Source: Spirochaetes bacterium ADurb.Bin215 | Lineage (GTDB): Bacteria; Spirochaetota; Spirochaetia; Treponematales; Treponemataceae | Assembly (NCBI GenBank): GCA_002070025.1 | Contig: MWCL01000013.1 | Location: forward strand, 1-48,250 | DNA: 48,250 bases | Direction of reading: 5' to 3' | Part shown: positions 1-48,250 of the stretch, in pieces | Numbering within the stretch: the first letter of the stretch is position 1 | Layout of the letters: each line of letters opens with the position of its first letter | The notes under the pieces: generated by a model | Seen by the model: only the letters and a program-made list of their open reading frames with translations | Told to the model about the DNA's origin: nothing | Database searches by the model: none | Translations under genes and position numbers: made by a program

Positions 1-1218
1 CGAGCAGTTCTGCCCGCCGAAGCCGAACGAGTTCGAAAGCGCCGCCTGCACGACCCGATCCCGCGCCGTGTTGGGCGTGTAGTCCAGGGTACAGTCCGGG
101 TCGGGATTCTCATAGTTGATGGTCGGGTGAATAACCCCGTCGCGCAGGGAGAGAATCGCGGCAATGGCGCCGATCGCGCCCGCGGCGCCAAGCGTGTGGC
201 CAATCATGGATTTGGTGGAACTGACGGATAGCGTGTCGGCATGGGCGCCGAAGGCGGAGCGGATTGCGAGGGTTTCCACACTGTCGTTGGCGCGCGTGGA
301 AGTGCCGTGCGCGTTGATGTAGCCCACCGTATCGGGGGAAATACCGCCGGAGCGAAGCGCGTCCGTCATGGCGCGGGCGGCCTGCTTGCCGTCCGGCGCC
401 GGGATTGCGACGCTGTGGGCGTCGCAGGTCATGCCCGCGCCGAGGAACCGCGCGAGCACCTCCGCACCCCGCGCGCGGGCATGAGAGGCGCTTTCAAGGA
501 TCACAATGCCTGCGCCCTCACCGATAACAAAACCGTCACGGTCGCGGTCGAACGGCCGGCTCGCGTGCGCAGGATCGTCATTCCGGGTGGAGAGAACGCC
601 CATACAGCCGTAAGCGTCGAGCACCATGGGTGTTATTGCCGCCTCCGTACCTCCGGCGACGACCACGTCGGCCTGACCGGACCGGATCATCATATTGGCC
701 AGGGCGATGTTGTGACCGCCGGTTGCGCAGGCGCTCACGGCGGCGAAATTGGGCCCTGTGATGCCGAGGTTGAGCGCAACCATGCACGACGCCATGTTCG
801 CGATAGTTTTGGGAACATTCAAAAGGTTGCCATGCTGCGGACCCTCGGCGAAAAACGTCGCGTACTGTTCTTCAAGGACATCATATCCGCCGGCTGCGGA
901 ACCCACGAGGCAGCCAACCCGCGACGAATCCATCGAGGCAAAGTCGAGACCCGCATGGGTTACCGCTTCGACGGCGGCATATACGGCGAATTGGGAAAAC
1001 CGGGCCATGCGGCGGCTCTGCTTTTTGGAAATGCGGACATCCGGATCAAAACCGGACACTTCGCAGGCAATTTTGCTGTGATGATTCTCAGTGTCGAACC
1101 CCGTTATGCGCGCGGCTCCGGAAACCCCGTTGCGGCACTTGGTCCAGAAGTCATCCACGCTGTTCCCCAGCGGAGATACAACGCCCAGTCCGGTTACAAC
1201 AACGCTGTCATCGGTCAT
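1..1218 (-). CDS. fabF: Beta-ketoacyl-ACP synthase II (FabF), C-terminus cut by window edge
   Basis: Condensing enzyme of cytoplasmic type II fatty-acid synthesis: it extends acyl-ACP with malonyl-ACP. The frame has no stop before the window edge and gives 406 codons, so only the last few residues of a ~410-residue family are missing. The catalytic triad is visible: the nucleophile in SACATGGHN, the first histidine in NAHGTSTRAND and the second in IGHTLGAAG; the C-terminal NSFGFGGQN glycine-rich turn is the last part seen. The ATG at 1218 overlaps the stop of the upstream flavoenzyme gene as ATGA, so the two are probably translationally coupled. The family is certain; FabF is preferred over FabB from the overall motifs. 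Confidence 0.93.
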   Translation of the reverse strand, partial: MTDDSVVVTGLGVVSPLGNSVDDFWTKCRNGVSGAARITGFDTENHHSKIACEVSGFDPDVRISKKQSRRMARFSQFAVYAAVEAVTHAGLDFASMDSSRVGCLVGSAAGGYDVLEEQYATFFAEGPQHGNLLNVPKTIANMASCMVALNLGITGPNFAAVSACATGGHNIALANMMIRSGQADVVVAGGTEAAITPMVLDAYGCMGVLSTRNDDPAHASRPFDRDRDGFVIGEGAGIVILESASHARARGAEVLARFLGAGMTCDAHSVAIPAPDGKQAARAMTDALRSGGISPDTVGYINAHGTSTRANDSVETLAIRSAFGAHADTLSVSSTKSMIGHTLGAAGAIGAIAAILSLRDGVIHPTINYENPDPDCTLDYTPNTARDRVVQAALSNSFGFGGQNCS

Positions 1219-2657
1219 CGTTTTGCCTCCCGGGCGGGTGTAAGTCCAAGGAACGCGAGGACATCACGGGCGGTGTACGAGAGGCCGAACCGTTCAATCA
1301 TGAGCCGGAGCGATTCAAGGCTGCTGCCCACCGTTACCAGCGGGAGCTCCAGGTAGCCGCTTGCGTATTTCATGCCGAGTCCGATCGTCGCGAATAGCGC
1401 GTTGCACAAACAAAGCGCATCGCCCGAACGGGAGGCATCGCCGCCCTTCGCGGCATACGCTTTTTCATTCTCCGCAGGACACCGGTAGCCGATAGTCCCT
1501 TCAGGGGTTTTGTATAATTCACGGAGGAATCCGACATTACATAGCCGTTTCCGGCGCTGTTGTTCGTTTTTATCTGAAAGCGTCCTGTCCAGCAGGGCTA
1601 CCTTGAACGGATACCCGGTCGGTGATCCTTTCGGGTGGGTAAAAACCTGTGCGCTGTCCGCCTTTACCTTTTCTAGAAAGCGCTTTTTCAATTCGGGCAG
1701 AATTCCCGACTCGGTACAAAAAGCGAACAGACTTCCCACCTGAATGCCCCGGGCACCCGCACGCTGTGATTCTTCAAGTGACTCCGGCATACTGCAGGCA
1801 CCGCCGATCCAGAACGGCAGGTTGAGACCGACCATTTTCGCGTAGTCCACGGTATCTTTGGGGCCGTAGATTGGTTCTCCGTTTTCGTCGAGAGAGAGTA
1901 CTCCGCGGGGCGGCGCGTTGTGGCCTCCGGCGAAATGTCCTTCAACCACTATGCCGTCGACCTTTCCGGTAGCACGGGTCGCCATGGTCAGGGCAAGTAC
2001 GTACGATGACACAATGGCGAGAAAATACGGGCGTTTGAGGCGTTCCGGCGGATTTGCCAGAACGGTTGACGGGTCAAAATCAAGAGCATACCCCTCTCCG
2101 TGGGAAAATCCTTCAACCGGAATGCGCACGCTTCCCCCTTCTCCCCGGGCAAAGGCATCTATGAGACCGGGTATCTCGACAGGGATTCCCGCTCCCATGA
2201 GGATATAGTCCACTCCGGCAAGCATGGCGCCGTAGATGGCGGGCGGATTCGCCACCGCGATTTTCTCGAGAAAATTGATGCCCACGACACCGTCGTGGTT
2301 TTCTTTGGCAAGGTACACTTCAACAAAGTTGCCGGCGACTGCAAGCTCATCGGCGGCGACACGGTCGCTGTCGGCATGCCACAGGGGATGCGCGCTGAAA
2401 TCGTGGGTGTCAGCGGTTCCGTCGGGCCGGAAATACCGTTCAAGAATCCGTGCGGCCACCCCCTGATCGGGAAAAGCGGCAAGCGCGCGGCGGACATGAC
2501 CGCCCTGGTCGCCCTGTTCGAGGCGTCTGACCATAAGTATGTCGAGCGCGGTGCCCGATACAACGCCGAGCGCGCCCATGGACGATACGGAACGGGCGAG
2601 TTTCCAGTCTGAAACACCAACCCCCATTCCACCCTGTATAACTCTTGGATGATTCAT
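1215..2657 (-). CDS. NPD/FabK-like FMN-dependent oxidoreductase (nitronate monooxygenase family)
   Basis: A 480-residue TIM-barrel flavoenzyme of the 2-nitropropane dioxygenase/FabK superfamily. The N-terminus carries the family opening IQGGMGVGVS, followed by SMGALGVVSGTAL. The central GHFAGGHN holds the histidine expected at the active site, and GGACSMPESL and ARGIQVGSLFAFCTES match the FMN-phosphate-binding region. It is longer than ordinary nitronate monooxygenases (~350 residues) because of a cysteine-containing C-terminal extension, as in the long NPD subfamily related to PfaD. It is translationally coupled to fabF, so a role in acyl-chain processing, such as enoyl reduction or lipid-nitronate detoxification, is inferred. 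The substrate cannot be read from the sequence. Confidence 0.8.
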   Translation of the reverse strand: MNHPRVIQGGMGVGVSDWKLARSVSSMGALGVVSGTALDILMVRRLEQGDQGGHVRRALAAFPDQGVAARILERYFRPDGTADTHDFSAHPLWHADSDRVAADELAVAGNFVEVYLAKENHDGVVGINFLEKIAVANPPAIYGAMLAGVDYILMGAGIPVEIPGLIDAFARGEGGSVRIPVEGFSHGEGYALDFDPSTVLANPPERLKRPYFLAIVSSYVLALTMATRATGKVDGIVVEGHFAGGHNAPPRGVLSLDENGEPIYGPKDTVDYAKMVGLNLPFWIGGACSMPESLEESQRAGARGIQVGSLFAFCTESGILPELKKRFLEKVKADSAQVFTHPKGSPTGYPFKVALLDRTLSDKNEQQRRKRLCNVGFLRELYKTPEGTIGYRCPAENEKAYAAKGGDASRSGDALCLCNALFATIGLGMKYASGYLELPLVTVGSSLESLRLMIERFGLSYTARDVLAFLGLTPAREAKR

Positions 2658-2672
2658 TACTCCGTCCTTTTT

Positions 2673-2696
2673 TGACAGGTTTTGTCATTTTGTCAG
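2673..2696 (-). promoter_or_regulatory. Candidate operator shared with the acyl-CoA synthetase gene
   Basis: The plus strand reads TGACA-GGTTT-TGTCA followed by TTTTGTCA, giving a small inverted repeat and a direct repeat. It lies between the minus-strand promoter and the start codon of the NPD-like gene. A similar block (13 of 16 bases in the core) sits at the equivalent place before the acyl-CoA synthetase gene at 14474-14497. This suggests a common lipid regulator, which is inference only. Confidence 0.35.
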
Positions 2697-2700
2697 CACA

Positions 2701-2729
2701 AGAATACGTCATATTTCCCGCAGGGTCAA
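2701..2729 (-). promoter_or_regulatory. Sigma-70 promoter of the NPD-fabF operon
   Basis: On the minus strand, -35 TTGACC (2729-2724), a 17-base spacer, then -10 TATTCT (2706-2701). This predicts a start near 2694 and a leader of about 37 bases. Confidence 0.6.
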
Positions 2730-2746
2730 TGAAATGCCCCCGTTTG

Positions 2747-2755
2747 TGTTATAAT
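2747..2755 (+). promoter_or_regulatory. Extended -10 promoter of the Gfo/Idh/MocA gene
   Basis: TGT-TATAAT is a consensus extended -10 element, and the predicted start is near 2762. No good -35 is seen, which fits extended -10 promoters. Confidence 0.6.
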
Positions 2756-2779
2756 TCCTTCCACAAGGAGCGCCGAGCA

Positions 2780-3832
2780 ATGCCTTCATCAGTACCGCAT
2801 AACAGAAAGACCACCAAAATCCGCTGCGCCGTTATCGGCTGCGGCAGGATCGGATCCTCCCTCGAGGACGACCGGCTCCGGGAAAAACCGGCGAGTCACG
2901 CCGGCGCCATAGCGCAGAACCGGGATACGATCCTCGTCGGCGGGGCCGATCCCGATCCGGTCGCCCGGACCTCTTTCGCCCGCCGGTGGAAGCTCCCTTC
3001 GTCGGCCCTTCATGAATCCGCCGAAACGATGCTCAACGAACTCCATCCGGACATCGTGCACATTGCGAGCGACACAGAAACGCACATTCCCCTCCTTGAA
3101 ACCTGCCTTGCCGCGCAGGTTCCGGTTATCGTACTGGAAAAACCGGTAGGGGTGAGTCTTGAAGAAGCACGGAACGCCCTGCCCCTGGTGGAAAAGGCCG
3201 AACGGGAAGGAAGGAGCCGTGTCATCGTAAACCATGAACGACGGTTTTCCCGGGATTACCGCATGCTCCGCTCCATCATCGAATCCGGGGAGCTCGGCAC
3301 GCTCAAGGCCGTTCACAGCCGGTTGTACATGGGCCAAGCAAAACCGCCGGCGCAGGTACTCTGGCATGACGGCACCCATCTCGTGGACATCATTACCTTT
3401 CTCGCCGATCCCTGGGATATCACGACAGTACAGGGAGATCCCGACGATACCGAAAATCCTTTCATTGCCCTCGGAAAAACGCGGGACCGCAAAGAAACCG
3501 CACTCGTTACCCTAGACTGCTCACCGGGACGGGACTTTCTCGGCTTTGAGCTGGATGTGGAGTTTTCCTCGGGGCGGATCCGGGCAGGCAACGGTATCTG
3601 GGAAGTCTGGCGGAGTGAACCGTCCCCCTGGTACGAGTCGTTCCGATCGCTCCGGCCTGCCAGGGAACGGCGCTGGCGAAAAACGCGGAAAACCGGTTAC
3701 TTCGCCAACATGATGGCGCACGCGGTTTCCTGCGTCCGGAACCCGTCCGTACCGGCGGAATCGTCGTTCCGGGACGGTTGTACCGCACTCGAAATTCTGG
3801 ACGCCATTCTCGCGAAGCGGACAAAAATCTGA
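2780..3832 (+). CDS. Gfo/Idh/MocA family NAD(P)-dependent oxidoreductase
   Basis: A 350-residue soluble dehydrogenase of the sugar/inositol/scyllo-inosose type. An N-terminal Rossmann fold shows CAVIGCGRIGSS (about residues 15-26). The family motif EKPVGVSLEEA holds the conserved lysine after the second half of the Rossmann domain. WHDGTHLVDI in the alpha/beta substrate domain gives the conserved histidine region. I chose the ATG at 2780, not earlier in-frame starts, because AAGGAG lies 9 bases upstream and the promoter -10 at 2750-2755 would exclude upstream starts. It is monocistronic, divergent from the NPD-fabF operon. The substrate is unknown. Confidence 0.85.
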   Translation: MPSSVPHNRKTTKIRCAVIGCGRIGSSLEDDRLREKPASHAGAIAQNRDTILVGGADPDPVARTSFARRWKLPSSALHESAETMLNELHPDIVHIASDTETHIPLLETCLAAQVPVIVLEKPVGVSLEEARNALPLVEKAEREGRSRVIVNHERRFSRDYRMLRSIIESGELGTLKAVHSRLYMGQAKPPAQVLWHDGTHLVDIITFLADPWDITTVQGDPDDTENPFIALGKTRDRKETALVTLDCSPGRDFLGFELDVEFSSGRIRAGNGIWEVWRSEPSPWYESFRSLRPARERRWRKTRKTGYFANMMAHAVSCVRNPSVPAESSFRDGCTALEILDAILAKRTKI

Positions 3833-3893
3833 TTATCGTCATAAAACGTGCTAGTATTTCCGGTATACCAGTAACACATCTTCCCGCACCGGG

Positions 3894-3902
3894 TGTTATA
3901 AA
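3894..3902 (+). promoter_or_regulatory. Extended -10 promoter of the ECF sigma/TonB run
   Basis: TGT-TATAAA lies 22 bases before the ECF sigma start codon. No clear -35, and no clear ECF-type AAC/CGT pair, was found. It may be a housekeeping promoter rather than an autoregulated one. Confidence 0.45.
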
Positions 3903-3924
3903 AACGTGACAGGAACACAGAGGC

Positions 3925-4428
3925 ATGAGTAAATCCGGAACCATTACCATTGATGATTTTGAACACTTGTATGAACAGTTCGGCCCCATGGTGCTCCGAC
4001 GCTGCAGAGCCCTGCTCAAAGACGAAGAAAAGGCCCTCGATGCCATGCAGGACGTCTTTGTGCGGATTATTGAGCGACGGGAAAAGCTTTCGGGCGTTTG
4101 TTCAAGCCTCTTCTACACGGTCGCGACCTCGGTCTGCCTGAACCGGATCCGTTCGGACAAATTGAGGAGCGGGCCCGGCATTGACTTCATCATTGATACC
4201 GCGGCGGATACCCGGAGCACGGCCCATGACGAACAGGTTGTCTCGGAAATTTTTTTGGGCGAGCTTTTCAGGGACCTTCCGGAGTCCACCCGCCTCATGG
4301 CGTTCCTGCATTATGTGGACGGTTTGACGCTTCATGAAACGGCTAAAGAAACCGGTCTTTCGGTTTCCGGCGTTCGCAAGCGTCTTGCCGGCCTCAGGGC
4401 AAAAGCACTAAAGCGAGTGAGGGACTAA
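3925..4428 (+). CDS. ECF-type RNA polymerase sigma factor
   Basis: A 167-residue extracytoplasmic-function sigma factor. Region 2 occupies about residues 10-75 (LYEQFGPMVLRRCRALL, then EKALDAMQDVFVRII, the core-binding and -10 region). Region 4 covers about residues 110-165 with a helix-turn-helix (LTLHETAKETGLSVSGVRKRL). There is no sigma region 1 or 3, as expected for the class. The next gene starts one base after its stop and encodes a single-pass membrane protein that is the likely anti-sigma partner. It heads a run of nine co-directional, tightly packed genes ending with tonB, so it probably controls the envelope genes downstream; this is inferred from position only. Confidence 0.9.
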   Translation: MSKSGTITIDDFEHLYEQFGPMVLRRCRALLKDEEKALDAMQDVFVRIIERREKLSGVCSSLFYTVATSVCLNRIRSDKLRSGPGIDFIIDTAADTRSTAHDEQVVSEIFLGELFRDLPESTRLMAFLHYVDGLTLHETAKETGLSVSGVRKRLAGLRAKALKRVRD

Positions 4429-4429
4429 T

Positions 4430-5194
4430 ATGAGCATACCCGACATTTTTCTGGAGCAGATGCTCCTTGGCGAAAAAGAAACCGCATCCGACGCGGAAAC
4501 CCGTTCCCGACTCCGGGAAATGGAAGATTCGAACCGGGAAATTCTTGCACGGTATCCGGCGGATGCCATGAAGCGGGCGATCGCGGAAAAACTGGAAACT
4601 ACCGGCCGCTCCGCACTCCCCTTCACCAGCGGGCGGGCTCTTCCGGCGATCAGGGTTGTCGCCTTCGCGGCGGCGGCTTGCTTTGCCCTGGCCTTCGCGG
4701 TACTCGCGACCATGCAGCTTACCCGTTCGCCGGGCTTCACCGGCCAACGCCTGCTTACCGAGCGGCCGAAGGGCGACGCCATCCGCATGTACGTGTACCG
4801 CCAGGCCGGAGACCGCGCCGAAAAACTGGATACCGGCGACCGGGTTGCGGTGAACGACGTACTGCAGGTCAGCTATAATGTAGCCGGCAAACGCTGGGGA
4901 TTCATATTCTCCGTGGACGGAAACGGCGTACTTACCCAGCATTACCCCGAACGGGGAACCTTCTCGGCGCTCCTTGAGACAACAGGCGAGACCGCTCTCC
5001 CCTTCTCTTATCAGCTGGACGACGCACCCGATTTCGAGCGTTTCATCATGATCAGCGCGGAGGAATCTTTCAACGCCCAGCCGGTTCTCGAATCCATCAA
5101 GGCCGTTTCTCGCTCGGCTGGATTCCCCGCTAAAGATCTTTCGGATGTGGTGCCCGCAGGCATGACCGTAACCGACATTGTACTGTACAAGTGA
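4430..5194 (+). CDS. Single-pass membrane protein with DUF4384-like domain, candidate anti-sigma factor
   Basis: A 254-residue protein. About 70 charged cytoplasmic residues at the N-terminus are followed by one transmembrane helix near residues 76-95 (VVAFAAAACFALAFAVLA). A periplasmic domain of about 150 residues follows, whose DRVAVNDVLQVSYNV and WGFIFSVDGNGVLTQHYP resemble DUF4384. The layout (cytoplasmic head, one helix, periplasmic sensor) and the one-base gap after the ECF sigma gene make it a candidate anti-sigma factor. However, no zinc-finger HxxxCxxC anti-sigma motif is present. In my memory DUF4384 domains often occur near caspase-like proteins, which fits the next gene. The stop overlaps the region just upstream of that gene's start. 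Confidence 0.7.
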   Translation: MSIPDIFLEQMLLGEKETASDAETRSRLREMEDSNREILARYPADAMKRAIAEKLETTGRSALPFTSGRALPAIRVVAFAAAACFALAFAVLATMQLTRSPGFTGQRLLTERPKGDAIRMYVYRQAGDRAEKLDTGDRVAVNDVLQVSYNVAGKRWGFIFSVDGNGVLTQHYPERGTFSALLETTGETALPFSYQLDDAPDFERFIMISAEESFNAQPVLESIKAVSRSAGFPAKDLSDVVPAGMTVTDIVLYK

Positions 5195-5205
5195 GGATAA
5201 TCCCC

Positions 5206-7374
5206 ATGCATAAAACCAACATACTGTTCATTGCACTTGCCGCCCTTGTTCTGCTGCCCCTCGGGGCGCAATCGGCAGGAGCCGCAGAACCCCTCGCGGT
5301 AGAACGGTTTGCCCTCTACATCGCGGCCAATGACGGCGGAGAAGGACGTGAACGCCTTCGCTACGCCCTGAGCGACGCCCGGCGGCTTGCTGATACCCTG
5401 AACGAGGTGGGCGGCGTTGAATCGCGCAACAGCATGATTCTCGCCGATCCCGACCGCAAAAAAATCCACAACGCCTTCGCGCGTTTCGCAAAAGACATAG
5501 AACAGCGCCGGGGCAAGGCACGCAGAACCGAGTTCATTCTCTACTATTCCGGACATTCGGACGAGAACGCCCTTCTTCTCGGAAAGGAAACCTTTTCCTA
5601 CTCGGAACTCAAGGAATCCTTGTCGCTCGTTCCCTCGGACGTTCACGTGGTCATGCTCGATTCCTGCTTTTCGGGAAGCTTTGTCCGCGCGAAAGGCGGT
5701 TCCCGCAAGCAGCCCTTCCTCATGGACGACGCAAGCGAGGTAAAGGGCCATGCCTATCTTTCGTCAAGCTCCGCCGAGGAATCCTCCCAGGAGTCCGACA
5801 TAATCCAGGCGTCCTACTTTACCCACTCGCTCGTTACCGGGCTTCGCGGCGCCGCCGACGCTTCAGGAGACCGCAAGGTTTCGCTGAACGAACTGTACCA
5901 CTACGCCTTCAACGACACGCTTTCCAAAACGGAAACGAGCAGTTTCGGACCCCAACACCCTTCGTTCAACATAACCATGGTCGGCTCGGGGGATCTGGTG
6001 CTCACCGACATTACCAACGCGGACTCGGCGCTGATTTTTCCGGACGACGCGGAAGGGCGGTACTTTATCCGTACCGTCGACGGGCTTCTTGTTTCCGAGC
6101 TGAACAAGGTTGCCGGCACCGCTCTCGCGCTCGCCGTTCCGAAAGGCCGATACATCATCACCCTGGTAACTCCTCTCGCGACGAGCCAGGCGACGATTAC
6201 CCTCGAGCAGAACCAGCACTTCGTGCTGGGTTCCTCGCAGTTTCTCGGCGTACCCCTCGCGCAGGGACGCCCCCGGGGAGACGCAGAACCCCGGGAAGTG
6301 TTCGAAGAAATTACCGAGTGGACACCCATTGTAGTCGGCATTGTTCCCTCGCTCACCATCCCCATGGAAGATACCGACAACGCGAACATCTCGCTCGGAT
6401 TCTTCGCGGCAAAGAACCGGAACATCCGGGGAGTCCAGGCAAGCATACTCGGCGCCTATACCGAAAACTACATCCAGGGTGTCCAGGGGTCCCTGCTCTT
6501 CAACATGAACGGCGGCGGTTTCAGCGGCGCCCAACTCAACAACCTCGTCAACATAACCTACGGCGGGGAAGCGCGAGGCGCCCAGCTTTCGGGCTTCCTG
6601 AACTTTGCGGGCAACCGTTTCCAGGGTATTCAGGGCGCCGGCTTTCTGAACGTGTCCACCGGTCCGTTCAACGGCTTCCAGGCGGCGGGATTCATCAACA
6701 TCGCCACCGGCCCGCTCGACGGCGTTCAGGCGGCAGGGTTCATCAACATCGCCAATGAAGTACACGGCGTCCAGGCGGGCATCGTCAATATCGCCCGAAA
6801 CAATACCGGCGTCTCCCTCGGGTTGTTCAACTTCATCCTCGAAGGCGTACTCGATCCCGCGGTATATCTGGACACCAACGGCAACTTCTGGGTTCAGTAT
6901 CAGGGTGGTACCAACCTCTTTTACACTACCTACCAGATGGGCTACGACATGAACTGGACTCCCGGAAAGGATGCGGACTCCTTCTTCCTCGGTTTCGGTA
7001 TAGGAACCCGACGGTATCTGTCCAAACGTCTTTCGCTCGATTTTGAACTTCTGTCGCGACTGGTTCTCGATGTGAGCGAAAACAACGAATATATAACGAT
7101 GATCGAAAACGGCGAGGAAATCGTTACCGATACGGACGAAGAACGGGAAGCGTTCTTTAACGCGTTTGTACACGGCTACATTCCCTCGGCGCGGCTCACC
7201 CTCAACGTGCACCTCATGCGGCACCTGGCCCTCTTCGGCGCGCTCAATATTGATGTGCGGATAGCCGGACAAAATAACGGCGCCTTTGAAACGGGGAACC
7301 ATGCGAAGAGCTACGAAATCTCCGATGACACCGTATGGCTCTATCCATCCCTCTCGTTCGGAATAAAGTTCTAA
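5206..7374 (+). CDS. Secreted caspase-family (C14) protein with LA_2272-type surface repeats and C-terminal beta-rich domain
   Basis: A 722-residue exported protein. Signal peptide at residues 1-26 (hydrophobic core IALAALVLLPLGA). A caspase-like domain at about 35-260 has histidine 117 in YYSGHSD and cysteine 154 in LDSCFSG, both catalytic positions intact. From about 390 to 545 come about seven imperfect 20-22-residue repeats built on GVQ/GIQ/GFQ...GF(I/L)N, typical of LA_2272 surface-repeat proteins. The last ~170 residues alternate polar and hydrophobic and end in LSFGIKF, as in an outer-membrane barrel with a terminal phenylalanine. The start is ATG 5206 (GAGG nine bases upstream), not the GTG at 5191. 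It lies between the candidate anti-sigma gene and the TonB-dependent receptor. The protease target is unknown; the barrel is inferred. Confidence 0.82.
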   Translation: MHKTNILFIALAALVLLPLGAQSAGAAEPLAVERFALYIAANDGGEGRERLRYALSDARRLADTLNEVGGVESRNSMILADPDRKKIHNAFARFAKDIEQRRGKARRTEFILYYSGHSDENALLLGKETFSYSELKESLSLVPSDVHVVMLDSCFSGSFVRAKGGSRKQPFLMDDASEVKGHAYLSSSSAEESSQESDIIQASYFTHSLVTGLRGAADASGDRKVSLNELYHYAFNDTLSKTETSSFGPQHPSFNITMVGSGDLVLTDITNADSALIFPDDAEGRYFIRTVDGLLVSELNKVAGTALALAVPKGRYIITLVTPLATSQATITLEQNQHFVLGSSQFLGVPLAQGRPRGDAEPREVFEEITEWTPIVVGIVPSLTIPMEDTDNANISLGFFAAKNRNIRGVQASILGAYTENYIQGVQGSLLFNMNGGGFSGAQLNNLVNITYGGEARGAQLSGFLNFAGNRFQGIQGAGFLNVSTGPFNGFQAAGFINIATGPLDGVQAAGFINIANEVHGVQAGIVNIARNNTGVSLGLFNFILEGVLDPAVYLDTNGNFWVQYQGGTNLFYTTYQMGYDMNWTPGKDADSFFLGFGIGTRRYLSKRLSLDFELLSRLVLDVSENNEYITMIENGEEIVTDTDEEREAFFNAFVHGYIPSARLTLNVHLMRHLALFGALNIDVRIAGQNNGAFETGNHAKSYEISDDTVWLYPSLSFGIKF

Positions 7375-7385
7375 AAGGATTGACC

Positions 7386-9893
7386 ATGAAACGACTAGTA
7401 TTGCTCATTGCGCTCATTACGCTTCCCCTGTACCTTTTCGCGGAAACCGTTACCGTAACCGTTACGGACCGGGATCTCGACATCCCGCTTGAAGGGGTTA
7501 CGATTACCCTTCGGCCGTACGAGTTCGAAACCGTAACGGACGAAAACGGTGTTGCCCTGGTTGAACTTCCCGACGACGCCGACCGCGCGATGGTTTTCGC
7601 CGAGCTGCCCGGCTACCAGAGCCAGCGGGTATCAATCTCGGGAAGCGACCGATCCGTGGCGATGGTTCTTTCCATTACCGACGTAATTGAAGGGCGCGAA
7701 CTCGTGGTAGAACGTTCAGCCCCGGGAAAGAAAGACGAACAGTCCGGAATCTCGGTTGCCATGGACAAGTCTGAAATGGATACCACAGCAAATCTCGGAC
7801 TTGTTGAAGACATCATGTCTTCCATAAAAACACTGCCCGGTATGAGTTATTCCGGCGGTTTTAATGCCCAGCCGTCCATCCGCGGCGGCTATCCCGACGA
7901 GATGGGTGCGGTAATGGACGGGGTGTACATCACGCAGCCCTTCCAGTGGGGAGGCGGATATTCCATTTTCAACCCGAACATGGTCGAATCCGCCAAGATG
8001 TCCCACGGCGTATTCTCGGCACGATACGGCCGGGCGCTTTCCGGGTTGCTCGAAGTTACCACGGTACAGCCCGACGCTGGTGAATTCCGCTTTATCGGGG
8101 GCATTTCTACAACGTCACTGGACTTCTTCGCCCAGGCGCCCATCGGTAAAAAATCCGGTATTTTTCTCGGCGGCAAGGTAACCTATCTTGAGTCGATGCA
8201 GTTCCTCAACGATGTGATTATGGACCAGAGTCCCAAGCTGAAAGACACCATTCCCACCATGCCGTACATCCGGAACTTTTACACCAAGTTCTATCATGAG
8301 CATTCCCCCACCCTCAATTTCGGTCTCAACGCCTTCATCGGGTCGGACGGCATCGGGGTCAGGGAGGAGGAGGAAGAAAACGGTATTACCACCGACATGA
8401 AGTTCAACTGGGACTACATCCTCGGCTTTGTGGCATTCAAGGTAAACTGGATGCCCACCGACCGGAACACCGTACGCTTTCTCGGCGCCTGGAACATAAA
8501 CACCTACGAGCTTGAGTATGAAGAAAAAGTTTCGGGATCACGGGAGTACAGCGACGAGTTCGCGGATGAATACGGGGCCCTTCCCGGCGCAGGAACCGGC
8601 TTCACCCTCGACGGCCTGGACATGGAAGGTGAATCCGACACGACAATTCATCAGCTCCAGGCAAAAATTGAAACCGATGTTCTCCTGGCAAAAAATCATG
8701 TCCTCACCTTCGGAGCGGAGGAGATTTTTCACAGCACCGATATCTATGAAGCGTTCGGCGGCTGGGTTCCCATGGAATTCTACGAGCCGGCCGAAATTCG
8801 TTATAACTATTACACCATGGACACAGAAGGAAACCGTATCATTCACAGCGCCGCCTTTGCCCTGTGGGCATTCGGCTCCGAACAGTCTACACTTCGCGGA
8901 GAACTCGGCGTGCGCGGCGAGCATTACTACCTGTGGAATAACGGTTACGACCTCAAGACCCTGCCGGTCGTCAACCCGCGGGCATCACTGAACTGGACCC
9001 CTATCCGCAACCGGGGAGCGCTGGAAGCAGTAACCTTTTCGGCGGGAAGCGGTATCTTCTCCCAGTTCCCGGCTATCCTTTCAGCAATGGAGGAAAAATA
9101 CGGTATTGACGACTATGATCTCGGACCCGACCAATCCTGGTTCCAGGTTGCCGGCGTGGAAGCCCGGTTTCCCGAATCCTGGTCATTCCGCATAGAGGGG
9201 TATTACAAACACTATCTGAAGCGGCTATACGCAGCAGGCTACTATAACGAACTGACCGGCGATACCGATATCTCTGCCGACGACAACGGGGAAGGCTATA
9301 CCGCCGGGTTTGACCTCATGCTCCGCAAAAAGCAGGGCCGGTATTTCGATGGATATCTTTCCTACTCCTTCATTTATTCCCGCTTCAAAAACCCCATGAC
9401 TCCGCGCGGCGACACTACGGAAACCATTGACGGCGATCCGCTCGATGAATGGTACTACCCGTCTTTCCACCGGTTCCATACCCTCAACCTGGTGCTGAAC
9501 TGGCGGCCGTCTCCCGGAGTCACGGTCACGGTCACTTCCAGTCTCGCAACCGGCACGCCCCGGGAAGCAGTGGGCGATGTTATCGCATCGCCGACCCTCT
9601 TCAACGGCCAGGTGGTTGAACGGTATACCCGCAGTTCGTTCTACAGCGACACCCTGCGCAGCGACATTTCCTGCCCGGTAAATCTGAGAATCGCGTATTC
9701 AAACTACTACACCAACTCAAAGATCCGCTGGGAATATTACTTCGGTATCGAGGATATATTCGTCAACTTGTACAAGCCGAAAACCAATCCGAGATTCGAC
9801 CCCTACACTGGCGAAGAAGTGAAGGACAGCGATTCGGCGGACTTCAACATCGGCATCCCGGTCTTTTCCGTCGGCTACAAAATCAGTTACTAG
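7386..9893 (+). CDS. TonB-dependent outer-membrane receptor with N-terminal carboxypeptidase-regulatory-like domain
   Basis: An 835-residue outer-membrane receptor. Signal peptide at residues 1-19 (ending LYLFA). A CarboxypepD_reg-like beta-sandwich spans about 20-100 (PLEGVTITL...DENGVALVEL). The plug domain spans about 105-240, with NAQPSIRGGYPDEMGAVMDGV and the conserved ARYGRALSGLLEV. A 22-strand-type barrel follows, ending in VFSVGYKISY with a C-terminal aromatic residue. The start at 7386 has AAAGG seven bases upstream and lies 11 bases after the previous stop. Three genes on are ExbB, ExbD and TonB, so its energiser is encoded in the same run. A possible TonB box (ELVVER, about residue 110) is weak. 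The ligand is unknown. Confidence 0.88.
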   Translation: MKRLVLLIALITLPLYLFAETVTVTVTDRDLDIPLEGVTITLRPYEFETVTDENGVALVELPDDADRAMVFAELPGYQSQRVSISGSDRSVAMVLSITDVIEGRELVVERSAPGKKDEQSGISVAMDKSEMDTTANLGLVEDIMSSIKTLPGMSYSGGFNAQPSIRGGYPDEMGAVMDGVYITQPFQWGGGYSIFNPNMVESAKMSHGVFSARYGRALSGLLEVTTVQPDAGEFRFIGGISTTSLDFFAQAPIGKKSGIFLGGKVTYLESMQFLNDVIMDQSPKLKDTIPTMPYIRNFYTKFYHEHSPTLNFGLNAFIGSDGIGVREEEEENGITTDMKFNWDYILGFVAFKVNWMPTDRNTVRFLGAWNINTYELEYEEKVSGSREYSDEFADEYGALPGAGTGFTLDGLDMEGESDTTIHQLQAKIETDVLLAKNHVLTFGAEEIFHSTDIYEAFGGWVPMEFYEPAEIRYNYYTMDTEGNRIIHSAAFALWAFGSEQSTLRGELGVRGEHYYLWNNGYDLKTLPVVNPRASLNWTPIRNRGALEAVTFSAGSGIFSQFPAILSAMEEKYGIDDYDLGPDQSWFQVAGVEARFPESWSFRIEGYYKHYLKRLYAAGYYNELTGDTDISADDNGEGYTAGFDLMLRKKQGRYFDGYLSYSFIYSRFKNPMTPRGDTTETIDGDPLDEWYYPSFHRFHTLNLVLNWRPSPGVTVTVTSSLATGTPREAVGDVIASPTLFNGQVVERYTRSSFYSDTLRSDISCPVNLRIAYSNYYTNSKIRWEYYFGIEDIFVNLYKPKTNPRFDPYTGEEVKDSDSADFNIGIPVFSVGYKISY

Positions 9894-9907
9894 GAGTGAT
9901 AGAATCC

Positions 9908-10684
9908 ATGAAACATATACCAACCGTCCTGATACTTTTCTCACTGCTTTTTCTTTCCTGCGCATCCGCGCCTCCCGAAACGGGCATGCCCGCGTGGGAG
10001 TCAGTCGAGTTCGTACAGGAGAACGGCTCGACCCGGGCGCTCATACGGCTCACCGAAAAGTCCCGGACCGTCCTTGAAGGCTGGGCCTCAACGCAAGACG
10101 ACGGTACCTGGACCGTACAGGCAGAAAAACTCCGTTGGTTCAACAACTGGGCCCAGGGCTGGACCGAGGCGGATTTCGCCGTTACCGGTACCCTGACCCT
10201 TTCCGAAGCGGACGGACTCTGGAAAATCCGTGTCGTTGAGCCGGTCCGCGTGGACTACGCGGAGAAAGGCGCTATCCGCTACCGCGATTCCCGCCTGCTC
10301 GACGAGGCCGGACGGGACGCGTGTACCCGCCGCGTAAACCGGATATCGGCCGCCGTATCCCATCTTTCCGGAGCCCTTGAAGGGGCAGGCTTCCCGTACT
10401 TCACACACGAAAAGAAAAAACTCCGGCGGAACAGTTTTGAATACCACGCCGGATCCATCCTCTTCCCCGAACGGTATGACTATCCGGCAGGAACAAAAGA
10501 AAAATCGGATACAACGGTAACACGGGTCCGGGGTGAGGGTGTTTTATGGAATACAGAGTATACGGCAGAGCATATACCCGAAAATCTCCGGGATATCCGC
10601 AACGCCGGAACGCTGTACCGGGACTGGGAAGAATCCGGTGAATTGTTTTATTATCTGTATGTATTGGAGAACCTGAATGACTAA
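9908..10684 (+). CDS. Putative lipoprotein of unknown function in the TonB run
   Basis: A 258-residue protein with a type II signal peptide and lipobox (LLFLSC-A, cysteine about residue 18), so it is likely anchored in a membrane facing the periplasm. I do not recognise the mature part; it is mixed alpha/beta and rich in tryptophan (WESVEF, WKIRVVEP, RDWEESGELFYYLYV). The chosen ATG has AGGAG 11 bases upstream. Its last eight bases overlap the exbB start, so it is probably co-translated with the energiser. A role as an accessory to the receptor or to the caspase-like protein is inference from position. Confidence 0.75.
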   Translation: MKHIPTVLILFSLLFLSCASAPPETGMPAWESVEFVQENGSTRALIRLTEKSRTVLEGWASTQDDGTWTVQAEKLRWFNNWAQGWTEADFAVTGTLTLSEADGLWKIRVVEPVRVDYAEKGAIRYRDSRLLDEAGRDACTRRVNRISAAVSHLSGALEGAGFPYFTHEKKKLRRNSFEYHAGSILFPERYDYPAGTKEKSDTTVTRVRGEGVLWNTEYTAEHIPENLRDIRNAGTLYRDWEESGELFYYLYVLENLND

Positions 10685-11321
10685 CGAATGGAGCCTTATC
10701 GGACTTTTTGAACTTGGCGGACCCTTCATGTGGCCCCTGCTTGTCTTCTCGGTAGCAACGTTGGCGCTCATCATTGAGCGGGTTATCTATCTTTTCTGGC
10801 ACAACATGAATGTAAACCAGCTCAAGAACCATGTCATGTCCCTGGTTCGGGAGAACCGTATCAACGAAGCGCGGGCAGATCTCGGCATCATGGACCGCAG
10901 AAACACATCGGCCTCAATCCTGCTGGCGGTACTGAACAACACCCGCGGCGGCGAAACACGAATGGAGAAAGCGGCCGAAGCGGAAGCCATGGAACGGATC
11001 CGGCGGTGTGAAAACGGGTTCAACTACCTTACGGCACTGGCGTCTCTTTCGCCGCTAACCGGATTTCTCGGTACGGTATCGGGCATGATCGGTGCGTTCC
11101 GCTCCATCGCCAACGCGGACGAAGTAAACGCCCAGTTGGTCGCGAACGGAATTTATGAAGCCCTTATAACCACCGTATTCGGACTCTGTATTGCCATTGT
11201 CGCTCTCGTGGCGTATAACCTGCTCATTCAGCGGGTGGATACCTTTGCCGCAGACGTTACCAAAGCCGTAAGCGACCTGGTCTCCCTTATTACCACCCCC
11301 GAAGACGAGGAATCACGGTAA
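10677..11321 (+). CDS. exbB: ExbB/TolQ/MotA-family proton channel subunit
   Basis: A 214-residue inner-membrane protein with three transmembrane helices: about 15-37, 115-135 (LTALASLSPLTGFLGTVSGMIGAF, the family signature) and 160-185. It forms the pentameric channel that uses the proton-motive force with ExbD to drive TonB. GGAG lies seven bases before the ATG, and the start overlaps the preceding lipoprotein stop. Together with two exbD and tonB genes directly behind, it forms a dedicated energiser, presumably for the receptor at 7386-9893. TolQ or MotA identity is less likely because tonB, not tolA or tolB, is adjacent. Confidence 0.88.
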   Translation: MTNEWSLIGLFELGGPFMWPLLVFSVATLALIIERVIYLFWHNMNVNQLKNHVMSLVRENRINEARADLGIMDRRNTSASILLAVLNNTRGGETRMEKAAEAEAMERIRRCENGFNYLTALASLSPLTGFLGTVSGMIGAFRSIANADEVNAQLVANGIYEALITTVFGLCIAIVALVAYNLLIQRVDTFAADVTKAVSDLVSLITTPEDEESR

Positions 11322-11731
11322 TGATCCGGTTTCTGAAAAAGCGCCTGCCGGACGATCCGGCAAATTCGGGCGCGTTGAACGATCTTTCGTTCATACTGAT
11401 CATCTTCTTCATCGTCATCGCCGGGTTCAACATCAACAAGGGCTTTCTCCTTAACCTTCCCGACCGGGAAAAGCCCCGGGTGGTCAAAACAGAAGAGCTG
11501 ATCGTGGCGACGCTTGACGAGAACGGTGCGCTCCTTCTGGACGGAAACCCGGTTTCGGCGGAAGATCTCCGCCGGGAAACCGAAGCGTTGCAAAAGGAAT
11601 TCCCCAACTGCACCTTTTTGCTGCAGATACACCCGGACGCGGAATATCAGTCGGTCATTTCCGTGATTCACGATATCAGGACCCTCAAGGTCGAGAACTT
11701 TTCGTTCCGGATGACAGGAGGCGCCGAATGA
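11321..11731 (+). CDS. exbD: ExbD/TolR-family protein, first copy
   Basis: A 136-residue inner-membrane protein with a short cytoplasmic N-terminus, one transmembrane helix at about 20-40 (LNDLSFILIIFFIVIAGF) carrying the conserved aspartate needed for proton use, and a periplasmic domain of about 95 residues. It starts on the last base of exbB (TAATG) and ends in a four-base overlap with the second exbD. Two different ExbD proteins in tandem are known in some TonB systems; the pair here shares the fold but little sequence, so they are not a recent duplication. Confidence 0.87.
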   Translation: MIRFLKKRLPDDPANSGALNDLSFILIIFFIVIAGFNINKGFLLNLPDREKPRVVKTEELIVATLDENGALLLDGNPVSAEDLRRETEALQKEFPNCTFLLQIHPDAEYQSVISVIHDIRTLKVENFSFRMTGGAE

Positions 11732-12132
11732 TGCAATTGAAACGGCGCAGAAGCCGACCGGTTATTCCCATGTCGTCCATGTCCGATATCGGGTTTCTTC
11801 TGCTCATCTTCATCATGCTCATCTCGCTCATCAATCAGCGGCATGAAGTAAAGATCGAGTACTCCGAAGCGAAGAAACTCGAGCAAACACAGGAAACGGA
11901 TAACCTGGAAATCTGGGTCGAAAAAAACGGACGGATGTCGGTCAACGGCAGTTTCGTGAACGAGCGGGAACTGGAAGGCATCATTGCCGAAACCCTGTCC
12001 CTCAAACCGGGCACCCGGGTTCACCTGATTGCGGACCGTGCAACACCGTACAAATTTGTGAACGGCGCGGTCTCCATTCTCCAGCGGCTCCAGCACCGGG
12101 TCGTCAGTTTTGTGGTGGAGGAAGAAAAATGA
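11728..12132 (+). CDS. ExbD/TolR-family protein, second copy
   Basis: A 134-residue inner-membrane protein. A basic N-terminus (QLKRRRSRP) precedes the ExbD signature MSSMSDIGFLLLIFIMLISL, with the conserved aspartate at the start of the single transmembrane helix. A periplasmic domain follows. AGGAGG lies seven bases before the ATG. It overlaps both neighbours by four bases (ATGA), implying coupled translation and fixed stoichiometry with the first ExbD and TonB. Confidence 0.87.
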   Translation: MMQLKRRRSRPVIPMSSMSDIGFLLLIFIMLISLINQRHEVKIEYSEAKKLEQTQETDNLEIWVEKNGRMSVNGSFVNERELEGIIAETLSLKPGTRVHLIADRATPYKFVNGAVSILQRLQHRVVSFVVEEEK

Positions 12133-12713
12133 CCAAGCGATTCCTGTTGAATCACCGCTACCTCATCATTTTCATTTTTGTCGCGCTGGTGCATGTCTCG
12201 GTACTTGCCCTGGTACGCTTTACCGCGCCGGAAAAGTCCGGGGGAGACGACTCCGAATATGAGGTGTTCAAACTGGTGGATGTGGAAGAATACGTTCCGC
12301 CACCCCCTGCGCCGGATACCACCGTGGTCTATAACCAGCCGACCGCGGCAGAGCGGGTCATTACCACCGAGAACGAGATCATTGAAATTGAGACCCGTGA
12401 ACCGGTAATCAATTATGTACCCCAGCACAAGATTTCGGTTATTCCGGACATTCCTACCCGGGAAGTGCTGAACCGCATCGTCTATCCGCCCATGGCCCTG
12501 CGTCAGGAAATTGAAGGGGTCGTGTATCTTGAATTGTTTATAGACCAGAGCGGCGTGGTGCGGAAAATACTGGTGCTCAAGGATCCCGGATACGGTTTCG
12601 CCGACGCGGCAGTGGCGGCCCTGACCGGTTTGCGCTGCAAACCGGCGTACGCGAACGGGGAACCGGTAGCCGTACGCTTCCGCTACCCCGTACGCTTCAC
12701 CGTTCAGCGCTAA
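12129..12713 (+). CDS. tonB: TonB-family energy transducer
   Basis: A 194-residue protein. The N-terminal transmembrane anchor at about 10-30 contains a histidine (FVALVHVSVLALV), as in TonB anchors. A very short proline stretch (VPPPPAP, about residue 57) replaces the usual long proline-rich spacer. The C-terminal TonB domain at about 110-192 shows YPPMALRQEIEGVVYLELFI and the closing FRYPVRFTV. It spans the periplasm to touch the receptor's TonB box. It is the last gene of the run and ends one base from the convergent acyl-CoA synthetase gene, leaving no room for a separate terminator. Confidence 0.88.
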   Translation: MTKRFLLNHRYLIIFIFVALVHVSVLALVRFTAPEKSGGDDSEYEVFKLVDVEEYVPPPPAPDTTVVYNQPTAAERVITTENEIIEIETREPVINYVPQHKISVIPDIPTREVLNRIVYPPMALRQEIEGVVYLELFIDQSGVVRKILVLKDPGYGFADAAVAALTGLRCKPAYANGEPVAVRFRYPVRFTVQR

Positions 12714-12714
12714 C

Positions 12715-14451
12715 TCAGTGCTTCCCGGCGGGCTGTATGGATTTTTTGATATTGTACAGATACCGCTTGATTTTCTGACTCGCGGTCTTTTCGAAATGCT
12801 CAACCGGTTCAACGCGGTCCACCCGCGACATCCGGTTGACGTTTTCGTTTACAAAGAATTTTATCTCGGCGAGAATTTCCTCGCGCTTGTAGGCGAACAT
12901 ATGGGACATTTCCTGCATCGCGTCCGTTACGGCCTCTCCGACCGCTTCCTTGATTCCCGCAACCGTGCCCTGCTCGTGTGCTGCCCCGCGTTTTTTCGCC
13001 TCCTCGGCGAGACGTTCCTCGTCCAGCTGGACCAGGGCAACCAATGACGAATTGTCCCCTTCCACAACGAGCGATTCGCTTACCAACGGATGCTGGTTGA
13101 GCACGAATTCGATGTCCTCGGGATAGATGTTCTCCCCGCCCGAGCCGAGGATCATGTTCTTTGAGCGGCCCTTGAGGGAAAGACGACCCTTTTTGTCCAG
13201 AATACCCAGATCGCCGGTACGGAACCAGCCGTCCTTGTCCAGAACCTCGGCGGTCATGTCGGGATCACGGTAGTAACCCTTCATGACGTTTTCACCGCGG
13301 GCGACTACCTCGCCTACGCCGGTATCCGGATCGGGATTCCGGATTTCCAGTTCCACACCCGGCATGATGACACCAATAGTTCCAGGTCGGGTGATATTCG
13401 GTCCGGAGCCCGCGAGAAGCGGTGATGTTTCGGTCAGCCCGTAGCCGATCGCATAGGGAAATTTCGCTTCCTTCATGAACCGCTCTACAACCGGATCCAC
13501 TTTCGCGCCGCCGATGCCGAAAAACTTGATCCGGCCGCCGAAGGTTTTTCTCAGGGACTTTCCCGCAAGGCGATGGAACAGCTTGCGGAAAACGGGATTC
13601 CGGTACAGGGCGGCGACAAGCGGTTTCCGGGTAAACGTGGGGACTATCTTGTTCTTGTAGATCTTTTCCATGATGAGCGGAACGCTGAGCATGATGGTCG
13701 GCCGTACTTTCTTGAGCGCCGGTAAAAGCGTGGTAACCGTCGGCGGTTTTTCCAGATAATAAATGCAGGCGCCGTTGATGAAGAACATCAGGAACCCGAT
13801 GGTGAATTCGTACACATGGGACATGGGCAGAATGGAAAGACCCACGTCGAACTTGTTGATGCGCTGGAAAAACTGTCCCTGGATTGCGGTAAACACGAGA
13901 TTCTTGTGGGACAGTTCAACGCCTTTGGAACGGCCGGTAGTCCCGGAAGTATAAATGATGCTCGCGGTGTCGCTTTCTGCCAGTGCAATTTCAGGGACCG
14001 GACCGTCCCGGCCCATGGTACCGACAAGCATTTCCAGATCATCGAGACGGAAAACCCGGGAAACCGAAAGGGCCGCGGGGTTTTCTACCCGCTCGGCGAG
14101 TCGGGTCGCTACAATGAGACTGGTGGCTTCCGCATGACGGATGCAGGATTCAACCTCGTTCCGGGAAAAATCGGGCAGTAGTGGAACCGCGATGGCTCCG
14201 AGCGTGGTAATGGCGAAGTACGCTATTGCCCAGTTCGGACTGCTTGATCCCAGAAGCGCTACCCGGTCTCCCTTGTTCACGCCGCTGCGGTACAGGAGCT
14301 CCCGGAAATGGTCTATTTTTTTTCCGACTTCTTCGTAGGTGATGGGCTCTCCGGAAACAAAGGAAAGCGCCGGCAGATCGGAAAATTGACGTAAGCTGTT
14401 ATTCAGCAGAGCAGGAAAGGTATATGTCCCAAGATCTTCAATGGTAATCAT
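12715..14451 (-). CDS. Long-chain acyl-CoA synthetase (AMP-binding family)
   Basis: A 578-residue adenylate-forming enzyme that activates fatty acids with ATP and CoA. The AMP-binding P-loop is SIIYTSGTTGRSKGVELSH (about residue 175). The adenylate-binding region is YGLTETSPLL, and the hinge/C-domain start is GWFRTGDLGILDKKGRL. A C-terminal lysine in RMSRVDRVEPVEHFEKTASQKIKR is the expected catalytic lysine region. The ATG at 14451 is used because AAGGAG lies five bases upstream. It is monocistronic, behind the purA terminator. The operator-like block before it matches one before the NPD-fabF operon. Exact chain-length preference is unknown. Confidence 0.88.
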   Translation of the reverse strand: MITIEDLGTYTFPALLNNSLRQFSDLPALSFVSGEPITYEEVGKKIDHFRELLYRSGVNKGDRVALLGSSSPNWAIAYFAITTLGAIAVPLLPDFSRNEVESCIRHAEATSLIVATRLAERVENPAALSVSRVFRLDDLEMLVGTMGRDGPVPEIALAESDTASIIYTSGTTGRSKGVELSHKNLVFTAIQGQFFQRINKFDVGLSILPMSHVYEFTIGFLMFFINGACIYYLEKPPTVTTLLPALKKVRPTIMLSVPLIMEKIYKNKIVPTFTRKPLVAALYRNPVFRKLFHRLAGKSLRKTFGGRIKFFGIGGAKVDPVVERFMKEAKFPYAIGYGLTETSPLLAGSGPNITRPGTIGVIMPGVELEIRNPDPDTGVGEVVARGENVMKGYYRDPDMTAEVLDKDGWFRTGDLGILDKKGRLSLKGRSKNMILGSGGENIYPEDIEFVLNQHPLVSESLVVEGDNSSLVALVQLDEERLAEEAKKRGAAHEQGTVAGIKEAVGEAVTDAMQEMSHMFAYKREEILAEIKFFVNENVNRMSRVDRVEPVEHFEKTASQKIKRYLYNIKKSIQPAGKH

Positions 14452-14473
14452 GACAACTCCTTGACCCTTATTT

Positions 14474-14497
14474 CGACATATTTTGTACATTTGTCAT
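14474..14497 (-). promoter_or_regulatory. Candidate operator shared with the NPD-fabF operon
   Basis: The plus strand has CGACA-TA-TTTTGTACATTTGTCA, similar in order and spacing to the element at 2673-2696 (GACA, two bases, TTTTGT, three bases, TTTGTCA). It lies upstream of the ribosome-binding site of the acyl-CoA synthetase gene. Confidence 0.35.
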
Positions 14498-14511
14498 GCC
14501 AAAACAAGGAT

Positions 14512-14552
14512 ATAAAAAAAGTGACGAAAGAACGGTTTTCTTTCGCCACTTT
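14512..14552 (-). terminator. Intrinsic terminator after purA
   Basis: On the minus strand a 15-base stem (AAAGTGGCGAAAGAA paired to TTCTTTCGTCACTTT, with one G-U pair) and a short loop are followed by seven T. It ends the purB-guaB-purA transcript. Confidence 0.85.
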
Positions 14553-14590
14553 TCATGGTTAAAGGTACGACCAAATCGTAATTAAGTCAA

Positions 14591-15817
14591 TTATTTCATC
14601 CAGGGATCATGCAAAATAAACGTATCTTTGCGATCGTACCCCACAGAAATGATACCAACCCGGGTACCGCAGTATTCTTCGATAAACTGCACATAATTCT
14701 GGGCTTCTTCCGGCAAGTCGTCAAACGACCGGCATTCCTTGAGGACCTTTTTCCAGCCCCGGAAATGCTTGAGCACCGGTTTCGCGGCATTCAGGTCTTC
14801 TATGGACGCGGGGAATTCCTCGGTTACCTTGCCGTTGATGTTGTACGCGACACAGGCTTCAATATCATCCAGGGAATCATATACGTCAAGATGGGTCAGT
14901 ACGAGATCATCAATTGAATTTGAATGGCAGGCATAGCGCAGTGCCACGAGATCAAGATAGCCGCAGCGGCGGGCACGGCCGGTGGTAACACCGTACTCAC
15001 GGCCGGTTTCCCGCACAAAATTGTACAATTCACTCTGACTGCCTTCGTCGAATTCGGTGGGCATGGGACCGTTTCCCACACGGGTGGAATACGCCTTGAA
15101 TACACCGAGTACGCGGTCAATCGCGCGCGGGCCAATACAACCGCCGATTGCCGCTCCCGCTGATGAGGAAAATCCTGAAGAAACATAGGGATAGGTTCCA
15201 AGATCAAGGTCCAGAAGCGCGCCCTGGGCTCCTTCGAACAGGATTTTTTTGCCGCGGACTTTCCACAGCTCATAGGTGAGATTCACCTTCATGGAAAGGA
15301 GACGGTCAATGTAGGGCGCGAGGAAGGCACGGTCGGCTTCATCAAGTTCATTCATCTTCTCGGTCCAGCCGAGATCAGCGAGACGAACACCGTCCCGCTC
15401 GCTCTTCATGGCATAGGTGGTGCCGATACCGCGGCCGGTGGTTCCGATGGGACGCTTGCGTTCGCTGTCCCGCTGTTTGTCCATTTCACGGTAGCGGGGA
15501 AGAACCAGGTGGGCGCGGTCCGAAATATGGACCCGGCCTTCCCAGTCAATGCCCCGCTCTTTCAGCATTGCAAGTTCGTTGAACAAGGCTTCCGGGTCAA
15601 TGACCATTCCGGCACCAAGGTACACGGTATTGTTCGGATGAAGAATCCCGGACGGCACGAGATGTAGCGCATACTGAACGCCCTCGCTTACTATCGTATG
15701 ACCGGCATTTGCGCCGCCGGAAAACCGTACGATACACTGGGTTTCACTCGCAAGATAGTCAACGATCTTGCCCTTCCCTTCGTCACCCCACTGGGCGCCG
15801 ATGACAACTACATTCAT
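14591..15817 (-). CDS. purA: Adenylosuccinate synthetase
   Basis: A 408-residue enzyme joining IMP and aspartate with GTP, the first step from IMP to AMP. The N-terminal VVVIGAQWGDEGKGKIVD is the family P-loop with catalytic aspartate, followed by FSGGANAGHT with the catalytic histidine. PIGTTGRGIGTTY (IMP binding) and VTTGRARRCGYLDLVALRY (GTP/aspartate loop) are intact. The start is either ATG 15817 (AGGTG close upstream) or GTG 15823; both lie just past the guaB stop at 15828. It is the last gene of the purB-guaB-purA unit and is followed by a strong terminator. Confidence 0.95.
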   Translation of the reverse strand: MNVVVIGAQWGDEGKGKIVDYLASETQCIVRFSGGANAGHTIVSEGVQYALHLVPSGILHPNNTVYLGAGMVIDPEALFNELAMLKERGIDWEGRVHISDRAHLVLPRYREMDKQRDSERKRPIGTTGRGIGTTYAMKSERDGVRLADLGWTEKMNELDEADRAFLAPYIDRLLSMKVNLTYELWKVRGKKILFEGAQGALLDLDLGTYPYVSSGFSSSAGAAIGGCIGPRAIDRVLGVFKAYSTRVGNGPMPTEFDEGSQSELYNFVRETGREYGVTTGRARRCGYLDLVALRYACHSNSIDDLVLTHLDVYDSLDDIEACVAYNINGKVTEEFPASIEDLNAAKPVLKHFRGWKKVLKECRSFDDLPEEAQNYVQFIEEYCGTRVGIISVGYDRKDTFILHDPWMK

Positions 15818-15827
15818 GCTCACCTGC

Positions 15828-17273
15828 TTAATATCGAGAGTAGTTCGGTGCCTCCTGGGTAATCGTTACGTCATGCGCATGGCTTTCCCGGAGACCCGAC
15901 GCGGTGATCCTAACAAATTTCCGGTAATTCTTCAATTCCTCAATGGACGCGCAGCCGCAATATCCCATACCTTTTCGCAATCCGGAGACCATCTGGTGCA
16001 AAAACGGCTTGAGTTCACCCTTGTAGGGTACGCGGCCTTCAATACCTTCCGGTACGGGAGTCTCATCTTTGGCGATACCGTAACGGTCGCCGGAGCCGTC
16101 CTTGATGGCGCCGAGACTACCCATGCCGCGGTATTCCTTGTAGAACCGGCCGTCCATGATGATTTCGCGTCCGGGAGCTTCCTTGAGGCCGGCAAAGAGG
16201 TTGCCGATCATGACCACGTTCGCACCGGCGGCGATAGCCTTGGTAATGTCACCCGAAAACTTGATGCCGCCGTCGGCGACTACCGGGATATTAGATTTGA
16301 GGGCTTCCTCGGCGCAGGCGCAGACTGCAGAGAACTGGGCGACACCGATACCCGAAACAACGCGGGTGGTACAGATGGATCCGGGACCCACACCGATCTT
16401 CACGGCATCCGCGCCGGCGTCAATGAGGTGCCGGGTTCCTGCTGCGGTGGCGACATTTCCGCCGATCACCGGAAGATCCGGGAACTGCTTTTTGATACTC
16501 CGCACCGCCTCAATAACGCCTTTCGAATCGCCATGCGCGGTATCGAGGACGACGAAGTCGACCTTTGCCTCCGCAAGAAGGGGCAGACGGACTGACCAGT
16601 CGTTGTTGCTGATCGCGGCGCCCACAATGAGGCGGCCTTTCGCATCGCGCGCGGCGTTGGGAAAGAGCTCCTGCTTTTCCATATCTTTCACGGTAATAAG
16701 CCCGGTAAGATGACCGGAATTATCGATAACCGGCAGCTTCTCGATGCGGTGTTTGTCGAATTTCTCGCGCGCGTCGTCCACGGAGGGTTTTCCCTCGGTT
16801 ACGACCATTTCCTTGGTCATCACGTCGCGGACCAGCAGGCTGTCATCCTTGCAGAACCGGAGATCACGGCCGGTAATGATGCCGACGAGCTTTCCTTCGC
16901 CGGTAATGACGGGAAGACCCGATACGTTGTAGCGGTGCATCGTCTGTTTTACGTCGCCGATCGTCCGGTCATCTTCCACCGTAACCGGTGATTCGATAAC
17001 CCAATTCAGGTAACGCTTTGCGTTTGACACCTGTTCGGCCTGGACTTTGGGTGAAAGGTTGCGGTGAATAACCCCGGCTGCTCCTTCAAGGGCAAGCGCG
17101 ACCGCCATTTTTTCTTCGGTAACGGTATCCATGGCGGCTGAAATGACCGGAACATTGAGCCGGACGTCCCGCACGAGAATGGTGCTCACATCGGCCTCGC
17201 GGGGGAGTACTTCGGAATAGCCCGGCTCCAGCAGTACGTCGTCGTACGACAAGGTTTCATTGATTGTTATCAT
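15828..17273 (-). CDS. guaB: Inosine-5'-monophosphate dehydrogenase
   Basis: A 481-residue enzyme oxidising IMP to XMP with NAD, the committing step to GMP. The barrel begins [17 protein letters not shown]. Two CBS domains interrupt it at about 92-205 ([29 protein letters not shown]), as is usual. The catalytic loop [22 protein letters not shown]-like segment (here with VAQ) carries the active cysteine, and the flap region [10 protein letters not shown] is present. AGGAGA precedes the ATG. It lies between purB and purA, so the AMP and GMP branches from IMP are expressed together. Confidence 0.95.
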   Translation of the reverse strand: [481 protein letters not shown]

Positions 17274-17295
17274 ATATCTCTCCTATTGGTTGCTC

Positions 17296-18720
17296 TCATG
17301 AACGGGCTATGTTCCCGTATTTCTCCGCGAGGCGTTTGGCCTTTTCGGCGGCCAGACCCCGGTAACGTTCCGGATTCGCAAAGAACCCTTCCGGATCATC
17401 CATGCCGAGTTTCTTGAGCTGACCGGTTATCCGGGCGAAAGCGTCGGCATTCTTCTTGAGCGCCTCGAAAAAGCTTATGCGGTTGGTTTCCGCATCAAGC
17501 GTAATGGTTCTGATAACTTCATGCGCGTCCGATATGCCGGATTCGGCGAGCAGGATGTACGCGGGCTCGGCGAGCACGCCGCCGGAAACCTTGCCGCCTG
17601 AGTTCGCGAGATTCCGCGCCATGCCTTCTCGGTCCGCCTGTACGCCGGATACCACGCTCTTCATGCGGGAAACCGCGAGGGCGAATCCGGCAAGATAGTC
17701 GGCCACAAAACGCTGGCTCGCCGAATTGGTAAGATCCCGCTGGTGCTCGGATATCTGGTCCATGAAAAAGGTCATGACGCGCGGCGCAAAGGCTTTCCAC
17801 AGGCTCTTTACGTGCTCGGAGTTCCAGGGGTTCCGCTTTTGCGGCATGGTGGACGAGCCGACCTGGGTTGCGCTGAAATATTCGAATACTTCGCCCACTT
17901 CCGAACGCTGCAGGTTCCGCAGGTCGTCCGCGAGATTCGCGATAACGCCGAAGGCAACATTGCATTCAAGGAGGAGACGCAGAAGGTACTCGGGTTCCAC
18001 AAGCTGGGTGGAGTGTTCCGACGGTTCGAGCCCGAGATAGCCGAGGTACCGCTTTTCGAGTTCTTCGGGATCGCGGACGATCATGCTCGTGGCGTTATAC
18101 GCGCCGACCGCGCCGGCGAGTTTTCCCTTGAGCTCATGCGAACGTTTTTCGATTTCCACGATGGACTTTCCGAGCCGGCTCACATATTCGGCAATGGCAA
18201 ACCCGAAGGTAATGGGCACCGCATGCTGACCGTGGGTTCGTCCAACTTCGGGGGTTTCGCTTTCACGGTCGGCGAGGGCGCAGAGCACGGCGAGCAGTTC
18301 CTTGAGCAGGGGCAACAGGACGGTCTGAACACAGTCCCTTACCCGGACGGAAAGCGCGGTGTCGAGAATGTCGACACTGGTCGCGCCAAGGTGTACGAGG
18401 GGCGCCACGGTTTCCGGAACCATGGTCTTGAGGACGTTCACGAGTGCGCGGATGTTATGTTTGGTTTTTTCTTCTTCCGCGTACACCGCTTGCGGATCAA
18501 TAGTTTCGGCAACCGTGTCGAGCGTTTTTTCGATCACGGCATCAAGCTGTCCCCGGAGGGAGAGATGCGCTTTTACGAGTGCGATCTCCGCGCGCGCGCA
18601 GGAAATGATAGCGGCCTGCTCTGAAATGCAATCTGACATGCTGTTGAACACATGCGATTCCGAAAGTGAGTAGCGATGATCAATGGGGGAAATGTTAGAA
18701 AAGATATTACGTGCTTCCAT
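17296..18720 (-). CDS. purB: Adenylosuccinate lyase
   Basis: A 474-residue fumarase/aspartase-superfamily enzyme that cleaves SAICAR and adenylosuccinate in purine synthesis. The family signature GSSTMPQKRNPWNSE is intact, including the mobile serine loop. VGRTHGQHAVPITFGF holds the general-acid histidine and HLGATSVDI the substrate-binding threonine/serine. No ribosome-binding site precedes the ATG; instead a promoter -10 ends five bases before it, so the mRNA is probably leaderless. First gene of the purB-guaB-purA unit. Confidence 0.95.
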   Translation of the reverse strand: MEARNIFSNISPIDHRYSLSESHVFNSMSDCISEQAAIISCARAEIALVKAHLSLRGQLDAVIEKTLDTVAETIDPQAVYAEEEKTKHNIRALVNVLKTMVPETVAPLVHLGATSVDILDTALSVRVRDCVQTVLLPLLKELLAVLCALADRESETPEVGRTHGQHAVPITFGFAIAEYVSRLGKSIVEIEKRSHELKGKLAGAVGAYNATSMIVRDPEELEKRYLGYLGLEPSEHSTQLVEPEYLLRLLLECNVAFGVIANLADDLRNLQRSEVGEVFEYFSATQVGSSTMPQKRNPWNSEHVKSLWKAFAPRVMTFFMDQISEHQRDLTNSASQRFVADYLAGFALAVSRMKSVVSGVQADREGMARNLANSGGKVSGGVLAEPAYILLAESGISDAHEVIRTITLDAETNRISFFEALKKNADAFARITGQLKKLGMDDPEGFFANPERYRGLAAEKAKRLAEKYGNIARS

Positions 18721-18725
18721 GCTAA

Positions 18726-18755
18726 ATTATGCCGCAATCTTGTTCTTTCTGTCAA
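18726..18755 (-). promoter_or_regulatory. Promoter of purB-guaB-purA, predicting a leaderless mRNA
   Basis: On the minus strand, consensus -35 TTGACA (18755-18750), an 18-base spacer and -10 CATAAT (18731-18726). The ATG lies five bases after the -10, so transcription should begin at or next to the start codon. No Shine-Dalgarno sequence is present. Confidence 0.7.
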
Positions 18756-18779
18756 CCCGTGATACGCTGGTTTCACTCC

Positions 18780-20264
18780 ATGAATTTCCTGAAAAAGCTG
18801 AAAGAAACCTGCATAGCCGTTCTCCCCATCTCGGCGGTAGTGATCCTCCTTGCCCTGACCATCACTCCGCTCGAAGGAGCGCTCCTTGTGAAGTTCCTCT
18901 TTGGAACGGTATGGATCATTCTCGGCCTGACCATTTTCCTTACCGGGTGCGACATCGGCATCATGCCCGCGGGGTCCTTTCTGGGCGCCGCGCTTACCGT
19001 GCGCCGGAACTTGCCCCTCCTGCTCGCGTCGGGGCTGCTTATCGGGGTTCTCATAACAATCGCGGAACCGTCGCTGCTCATACTGGGCCAGCAAGCCGAA
19101 AAGACAACCGGAAACGTATCGGCAATGACCCTTGTCTACTGGGTATCCGCCGGCGTCGGTCTCTTTTTGGTCCTGGGCCTCGCGCGCACCGTGTTCCAGA
19201 TACCCTTCCGCCTCATCATCATCGCCGGGTACGCGGTTGTATTTTTGTTTGCCTCAAGGATTTCTCCCGTTTTTGTCGCCCTGGCCTTCGACTCGGGCGG
19301 CGCGACCACCGGACAGATGACCGTCCCCTTCATCATCGCGCTCGGGGTCGGTATTTTCTCGGTCCGAAGCGACCGATCGGCGGAGGACGACAGTTTCGGG
19401 CTCATCGGCATAGCGTCCATCGGGCCCATGCTCGCGGTAGTTCTTTTGGGTCTTGTATCCGGCACGGCCGGCGCGGAACCGCCCGTCGGAGAAGGAGTTC
19501 CCCTCGTCGCAGCGAATGAACAAACCCGCTCCCTGCTCGCCGAATACGCCGCCCTTGCCCCGGAAATTCTCAAAACAGTCGCGCTCGCGCTCACGCCCCT
19601 TGCGGTGATACTCGGATTGTACCAGATTTTCTTGCTGCGCCTGCCGCCCCGTCAGCTTACCCGCATCAGTATCGGTTTCGGGTATACCTGTATCGGTCTC
19701 ATCATCTTCCTTCTTGGAACCAACTCGGCCTTCATACCGGTCGGCAAGGAGGTCGGGTTTCTCCTCGGTCAGCTTGACTATAACCGTATTCTCATACCCC
19801 TGGGGTTTGTGCTCGGGGCGTTGGTTGTTTGCGCGGAACCGGCAATCTGGGTGCTCACGGAAAGCGTGGAAGAGGTATCGGGCGGAAACATCCGAAGACC
19901 GGTACTCCTTACCGCCCTGGCCCTCGGAGTGGCGGCGTCGGTTGGCCTTTCCATGTGGCGCGTTCTGGACGGCTTCAGCATCTGGTACATTCTCGCGCCC
20001 TGGTACGCCGCGGCGATCGCGCTCAGTTTCGCATGTCCGCGCCTCTTCACCGCCATTGCCTTCGACTCCGGCGGCGTCGCGTCCGGGCCGCTATCGAGCA
20101 CCTTTGTACTTGCCCTGCTCATAGGAGCGTCAGAAGCTGTCGGAGGAAATCCCGGAACGGACGCGTTCGGGCTCATAGCCATGATCGCGGTAACCCCGAT
20201 AGTAACCATTCAGATACTCGGCTGGCTCTACGCCCTGTATGCGAAAAAGGGAGGTCACGCATGA
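18780..20264 (+). CDS. DUF1538-family integral membrane protein, two repeats
   Basis: A 494-residue membrane protein with about 12 hydrophobic segments, built as an inverted or tandem repeat of the DUF1538 unit. The family hallmark ALAFDSGGATTGQMTVPFI (about residue 165) recurs as AIAFDSGGVASGPLSSTF in the second half. GCDIGIMPAGSFLG in the first half matches GTNSAFIPVGKEVG in the second. The ATG at 18780 opens a typical basic-then-hydrophobic N-terminus; the ribosome-binding site is poor. The stop overlaps the start of a tandem P-II-like gene (ATGA). A transporter gated by that P-II protein is the natural inference; the substrate is unknown. Confidence 0.85.
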   Translation: MNFLKKLKETCIAVLPISAVVILLALTITPLEGALLVKFLFGTVWIILGLTIFLTGCDIGIMPAGSFLGAALTVRRNLPLLLASGLLIGVLITIAEPSLLILGQQAEKTTGNVSAMTLVYWVSAGVGLFLVLGLARTVFQIPFRLIIIAGYAVVFLFASRISPVFVALAFDSGGATTGQMTVPFIIALGVGIFSVRSDRSAEDDSFGLIGIASIGPMLAVVLLGLVSGTAGAEPPVGEGVPLVAANEQTRSLLAEYAALAPEILKTVALALTPLAVILGLYQIFLLRLPPRQLTRISIGFGYTCIGLIIFLLGTNSAFIPVGKEVGFLLGQLDYNRILIPLGFVLGALVVCAEPAIWVLTESVEEVSGGNIRRPVLLTALALGVAASVGLSMWRVLDGFSIWYILAPWYAAAIALSFACPRLFTAIAFDSGGVASGPLSSTFVLALLIGASEAVGGNPGTDAFGLIAMIAVTPIVTIQILGWLYALYAKKGGHA

Positions 20265-20896
20265 CCCATGATTACGAGATTCATACCATTACGAACCACG
20301 GTCTGGGAGAACGGCTCGCCGCCGTTTCCCGTGAGGCCGGGGCCCGCGGCGGAACGATCATGGTGGGACTCGGCAGCGCCAGTTCTACGCTCCTGCGCAT
20401 GCTCGCCATCGGCGATGTTGAAAAAGATGTACTGGTAACCCTGGTTACCGCGGCGGAAAAGGACGCGGTATATAACGCCATTACCGGGAATTCCCTCGTG
20501 CGGTCACGGAAGCACGCGGGTATTTCCTACTGTATCAAACTGGGAGACGAACCGGTGGACACGAACACACACTACGAACTCATTACCGTAATTTCGAACC
20601 GCGGATACGCGGAAGACATCATGACTGCGGCCCGTAAGGCGGGCGCGCGCGGCGGAACCATTCTCCACGCTCGGGGAACCGGAAAGCCGGAAGACGGCAA
20701 GTTTTTCGGCATTACCATCGTCCCGGAAAAGGAGACGGTGCTCATCCTCGCCGAGCGAACGAACTCGGCCGCCATCAAGGACGCCATCAGCACCCTGCCC
20801 TGCCTGTCAACGCCGGGAATCGGCATACTCTATTGCACACCGGTAAGCGAATTCCGTCTTTTGGGGAAAAACGCCGCTACAGACGGGAAGAAATGA
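20261..20896 (+). CDS. Tandem P-II-like signalling protein
   Basis: A 211-residue cytoplasmic protein made of two P-II (GlnB-like) ferredoxin folds. Repeat one has NHGLGERLAAVSREAGARGG and repeat two has NRGYAEDIMTAARKAGARGG, the GARGG turn being the nucleotide-binding B-loop position. Each is followed by a glycine-rich loop and a strand of the type FGITIVPEKETVLILAE. It lacks the uridylylated tyrosine loop of classical GlnB. GGGAGG lies before the ATG, which overlaps the DUF1538 stop. Its last 20 bases overlap the convergent engB gene. Likely a regulator of the DUF1538 protein. Confidence 0.8.
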   Translation: MTHDYEIHTITNHGLGERLAAVSREAGARGGTIMVGLGSASSTLLRMLAIGDVEKDVLVTLVTAAEKDAVYNAITGNSLVRSRKHAGISYCIKLGDEPVDTNTHYELITVISNRGYAEDIMTAARKAGARGGTILHARGTGKPEDGKFFGITIVPEKETVLILAERTNSAAIKDAISTLPCLSTPGIGILYCTPVSEFRLLGKNAATDGKK

Positions 20897-21455
20897 TTGA
20901 AAGCAGCTGGAGCCTCCCCTGTTTTTTCAGGGACGACGTAGGGATGATGCTGTCCGGAGCCACGGAGAAAAAAGTCTCCCAGGCGCGGATGGTAGCCCGC
21001 CGGTCATTCGAGCCGAGTTTGTCGGCCTTGGTCCCCACCAGAAACACTTCAATGCCCCGTTCCTGAAAATACGCAACGGAATCACGTTCAATCGCGCCCG
21101 GTTCACGGCGCATATCCATCAAAAAAAACATGACCTTGAGTTCTGGCCGCTCATCGCAATATTCCGCGAGCATGCGGTCAAAGGCGGTTTGCTCGGCGGC
21201 GGAGCGGCGCGCGTACCCGTAGCCGGGAAGATCCACGAGGGAAAAGGTCTTGTTGATGAGGAAAAAATTGATTTGTCGCGTCATGCCCGGCCGCGCGCCG
21301 GTTTTAACAAGCGCCTTCCGGTTCACTATCATGTTTATGAGCGACGATTTACCCGCGTTTGACCGGCCGAAAAAGGCAAATTCGGGAACGCGCAAGGCCG
21401 GGTACCCAGGGGGTGCAACGGCACCGGTTATAAAATCCGCGCTGGTTATGGTCAT
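20877..21455 (-). CDS. engB: Ribosome-biogenesis GTP-binding protein EngB/YsxC
   Basis: A 192-residue TRAFAC GTPase needed for large-subunit assembly. The G1 motif is GRSNAGKSSLIN, G2 is the threonine in ARPGMTRQ, G3 is VDLPGYGYA, G4 is GTKADKL and G5 lies near TSSLKKQG. All GTP-binding motifs are intact and the length is normal for the family. GGAGGA precedes the ATG. Its 3' end overlaps the P-II-like gene tail to tail. Confidence 0.95.
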   Translation of the reverse strand: MTITSADFITGAVAPPGYPALRVPEFAFFGRSNAGKSSLINMIVNRKALVKTGARPGMTRQINFFLINKTFSLVDLPGYGYARRSAAEQTAFDRMLAEYCDERPELKVMFFLMDMRREPGAIERDSVAYFQERGIEVFLVGTKADKLGSNDRRATIRAWETFFSVAPDSIIPTSSLKKQGRLQLLSIISSRL

Positions 21456-21473
21456 GCGTTCCTCCGGAGTGCG

Positions 21474-21482
21474 AGTATAGCA
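21474..21482 (-). promoter_or_regulatory. Extended -10 promoter of engB
   Basis: On the minus strand TGC-TATACT, 18 bases before the engB ATG, with room for the GGAGGA ribosome-binding site between. Confidence 0.5.
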
Positions 21483-21542
21483 CGCAAACAGATGCCGGGT
21501 GAAGCGCCAGCGCGCTCCCCGGTACCGTTTATCGTTCCAAAG

Positions 21543-23273
21543 TTACCGCTGAACCGGAACACCCGTCATGGCTTCTACATTCGACTTCCCTGCCGGGACG
21601 AAGGGCATTACCATTTCTTCCGGTTTGATCGCGCAACGGACAAAGCGCGGACCCTTGCCGGAAAACGCGGTTTGTTCCCAGCCGTCCGCGGAGGCATCCA
21701 CGGACCGTATGCCGAAGCCCTCCGCGATTGCCGGCAGATTCGGGCTGCGGATGAAATCCACTGAAAACAGGCGCTTTTCACACAGAAGATCCTGCTGCTG
21801 GCGAACCATGCCGAGCGATCCATTTTCGAGCACGATAACCGTAACATCGAGATCAAGCTCGCACAGTGTCGCGAGTTCCTGAATATTCATCAGTATTGAA
21901 CCATCGCCCGAAATGCACACTACCCGTTTTCCGGGATTCGCAACCGCGGCGCCAATCGCAACCGGCAAGCCGAAGCCCATGGTTCCGAGCGAACCGGAGG
22001 TCAGGAAGGTCCGCGGTTTGGTAATCGGGTAGTACTGCGCCGCCCACATCTGGTGCTGACCGACATCGGTGGTCACGATGATATCGTCCGGGTTCACGCC
22101 GGCGGTTCGTGCCGCTTCGGGAATTGCGGCGATAAACGCGGTGGGGTCGGGATACGCGCCATTCTCCGGCGCTGCGGGAGCAGACGAGGTTTCACGCTTA
22201 ATGCCGGTAAGGCGGTCCATCCAGGCGTTTCGCGTCGCTGAATCTCCCGGGGCAAGATCCCGGAGAATTTGCGCCAATACCGGCACCGCGGACTCTATAT
22301 CTGCGACGATGGCCCTATGCGCGCCAAGTATCTTGTTGATTTCGGCGGCGTCAATGTCCACATGCAAGATCCGCGCGTCGGGACAGAATTTCTGCACGAT
22401 GCCGGTCGCCCGGTCATCGAAGCGCGCGCCGAGGGTCAGAACCACATCGGATTCGTACATGGCCCGGTTGGCGGCGACACTGCCGTGCATGCCGACCATG
22501 CCGAGATGTCCGGGATAACGGCTCGAGACCGCGCCGATGCCCATGAGCGTTGTCACAACGGGCATGGGGAACACGTCCAGCAATTTGCCAATTGCCGAGG
22601 CGGCTTCGGTACTGTTCGCGCCGCCTCCGGCAAAAAGTACCGGACGGGAGGAACCGGCAAGAATCTTTGCGCATTCTTCCAGGAGGCGCGCGAAATCGTC
22701 GACACCGGTTCTGAACCGAACCGCTTTCCGCTCCGGGATCCCCGGTTCGGGCCATGCTTCGAAGCGTGCTTTTTGCAGCTGAATGTCCCTGGGCACATCG
22801 ATCAGAACCGGCCCCGGCCGGCCTTCCGCCGCGGTTACAAAGGCCCGGGGAATGGCGGTCAGGAGTTCTTCGGCGGAGGCAACCATAACGCTGTGCTTGG
22901 TGATGGGAAAGGAAAGACCGAAGGTATCGGCTTCCTGAAACGCGTCCGTACCGATAAGGCTTGTGTTTACCTGTCCGGTAATCGCGACGAGCGGGACCGA
23001 GTCGGAACGGGCGTCGGCAAGAGCCGTGAGCAGATTCATTGCACCCGGTCCGCTGGTAGCCAGACACACGGCCGGTTGTCCGGTTGACCGCGCCATGCCC
23101 TGCGCGAGAAACCCGCCGCCCTGTTCATGGCGGACCAGAATATGCCGGAGATTACTCTTCGACAACTCGTCGTACAATGGAAGGATCGATCCGCCCGGTA
23201 TTCCGGTTACTGTCGTTATACCCTGCCGTTCCAGCATTTTCACGATAATTTGCGCGCCCGTAGCTTCAATCAT
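21543..23273 (-). CDS. ilvB: Acetolactate synthase large (catalytic) subunit
   Basis: A 576-residue thiamine-diphosphate enzyme making acetolactate for valine and leucine (and acetohydroxybutyrate for isoleucine). The N-terminal domain begins MIEATGAQIIVKMLERQG, and the catalytic glutamate lies in VRHEQGGGFLAQGMA. The FAD/TPP middle domain follows. The C-terminal TPP motif is GDGSILMNIQELATL with NGSLGMVRQQQ. ATG 23273 is preceded by GGAGGA. No regulatory subunit gene (ilvN/ilvH) is adjacent. Upstream lies a leader peptide and terminator, suggesting attenuation by leucine/valine supply. Confidence 0.92.
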   Translation of the reverse strand: MIEATGAQIIVKMLERQGITTVTGIPGGSILPLYDELSKSNLRHILVRHEQGGGFLAQGMARSTGQPAVCLATSGPGAMNLLTALADARSDSVPLVAITGQVNTSLIGTDAFQEADTFGLSFPITKHSVMVASAEELLTAIPRAFVTAAEGRPGPVLIDVPRDIQLQKARFEAWPEPGIPERKAVRFRTGVDDFARLLEECAKILAGSSRPVLFAGGGANSTEAASAIGKLLDVFPMPVVTTLMGIGAVSSRYPGHLGMVGMHGSVAANRAMYESDVVLTLGARFDDRATGIVQKFCPDARILHVDIDAAEINKILGAHRAIVADIESAVPVLAQILRDLAPGDSATRNAWMDRLTGIKRETSSAPAAPENGAYPDPTAFIAAIPEAARTAGVNPDDIIVTTDVGQHQMWAAQYYPITKPRTFLTSGSLGTMGFGLPVAIGAAVANPGKRVVCISGDGSILMNIQELATLCELDLDVTVIVLENGSLGMVRQQQDLLCEKRLFSVDFIRSPNLPAIAEGFGIRSVDASADGWEQTAFSGKGPRFVRCAIKPEEMVMPFVPAGKSNVEAMTGVPVQR

Positions 23274-23289
23274 TTTTTCCTCCTGGATC

Positions 23290-23338
23290 AAAAAAAAACC
23301 CCCCGGCTCTGCCGGAGGGTTTCGTATCAATTACGAAA
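23290..23338 (-). terminator. Attenuator-type terminator in the ilvB leader
   Basis: Minus strand: first a 7-base stem (TTTCGTA/TACGAAA, 23338-23320), then a 9-base GC-rich stem (CCCTCCGGC with GCCGGGGGG, one U-G pair, loop AGA, 23319-23299) and nine T. It lies between the leader-peptide stop and the ilvB ribosome-binding site, as in attenuated amino-acid operons. I could not find a clean competing antiterminator. Confidence 0.75.
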
Positions 23339-23340
23339 GC

Positions 23341-23433
23341 TCATGCCTGCGACAGACGCATTCTCTTCTTGTGTACGACGACGACGAGGAGAACTAGTAC
23401 TGTTGCAAGACCGAATATTGCATTCATATTCAT
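23341..23433 (-). CDS. Candidate ilvB leader peptide, 30 residues, rich in Val/Leu
   Basis: A small frame of 30 residues ending two bases before the attenuator hairpins. After MNMNAIFG it reads LATVLVLLVVVV, then HKKRMRLSQA and stop. Six valines and four leucines within 12 residues recall the ivbL leader peptide of E. coli ilvB. In the attenuation model, a shortage of charged Val/Leu tRNA would stall the ribosome and prevent the terminator. There is no Shine-Dalgarno sequence; the promoter predicts a transcript starting at the second ATG (23427), giving a leaderless 28-residue version. Alternative reading: a tiny one-helix membrane protein, since the valine stretch is followed by basic residues. 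Confidence 0.6.
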   Translation of the reverse strand: MNMNAIFGLATVLVLLVVVVHKKRMRLSQA

Positions 23434-23462
23434 ACTTTATGCATAATTATGCATCCTGTCAA
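23434..23462 (-). promoter_or_regulatory. Promoter of the ilv leader/ilvB with palindromic operator in the spacer
   Basis: Minus strand: consensus -35 TTGACA (23462-23457), 17-base spacer, -10 TAAAGT (23439-23434). A perfect 16-base palindrome, ATGCATAATTATGCAT (23439-23454), fills the spacer and touches the -10, a classic repressor position. The -35 overlaps the end of the symporter gene. Confidence 0.6.
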
Positions 23463-25062
23463 GCAGAAACTACACCGGAAAACGCTTTTTCCGTAATTTC
23501 TTCGCTCACCGGTCTGGATACCTTGTTCACGACCATGTACACCAGCGTCGAGAGCGGCAAGGCGGCGATGATGGGATCCACATGCTGGAGCGCGGGGAAC
23601 AGCGCCGGCTTGCCGAACAACAGGTTGCACAGACCAAGCGGAGCCGATTCTTTCGCATGCACAAAGAGCAGCCAGAACAGGGTAACGGTAACACCTGAAA
23701 TGAAACAGGAAACCGCAGCTGCGCGGCTCACCCGTTTGCTGTAGAGGGCTCCCACGTAGGACGGCAGGAAGGCCGACGCGCACAAACCGAAGAAAATGGC
23801 GGTTCCCGTCGCGATAATCGCGGTTCCCCCGGCATAGAACAACGGCAGAAAGTATGCGATCAGGGTAGAAAGAAGAATCCCGAACCCCATGGCGATGCGG
23901 TTAACCGCGACTGCGTTCCTGGACTTGAGCTTCAATCCCTTTTCCAGTACATCCCGGCCGATCGCTGTTCCCATGGTATGAAACTGTGAACTCAGGGTGG
24001 ACATCGCCGCGCTGAGCAGGGTCACAAAAAACAGGATGATGAACCAGGACGGAAGCGCCTGGTCTATGAACAGGGGAATGATGCTATCGGTTTTCTTGTC
24101 TCCGGCAATAAGGGCGATCTTCCCGACCGTTCGCATGAAGTATACATTGCACAGGGCGCCTACGGTGAAGGCCACACCGGTCATGACCGCGATAAACACG
24201 CCGCCGATGAGTACCGCACGGTTCAGCTCGTGACCGCTTTTTACCGTCATGAACCGGACTGTCAGCTGGGGTTGTGCGAGAACGCCGACGCCGACGCCGA
24301 GAACTATTGTCGAAACAAGCTGCCACCAGTAGGGTGAAAACAGCTTCGGCATGGCCGTCCACCCCTCTTGACCGTTCGCCCCGAAGACGCTTTTTGCCAC
24401 CGGAGCCATGTCGGTTAACGCCTGATGTGCGGCTCGGACACCACCGAGCTCGACATAGGTGAAAATGAGCAGGAAGAGTATGCCGAGGAACATGAGTGAG
24501 CCCTGGAACGCGTCCGCGTACATGACCCCTTTCAAACCGCCCATGACCACATAGAGCGCGACAACCGCCACAAAAAAGAGGAGCGCGACTTCGTAGTTTA
24601 TTTTGAGTGTCTGCGACACAAACTGCACACCACCGATAATGACCGATCCGGCATAGAGCGGCATGGCGACAAATATAAGAATTCCTCCGCCCAATTGCAG
24701 GAAACGCGAGTCATAGCGCTTCGCCAGCAGTTCCGGAAACGTATGCGCGTCAAGATTGTGGCCCATTTTCCGGGTACGCCGTCCGAAAAAGACAAACGCC
24801 AGAAAAATACCCACAAAGATATTCATGAAGGTTAACCAGATAACCCCCATGCCGTATACCGCGGCAGCGCCGCCGAAACCGATAATTGCCGAGGTTGATA
24901 TGAAGGTTGCCCCGTACGAAAGCGCCATCACCACCGGGTGAATCTTTCTTCCGGCAATGAGGTAATCAGTCGAGTTCTTTGTTTTTTAAACCCGATGAAT
25001 CCGAGAACCGCGGTAACCACCAAAAACAGCAGAACAATCATTGATAATGCTAACAGATTCAT
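23459..25062 (-). CDS. Sodium:solute symporter (SSS family), interrupted by a one-base frameshift
   Basis: Read as one gene it would encode about 534 residues with roughly 13 transmembrane helices. The first segment, from ATG 25062, runs MNLLALSMIVLLFLVVTAVL...GFKK and then falls out of frame in a run of six A (24987-24982 on the minus strand); it stops at 24928. Adding one A restores the expected TKNSTDYLIAGRKIHP, which joins the long frame VVMALSYGATFISTSAIIGFGG. The rest shows SSS features such as the Na-site serines in AAMSTLSSQFHTMGTA. The gene overlaps the stop of its small partner gene (ATGA). The break could be a real mutation, phase variation, ribosomal or transcriptional slippage, or a sequencing error. 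The substrate is unknown. Confidence 0.82.
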
Positions 25063-25244
25063 TGTATTCCGCCTTCGCCCATCTCGGGATCATTTTCTTC
25101 CCATGCCGCTTCCTCACGAATTTCTTCCTGAACGTTTTCGCGGTTCTTGTTCCAGTTGCGTATTCCGTACACCACGCAGAGCAGCATTGATCCGATTGTC
25201 AGAAGATATCCCAGGAATACCCAGACATCGCCAAAACCAAACAT
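25059..25244 (-). CDS. Small membrane partner of the sodium:solute symporter
   Basis: A 61-residue protein with one hydrophobic helix (VWVFLGYLLTIGSMLLCVVYGI), then NWN and a strongly acidic tail. This matches the small symporter-accessory proteins encoded just before SSS transporters. AAGGAGG precedes its ATG at close range. Its stop overlaps the symporter start as ATGA, so the two are coupled. Confidence 0.75.
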   Translation of the reverse strand: MFGFGDVWVFLGYLLTIGSMLLCVVYGIRNWNKNRENVQEEIREEAAWEENDPEMGEGGIQ

Positions 25245-25291
25245 CTTATTCCTCCTTGTTATCCACGGAGGATGCTCCGCGATAAATACCG

Positions 25292-25888
25292 TCAGTCAGA
25301 ACAGAAAAAAAAGAATTCCCATTCGCCCAGATAGGTTTCCCGGCAAATTTCCGGAGAGTTGCTTCCCGCAAGGGCATCGGTAAAATCGTTGCGTGTTTTT
25401 GCCAGAAGCCATGAAAGGAGGGAGCGTATGCGGGCGGGATCGAAGCGAATTTTCGAATAATCACACGATTCGAACAAGCGCAGGAAATAGTCGCCGAAAG
25501 CCGCTTCAACCCATTTCCGGTGAAGCGGGTCCGATATACGGGATGTTTTTACCAAAAAGGTGATTATCTCGGGATTAGCCAGGTAATAGTCAACAACTCT
25601 CAAGGCAATGTGTCTGGTGCGTTCAACCGGATCCGCGGGCATGCGCTGCCCCTCGTCATCCGAAATAATGAAATCATACATCGCACCGTACGAGTACTCC
25701 AGCAAGTAGCGGAAAAGATCTTCTTTTGAGGAAATGTATTCGTACAATCCGCCCTTGGATATGCCGGCGGCCTGGACAACCCCGTCAAGGGTTGCTTTCT
25801 CATAGCCCGACGCGGCGAACTCGCCGAGGGCCGCACGAATAATGCGCTCACGCTTTTCTTCAGAGAGATTGTGGAACGTATCTTTCAC
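25292..25888 (-). CDS. TetR-family transcriptional regulator
   Basis: A 198-residue repressor. The N-terminal DNA-binding domain (residues 10-55) reads RERIIRAALGEFAASGYEKA, then the helix-turn-helix VVQAAGISKGGLYEYISSKEDLF. The C-terminal ligand-binding half is all-helical and unassigned. The start is GTG 25888 with AGGA eight bases upstream; the nearby ATG is out of frame. A promoter (TTGACA 25956-25951, 16 bases, TACCAT 25934-25929) and an inverted repeat at 25904-25919 just upstream suggest autoregulation. The symporter pair lies directly downstream on the same strand and is a plausible target. Confidence 0.88.
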   Translation of the reverse strand: MKDTFHNLSEEKRERIIRAALGEFAASGYEKATLDGVVQAAGISKGGLYEYISSKEDLFRYLLEYSYGAMYDFIISDDEGQRMPADPVERTRHIALRVVDYYLANPEIITFLVKTSRISDPLHRKWVEAAFGDYFLRLFESCDYSKIRFDPARIRSLLSWLLAKTRNDFTDALAGSNSPEICRETYLGEWEFFFFCSD

Positions 25889-25903
25889 GGGATCATCCTG
25901 ATT

Positions 25904-25919
25904 CCGACCGGTCAGTCGG
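25904..25919. promoter_or_regulatory. Inverted repeat, candidate TetR operator
   Basis: CCGAC-N6-GTCGG lies between the predicted transcription start and the GTG of the TetR gene, where a bound repressor would block early elongation. Confidence 0.5.
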
Positions 25920-25928
25920 TTTTAAGCC

Positions 25929-25956
25929 ATGGTAATCCCGCTACCGCATCTGTCAA
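25929..25956 (-). promoter_or_regulatory. Promoter of the TetR gene
   Basis: Minus strand: TTGACA (25956-25951), 16-base spacer, TACCAT (25934-25929). It lies directly between dapB and the regulator. Confidence 0.5.
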
Positions 25957-25965
25957 GAAAAATGT

Positions 25966-26742
25966 TCAGGCAAGGATGTTGTTCACCGCGATTTTCTGGA
26001 TAAAGGCTTCGCGCATTATCTCTTCCATGGTGTAGAAACCGTTGTCCTTGTGCAGCAGGCTTCGCGCGGCGAAGAGTGCGCCCGCGCCGAACGCGCCGCG
26101 GGATATGACATCGTGAGCGATGCGGATTGTCTGGTTCTTCAGCCCAAAAACAACCTCGTGTTTGCCCACAATACCGCCCACGCGTATGGAATTGATGTGC
26201 TTTACGGGATCCAGTCCGAGCTTTTCCGCAATTTTAAGGGCGGAACCGGAGGTTTCCCGTTTTTCACGGAAATGCTCTTCGATAACCTCAATGTCCGCAT
26301 TGGGCACAATTTGTTGGAGGATTTGGGACGCAACCAGGAGAAAGTTGATCCCGAGCGTAATGTTGGCCGAATGAAGCACCGCCGTTTTTTGTGCCATTCC
26401 CTTCAAATGGAGCAATTCTTTTTTATCATAGTGGGAAATCGCCGAGACAATCCGGATACCGTAGTCCGCGGCGGCCGTATACTCATATAATCCGGTCTTG
26501 CAGGAAAAATCGATAATGACATCGACCGGGTTTTTCAAATAAAATTCCGGAGAGGCCGTCTCTTCCGCGCTGTAGAAGAATCCCTGCTTGCCATTGGGCA
26601 CGCCGAGAAAGTCACTGGCATATGCGTGATTGTCCTGTCCGGATTTTCTCACCACCCAGGCAAGCGTACAATCGGGATCATGTATTATTTCATCGGCAAC
26701 AACGCGGCCGGTACGACCAAAACCAAAAAGACCTACCTTCAA
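25966..26742 (-). CDS. dapB: 4-hydroxy-tetrahydrodipicolinate reductase
   Basis: A 258-residue NAD(P)H reductase of the lysine/diaminopimelate pathway. The Rossmann motif is VGLFGFGRTGRVVADEI. The catalytic segment EVIEEHFREKRETSGSALK keeps the histidine and lysine four residues apart and the SG(S/T)A tetrahydrodipicolinate-binding turn. I place the start at TTG 26742 because GGGGAGGA lies five bases upstream and the promoter -10 (26774-26769) lies downstream of the only upstream ATG (26790). The C-terminal IQKIAVNNILA is typical. Confidence 0.88.
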   Translation of the reverse strand: MKVGLFGFGRTGRVVADEIIHDPDCTLAWVVRKSGQDNHAYASDFLGVPNGKQGFFYSAEETASPEFYLKNPVDVIIDFSCKTGLYEYTAAADYGIRIVSAISHYDKKELLHLKGMAQKTAVLHSANITLGINFLLVASQILQQIVPNADIEVIEEHFREKRETSGSALKIAEKLGLDPVKHINSIRVGGIVGKHEVVFGLKNQTIRIAHDVISRGAFGAGALFAARSLLHKDNGFYTMEEIMREAFIQKIAVNNILA

Positions 26743-26768
26743 ACAATCCTCCCCATACTGGTACAATA

Positions 26769-26797
26769 AGAATACGGGCATCGACATCATGTGTCAA
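26769..26797 (-). promoter_or_regulatory. Promoter of dapB
   Basis: Minus strand: consensus -35 TTGACA (26797-26792), 17-base spacer, -10 TATTCT (26774-26769); predicted start near 26762. It rules out the longer reading frame beginning at 26790. Confidence 0.65.
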
Positions 26798-26853
26798 GAA
26801 ACAGCAAAAAAGTGGTATTTACAGAAATTATTGCACGTTTTTTCCCCATTATC

Positions 26854-26862
26854 TGTTATAGT
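26854..26862 (+). promoter_or_regulatory. Extended -10 promoter of the DHH-queH pair
   Basis: TGT-TATAGT, 24 bases before the DHH gene start. A -35-like TTGCAC at 26831-26836 is 20 bases away, too far to be convincing. Confidence 0.5.
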
Positions 26863-26885
26863 GAAGTACGGAGCATCGTTTTCAG

Positions 26886-28082
26886 ATGGAAGGACGCGCA
26901 ACGGAAACCGCGAAAACGGACACAACACGTAAAAAACAGAGTTTTTCCTCCATTGCGGAACGCAATCGCACCCTGGAACGTATTTTCGGATACTTGCAGA
27001 ACGGGGACGATTTTTTGTTATTGGGGCATGAACAGCCTGACGAGGATTGCATTTCTTCCCTCGTTGCCATGGCCCTTTTGATAAAGAAATTCGGTAAATC
27101 GGTAACGCTGTTCATTCGGGATCAAATACCCGCCCAACTTTCCTATCTGACCAATATCTGCTCCTACAACACCATCCCGCTGCTCCAGGAAGGATCTCCG
27201 CTGGAAAAAAAGCCGAAGATAATCTGTATTCTCGACACTCCAAAACCTGACATGATAGCCGCCGCACCGGAAATAGACCGATTTCTTCTGGATCCGGACA
27301 TACCGGTCATAGAAATTGATCATCATCTTTCAGCGGACGCCGAGTATGCCGGAACCCCGGGCCTCTGCCTCGTAAACCGTGCGTCCAGCACCTGTGAACT
27401 GATCGGCTTCATGTGCTGCAAGCTTGCCCGCCAGAGCGAACTTCTCGAGAAGTTCGGAATCCGGAACCTTTTTTCCCGGAATCTTGTTCTTGCCATGCTC
27501 ACCGGCATGATCGGCGACACGAAGTTCGGTTTGACCATGAAAACAAACCGGGACAAGTTTTTTTATTCCTTTTTCAGTACCAGATTTTCACACATCCTTC
27601 AGCAATCAGTGCACAAGAATAGCGGAAACTACGCCTCAATGACCGATATTTTCCAGTCCATAGAAAAACTTTCTCCGGACGAAAAAGATTTGCACCAGCG
27701 GCTCCTTGAGCGGGCCCATTATTCCGGCAGAACCGGCTATGTAATTCTCGATCGGGAAAGCTCCCGCGAGTTTCTCGATTCCGTGGAGTACAGTCTTTTC
27801 GTCAAGGTCATCAAATCCGTAACGGACTTTCTCTCGGAAAAATCGGGGACAGTCGGCATGACCGCATATTATGATCCGGACGACGTTTCTGATCTGATTC
27901 AGTTCCGTATCCGTACCGCACGAACGGTTTCCGGAATGGATTTGCGCTCCATTCTCAAGGATTTTTCCATATCAGACGGCGGCGGCCACCCGGGAGCAGT
28001 AGGTTTCAGAATTTCCCGGAAAGATCTCCCCGATCCCGGGCCCTTTGTCCGGGATATCCTGAGCAAACTGGAAGAACTGTAA
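26886..28082 (+). CDS. DHH-family phosphoesterase (NrnA-like)
   Basis: A 398-residue DHH/DHHA1 phosphoesterase. Motif I appears as LLGHEQPDEDCISS (about residue 45), motif III as EIDHHLSADAEYAG (about 150). The DHHA1 substrate-binding end is SDGGGHPGAVGFRIS (about 370). This domain order is that of nano-RNase/pAp-phosphatase proteins, and degradation of short RNAs or pAp is the inferred role. Compared with textbook NrnA, motif I has EQPDED where NPDGDA is usual, so the substrate may differ. GGAG lies 12 bases upstream. queH starts on its last base (TAATG). Confidence 0.8.
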   Translation: MEGRATETAKTDTTRKKQSFSSIAERNRTLERIFGYLQNGDDFLLLGHEQPDEDCISSLVAMALLIKKFGKSVTLFIRDQIPAQLSYLTNICSYNTIPLLQEGSPLEKKPKIICILDTPKPDMIAAAPEIDRFLLDPDIPVIEIDHHLSADAEYAGTPGLCLVNRASSTCELIGFMCCKLARQSELLEKFGIRNLFSRNLVLAMLTGMIGDTKFGLTMKTNRDKFFYSFFSTRFSHILQQSVHKNSGNYASMTDIFQSIEKLSPDEKDLHQRLLERAHYSGRTGYVILDRESSREFLDSVEYSLFVKVIKSVTDFLSEKSGTVGMTAYYDPDDVSDLIQFRIRTARTVSGMDLRSILKDFSISDGGGHPGAVGFRISRKDLPDPGPFVRDILSKLEEL

Positions 28083-28741
28083 TGTCGAACACACCGGTGA
28101 GGAATTACACTACGCTCATGGACCGCTGTATTGCGAAAGCCGACGAGGAAACGGCGCAAACCGGAACACCTCCGGCACTACTCCTCCATTCCTGTTGTGC
28201 GCCCTGCAGCACCAGCGTTATAGCCGCACTTTCCCCGCATTTCACCATAACCGTATTGTACTATAATCCCAATATCGATCTGCCGGAGGAATATCACCAC
28301 CGCGCGGACGAACAACGGAAATTACTGGAAAAACTTGCAACACCCAATCCGGTTCGCTATCTGGAAGGGGAATACCTGCCGGGAGAATTTCTCGAAATGG
28401 CGGTTCCCTACGCCGGCGAACGGGAAGGCGGCATCCGCTGTACAAAATGCTATACCATGCGCCTGGAGAAAACGGCAAAAACCGCCGCGGAACTCGGTAT
28501 TTCCCGGTTTTGTTCGACCCTTTCGGTAAGCCCGCTCAAGGATGCCGACCGCATCAACTCAATTGGGGACGCTATGGGCAAGCAATACGGAGTTTCATGG
28601 CTCTGGTCCAACTTCAAGAAACGCGACGGGTACCGCAAATCCGTGGAAATGAGCCGGGAATACGGTCTATACCGACAGGATTATTGCGGCTGCTCCTTTT
28701 CCCGTGCCACCGGGGGAATTCTGCTTGTAGAACCGGACTGA
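28082..28741 (+). CDS. queH: Epoxyqueuosine reductase QueH
   Basis: A 219-residue enzyme of the DUF208 family that makes queuosine in tRNA wobble positions from epoxyqueuosine, replacing QueG. The paired cysteines HSCCAPCS (about residue 38), the central RCTKCY and the C-terminal YRQDYCGCSFS, which together bind the iron-sulfur cluster and a second metal, are all intact. It starts on the last base of the DHH gene, so the two are co-translated. The gene ends about 50 bases before dnaE. Confidence 0.92.
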   Translation: MSNTPVRNYTTLMDRCIAKADEETAQTGTPPALLLHSCCAPCSTSVIAALSPHFTITVLYYNPNIDLPEEYHHRADEQRKLLEKLATPNPVRYLEGEYLPGEFLEMAVPYAGEREGGIRCTKCYTMRLEKTAKTAAELGISRFCSTLSVSPLKDADRINSIGDAMGKQYGVSWLWSNFKKRDGYRKSVEMSREYGLYRQDYCGCSFSRATGGILLVEPD

Positions 28742-28776
28742 GCACGCATCCCTGACTACCCTCCTTCACCGGAGTA

Positions 28777-28785
28777 TGCTACAAT
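28777..28785 (+). promoter_or_regulatory. Extended -10 promoter of dnaE, predicting a leaderless mRNA
   Basis: TGC-TACAAT ends seven bases before the dnaE ATG (28793). No Shine-Dalgarno sequence lies in the interval, so the transcript should begin at or one base before the start codon. Confidence 0.6.
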
Positions 28786-28792
28786 ATCGTCC

Positions 28793-31700
28793 ATGCAGGA
28801 TTTCGTTCATCTTCACGTCCATACGGACTTTTCACTGCTTGACGGTGCCTCGTCGTACAAGAAAATGATCGCCCGCGCCGTGGAACTTGGTCACAAGGCA
28901 CTGGCCATAACCGACCACGGAAACATGTTCGGCGTACTCCGGTTTTATCAGGAATGCGTAAAAGCGGGCATAAAACCCCTTATCGGCAGCGAATTCTATG
29001 TCGCGCCCGGCGATCGCCGTGAACGGGCGGAATCGGCAGCCGGAATCAAGTATTACCATCTGATACTCATCGCCAAAAACGCGCAAGGATACGAGAATCT
29101 CAAAATCCTGTCTTCCCTCTCGTTTACCGAGGGCATGTACTACAAGCCCCGGATCGACGAAGAACTGCTTGCACGCCACCACGAGGGCATCATCTGTCTT
29201 TCTGCCTGTCTCGCCGGTGAACTGCCCGTGCTTCTTCTCGCGGGAAAGATCGCCGAAGCGGAAGAGACCGCCCGACGGTACCGGGCATGGTTTGGCGACG
29301 ACTACTATATTGAACTCCAGGACCACGGTATAGAGGAACAAAAGAAAGTCGCGCCCCTGCTCATTGCACTCGCGCGACGGCTCGGCATTCCCATGGTTGT
29401 TACCAACGACGCGCACTATTCGGAAAAACGGGACCATGTTGCCCAGGATATCCTCTTGTGCGTAGGAACCAAGAAAACCCGTAACGACCCCAACCGTATG
29501 CGGTTCGAGGGAGCGGAATTTTATCTCAAGACCGCCGATGAAATGGCCGCGCTTTTCCCCGAGTATCCCGAGATGATTTCCAACACCGTCCGTATCGCGG
29601 AATCCTGCAATCTTGAAATTCCCCAGCCGGGACCGCTTCTTCCCGAGTACGCGATTCCGCCGGAATTCCCGACCAAAGAAGACTACTTCCGCCACCTTGT
29701 CATGGCAGGGCTCAAGGACCGCTATACCGATGTAACCGACGACCTGCTCAAACGCGCGGAATATGAGCTCGACATCATCATAAAGATGGACTTCGTGGGA
29801 TACTTTCTCATCGTGTGGGACTTTATCGCCTGGGCGAAAGAGCATGACATTCCCGTTGGACCCGGCCGCGGTTCCGGAGCGGGCTCGATTGTCGCGTATG
29901 CGTTGCGTATTACCGACATTGAACCGCTGCGCTACGGTCTGCTCTTTGAACGATTCCTGAATCCGGAACGCGTCTCCATGCCGGACTTCGATATCGACTT
30001 CTGTTTCGAACGTCGTCAGGAAGTTATCGAATACGTGCGCGAAAAATACGGCGATGACCGTGTCGCCTACATCATAACCTTCGGAACGCTCAAACCCAAG
30101 GCCGCCATTAAAGACGTTGCCCGCGTTCTGGATATACCCCTGCCCGACGTAAACCGCATTACCAAACTCATTCCGGGCGATCCCAAAACAAAGATGAAGG
30201 ACGCATTCGAGGCGAACCCGAAGATTCAGGGTTCCGGTCAGCTCGCTCCCCTGAAAGACGATCCCCGTTTCAACGAGCTGTTTGAAATCGCAACCGCACT
30301 TGAAGGGGCAAATCGCAACACAAGCCTTCATGCCGCGGGAATCGTTATCGGCAAGACAAAGCTCACGGACTATGTTCCCCTTTACAAGGATTCCAAAACC
30401 GGCAAGATAGCCACTCAGTTTACGATGGACCTCATTGAACAATGCGGACTTGTAAAGATGGACTTTCTCGGGCTCAAGACCCTCACCCTCATACGCCGGA
30501 CCGAAAACCTTATCCGCAAGCGGGGCGGGAAGCTTGCCGATTTTACCATTGAAAGCATCGATGAAGCCGATCCGCTCACCTTCCGCATGCTCGGCGAGGG
30601 AAAGAGCGCGGCGGTATTCCAGTTTGAAAGCCAGGGAATGCAGAACATTCTCAAACGGGCCAAACCGGACAAGATAGAAGACCTCATCGCGTTGAACGCG
30701 CTGTACCGTCCCGGACCCATGGCCTATATCGACAATTTCATCGAATCGAAATTCGATCCTTCCAAGATACAGTACCCCGATCCCTGCCTCAAAGACATTC
30801 TTGAAGAAACCTACGGGGTTATCGTCTACCAGGAACAGGTTATGCAGGTTGCCCAGCGTATCGCGGGGTACAGTCTCGGTCAGGCGGACCTCCTGCGCCG
30901 CGCCATGGGAAAGAAAAAACAGGAAGTCATGGAAAAGGAGAAGGTAAACTTCCGCGACGGCGCGGTTAAAAAGGGGTTCTCCGCAGCGGACGCCGACCGC
31001 ATCTTCGAAATCCTTATTCCTTTTGCCGGGTACGGATTCAACAAGAGCCACGCCGCGGCCTATTCGGTACTTGCGTACCAGACCGCCTGGCTCAAGGCGA
31101 ACTTTCCCGCCGAGTTTATCGCGGCCAACCTTACCAATGAAATTTCCTCGGTAGACAAGCTTCCCGAGTATATCGACGAAAGCCGCAAGATGGGGCTCGT
31201 AATTGATCCTCCGGACGTAAACCGTTCGGAAGCCCTCTTCACGGTCGTTGACGGCAAAATAGTGTACGGCCTGCTTGGCATCAAGGGTCTCGGTGAACAA
31301 GCCGCCGAGATGATTGTGCAGGAGCGGGAAGAAAACGGTCCCTACAGTTCGTTCCTGGACTTCCTTGACCGCGTGGATTTGCGTACCGTGAACAAACGGG
31401 CGCTTGAAGTGCTTATCCAGACCGGATCGTTCGACAACCTTGGACAATTCCGTTCCACCCTGCTTACCAATCTTGAACGCGCCATGGAACATGCAGCGGC
31501 AAAAAAAGACGCGACCAAATTCGGTCAGGTGAGTCTCTTTGAAGATTCCGGCGTCCAGGAATTTGTCGAGTTTGTCTTCGATGATTTGCCGGACTGGCCG
31601 AAACAGGAAAAACTCCGCACAGAAAAGGATCTGCTCGGGTTCTACATATCAGGACACCCCCTGGACGACTATCGGAAATCATTCGAACGCGCGACAACGC

Positions 31701-32230
31701 TCGATCTCGCGCACATCGACCGTGCCCGGGAGGAGAAGCTCTACACCGTCGTTGGCATGATCCGGTCGGTCCGGCCGTATCAGACCAAGGCGGGCAAATG
31801 GATGGGATTCGGTTCGTTTGAAGACTTTAACGGTACAATCGATCTGACATTCTTCCCGTCAGTCTGGGAAAAATGCCGGGAAAAAGCCCTCCCCGATACC
31901 GTGTGGGGAATAACCGGCAAGGTTGATTTCTCGCGGGAAAATCCCGGTTTTCTTGTGGAACAACTCATTGACCCTGACGAACTTGAAGAGAAATCCGTCC
32001 GCGAGGTGCATATCGAACTTGATCCGGTAGCCCAGGATGAAAAAGATATTTCCCGGCTCAGGGATTTTCTGTTTGAATCTTCCGGGAATTGTTCAGTATA
32101 TTTGCATCTGGAGACACCGAAGCGCATGTACACCGTCAAGGCGGCCACCCAGATACAGGTTGCCCCCGATGATGATTTCATGAGCCGTGTGGCCGACATT
32201 CCCTGTGTTCTACAGGCGTGGAAAGAATAA
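28793..32230 (+). CDS. dnaE: DNA polymerase III alpha subunit
   Basis: The 1145-residue replicative polymerase of the DnaE1 class. An N-terminal PHP domain (1-280) keeps metal-binding residues in HLHVHTDFSLLDGA and ITDHGNM. The C-family polymerase domain follows, with catalytic aspartates in MPDFDIDFCFERR (about residues 396-408) and the nucleotide-binding GPGRGSGAGSIVAYAL just before. A helix-hairpin-helix region and an OB fold (about 980-1060, TVVGMIRSVRPYQTK) come next. Length and order are normal. A leaderless transcript is predicted. It heads a dnaE-yggT-recG string with 6- and 0-base gaps. Confidence 0.96.
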   Translation: MQDFVHLHVHTDFSLLDGASSYKKMIARAVELGHKALAITDHGNMFGVLRFYQECVKAGIKPLIGSEFYVAPGDRRERAESAAGIKYYHLILIAKNAQGYENLKILSSLSFTEGMYYKPRIDEELLARHHEGIICLSACLAGELPVLLLAGKIAEAEETARRYRAWFGDDYYIELQDHGIEEQKKVAPLLIALARRLGIPMVVTNDAHYSEKRDHVAQDILLCVGTKKTRNDPNRMRFEGAEFYLKTADEMAALFPEYPEMISNTVRIAESCNLEIPQPGPLLPEYAIPPEFPTKEDYFRHLVMAGLKDRYTDVTDDLLKRAEYELDIIIKMDFVGYFLIVWDFIAWAKEHDIPVGPGRGSGAGSIVAYALRITDIEPLRYGLLFERFLNPERVSMPDFDIDFCFERRQEVIEYVREKYGDDRVAYIITFGTLKPKAAIKDVARVLDIPLPDVNRITKLIPGDPKTKMKDAFEANPKIQGSGQLAPLKDDPRFNELFEIATALEGANRNTSLHAAGIVIGKTKLTDYVPLYKDSKTGKIATQFTMDLIEQCGLVKMDFLGLKTLTLIRRTENLIRKRGGKLADFTIESIDEADPLTFRMLGEGKSAAVFQFESQGMQNILKRAKPDKIEDLIALNALYRPGPMAYIDNFIESKFDPSKIQYPDPCLKDILEETYGVIVYQEQVMQVAQRIAGYSLGQADLLRRAMGKKKQEVMEKEKVNFRDGAVKKGFSAADADRIFEILIPFAGYGFNKSHAAAYSVLAYQTAWLKANFPAEFIAANLTNEISSVDKLPEYIDESRKMGLVIDPPDVNRSEALFTVVDGKIVYGLLGIKGLGEQAAEMIVQEREENGPYSSFLDFLDRVDLRTVNKRALEVLIQTGSFDNLGQFRSTLLTNLERAMEHAAAKKDATKFGQVSLFEDSGVQEFVEFVFDDLPDWPKQEKLRTEKDLLGFYISGHPLDDYRKSFERATTLDLAHIDRAREEKLYTVVGMIRSVRPYQTKAGKWMGFGSFEDFNGTIDLTFFPSVWEKCREKALPDTVWGITGKVDFSRENPGFLVEQLIDPDELEEKSVREVHIELDPVAQDEKDISRLRDFLFESSGNCSVYLHLETPKRMYTVKAATQIQVAPDDDFMSRVADIPCVLQAWKE

Positions 32231-32236
32231 GGAAGG

Positions 32237-32842
32237 ATGATGATTCAGTCGATTTTTTATACCCTAAGTACAGTGGCCTCCGTTTTTTCCCTTATCTGTC
32301 TTGTAAGGATTGTACTGACCTGGGCACCAAATCTTGAGTACAGCGCGGTGGGACGGTTCCTTGCACGATTATGCGATCCCTACCTGAACTGGTTCCGTCG
32401 CTTCTCCTTTACCCGGATAGGACCGGCGGATTTTTCTCCCATCCTTGCCCTGGGAACACTTTCCGTGGCTACAATGGTATTGAGCAGTATCGCCGCAACC
32501 GGCAGGATTTCCCTTCTGGTTGTTGCGTTTGCCCTGTTCCAGGTTATCTGGTCATTCGTCTCGTTTATATTGAGCATTCTGGTCATTTTCCTGTTTATAC
32601 GTCTTATCTATGACCTTGTTAACCGTTATGGATACAGCCCGTTCTGGACCATGTTGGACCGATTCCTGAATCCGGTCATATCCCGGGTTTCAGGCTTTTT
32701 TTCCTACGTTTTCTCCAGAACAAAGCCCTTCAGATACCGGGTTTCCCTCCTGCTCACCCTTCTCACCGTTCTGGCGCTCCGTATCGCCCTCTCGTTCGGT
32801 GTCGGGTATCTCTATTCCCTGGTCATGACACAACCGGTGTAG
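32237..32842 (+). CDS. YggT-family membrane protein, two repeats
   Basis: A 201-residue integral membrane protein with two YggT units: residues 1-100 (FSLICLVRIVLTWAPNLEYSAVGRFLARLCDPYLNWFRRF) give the hallmark short helix after the first transmembrane segment, and residues 105-200 repeat the arrangement with LIYDLVNRYGYSPFWTMLDRFLNPVI. YggT proteins have been linked to cell shape, division or osmotic response, but the function is not settled. AAGGA lies directly upstream. It sits between dnaE and recG with almost no spacing. Confidence 0.8.
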   Translation: MMIQSIFYTLSTVASVFSLICLVRIVLTWAPNLEYSAVGRFLARLCDPYLNWFRRFSFTRIGPADFSPILALGTLSVATMVLSSIAATGRISLLVVAFALFQVIWSFVSFILSILVIFLFIRLIYDLVNRYGYSPFWTMLDRFLNPVISRVSGFFSYVFSRTKPFRYRVSLLLTLLTVLALRIALSFGVGYLYSLVMTQPV

Positions 32843-34930
32843 ATGTTCTTACGGGAGATCAACGTACCGGTTTCCAGCGTACGGGGTGTGGGGCCGGCAA
32901 CAGTAAAACCGCTTGCAACCCTGGAAATTCACACCGTAGGCGATCTGCTCGCGCACTGGCCTCGTGACTGGGAAGACCGTACCGAATTTCATTCGCTTTC
33001 GCAGTTTGACACCCGTTCAAAGATTCATGTAAAAGCGACTGTTGTCGCCCATGACTGGTTCGGGTTCGGACGCATGCGCACCCTGAAAATCATCATACGT
33101 GACGAGGCAGGCACTGTTGCCGAGCTCGTATGCTTTAACCGTCCATTTCTTGAAAAACAGTTTCCTCCCGATGCCCGGGTTGTCGTGTACGGTTCATTCC
33201 GGTATGCCTACGGTTCCCTGCAGTCGAGCGCGTTCGAGCTTGAGCAGGATGGGACGTCTCCCGCCCGTGTACTTCCCGTCTACGCACTTGCCGCCGGTAT
33301 TTCCCAAACCCAAATGCGGAAAATCATTGCAAACGCCCTGCGCGAATACGGACGGGGAATAGAATCGGAACTTCCCGAACCGGTTCGGACCAGATACCAG
33401 CTTCCGGACAAACAACTCATTGTTCAGTGGGCACACCAGCCGGCCAATCTTTCACAAACAGTGCAGGCACGACACGCGCTCATCTTTGAAGAACTCTTCC
33501 TGTTTGAATACGCCATCGGTCAGCGCTCCCTCGAGCGGCGCGGCCGGCTCCCCCGTCTGGATACTGACACGGAAACATCCCGGGCCGACACCGCACAGCC
33601 TGGCCCAAACTCCGCTTCGGTCTGCCAAAACTCCGATTCTGTCCCGGCCGCCCTTTTCCCGCTCCAAAGCCGGCTCATCGAACGGCTCTCATTCTCCCTC
33701 ACCCCCGACCAGAAAACGGTATTGTCAGAACTGAATAACGATCTTCAATCAAATACCGGTATGGCCCGTCTCCTCCAAGGTGATGTAGGCTCCGGAAAAA
33801 CACTCCTCGCGTTCCTCGCCGCACTGGCAGTGCGCGAACAGGGCGGACAGACCGCCATACTCGCGCCGACCGAGCTCCTGGCCCGCCAGCATGCCGATAC
33901 CGCCGCGCGGTTGCTTGAACCCGCCGGTATCCGTATCGCGTTCCTTACCGGAAATCTCAAAGCTTCCGGCCGGACAAAACTTCTTGAAGAACTTGCCGCC
34001 GGCGGAATAGATGTCGTGATAGGTACCCATGCGCTTTTTTCAAAGAATGTACGCTACCACAATTTGCGGCTGGTCGTTATTGATGAACAGCAACGGTTTG
34101 GAGTGCTCCAGCGCGCGGCCATTCTTGACAAGGGTCGGGAAAGCGATCCGGACGACCGGCCGCCGAACCTTCTCATGATGAGCGCTACTCCCATTCCCCG
34201 GACACTCGCGCTTTCGGTTTTTGGTGATCTGGATGTTTCGGTTATCAAAACCATGCCGCCCGGACGAAAACCGGTTATAACCCACCTCGCGGCAAAGAAG
34301 AACGAAGAACGGGTCTACGATTTTATCCGTCGGGAACTCGCGGCGGGGTATCAGGCTTATTTTGTGTACCCGCTCATTGATCCGTCCGATTCGGTTGAAC
34401 TGGCCTCAGCGACCGACATGTTCACCCATCTCCGGGAGCGGGTTTTTCCCGATACCCCCTGCGCGCTCATTCACTCGCGAATTCCGGAAGATGAACAGCG
34501 GGAAACAATGCACGCGTTCCGGTCAGGGAAGATAAGGATCCTTGTGGCGACAAGTGTTGTGGAAGTTGGCGTAGATGTACCGAACGCGACCTGCATGGTT
34601 ATTGAGCATGCAGAACGGTTCGGTCTTTCGGCACTCCACCAGCTCCGCGGCCGGGTGGGCCGGGGAAGCACGCAGTCATACTGTTTTCTCGTTTTTTCGG
34701 ACAAGCTTACCGAATCCGGGAAAGCGCGACTGCGGGTCATGCACGAAACAACAGACGGTTTCTTGATCGCCGAGGAAGATCTTCGTCTGCGCGGCCCGGG
34801 CGACATTGCAGGGATTCAGCAGTCAGGGTATTTGGCCTTTACCCTCGCCGACCCGATCCGCGATTACGAAATCCTCCTGGAAGCCCGTACCGCCGCCTTC
34901 GATCTGCTCGAAGCCGGTTCAAAACGCTAG
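32843..34930 (+). CDS. recG: ATP-dependent DNA helicase RecG
   Basis: A 695-residue superfamily 2 helicase that remodels stalled replication forks. The N-terminal wedge domain opens with [20 protein letters not shown] and an OB fold binding the branch. The helicase core has Walker A GDVGSGKT, motif II DEQQRFG, motif [13 protein letters not shown] and motif [12 protein letters not shown], all intact. A low-conservation insert at about 230-270 ([14 protein letters not shown]) precedes the core. The ATG follows the yggT stop with no gap. The stop shares the palindrome CTAG with the stop of convergent pyrG. Confidence 0.95.
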
Positions 34931-36540
34931 CGGGTTTCCAGCGAAGCGCCGATAAAGTCCCGGAACAGGGGATGCGGGCGGTTCGGGCGGCTCGCAAACT
35001 CGGGATGGAACTGCACGCCGACAAACCAGCGATGTTCTTTCAGTTCCACAATTTCCACGAGATTCCGTTCCGGATTCCTTCCCGCAAGACGCATGGACGA
35101 AGCCTCGAACTGATCGCGATACAGGTTGTTGAACTCGTACCGGTGCCGATGCCGTTCCTGGATATCATGCAGTTTGTACGCCTTCTCCGCGAGACTCCCT
35201 TCCGCAATCAGACACCGGCATACGCCCAGACGGAGCGTTCCGCCAAGCTGTACGCCCTGCTGGTCGGGCATGAGGTCAATAACCGGATGTCCGGTAGCGG
35301 GATTCAGTTCTGTTGAGTGAGCGTCGGCGAAGCCGAGCACGTTCCGGGCAAACTCTATAACGGCAATCTGCATGCCGAGACAAATACCGAAATACGGTAC
35401 ACCCTTTTCACGGGCGAACTTTGCTGAAAGAATCATACCCTCGGTTCCCCGGTCCCCGAAGCCTCCCGGAACAATGATGCCGGCGGCGCTACCGAGGATT
35501 TCCTCCGCCGCTGCCATATCGGTTATGCGCTCGGCATCGATCCAGTCAATTTTTACCCGAACATTGTGATAGATACCAGCAGCGGTCAGGGCTTCCATAA
35601 CGCTGAGATACGCGTCATGAAGTTCTACATACTTCCCGACCAGGGCAATGGATATATCCCGCTCGGGATTGAAGAACCGCTGCACCATTGAACTCCAGTC
35701 AGCGAGGTCGGGTTCGCTCTGTTCATAGCCGAGCAGTTTGCACAGAAGATTTCCAAGCCCTTCCTTCTCGAGCTTCAGGGGTACCTCATAAATCGACTTC
35801 GCGCTCAGGTTCTCTATGATGGCTTCCTGGGTAACGTTGCAAAAAAGACCCAGTTTTTGCCTGATGGAACGGGTCAACGGCTTTTCACTGCGGCACATGA
35901 TGATGTCCGGCTGGATACCAAATCCCAGAAGTTCCTTGACGCTGTGTTGCATCGGTTTTGTCTTGAGTTCCCCGCATTCCTTGAGATAGGGAAGCAGCCC
36001 CAGATGAATGAAAATGCAATTACCGTGACCAACGGTATATTTTATCTGACGAATGGCCTCAATGAAGGGCAGCGACTCTATATCACCGACTGTTCCACCC
36101 ACTTCGGTAATAACCACGTCCGCTTCCGTTTCACGGGCCGCGTCCAGGATACGATTCTTTATTTCGTCGGTTACATGGGGAATAACCTGTACGGTGTTTC
36201 CCTGATACCCCCCGTTCCGCTCCCGGTCGAGAATGGCAAGATACACCTTGCCCGCTGTCGTGTTGTTGAATTTCCTGACAGGAACGTCGGTAAAACGTTC
36301 ATAGTGCCCAAGGTCAAGATCAGTTTCCCCGCCATCTTCGGTTACATATACTTCACCATGCTGAAAGGGATTCATGGTCCCCGGATCAATATTGAGATAG
36401 GGATCAAATTTCTGATTGATTACCTTCAATCCCCTACTCTTCAGCAAAAGCCCGATGGAGGCCGCAGTAATACCTTTACCGAGGGACGATACCACTCCCC
36501 CGGTAATAAAAATGAACTTCGACGTTATTTTGTTTTTCAT
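34927..36540 (-). CDS. pyrG: CTP synthase
   Basis: A 537-residue enzyme aminating UTP to CTP with glutamine. The synthetase domain begins [22 protein letters not shown] (ATP-binding loop), and the [22 protein letters not shown] segment senses CTP. The class I amidotransferase domain (about 290-535) has the nucleophile in FGICLGMQ and the His/Glu pair near VQFHPEF. All motifs are intact. AAAGGA precedes the ATG. It has its own promoter, with an intrinsic terminator between promoter and gene. Confidence 0.96.
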
Positions 36541-36569
36541 GATTCAATCCTTTGACGGTCCTTTCCGCC

Positions 36570-36602
36570 AAAAAAAATGAGCCCGGCCTTTCGACCGGGC
36601 TC
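36570..36602 (-). terminator. Terminator inside the pyrG leader (possible attenuator)
   Basis: Minus strand: stem GAGCCCGG/CCGGGCTC with a short loop (36602-36579) followed by eight T. It lies downstream of the pyrG promoter and about 30 bases before the ATG, so it can act on pyrG as well as end amtB transcripts. pyrG attenuation is known in Bacillus, but the GGGC start used there is not seen. Confidence 0.75.
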
Positions 36603-36657
36603 GCAGAAATCGTTCCGTTGAACGGTTTCACAATTGCATTCAAGCTCGTGTCAGCAC

Positions 36658-36686
36658 ATTATAGTCAATTCAAATTGTTACCACAA
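36658..36686 (-). promoter_or_regulatory. Promoter of pyrG
   Basis: Minus strand: TTGTGG (36686-36681), 17-base spacer, perfect -10 TATAAT (36663-36658); predicted start near 36651, giving a leader of about 110 bases that contains the terminator. Confidence 0.65.
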
Positions 36687-36693
36687 GATACCG

Positions 36694-37944
36694 TTAGCGC
36701 AGCTCCCGGGTACCAACCCATTCCGGATACGCACTGGTTCCGTGTTCACAAACGTCCAGTCCGATCCGCTCTTCTTCCACGGACACCCGCAATCCCACGG
36801 TCTTCTTGAGAACCGTAAACAGGATGAAGGTCGTCGCCACAGTCCACGCGCCGAAAGCCAGTACACCAAGCGCCTGAACTCCCAGCTGTGCAAACCCGCC
36901 GCCATAGAAGAGGCCGACACCATCGGTCGCGAAAAGCCCTATGGCCAACGTTCCCCACACACCGTTCAACAAGTGTACCGAAATCGCACCGACCGGATCG
37001 TCGATATAGAACACCTTGTCCACTGTTTCGACACCGAACACGATCAGGATACCGGCGACGATACCGATAGCGAGCGCACCGTAGAAGCTCACCACGTTAC
37101 AACCTGCTGTTATGGCCACGAGACCGGCAAGCGCGCCGTTCAAGGTCATGGAAACGTCGGGTTTTCCGTACCGGATCCAGGTAATAATCATGGTCACAAC
37201 GGCGGCCATTGCCGCGGCAAGGTTCGTGGTCATGGCGATATAGCCGATTTCAGCGTTTGCCGCCACGGTTGAACCGGGGTTGAATCCGAACCATCCGATC
37301 CACAGAACAAAGACACCCGCGGCTCCCAACGGCAGGTTGTGTCCGGGAATGGCATTCGGCTTTCCCTCAGCCGTATACTTCCCGGTTCTTGGTCCCAGAA
37401 TTGCCGCCCCGACCAGGGCGGCCCAACCACCTACAGAGTGAACAACTGTCGATCCGGCAAAGTCCATGAACCCGAGTCCGCTAAGCCAACCGCCACCCCA
37501 TGCCCAGTGTCCGCTGATCGGATAGATCACCAGGGTGATGATGAACGAAAAGATGACATAGGCACGGAACTGGGTACGTTCCGCCATGGCTCCCGAAACA
37601 ATGGTCGCCGCAGTTGCCGCGAACACCGTCTGGAAGATGATGAATACCGACGGGGTCAGGGCATCGAATATTTCCAGACCCATCGTCTCGGGGCGAAACA
37701 GTCCGGTTACACCGACTAACCCACCTGCGGTCGCTCCGAACATGAGTCCGAACCCTACCACATAATAGGCGACCGAACCGATGGAAAAGTCCATCAGGTT
37801 CTTCATGATGATGTTGGCGGAGTTCCGCGCCCGGGTAAAACCGCATTCGACGAGGGCAAATCCCAGCTGCATGGCAAACACAAGGACTGCTGCAACCAGG
37901 ACCCAGACCATGTCAATTTTTTGAACAAGTTCAGCCATTTCCAT
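36694..37944 (-). CDS. amtB: Ammonium transporter AmtB
   Basis: A 416-residue, about 11-helix channel conducting ammonium. Conserved segments include ALVECGFTRARNSANIIMKN, DFAGSTVVHSVGGWAALVGA (first pore histidine), the second-histidine region ISVHLLNGVWGTLAIGLF, and GWFGFNPGS. The start is ATG 37944 because AAGGAG lies five bases upstream; the longer frame to 38022 would run into the glnK-amtB hairpin. It follows glnK on the same strand, the usual partner that plugs the channel when nitrogen is plentiful. An intrinsic terminator separates the two genes. Confidence 0.95.
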   Translation of the reverse strand: MEMAELVQKIDMVWVLVAAVLVFAMQLGFALVECGFTRARNSANIIMKNLMDFSIGSVAYYVVGFGLMFGATAGGLVGVTGLFRPETMGLEIFDALTPSVFIIFQTVFAATAATIVSGAMAERTQFRAYVIFSFIITLVIYPISGHWAWGGGWLSGLGFMDFAGSTVVHSVGGWAALVGAAILGPRTGKYTAEGKPNAIPGHNLPLGAAGVFVLWIGWFGFNPGSTVAANAEIGYIAMTTNLAAAMAAVVTMIITWIRYGKPDVSMTLNGALAGLVAITAGCNVVSFYGALAIGIVAGILIVFGVETVDKVFYIDDPVGAISVHLLNGVWGTLAIGLFATDGVGLFYGGGFAQLGVQALGVLAFGAWTVATTFILFTVLKKTVGLRVSVEEERIGLDVCEHGTSAYPEWVGTRELR

Positions 37945-37978
37945 ATCAACTCCTTCGGATTCACTCATCTCGGGGTAT

Positions 37979-38030
37979 AAAAAAAGAGGATTGGTCCTGC
38001 GGGGAATCCTTCCTCGCACCAATCCTCTTT
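37979..38030 (-). terminator. Hairpin terminator between glnK and amtB
   Basis: Minus strand: 13-base stem AAAGAGGATTGGT/ACCAATCCTCTTT (38030-38018 with 37995-37983) enclosing a second small stem, followed by seven T. It lies after the glnK stop (38050) and before the amtB ribosome-binding site, so it would lower or condition amtB expression. Confidence 0.85.
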
Positions 38031-38049
38031 GATGGTGAACCCATACTGT

Positions 38050-38388
38050 TTACAGGGCTACAGCGCCTGCCTCCCCGGTCCTGATCCGGACAACATCCGC
38101 CACATCATACACAAAGATCTTTCCGTCTCCGTGTGTTCCGGACGAAATATCCTTGCACAACTGGTCAATAATTTTCTTCGCCTTTTCGTCGGCAACCACC
38201 GTCTCGACTTTGAGTTTCGGTAACAGGTTGACGGTATACTCGGTTCCGCGATAGATATGGGTAATACCTTTCTGGTTACCGAACCCCATGATGTTCGTTA
38301 CCATCATACCGGTAGCGCCCCAGTCGTTAAGAATGTTCTTCACAACCTCGAGCTTTTCCGGCCTGATAACAATTTCCAGTTTCTTCAT
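38050..38388 (-). CDS. glnK: P-II nitrogen regulatory protein GlnK
   Basis: A 112-residue trimeric signal protein. The fold opens with KKLEIVIRPEKLEVVKNILN. The T-loop includes GFGNQKGITHIYRGTEYTV with the tyrosine that is modified in other bacteria (RGTEY). The B-loop is GDGKIFVYDV. ATG 38388 is chosen because GGAGGTG lies close upstream. It sits between the ANTAR regulator and amtB in a glnA-led operon, so it should bind AmtB and report nitrogen status. No modifying enzyme gene is seen in the window. Confidence 0.94.
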   Translation of the reverse strand: MKKLEIVIRPEKLEVVKNILNDWGATGMMVTNIMGFGNQKGITHIYRGTEYTVNLLPKLKVETVVADEKAKKIIDQLCKDISSGTHGDGKIFVYDVADVVRIRTGEAGAVAL

Positions 38389-38427
38389 GGCCACCTCCAT
38401 TATCCGTTGCTATTTTGTAATAATCCG

Positions 38428-39000
38428 CTAAAAAATCGTCAGCGAATTATCCATAACCATTTGCGCCGCATCCACGAGTTTCAATCCCCGGTCCATGCTT
38501 GATTTCTGCAGAAACCGGTGCGCCTGAGACTCGGTCATCCGGTATTTTTCCATCAGGATGCCCTTTGCCTTCAAAATAAGAAGCTTTTCCTCAGCGGGCC
38601 GGTCCGGCGGCCGGGTTCCACCCCCGAATTCACTGCCGCCGGTTAACGCGTACCGCGCGGCGGTTTTTTCCGCCAACTGCACCGCCTGAAGAAAATCCGA
38701 AGCGCATACCGGATAGGGTATGGTGAGCATATCACTCCGCTCAACCAGGTCCCGCTGATGCGGCAGCAGGATGGTAACCATTGCCAGACGGCCATCCAGT
38801 ATGGCCATCAGTCCTTCCGCCGTCATATCCGTAAACTGGAAGCCGCCGACTACAACCATACTGTTGCAAAAGTCGACAACCCGTGCCACCTCACCGCCTG
38901 TTTTGCAGGAATACTCTACCGTATACCCTCCCCGCTGCAGGATGGTGGTTGCCCAGTTCGCGAATAACGGATTGGAAAATGCAATGATTACATTCTTCAT
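38428..39000 (-). CDS. ANTAR-domain RNA-binding regulator with degenerate receiver
   Basis: A 190-residue protein. Residues 1-115 have a receiver-like fold (MKNVIIAFSNPLFANW...) but lack the acidic pair and the phospho-accepting aspartate (VVVGGFQF replaces the usual site). Residues 130-190 form an ANTAR three-helix domain (LLILKAKGILMEKYRMTESQ, then AHRFLQKSSMDRG). ANTAR proteins bind RNA hairpins and prevent termination. The ATG follows the glnA stop by one base, so the two are co-translated. The glnA leader and the glnK-amtB gap each carry a terminator that could be its target; this is inference. Confidence 0.88.
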   Translation of the reverse strand: MKNVIIAFSNPLFANWATTILQRGGYTVEYSCKTGGEVARVVDFCNSMVVVGGFQFTDMTAEGLMAILDGRLAMVTILLPHQRDLVERSDMLTIPYPVCASDFLQAVQLAEKTAARYALTGGSEFGGGTRPPDRPAEEKLLILKAKGILMEKYRMTESQAHRFLQKSSMDRGLKLVDAAQMVMDNSLTIF

Positions 39001-39001
39001 A

Positions 39002-40333
39002 TCAGTACGTAGTAAGATACGATTGCAGTTCCCAGGCACTCACCTGAATACGGAATGCATCCCACTCTTTCTCCTTTGCTTCAACAAACCGTTCAAAAGC
39101 ATGTTCACCCAGAACCGCTTTTGCCAGCGGATCCTCTTTCATGCATGCCATTGCTTCACTCAAACTGCCCGGAAGACTCTTTATACCGGCAAGCTCCCGT
39201 TCCCCGGCAGTCATGGCGAAAATATTCTTCTCGGTAGACGGCGGAACAGTCATACCCTGCTCAATTCCGTCAAGACCGGCGGCAAGAATCGCCGCAAAAG
39301 CCAGATACGGGTTGCAGGACGGATCCGGACAACGAAGTTCAACCCTCGTGGCGTTTCCCCGCGCGGCGGGTATGCGTACGAGCGGACTCCGGTTGGCCGG
39401 AGACCAGGCAATGTATACCGGTGCTTCATAGCCGGGAACAAGGCGCTTGTACGAGTTTACTATCGGGTTGGTAATTCCGGCAATACCGCGCATATGCGCG
39501 AGAATTCCCGCAATGTACTGCCGCGCAACCGTACTCAGGCCGATCGGATCGGATTCGTCATAAAACGCGTTCTTTCCGTTTGCCATAAGCGACATGTTGG
39601 TATGCATACCCGATCCGTTGATTCCGGCAATGGGCTTCGGCATGAACGTCGCGTGGAGCCCGTGCCGTTGCGCAATGGTCTTTACGGCCAGTTTGAACGT
39701 CATGACCCGATCAGCCGTTTCAAGGGCCGAGTCGAACCGGAAATCAATCTCATGCTGTCCGGGAGCAACTTCATGATGGGACGCTTCAATCTCGAATCCC
39801 ATTTGCTCAAGGGCGAGTACGATTTCGCGTCGGGCATTTTCCCCGAGATCGGTCGGGCCGAGATCAAAGTAACCGGCATCATCATGGGTTTCGGTAGTCG
39901 GTGTACCGTCATCGCCCACCCTGAACAGGAAGAACTCGAGTTCGGGACCAATGTTGCACGAATATCCCATTTTTGCGGCCCGCTCAAGCTGCTTTTTCAG
40001 AATGTACCGCGGAGAACCTTCAAACGGCTTGCCGTCAGGTTTGTATACATCGCAAATAAACCGCGCCACCTTACCCTGCTGCGGTCTCCAGGGCAGTACG
40101 GCAAAGGTATCCAGATCGGGATACAGATACATATCCGATTCTTCTATTCGTACAAATCCCTCTATTGATGAACCGTCTATCATGCACGAGTTGTCCAGAC
40201 ATTTGTCCAGCTGACTCGGCGTGATGGCGACATTCTTCAGCTGACCGAACAAATCGGTAAACTGCAATCTGATGAACTGCACATCGTTCTCTTTGACGAG
40301 CTTAACGATGTCACTTTTCGTCATCTTTACCAT
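39002..40333 (-). CDS. glnA: Glutamine synthetase, type I alpha
   Basis: A 443-residue enzyme making glutamine from glutamate and ammonia. The N-terminal half includes [11 protein letters not shown] and [10 protein letters not shown]. Catalytic segments [36 protein letters not shown] and [25 protein letters not shown] bind metals, ATP and glutamate. Length and the segment KNIFAMTA, where adenylylated enzymes have NLYDLP, mark the alpha type without adenylylation control. AGGAGG precedes the ATG. The promoter is followed by a strong terminator hairpin in the leader, and an ANTAR regulator lies directly downstream. Confidence 0.95.
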
Positions 40334-40358
40334 ACCTGCCTCCTACAAAATCATGCAC

Positions 40359-40399
40359 AAAAAAAAAGACGTTCCTGCACTATGTGCAAGAACGTCTTT
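40359..40399 (-). terminator. Terminator in the glnA leader (candidate antitermination site)
   Basis: Minus strand: 16-base stem (AAAGACGTTC/GAACGTCTTT, a U-G pair, then TGCAC/GTGCA) with loop ATA, followed by nine T. It begins about 13 bases after the predicted transcription start and ends before the ribosome-binding site, so most transcripts would stop unless antiterminated. Confidence 0.85.
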
Positions 40400-40418
40400 G
40401 TTTCTTTGCTCTATACTG

Positions 40419-40447
40419 ATCGTAGCGCACTGTCAGATGATCGTCAA
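40419..40447 (-). promoter_or_regulatory. Promoter of the glnA-ANTAR-glnK-amtB operon
   Basis: Minus strand: TTGACG (40447-40442), 17-base spacer, TACGAT (40424-40419). The 30 bases upstream are almost all A/T with A-tracts, as in an UP element. Predicted start near 40412. Confidence 0.6.
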
Positions 40448-40477
40448 GTATATTTATACATTTTTTTTGCATATTTA

Positions 40478-41137
40478 TTACTTTTCTTGAAAAAACTCGT
40501 CAGATGCGGCTTCATCAAGGGTTTCAATGCGTTTCCAGACCCGTGCAAGGACCTCTCCGGGAGGCTCTACCATATCGGGAACAAAAACCGACCGCATCCC
40601 GGCGGACTGAGCGGCACGGAGGCCGGCTGCCGAATCTTCGAATACGACACATTCAGCGGGATTGGAAACTCCGAGCCGCTTCATTGCCAAAAGAAAGATA
40701 TCCGGAGCCGGTTTACCGTTTTCGACCTCGGAACCGAATGCGTACGCATTGAAGTATCGGGTAAACCCGGCACGTTCTATCATCCAGCGAGCAGATTTTT
40801 CACTGGTGGAGGTTGCAAGAGCAGTCGGGATAGATGATTGTACAAGAAATTCAAGAAGAGTGGTTCCCCCCGGTTTTAGCGGCGGGCCGTCTGCTTCCAT
40901 GCGGGACTGCATCCAGGTACGGGCTTCCGTACCGAACTCGTCATAGGGAAAGTTTTCGCCCATTTCCCTGATAACCCGGGTCCGGGTATCACGACTGTTC
41001 AGCCCCACGCAGGAAAGAAACAGATCTTCGGGCATGGCATACCCGGCGTTTCCGGCGATCGTACGCCAGGCATTACAGCACAGGACTTCAGTATCAAAAA
41101 GCAAACCGTCCATATCAAAAATCGCCGCACGTATCAT
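40478..41137 (-). CDS. HAD-superfamily phosphatase (beta-phosphoglucomutase-like subfamily)
   Basis: A 219-residue hydrolase. Motif I FDMDGLLFDTE holds the nucleophile and acid/base aspartates. Motif II is the threonine in ALATSTS, motif III the lysine in GKPAPDIF, and motif IV CVVFEDSAAGLRAA. The helical cap is inserted after motif I. This order is typical of sugar-phosphate phosphatases or beta-phosphoglucomutases; the substrate is unknown. No Shine-Dalgarno sequence precedes the ATG, and a perfect TATAAT ends six bases before it, so the transcript is predicted to be leaderless. Confidence 0.88.
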   Translation of the reverse strand: MIRAAIFDMDGLLFDTEVLCCNAWRTIAGNAGYAMPEDLFLSCVGLNSRDTRTRVIREMGENFPYDEFGTEARTWMQSRMEADGPPLKPGGTTLLEFLVQSSIPTALATSTSEKSARWMIERAGFTRYFNAYAFGSEVENGKPAPDIFLLAMKRLGVSNPAECVVFEDSAAGLRAAQSAGMRSVFVPDMVEPPGEVLARVWKRIETLDEAASDEFFQEK

Positions 41138-41143
41138 GCGGCG

Positions 41144-41149
41144 ATTATA
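41144..41149 (-). promoter_or_regulatory. -10 box of the HAD gene, predicting a leaderless mRNA
   Basis: Minus strand TATAAT with six bases (CGCCGC) between it and ATG 41137; the start should fall on the A of ATG. A weak -35 (TAGAAA) lies 17 bases upstream. Confidence 0.65.
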
Positions 41150-41179
41150 GCTGATTATGGAGAGCGTTTCTATGCCGGA

Positions 41180-42040
41180 TCAGGCAACGTACGCCTCAAG
41201 CCGGCTCATTCGCGCAGGATTTTGCAACCGACGGATAGCCTTTTTTTCGATCTGACGAATGCGCTCCTTGGTAAGATTAAAGCGGTCGCCTATCTCTTTG
41301 AGCGACATTGCCCGGTTACCGTTGAGACCAAAGCGGAGCCGGAGTATCCGGGCCTCTTTTTCGGTCAGGGTCGCGAGAACCGCATCAATATCGTCCCGAA
41401 GCGCGTTTTCAATCATGGACTCTTCGGGCTGTTCATACCGGCTGTCTTCAAGGAAATCACCGATAGTGTTCCCGTCGCGATCGGCGAAAACTGGTACATC
41501 AAGGGAAACCATATCCCGGGAAATGTTGAGAATATCCCGAACATGATCCTGACTCATATTTAAAAGCCCGGCGATTTCCCTGAGCTCATTTTCCTCGCCT
41601 TTACTTGAATCAACTTCCTTGCGTGCCTTGTCAATCTGAACGAGTTCATTCGCCCGATTCAAAGGCAGGCGTATCATGCGGGATTTCTCACAAACCGCCT
41701 TCAATATTGCCTGCCGAATCCACCAGACCGCATACGATATAAAATGATATCCCTTGGTAGCGTCAAAGCGTTCTACAGCATTCATGAGACCTATGTTTCC
41801 CTCACTGACGAGGTCCATAAGCGGTAAGCCCTGATTCTGATATTTTTTTGCCACGTTGACAACAAAACGCAGATTTGCCTTGATCAGTTTATCCTGAGCG
41901 TCCTTGTCACCGGCAACGGCCTTTATGGCCAAATCATATTCTTCTTCACGGGACAAAAGCGGTATCTTGTTTATCTCTTTAAGATAGGTAGAAAGTATGG
42001 TGTTTTCATTTTGAATGCGTTTAACATTAGTATTAACCAT
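41180..42040 (-). CDS. Group 2 (RpoS/SigA-like) sigma-70 factor
   Basis: A 286-residue sigma factor with regions 1.2 to 4 but no region 1.1. Region 1.2 is STYLKEINKIPLLSREEEYDL. Region 2 includes LRFVVNVAKKYQNQGLPLMD and GYHFISYAVWWIRQAI. Region 3 is RLPLNRANELVQI, and region 4 holds EKEARILRLRFGLNG and the helix-turn-helix SLKEIGDRFNLTKERIRQIE. It is too short for a principal sigma factor and is probably a stationary-phase or host/stress factor. AGGAGGG lies five bases before the ATG. A sigma-54-type promoter precedes it. It is divergent from groES. Confidence 0.9.
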   Translation of the reverse strand: MVNTNVKRIQNENTILSTYLKEINKIPLLSREEEYDLAIKAVAGDKDAQDKLIKANLRFVVNVAKKYQNQGLPLMDLVSEGNIGLMNAVERFDATKGYHFISYAVWWIRQAILKAVCEKSRMIRLPLNRANELVQIDKARKEVDSSKGEENELREIAGLLNMSQDHVRDILNISRDMVSLDVPVFADRDGNTIGDFLEDSRYEQPEESMIENALRDDIDAVLATLTEKEARILRLRFGLNGNRAMSLKEIGDRFNLTKERIRQIEKKAIRRLQNPARMSRLEAYVA

Positions 42041-42079
42041 GTTTGCCCTCCTGTAAGCTCAAACGTGTTACCTATAATA

Positions 42080-42095
42080 AGCAAGTGCCATGCCA
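42080..42095 (-). promoter_or_regulatory. Sigma-54 (-24/-12) promoter of the group 2 sigma gene
   Basis: Minus strand TGGCATGGCACTTGCT matches TGGCAC-N5-TTGCW with one difference, and the invariant GG and GC are correctly spaced. The predicted start at 42069 gives a 29-base leader containing AGGAGGG. No competing sigma-70 promoter fits. Confidence 0.75.
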
Positions 42096-42134
42096 ACTTT
42101 TAGTTATTTTTCGGGCAGATTTTTAATCATATAA

Positions 42135-42153
42135 TTCCTTATAATATAAGGAA
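42135..42153. repeat. Perfect 19-base palindrome in the sigma/groES intergenic region
   Basis: TTCCTTATAATATAAGGAA: nine-base arms around a central A, about 75 bases upstream of the predicted sigma-54 start, a usual enhancer distance. It could bind a sigma-54 activator or another regulator. The whole 42041-42341 interval is A/T-rich and holds no gene; it contains this palindrome, the one at 42174-42196 and the two divergent promoters. Confidence 0.7.
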
Positions 42154-42173
42154 ATGTTATTTCAAAAATAATT

Positions 42174-42196
42174 TATCCTATATCTATACTAGGATA
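42174..42196. repeat. Second inverted repeat, 7-9-7, in the sigma/groES intergenic region
   Basis: Arms TATCCTA and TAGGATA are separated by nine bases, about 115 bases upstream of the sigma-54 start and 120 bases upstream of the groES -10. The arms resemble those of the first palindrome (CCTTATA). Confidence 0.6.
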
Positions 42197-42292
42197 TCAT
42201 GGGTAAAAATGACACATATTGAAAAGAATCGCGATTTTCTGTATCAAATTGGGTCAAACTGGATCGGACTCGACTGCATTGATGAATTTTGC

Positions 42293-42321
42293 TTGACCCC
42301 CGGAGCCTTTTTTCGTATATT
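42293..42321 (+). promoter_or_regulatory. Sigma-70 promoter of groES
   Basis: TTGACC (42293-42298), 17-base spacer, TATATT (42316-42321), followed by AGGAGG before the ATG. No CIRCE element is present. Confidence 0.7.
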
Positions 42322-42341
42322 TCAATAGCAGGAGGATCTCA

Positions 42342-42608
42342 ATGAAAGTAAAACCATTGGCAGACCGTGTTCTTGTCAAACCGGAAAAACTTGAAGCTAA
42401 AACCGCAGGCGGAATAATCATTCCCGATACCGCTCAGGAAAAGACACAAACCGCCGTTGTAGTTGCCATTGGCGACGACAAGGAAAAAATCAAGGTTACG
42501 GAAGGTCAAAAGGTACTGTATGAAAAATACGCCGGAACCGCCGTCAAGATTGACGGAGAAGATCACCTCATTCTCAAAGCTGCCGACGTTATTGCCGTAA
42601 TCAGCTGA
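42342..42608 (+). CDS. groES: Co-chaperonin GroES
   Basis: An 88-residue co-chaperonin forming the heptameric lid of GroEL. MKVKPLADRVLVKPEKLEAKTAGGIIIPDTAQEK-type opening (the mobile loop is at GGIIIPDTAQ), then VVAIGDDKE and the closing VKIDGEDHLILKAADVIAVI match the family. AGGAGG lies seven bases before the ATG. No groEL follows: a terminator comes directly after the gene. Separate groES and groEL loci are usual in treponemes as I recall. Confidence 0.95.
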   Translation: MKVKPLADRVLVKPEKLEAKTAGGIIIPDTAQEKTQTAVVVAIGDDKEKIKVTEGQKVLYEKYAGTAVKIDGEDHLILKAADVIAVIS

Positions 42609-42631
42609 TACACACTGGTGTACGGAGTACA

Positions 42632-42672
42632 GGATCTGCGCCGGACTATCCGGTTTGCAGGTCCTTTTTTTT
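42632..42672 (+). terminator. Intrinsic terminator of groES
   Basis: Stem GGATCTGC-G-CCGGA / TCCGG-TT-TGCAGGTCC with loop CTA, followed by eight T on the plus strand. The T-tract runs into the stop of the convergent TPR lipoprotein gene. Confidence 0.85.
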
Positions 42673-44317
42673 ACTTTCCTGCCCTGATTTTTCCCAGCAT
42701 TGCCCGCGCAAGATGATTCTCCGGATTCAGTTCAAGAGCATAGCCCAGAACACTTTCTGCACGGTCCATCAAACGCATGGACTCAAGAAGTACGGCGATA
42801 TGGTATTGAATACGGCTTTCCTGTATCCGGTTTGGAGCCATTGAAGCCGCAAGGATCAAGTCTTCCAAAGCGGTTTCTTTATTGCCAAGACGATAATGAA
42901 CCAGAGCTGCATCAGCAAGTCCCAGCCAGGCAAGATTATCGTCATTTGCCATTTCCATGAAATAGTCAATTGACTGACCGGCATTGCCCAACAGGGCGGA
43001 TTCCAGGGCGGAATACAGCGGACGGGGGCCTTCCGGATGATTGGCATTCAGCGAAAAAGCTGTATCATACGACCCGGACGATAAAAAATACCAGAGCGCA
43101 TAGTCATGAGACAAAGTACTGTCAGGGAATCGTTCAAGCAATTTCCATACCATCGCTTCTGTTCGCTCGGTAGGGTCATTTCGATAGGGATTAAGACGTA
43201 TCCGCTCAATATGGAGACGGGGATCATGAATCCCTGACGGATCACTCATACCCCGAGCTATTTTTCGCAAGGCTTCCCCGGCGTCCGGACGCTCAATATC
43301 CGCGTCGGCATCCATTCTCATGCTGGAAAAACCCGCGGAGCGAAGGGCTCCTGCAACCGGATCATCACGTGAACTATCCTGAAAAGATCGTACTGCATGC
43401 GTGTACAGGGCTATTGCCGGATAGTACGCCGGGAATATATCGAGACAGTCCGACAACAGTTTTGTTCCCCGACCGTCGGCAGAACCCGTTTTTGAAAGAT
43501 TATAGTATGGAACGGGTGAATACCCCGGATACACCGTGATCAGGTCTTGCCAGACATGTCTCGCATCATCCACTAACCCCAGACGGTACAGAGAATCCGA
43601 CAATAACAGCGATTCCTCAGCAGGATAGCTATGTACAACGAGCGACTCAGGATACAGGGACCGATGTTTTTCATGGTACCCCGCGTCGTAACAAAGAAGC
43701 GCTGTCAAATACCGATATGCAGGATCCCGTACGGGAAGCATGAGTGAACAAGCTTCGTGATATGCACCCCGTTGCGCGTGCAGCACCGCCGCGGCGACCA
43801 GATAGCCTGATTTGCCACTCACCCGGTACGCTGCATTGAAGTAAGCCGGATCCGGAGCATTTCCCGGACCATTAGCCAGAAGGTATTCAATTCCGGCCCT
43901 GGCCGCAACCGCCATGTAGGGAGATAAAAGAAGAATATCAGCGTAATCCAGCGCTTCCTCATAACGTCCAAGACCGACAAGCGTATCAGTCATGACCGCT
44001 GCAAGTGATTCATTTGCCGGCAGACCAATCAACGCTTCAGCAAGCGTATCAACTGACTGCGCAGGAGCGTCAAGCTGCAGCTCGCGTTTAACCAGTGATA
44101 ACCACTGCCCGGCGCTTACAGCCTTTTTTCGCAAACGGACAAGCTCACGTAACGCGTCACGGGTATCTCCCGCACGAACCAATACATCAATCCGGTCAAG
44201 ACGTGTCAGAAACGCTCCGTGCTGATCAGCCGCGGAACAGGAAAAAGTCAGAACCATGACCGACAGGCAGAACAGAATACAAAGAATTCCGTAACGCAGT
44301 CGGCCCCAAAGATTCAT
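42671..44317 (-). CDS. TPR-type lipoprotein of unknown function
   Basis: A 548-residue putative lipoprotein. The type II signal peptide ends in LTFSC (cysteine about residue 27). The rest is helical with degenerate tetratricopeptide repeats, clearest near the C-terminus (NLAWLGLADAALVHYRLGNKE and MDRAESVLGYALELNPENHL) and around residue 110 (GLGRYEEALDYADILL). A scaffold role at the envelope is inferred. The ATG at 44317 begins one base after the nusB stop and is preferred over the upstream start because it gives a clean signal peptide. It is the distal gene of alaS-PPIase-nusB-TPR. Confidence 0.8.
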   Translation of the reverse strand: MNLWGRLRYGILCILFCLSVMVLTFSCSAADQHGAFLTRLDRIDVLVRAGDTRDALRELVRLRKKAVSAGQWLSLVKRELQLDAPAQSVDTLAEALIGLPANESLAAVMTDTLVGLGRYEEALDYADILLLSPYMAVAARAGIEYLLANGPGNAPDPAYFNAAYRVSGKSGYLVAAAVLHAQRGAYHEACSLMLPVRDPAYRYLTALLCYDAGYHEKHRSLYPESLVVHSYPAEESLLLSDSLYRLGLVDDARHVWQDLITVYPGYSPVPYYNLSKTGSADGRGTKLLSDCLDIFPAYYPAIALYTHAVRSFQDSSRDDPVAGALRSAGFSSMRMDADADIERPDAGEALRKIARGMSDPSGIHDPRLHIERIRLNPYRNDPTERTEAMVWKLLERFPDSTLSHDYALWYFLSSGSYDTAFSLNANHPEGPRPLYSALESALLGNAGQSIDYFMEMANDDNLAWLGLADAALVHYRLGNKETALEDLILAASMAPNRIQESRIQYHIAVLLESMRLMDRAESVLGYALELNPENHLARAMLGKIRAGK

Positions 44318-44318
44318 C

Positions 44319-44744
44319 TCACTGAATTCCTTCGTTCTTTTTCCTGATACTGTCAAGAATCGCGTTTACAAACCGGAAGGACTCATCCGAACCGAATTCC
44401 TTGCAAATATCGACCGCCTCATCTATTACGATGGACGGATGCATGTCCTTTTGGTAGAGAAGCGAATAGACACTCATTCTGAGTATGGCCAGATCGACAC
44501 GATTTAGCCGGTTAAAATCCCAATTATCAAGATTATCACGTATCTGCTTGTCAATATCGTCAATATGTTCAAGCGCCCCCGCAATAATAAGGCGGGGAAA
44601 GACCAAGCCTTCCTCGCCCAGTTTCTCGCGTTTTGTACTTTCAAGCCAGTCGAACTCAAGAAGTTCATCAACGGGCCGTTTCGAAACGTCCCAGGAATAC
44701 AAAGCCTGGAACGCAATTATTCTGCCTTTTCTTCGTCCTGCCAT
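44319..44744 (-). CDS. nusB: Transcription antitermination factor NusB
   Basis: A 141-residue all-helical protein that binds boxA RNA with S10 (NusE) for rRNA antitermination. The opening GRRKGRIIAFQALYSWD, the central DNWDFNRLNRVDLAILRMSVYSLLY and PSIVIDEAVDICKEFGSDESFRFVNAILDSI are hallmark segments. ATG 44744 lies four bases after the PPIase stop. The ribosome-binding site is weak, so it may be translated by coupling. Confidence 0.94.
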   Translation of the reverse strand: MAGRRKGRIIAFQALYSWDVSKRPVDELLEFDWLESTKREKLGEEGLVFPRLIIAGALEHIDDIDKQIRDNLDNWDFNRLNRVDLAILRMSVYSLLYQKDMHPSIVIDEAVDICKEFGSDESFRFVNAILDSIRKKNEGIQ

Positions 44745-44748
44745 TCTG

Positions 44749-45831
44749 CTACCAGGACAAGATGCTGTCGAGCTCCGCATCTGAACGGAGGATTTGATAA
44801 TTTTCCGGTTTTCTTAACTCATTTATCAGTTGGGTAAGCGCATTGTTTATTGCCTGATTTGTAGACTGGGCATGCATATTCCGCTTGATATATTCGTAGA
44901 GGGTAATATTGGTCCCCGGCTTCACGACATCACTGAGTTCAAGAATCTTTGCAGAAAACCGTTCCTGTACCAGAAAACACTGGAAATCATTTGCTGTTTC
45001 AGTAACATCCGAAACCTCATTGATTTCCATACTGAAAATCTTGAGAAGAGCATCCATGGAAATTCCAAGCTGACGGGAAGCCGCGCTGTTTTTGTTCACA
45101 AACATTTCACCAGCCTGATACCCTGAATTCTTCTCCTGGGAACGAATCCGAATTTCGCCGGCATTTGCAGGCTTGTCTTTCAAGCTTTGATGAAGCTCCC
45201 GAAGCTTGGCCTCAGCAGCGGTGGGATTACCTTCCTTGGGAACGATCACCAGGAATATTTTCACCATATCGGGCTGAACAAAACTCTGCTTGTTCAACTC
45301 ATAATACGAACGTATATCTGCATCTCTGGGTTCCGCGAGATTCTGAAGTTCACTCTGATTTTTTGCCATGACATACCGCTGCGCAATTATCTGACTGCGG
45401 AGAAAGTTCTTGTAGTCGGCAAGACTCATTCCATTTTGCGCACGCATGTAATCGTCAAGAGAAAGACCGGTCTGGTCCTTGATCAATTGGGCAAACTCGG
45501 CTTCGGTAACGTTTTTACCGACCTGCTGTGAGATCATTTGAATAAAATTCTGGTTAACTTCCGAATCGGGAATACGCATTCCCTCTTTTTCTGCGGCCTG
45601 AACGACCAACCGTTCATTTATTATGGTATCGAGCACTTTCTTCCGCTCGTCAAGAGTCATAACCCTTCCAAGTTCTTTCTGATAAGCCTCAACCCGGGTT
45701 CTGAGCTGCCTGAGAGTAATCGGTTCACTCTTCTGAACCTTCACCGTTGCAATCGGCTGCAAATCGGATTGTGCCATCACGGTACCGGCAACTAAAAGAT
45801 TCAGACAAATAAAAAAACTTACACGCTTCAT
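44749..45831 (-). CDS. Exported SurA/PrsA-like peptidyl-prolyl isomerase/chaperone
   Basis: A 360-residue periplasmic folding factor. Signal peptide MKRVSFFICLNLLVAGTVMAQ. A SurA-N-like helical chaperone part at about 30-190 includes TLDERKKVLDTIINERLVVQAAEKEG. A parvulin-like region at about 195-300 (VKIFLVIVPKEGNPTAAEAKLRELHQSL) keeps the fold but not all active-site residues, so isomerase activity is uncertain. The start at 45831 has AAGG six bases upstream. It lies between alaS and nusB; its likely job is helping outer-membrane proteins fold. Confidence 0.82.
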   Translation of the reverse strand: MKRVSFFICLNLLVAGTVMAQSDLQPIATVKVQKSEPITLRQLRTRVEAYQKELGRVMTLDERKKVLDTIINERLVVQAAEKEGMRIPDSEVNQNFIQMISQQVGKNVTEAEFAQLIKDQTGLSLDDYMRAQNGMSLADYKNFLRSQIIAQRYVMAKNQSELQNLAEPRDADIRSYYELNKQSFVQPDMVKIFLVIVPKEGNPTAAEAKLRELHQSLKDKPANAGEIRIRSQEKNSGYQAGEMFVNKNSAASRQLGISMDALLKIFSMEINEVSDVTETANDFQCFLVQERFSAKILELSDVVKPGTNITLYEYIKRNMHAQSTNQAINNALTQLINELRKPENYQILRSDAELDSILSW

Positions 45832-45901
45832 ACAATACCTTCTTTGTTTCATCTCGGAGTGTTCTCTCGGTAAACAGTACATAGTACCCGAGGTTACGAT
45901 T

Positions 45902-47695
45902 TTAGCTGTTATCAAGTACAGCCCGTATACGCCGAACACCGGCAGACGAAGACTGTTCCTTTACTATTTTGAAAGTACCCATCCCGCCGGTACGCTCAAC
46001 ATGAGGGCCTCCACAGACCTCCCTGGAAAATGAACCGATGGAATACACCTTTACAACATCCTCGTACTTGTCACCGAACAACGCCATCGCGCCACTCTTT
46101 TTCGCTTCCTCAATCGGCATGATTTCCATAGTGACGGGAAGATCAGCCGAAATTTGCTCATTAACGATTTTTTCGACTGTAGCGATCTGCTCCGCCGTCA
46201 TTGGTTCCGGATGAGTAAAATCGAACCGCATACGATCTGCGGTAATATTTGATCCCTTTTGTCCAACATGATCGCCCAGGACCATACGAAGCGCCTTTTG
46301 AAGAAGGTGGGTCGCCGTATGATACGCAGTTGTTTTTTCCGAGTGATCTGCGAGACCGCCTTTGAAAACCTGCTCACTGCCCGCACGGGATAATTCCTGA
46401 TGCTTCTTGAAAGCCTCATCAAATTCAGCCCGGTTTACCGCAAGACCATTTTCACCGGCGAGCTCTTCGGTAAGCTCAATAGGAAATCCGTATGTATCAT
46501 AAAGCTTGAAAGCAAGACGACCAGACATGGTTTTCTGCGGATTCTTGAGAAGATTGGGGAGCATCTTCTCGAATTCAACTTCACCCTTCTTCAAAGTTTC
46601 AAGAAACTTTTGCTCCTCGGCAACCAGTTCCTTTAAAACAAAATCGCGATTCTGGGCAAGTTCCGGATAGGCACCGGAAAACTGATCGATAACTATTTCG
46701 GCCGGATTCGACAAAAAGAGCCCGTCAATACCAAGCTTGCGTCCATGACGAACCGCTCGCCTGATTAACCGGCGCAATACATACCCGGCACCGACATTGG
46801 ACGGAGGAACACCCCGTTCGTCGCCGAGTATGAAAGTCGCAGCGCGTGTGTGATCACAAATAATGCGAATGGAAACATCATGATCGGCACTATCACCAAA
46901 TTTCTTGCCGCACAGACCTTCAACACAAGCGATAAGCGGTCTGAAAATTTCAGTTTCATACACCGACTTCTTGCCTTGAAGCATCGCAATGGTACGTTCA
47001 AGTCCCATACCCGTATCCACACATTTTCGATCCAACTTTGCAAAAGAACCATCCTTTTGCTTGTTGTACTGCATGAATACATCATTCCAGATTTCTATAT
47101 ACTTTCCGCAATGACAACCGGGCTTGCAATCTTCTGAACAGGCAGCCTTTCCGGTGTCAATAAACATTTCAGTATCAGGACCGCAAGGGCCCGTTTCCCC
47201 GGCAGGACCCCACCAGTTGTCGGACCGCGGCATAAAATGAATACGTTCCCGGGGAATACCCAGACTTTCCCAGATAGCAGCAGACTCGTCATCTCGGGGT
47301 ACATCATCTTCACCGGCAAATACAGTTACGGACAATTTTTCCGGAGGTAAACCGAGGTACTCCTTGCTGGTAAGGAATTCATAACTGAAACGGATGGCAT
47401 CTTCCTTGAAATAGTCGCCCAAAGACCAATTCCCGAGCATCTCAAAACAAGTAAGATGACTCGGGTCTCCTACAGCGTCTATATCTCCGGTACGAATACA
47501 TTTTTGATAATCGGTAAGCCTTGTACCGGCAGGATGGGTTTCACCCATAAGATAGGGAACAAGCGGGTGCATCCCCGCAGTGGTGAACAGGACAGTAGGG
47601 TCATTATCCGGAAGCAGGGACTTTCCGGATATCCGTACATGGCCTTTGCTCTCAAAGAATGAAATATATTTTTGGCGGAGTTCTTCTGCAGTCAT
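45902..47695 (-). CDS. alaS: Alanyl-tRNA synthetase, short form without C-Ala domain
   Basis: A 597-residue class II synthetase; most bacterial AlaRS have ~875 residues. The catalytic core begins MTAEELRQKYISFFESKGH, with PVLFTTAGM-like motif 2 region (PTVLFTTAGMHPLVPYLMG) and the GNWSLGDYFK segment. The editing domain is complete: the metal-binding HTATHLLQ and CGGPH (usually CGGTH). The protein stops directly after, so the C-Ala oligomerisation/tRNA-elbow domain is missing, as I recall for treponemes and Borrelia. The promoter leaves only about three bases of leader. Confidence 0.94.
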   Translation of the reverse strand: MTAEELRQKYISFFESKGHVRISGKSLLPDNDPTVLFTTAGMHPLVPYLMGETHPAGTRLTDYQKCIRTGDIDAVGDPSHLTCFEMLGNWSLGDYFKEDAIRFSYEFLTSKEYLGLPPEKLSVTVFAGEDDVPRDDESAAIWESLGIPRERIHFMPRSDNWWGPAGETGPCGPDTEMFIDTGKAACSEDCKPGCHCGKYIEIWNDVFMQYNKQKDGSFAKLDRKCVDTGMGLERTIAMLQGKKSVYETEIFRPLIACVEGLCGKKFGDSADHDVSIRIICDHTRAATFILGDERGVPPSNVGAGYVLRRLIRRAVRHGRKLGIDGLFLSNPAEIVIDQFSGAYPELAQNRDFVLKELVAEEQKFLETLKKGEVEFEKMLPNLLKNPQKTMSGRLAFKLYDTYGFPIELTEELAGENGLAVNRAEFDEAFKKHQELSRAGSEQVFKGGLADHSEKTTAYHTATHLLQKALRMVLGDHVGQKGSNITADRMRFDFTHPEPMTAEQIATVEKIVNEQISADLPVTMEIMPIEEAKKSGAMALFGDKYEDVVKVYSIGSFSREVCGGPHVERTGGMGTFKIVKEQSSSAGVRRIRAVLDNS

Positions 47696-47704
47696 GGTAG
47701 ATCC

Positions 47705-47733
47705 ATACTAGAGAATGATAGTCGGTTTGTCAA
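47705..47733 (-). promoter_or_regulatory. Promoter of the alaS operon, near-leaderless
   Basis: Minus strand: consensus TTGACA (47733-47728), 17-base spacer, TAGTAT (47710-47705). The start should be near 47698, three bases before the ATG at 47695. Confidence 0.65.
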
Positions 47734-47784
47734 CGTAAGAAACTGCTATCAAAATTGTTGAAACCAAAAACAGATAAATAGCGA

Positions 47785-48250
47785 TCACACTACAAGATGC
47801 CGGGCGACCCACCCGTTGCCCGGCTGACCCTTTTCGGGTACCACACCCGTCCGGAAACACACAACCGGCGGGTTTTTCTTTCTTCTCAGCCAGATTTCTT
47901 CCATCCACTCAGCCTGCTGCACCTGATGAGTCCACACATGCCGCTTCGTGTATAGCCGTTCGAATGCGTTTCGGGCCTCTTTCGCTGCAAGAAGCCCGAC
48001 CATGTCCGCATGCGTCTTCGTTTCCGCCCTCGCCACCCGGTTGTCAATCCGGTAGGGCTTGCGGAAGGTGTGGTATCCGAGCGTTATCACCATCCGCGCC
48101 ATCGTCATTCCTGCCTCCCGGTCTCCCCGGACCGTCTCCCGACAATGCGCCGCCGAGTTCTTCCGTATTTCACGATCAAGATAGTTCACTGGAAACAGGG
48201 GATTCTTTCTCGTTCGGGGAAGCCGGGAACTCACCGTCCGGTGTTCGACG
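47785..48250 (-). CDS. Partial ORF, possibly the C-terminal part of a transposase
   Basis: The frame is open to the window edge, so about 155 C-terminal residues are seen and the true start lies outside. RKNPLFPVNYLDREIRKNSAAH, then RETVRGDREAGMTMARMVITLGYHTFRKPYRI resembles the tail of DDE transposases, where a YH-F-KP-RI turn is common; I am not certain of the family. The basic composition and position beyond the alaS promoter fit a mobile-element edge. Seven basic residues and RRKKNPPVV near the end are consistent with DNA binding. No inverted repeat could be identified. Confidence 0.4.
   Translation of the reverse strand, partial: VEHRTVSSRLPRTRKNPLFPVNYLDREIRKNSAAHCRETVRGDREAGMTMARMVITLGYHTFRKPYRIDNRVARAETKTHADMVGLLAAKEARNAFERLYTKRHVWTHQVQQAEWMEEIWLRRKKNPPVVCFRTGVVPEKGQPGNGWVARHLVV

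Follow-up and report, generated by a model that had tools for sequence, protein, structure and literature searches.

A sigma factor, a single-pass anti-sigma candidate and an exported caspase in spirochaetes: a possible protease-gated regulon with TonB-dependent import as its output

The window, a 48,250-nucleotide stretch of DNA from a spirochaete genome (a 2.6 Mb assembly in 189 contigs), carries at positions 3925-12713 nine closely spaced genes that run in one direction. An earlier interpretation, made from the sequence alone (the sequence-only reading), had described nine packed and co-directional genes; all of them are present, and the successive intergenic gaps are +1, +11, +11, +14, -8, -1, -4 and -4 nt. 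No Cas-like gene was found among the nine. MAGs of the Spirochaetales, Spiro_10 and Spiro_09 among them, belong to the genus of the window genome. The genes, in their order in the operon, and the catalytic codons of the caspase are:

3925..4428, + strand: ECF sigma factor, 167 aa (Sigma70_r2, Sigma70_r4_2, TIGR02937)
4430..5194, + strand: anti-sigma candidate, 254 aa, modelled as a single-pass membrane protein
5206..7374, + strand: exported C14 caspase, 722 aa, with the caspase fold at residues 29-271, LA_2272-like repeats and a beta-rich C-terminal half
5554..5556, + strand: codon of the catalytic His117, in a near-invariant SGHS
5665..5667, + strand: codon of the catalytic Cys154, in a near-invariant DSC
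7386..9893, + strand: TonB-dependent receptor, 835 aa, with a weak carboxypeptidase-regulatory-like N-terminal region, plug and barrel
9908..10684, + strand: lipoprotein with the lipobox LSC, of a kind that accompanies related receptors
10677..11321, + strand: ExbB (MotA_ExbB, E 2e-28, 99 bits)
11321..11731, + strand: first ExbD (ExbD, E 3e-16)
11728..12132, + strand: second ExbD (ExbD, E 1e-16)
12129..12713, + strand: TonB (TonB_C, 53 bits; the sole TonB_C match in the assembly)

The downstream genes encode a TonB system, with ExbB, ExbD, TonB_C and a plug-bearing receptor all scoring above their cut-offs (33.6 bits against 23.9 for the Plug match; Pfam scores of 60 and 62 for the two ExbD proteins). 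No relative of the receptor with a solved structure came up in a sequence search. Homologues of the lipoprotein also adjoin receptor clusters that are devoid of the three upstream genes, hereafter the trio. A second receptor is encoded elsewhere in the window genome, where a single TonB was detected; T. ruminis has one TonB and one receptor.

Within the trio, the sigma factor consists of regions 2 and 4 only and has the length typical of the ECF group, with Sigma70_r2 matched at E 7e-10 and both Sigma70_r4_2 and TIGR02937 above cut-off. The AlphaFold model of its neighbour (pLDDT 85) comprises N-terminal helices, a membrane helix at residues 74-98 and an exported beta domain; RseA-type inhibitors are characterised by one membrane helix and a cytosolic domain that binds sigma. 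The linker at residues 97-110 is variable and modelled with low confidence, and is followed by the tetrapeptide R112-x-K114-G115 and the folded beta domain. From its position and topology this protein is a putative anti-sigma factor; a fold search with the model returned nothing at E 0.001. The sequence-only reading had called it DUF4384-like, which holds at the level of the family, whose members reach 22-24 bits against PF14326 (the best 23.9, below the cut-off of 27), but not for the window protein, which has no Pfam match. The exported beta domain may be described as distantly like DUF4384.

The caspase is recognized by the Peptidase_C14 profile (46 bits against a cut-off of 21.4, E 7e-12), and its predicted model superimposes on procaspase-7 over residues 29-271 with a Z-score of ~20, placing the His/Cys dyad in a caspase fold. 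Both catalytic residues, numbered from the ATG at 5206, are intact as had been noted, and in the alignment of homologues they lie inside the near-invariant motifs YYSGHSD and LDSCxSG. In structural alignments the identity is 20-21% to metacaspase 4 and MALT1, as against 11-16% to animal caspases. An acidic residue two positions before the catalytic cysteine points to cleavage after basic residues, and since D152 at this position is near-invariant, the enzyme is predicted to have this preference. Characterised prokaryotic caspases self-process and cleave after basic residues (PMC6426788, PMC5756287). The protein has a signal peptide, and its repeat region gives weak LA_2272/VC2662 matches, the surface repeat LA_2272 (NF047436) scoring 20.4 bits against a cut-off of 25. 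An outer-membrane beta domain, for which the C-terminal half is the candidate, probably carries the caspase; in fold searches with the whole protein, matches to the caspase domain took up the lists.

For comparison, 80 loci were gathered from 59 related genomes and then from a collection of genome contigs. Genes for the sigma factor and the inhibitor precede the caspase gene in all 70 loci with a readable upstream side. Adjacency of all the families had been proposed as a check, and it held throughout for the trio and in about half of the loci for the receptor/energiser half: among the 46 loci that could be assessed downstream, receptor, exbB and tonB follow in 22, exbB and tonB follow without a receptor in 2, and none of them follows in 22. 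These counts overstate independence, because many loci are from close relatives. The arrangement recurs in many species and is not a chance one. In the caspase tree the full set appears in two parts, which are set apart by lineages with the trio alone, T. bryantii for one. One part is the genus of the window genome; the other is a group of gut Treponema, into which the complete T. ruminis genome falls. Of 393 Spirochaetota genomes surveyed, 55 have the caspase and 34 have the receptor family. Within the family of the window genome, the caspase occurs in 13 of the 14 receptor-bearing genomes (one of them added from a contig-end fragment), giving a Fisher p of ~2e-7 or lower when totals of 60-120 genomes are assumed and phylogeny is ignored. 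Elsewhere in the surveyed Spirochaetota the caspase and receptor are not associated, and 3 genomes have both.

These distributions bear on the comparison with FecIRA signalling that had been drawn earlier. One could suppose that the receptor, once loaded, passes a signal straight to the inhibitor, with the caspase as an accessory, given that sigma factor, inhibitor and TonB receptor are co-encoded and apparently co-regulated. The FecI-FecR-FecA system, represented in spirochaetes by LIC_12757/LIC_12756 (PMC12155086), likewise pairs an ECF sigma factor with a membrane regulator, and its target is a TonB receptor. In the present system, however, a caspase is present and the receptor is optional. 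No FecR domain was found in the window inhibitor or among the listed matches of 19 homologues, and no STN domain in the receptor, for which matches up to E 1 comprised only Plug and weak regulatory-like domains. Because both domains are missing, the system is not of the FecIRA type. The trio also stands without any receptor nearby in about half of the loci, and some of these genomes have no close relative of the receptor anywhere. Direct signalling by the receptor is accordingly improbable, and because the trio so often occurs without it, the receptor is probably an output rather than the sensor.

The link between the two halves is a promoter motif, with two occurrences in the window:

3871..3900, + strand: candidate sigma-dependent autoregulatory promoter, GTAACAC-N15-GTGTTATA, score 22.4, conserved 5' of the sigma gene across the family
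10517..10546, + strand: second sigma-type promoter match, score 17.8, within the lipoprotein gene and upstream of exbB

The motif is bipartite, with the consensus GTRACAY-N15-GTGTYWAAT and a spacer fixed at 15 nt, and most loci have it upstream of their sigma gene, as would fit an autoregulated ECF promoter. The palindromic GTAACAC...GTGTTA of the window had suggested a site for a dimeric regulator; relatives break the symmetry (GTGACAT...GTGTCT), so a -35/-10 pair recognized by a sigma factor is the better fit. In its strict form the motif has exactly two matches in the 2.6 Mb window genome, and these are the operon's own sites at 3871 and 10517.

A matrix trained solely on sites upstream of sigma genes was then scanned over all loci. 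A comparison of promoters had been proposed, and in it sigma-type sites also precede the receptor or exbB: the receptor gene is preceded by the motif in 21/21 gut-Treponema loci, 46-54 nt from the start of the ORF, and exbB in 12 of 20. In most gut-Treponema loci without an exbB site, exbB lies close behind the receptor. No match precedes the anti-sigma, caspase, exbD or tonB genes in any locus. The background was 8 matches in 1.14 Mb elsewhere, and the true value is lower, because some of the eight adjoin these operons. Among first-pass matches there were single cases at a TetR/RND operon (G011), the xseA region (G022), a chemoreceptor gene (G018) and a V-ATPase gene (G001). In the window's genus no motif lies directly upstream of the receptor. 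The site at 10517 is 160 nt before exbB, and its promoter function is probable rather than established, because close relatives do not keep the position; here the genes form one operon, with a probable second promoter before exbB.

Occurrence of the two halves at separate loci had been named as evidence against a connection. Such loci exist, and in the literal sense that outcome was obtained, but the common promoter is mostly kept in them, which upholds the connection between the sigma/caspase and receptor/TonB halves. In Treponemataceae with a receptor cluster apart from the trio, the cluster has the motif in four of five genomes (G258, G294, G355 and T. porcinum; the fifth, G338, lacks it). 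G195 belongs to a different family of the class; its cluster is preceded by a weaker match, which copies the variant found at that genome's own sigma promoter. G042 and G357, of another family, have the trio and a receptor cluster with no motif, and their own sigma promoters also miss the model. On the coding strand, the motif is found in none of the 6 genomes that have a receptor cluster and no trio. These comparisons make it highly probable that the sigma factor controls the receptor and energiser. In trio-only genomes, further matches precede envelope proteins and lipoproteins, hinting at an envelope-related signal.

The shared promoter also weighs on the idea that the trio is a defence or cell-death module that came by chance to lie beside a transport operon. 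Caspase-family proteases figure in prokaryotic death and immunity systems (PMC8195603). Against this, the motif ties the trio to the transport genes even at unlinked loci, the caspase is equipped for export, and PADLOC gave no match to either inhibitor or caspase; we consider such an origin very unlikely.

A second shared sequence connects the inhibitor with the caspase:

4763..4774, + strand: R112-P-K114-G115, where the stalk of the anti-sigma candidate may be cut in the periplasm; conserved in homologues
5686..5700, + strand: R161-A-K163-G-G, at which the caspase may process itself, in the loop that follows Cys154 (pLDDT <50); present in 79/81 homologues

In the inhibitors, lysine and glycine are invariant (78/78) and the arginine is present in 73 of 78, just past the hypervariable linker; shuffled sequences would give R-x-K-G in 4.2. 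The caspases have it in all homologues but two fragments, against 8.3 expected, whereas the other proteins of the operon show 0-1 occurrences. In the caspase, R161-x-K163-G-G lies nine residues past the catalytic cysteine, in a loop of low model confidence, and in caspases the loop after this cysteine is cut on activation. The coincidence suggests that one recognition sequence serves both caspase self-processing and cleavage of the inhibitor, and makes plausible the proteolytic link from caspase to anti-sigma factor put forward in the sequence-only reading. It is suggestive rather than proof, because either motif amounts to one conserved feature within its own family, and structural reasons could instead account for R-x-K-G in the two families.

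The chief competing explanation accepts that the sigma factor controls receptor and energiser, and makes the caspase an output enzyme acting on outer-membrane proteins or imported cargo; the inhibitor would then be regulated otherwise, through a different protease or through conformational signals that its DUF4384-like domain passes on. The caspase is itself part of the autoregulated operon, DUF4384 occurs with caspases in other settings in the literature, and cleavage of the inhibitor is still a prediction, all of which agree with this explanation. It accounts less well for a caspase that is never without the inhibitor and sigma genes at any assessable locus when the receptor is dispensable, or for the sequence common to inhibitor stalk and caspase loop, and we judge it rather unlikely, though the most serious of the alternatives.

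We therefore favor, with a probability of about 0.55, a protease-gated ECF sigma regulon with one TonB-dependent import system as its output. The membrane-spanning inhibitor would hold the sigma factor at the inner membrane until an envelope signal sets off the exported caspase, which would process itself at R-x-K|G-G and cleave the R-x-K|G of the inhibitor a short way beyond the inner membrane. The remaining stub would be cleared by general proteases, freeing the sigma factor to transcribe its own operon, in a positive feedback, along with the receptor and the ExbB-ExbD-ExbD-TonB energiser. Gene order, conservation of the trio, the promoter motif common even to separate loci and the common R-x-K-G come from sequence comparison; from these we infer the anti-sigma activity, topology, cleavage and order of events, and for the cutting of the inhibitor by the caspase the odds appear about even.

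In the literature that was searched, no description of this gene combination was found. Its closest precedents, by analogy, are RseA/DegS and Csx29-Csx30-sigma. With the RseA-DegS-RseP/sigma E pathway it would share a single-pass anti-sigma candidate, an autoregulated ECF sigma factor and a proposed cut at the outer face of the inner membrane; the protease, however, is a caspase from the same operon rather than a PDZ serine protease, and the main output is a TonB receptor with its energiser. In the Craspase system (Csx29-Csx30-CASP-sigma), a caspase-like protease acts on an anti-sigma protein (PMC10028731). The likeness lies in the proposed action of such a protease on an ECF sigma inhibitor and in sigma sites at the system's own locus, but Craspase is RNA-guided, works with a CRISPR effector and has a different inhibitor, whereas the present system has an exported protease and a membrane-spanning inhibitor. 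The orthocaspase MaOC1 (PMC7935541) is likewise a caspase homologue from a prokaryote, and it cleaves an inhibitor protein encoded next to it, as proposed here, though in a toxin-antitoxin setting with no sigma factor and no membrane or export features.

The roles of exported bacterial caspases are, to our knowledge, largely unknown. For one of them, the present analysis predicts a specific substrate and the site of its cleavage, together with the sigma factor, the promoter sequence and the target genes. It is conceivable, if somewhat short of an even chance, that the first cut in a transmembrane anti-sigma factor is made by an exported caspase borne by an outer-membrane domain, and that this caspase thereby governs TonB-dependent import; on the same tentative reading, a caspase-based envelope cascade may extend through Spirochaetota and into a few genomes of other phyla. 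Carriers of the system include culturable gut treponemes, T. ruminis among them. If the proposal is true, there would be, in addition to FecIRA signalling, a further arrangement by which TonB uptake is coupled to signals from the envelope.

In Treponema porcinum, the receptor cluster occurs separately from the trio of ECF sigma factor, single-pass anti-sigma candidate and exported C14 caspase genes, in the order exbB-exbD-exbD-tonB-receptor (L208:4544-9579), with a match to the bipartite sigma motif (GTRACAY-N15-GTGTYWAAT) about 400 nt upstream of exbB. The genome of the window itself encodes a second TonB receptor on contig C22 (L209:5337-7202, minus strand), which has no sigma motif nearby and would have to share the sole TonB detected in that genome.

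In genome G022, whose caspase protein is devoid of the long C-terminal half, matches to the sigma motif lie upstream of an exported lipoprotein gene and of an operon encoding a peptidase and several lipoproteins (L082, L083). In a Spiro_10 genome (G011; L080:30-5912, minus strand), the motif lies upstream of a gene for a TetR-type regulator, after which come genes for TolC- and RND-type efflux proteins. Two strains of T. bryantii with the trio only (L196, L197) display a strict match upstream of the gene for a conserved, small exported protein, and a third strain (L207) has a similar site.

Among the relatives, proteins lacking a caspase domain carry LA_2272-like repeat regions that resemble the C-terminal half of the caspase protein (L053-L061). 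In G037, a genome from another family, genes of the ExbB and ExbD types and one TonB-like gene lie downstream of the trio, with no receptor gene (L050:7226-9395, minus strand); this seems to be a separate linkage between caspase and energiser.
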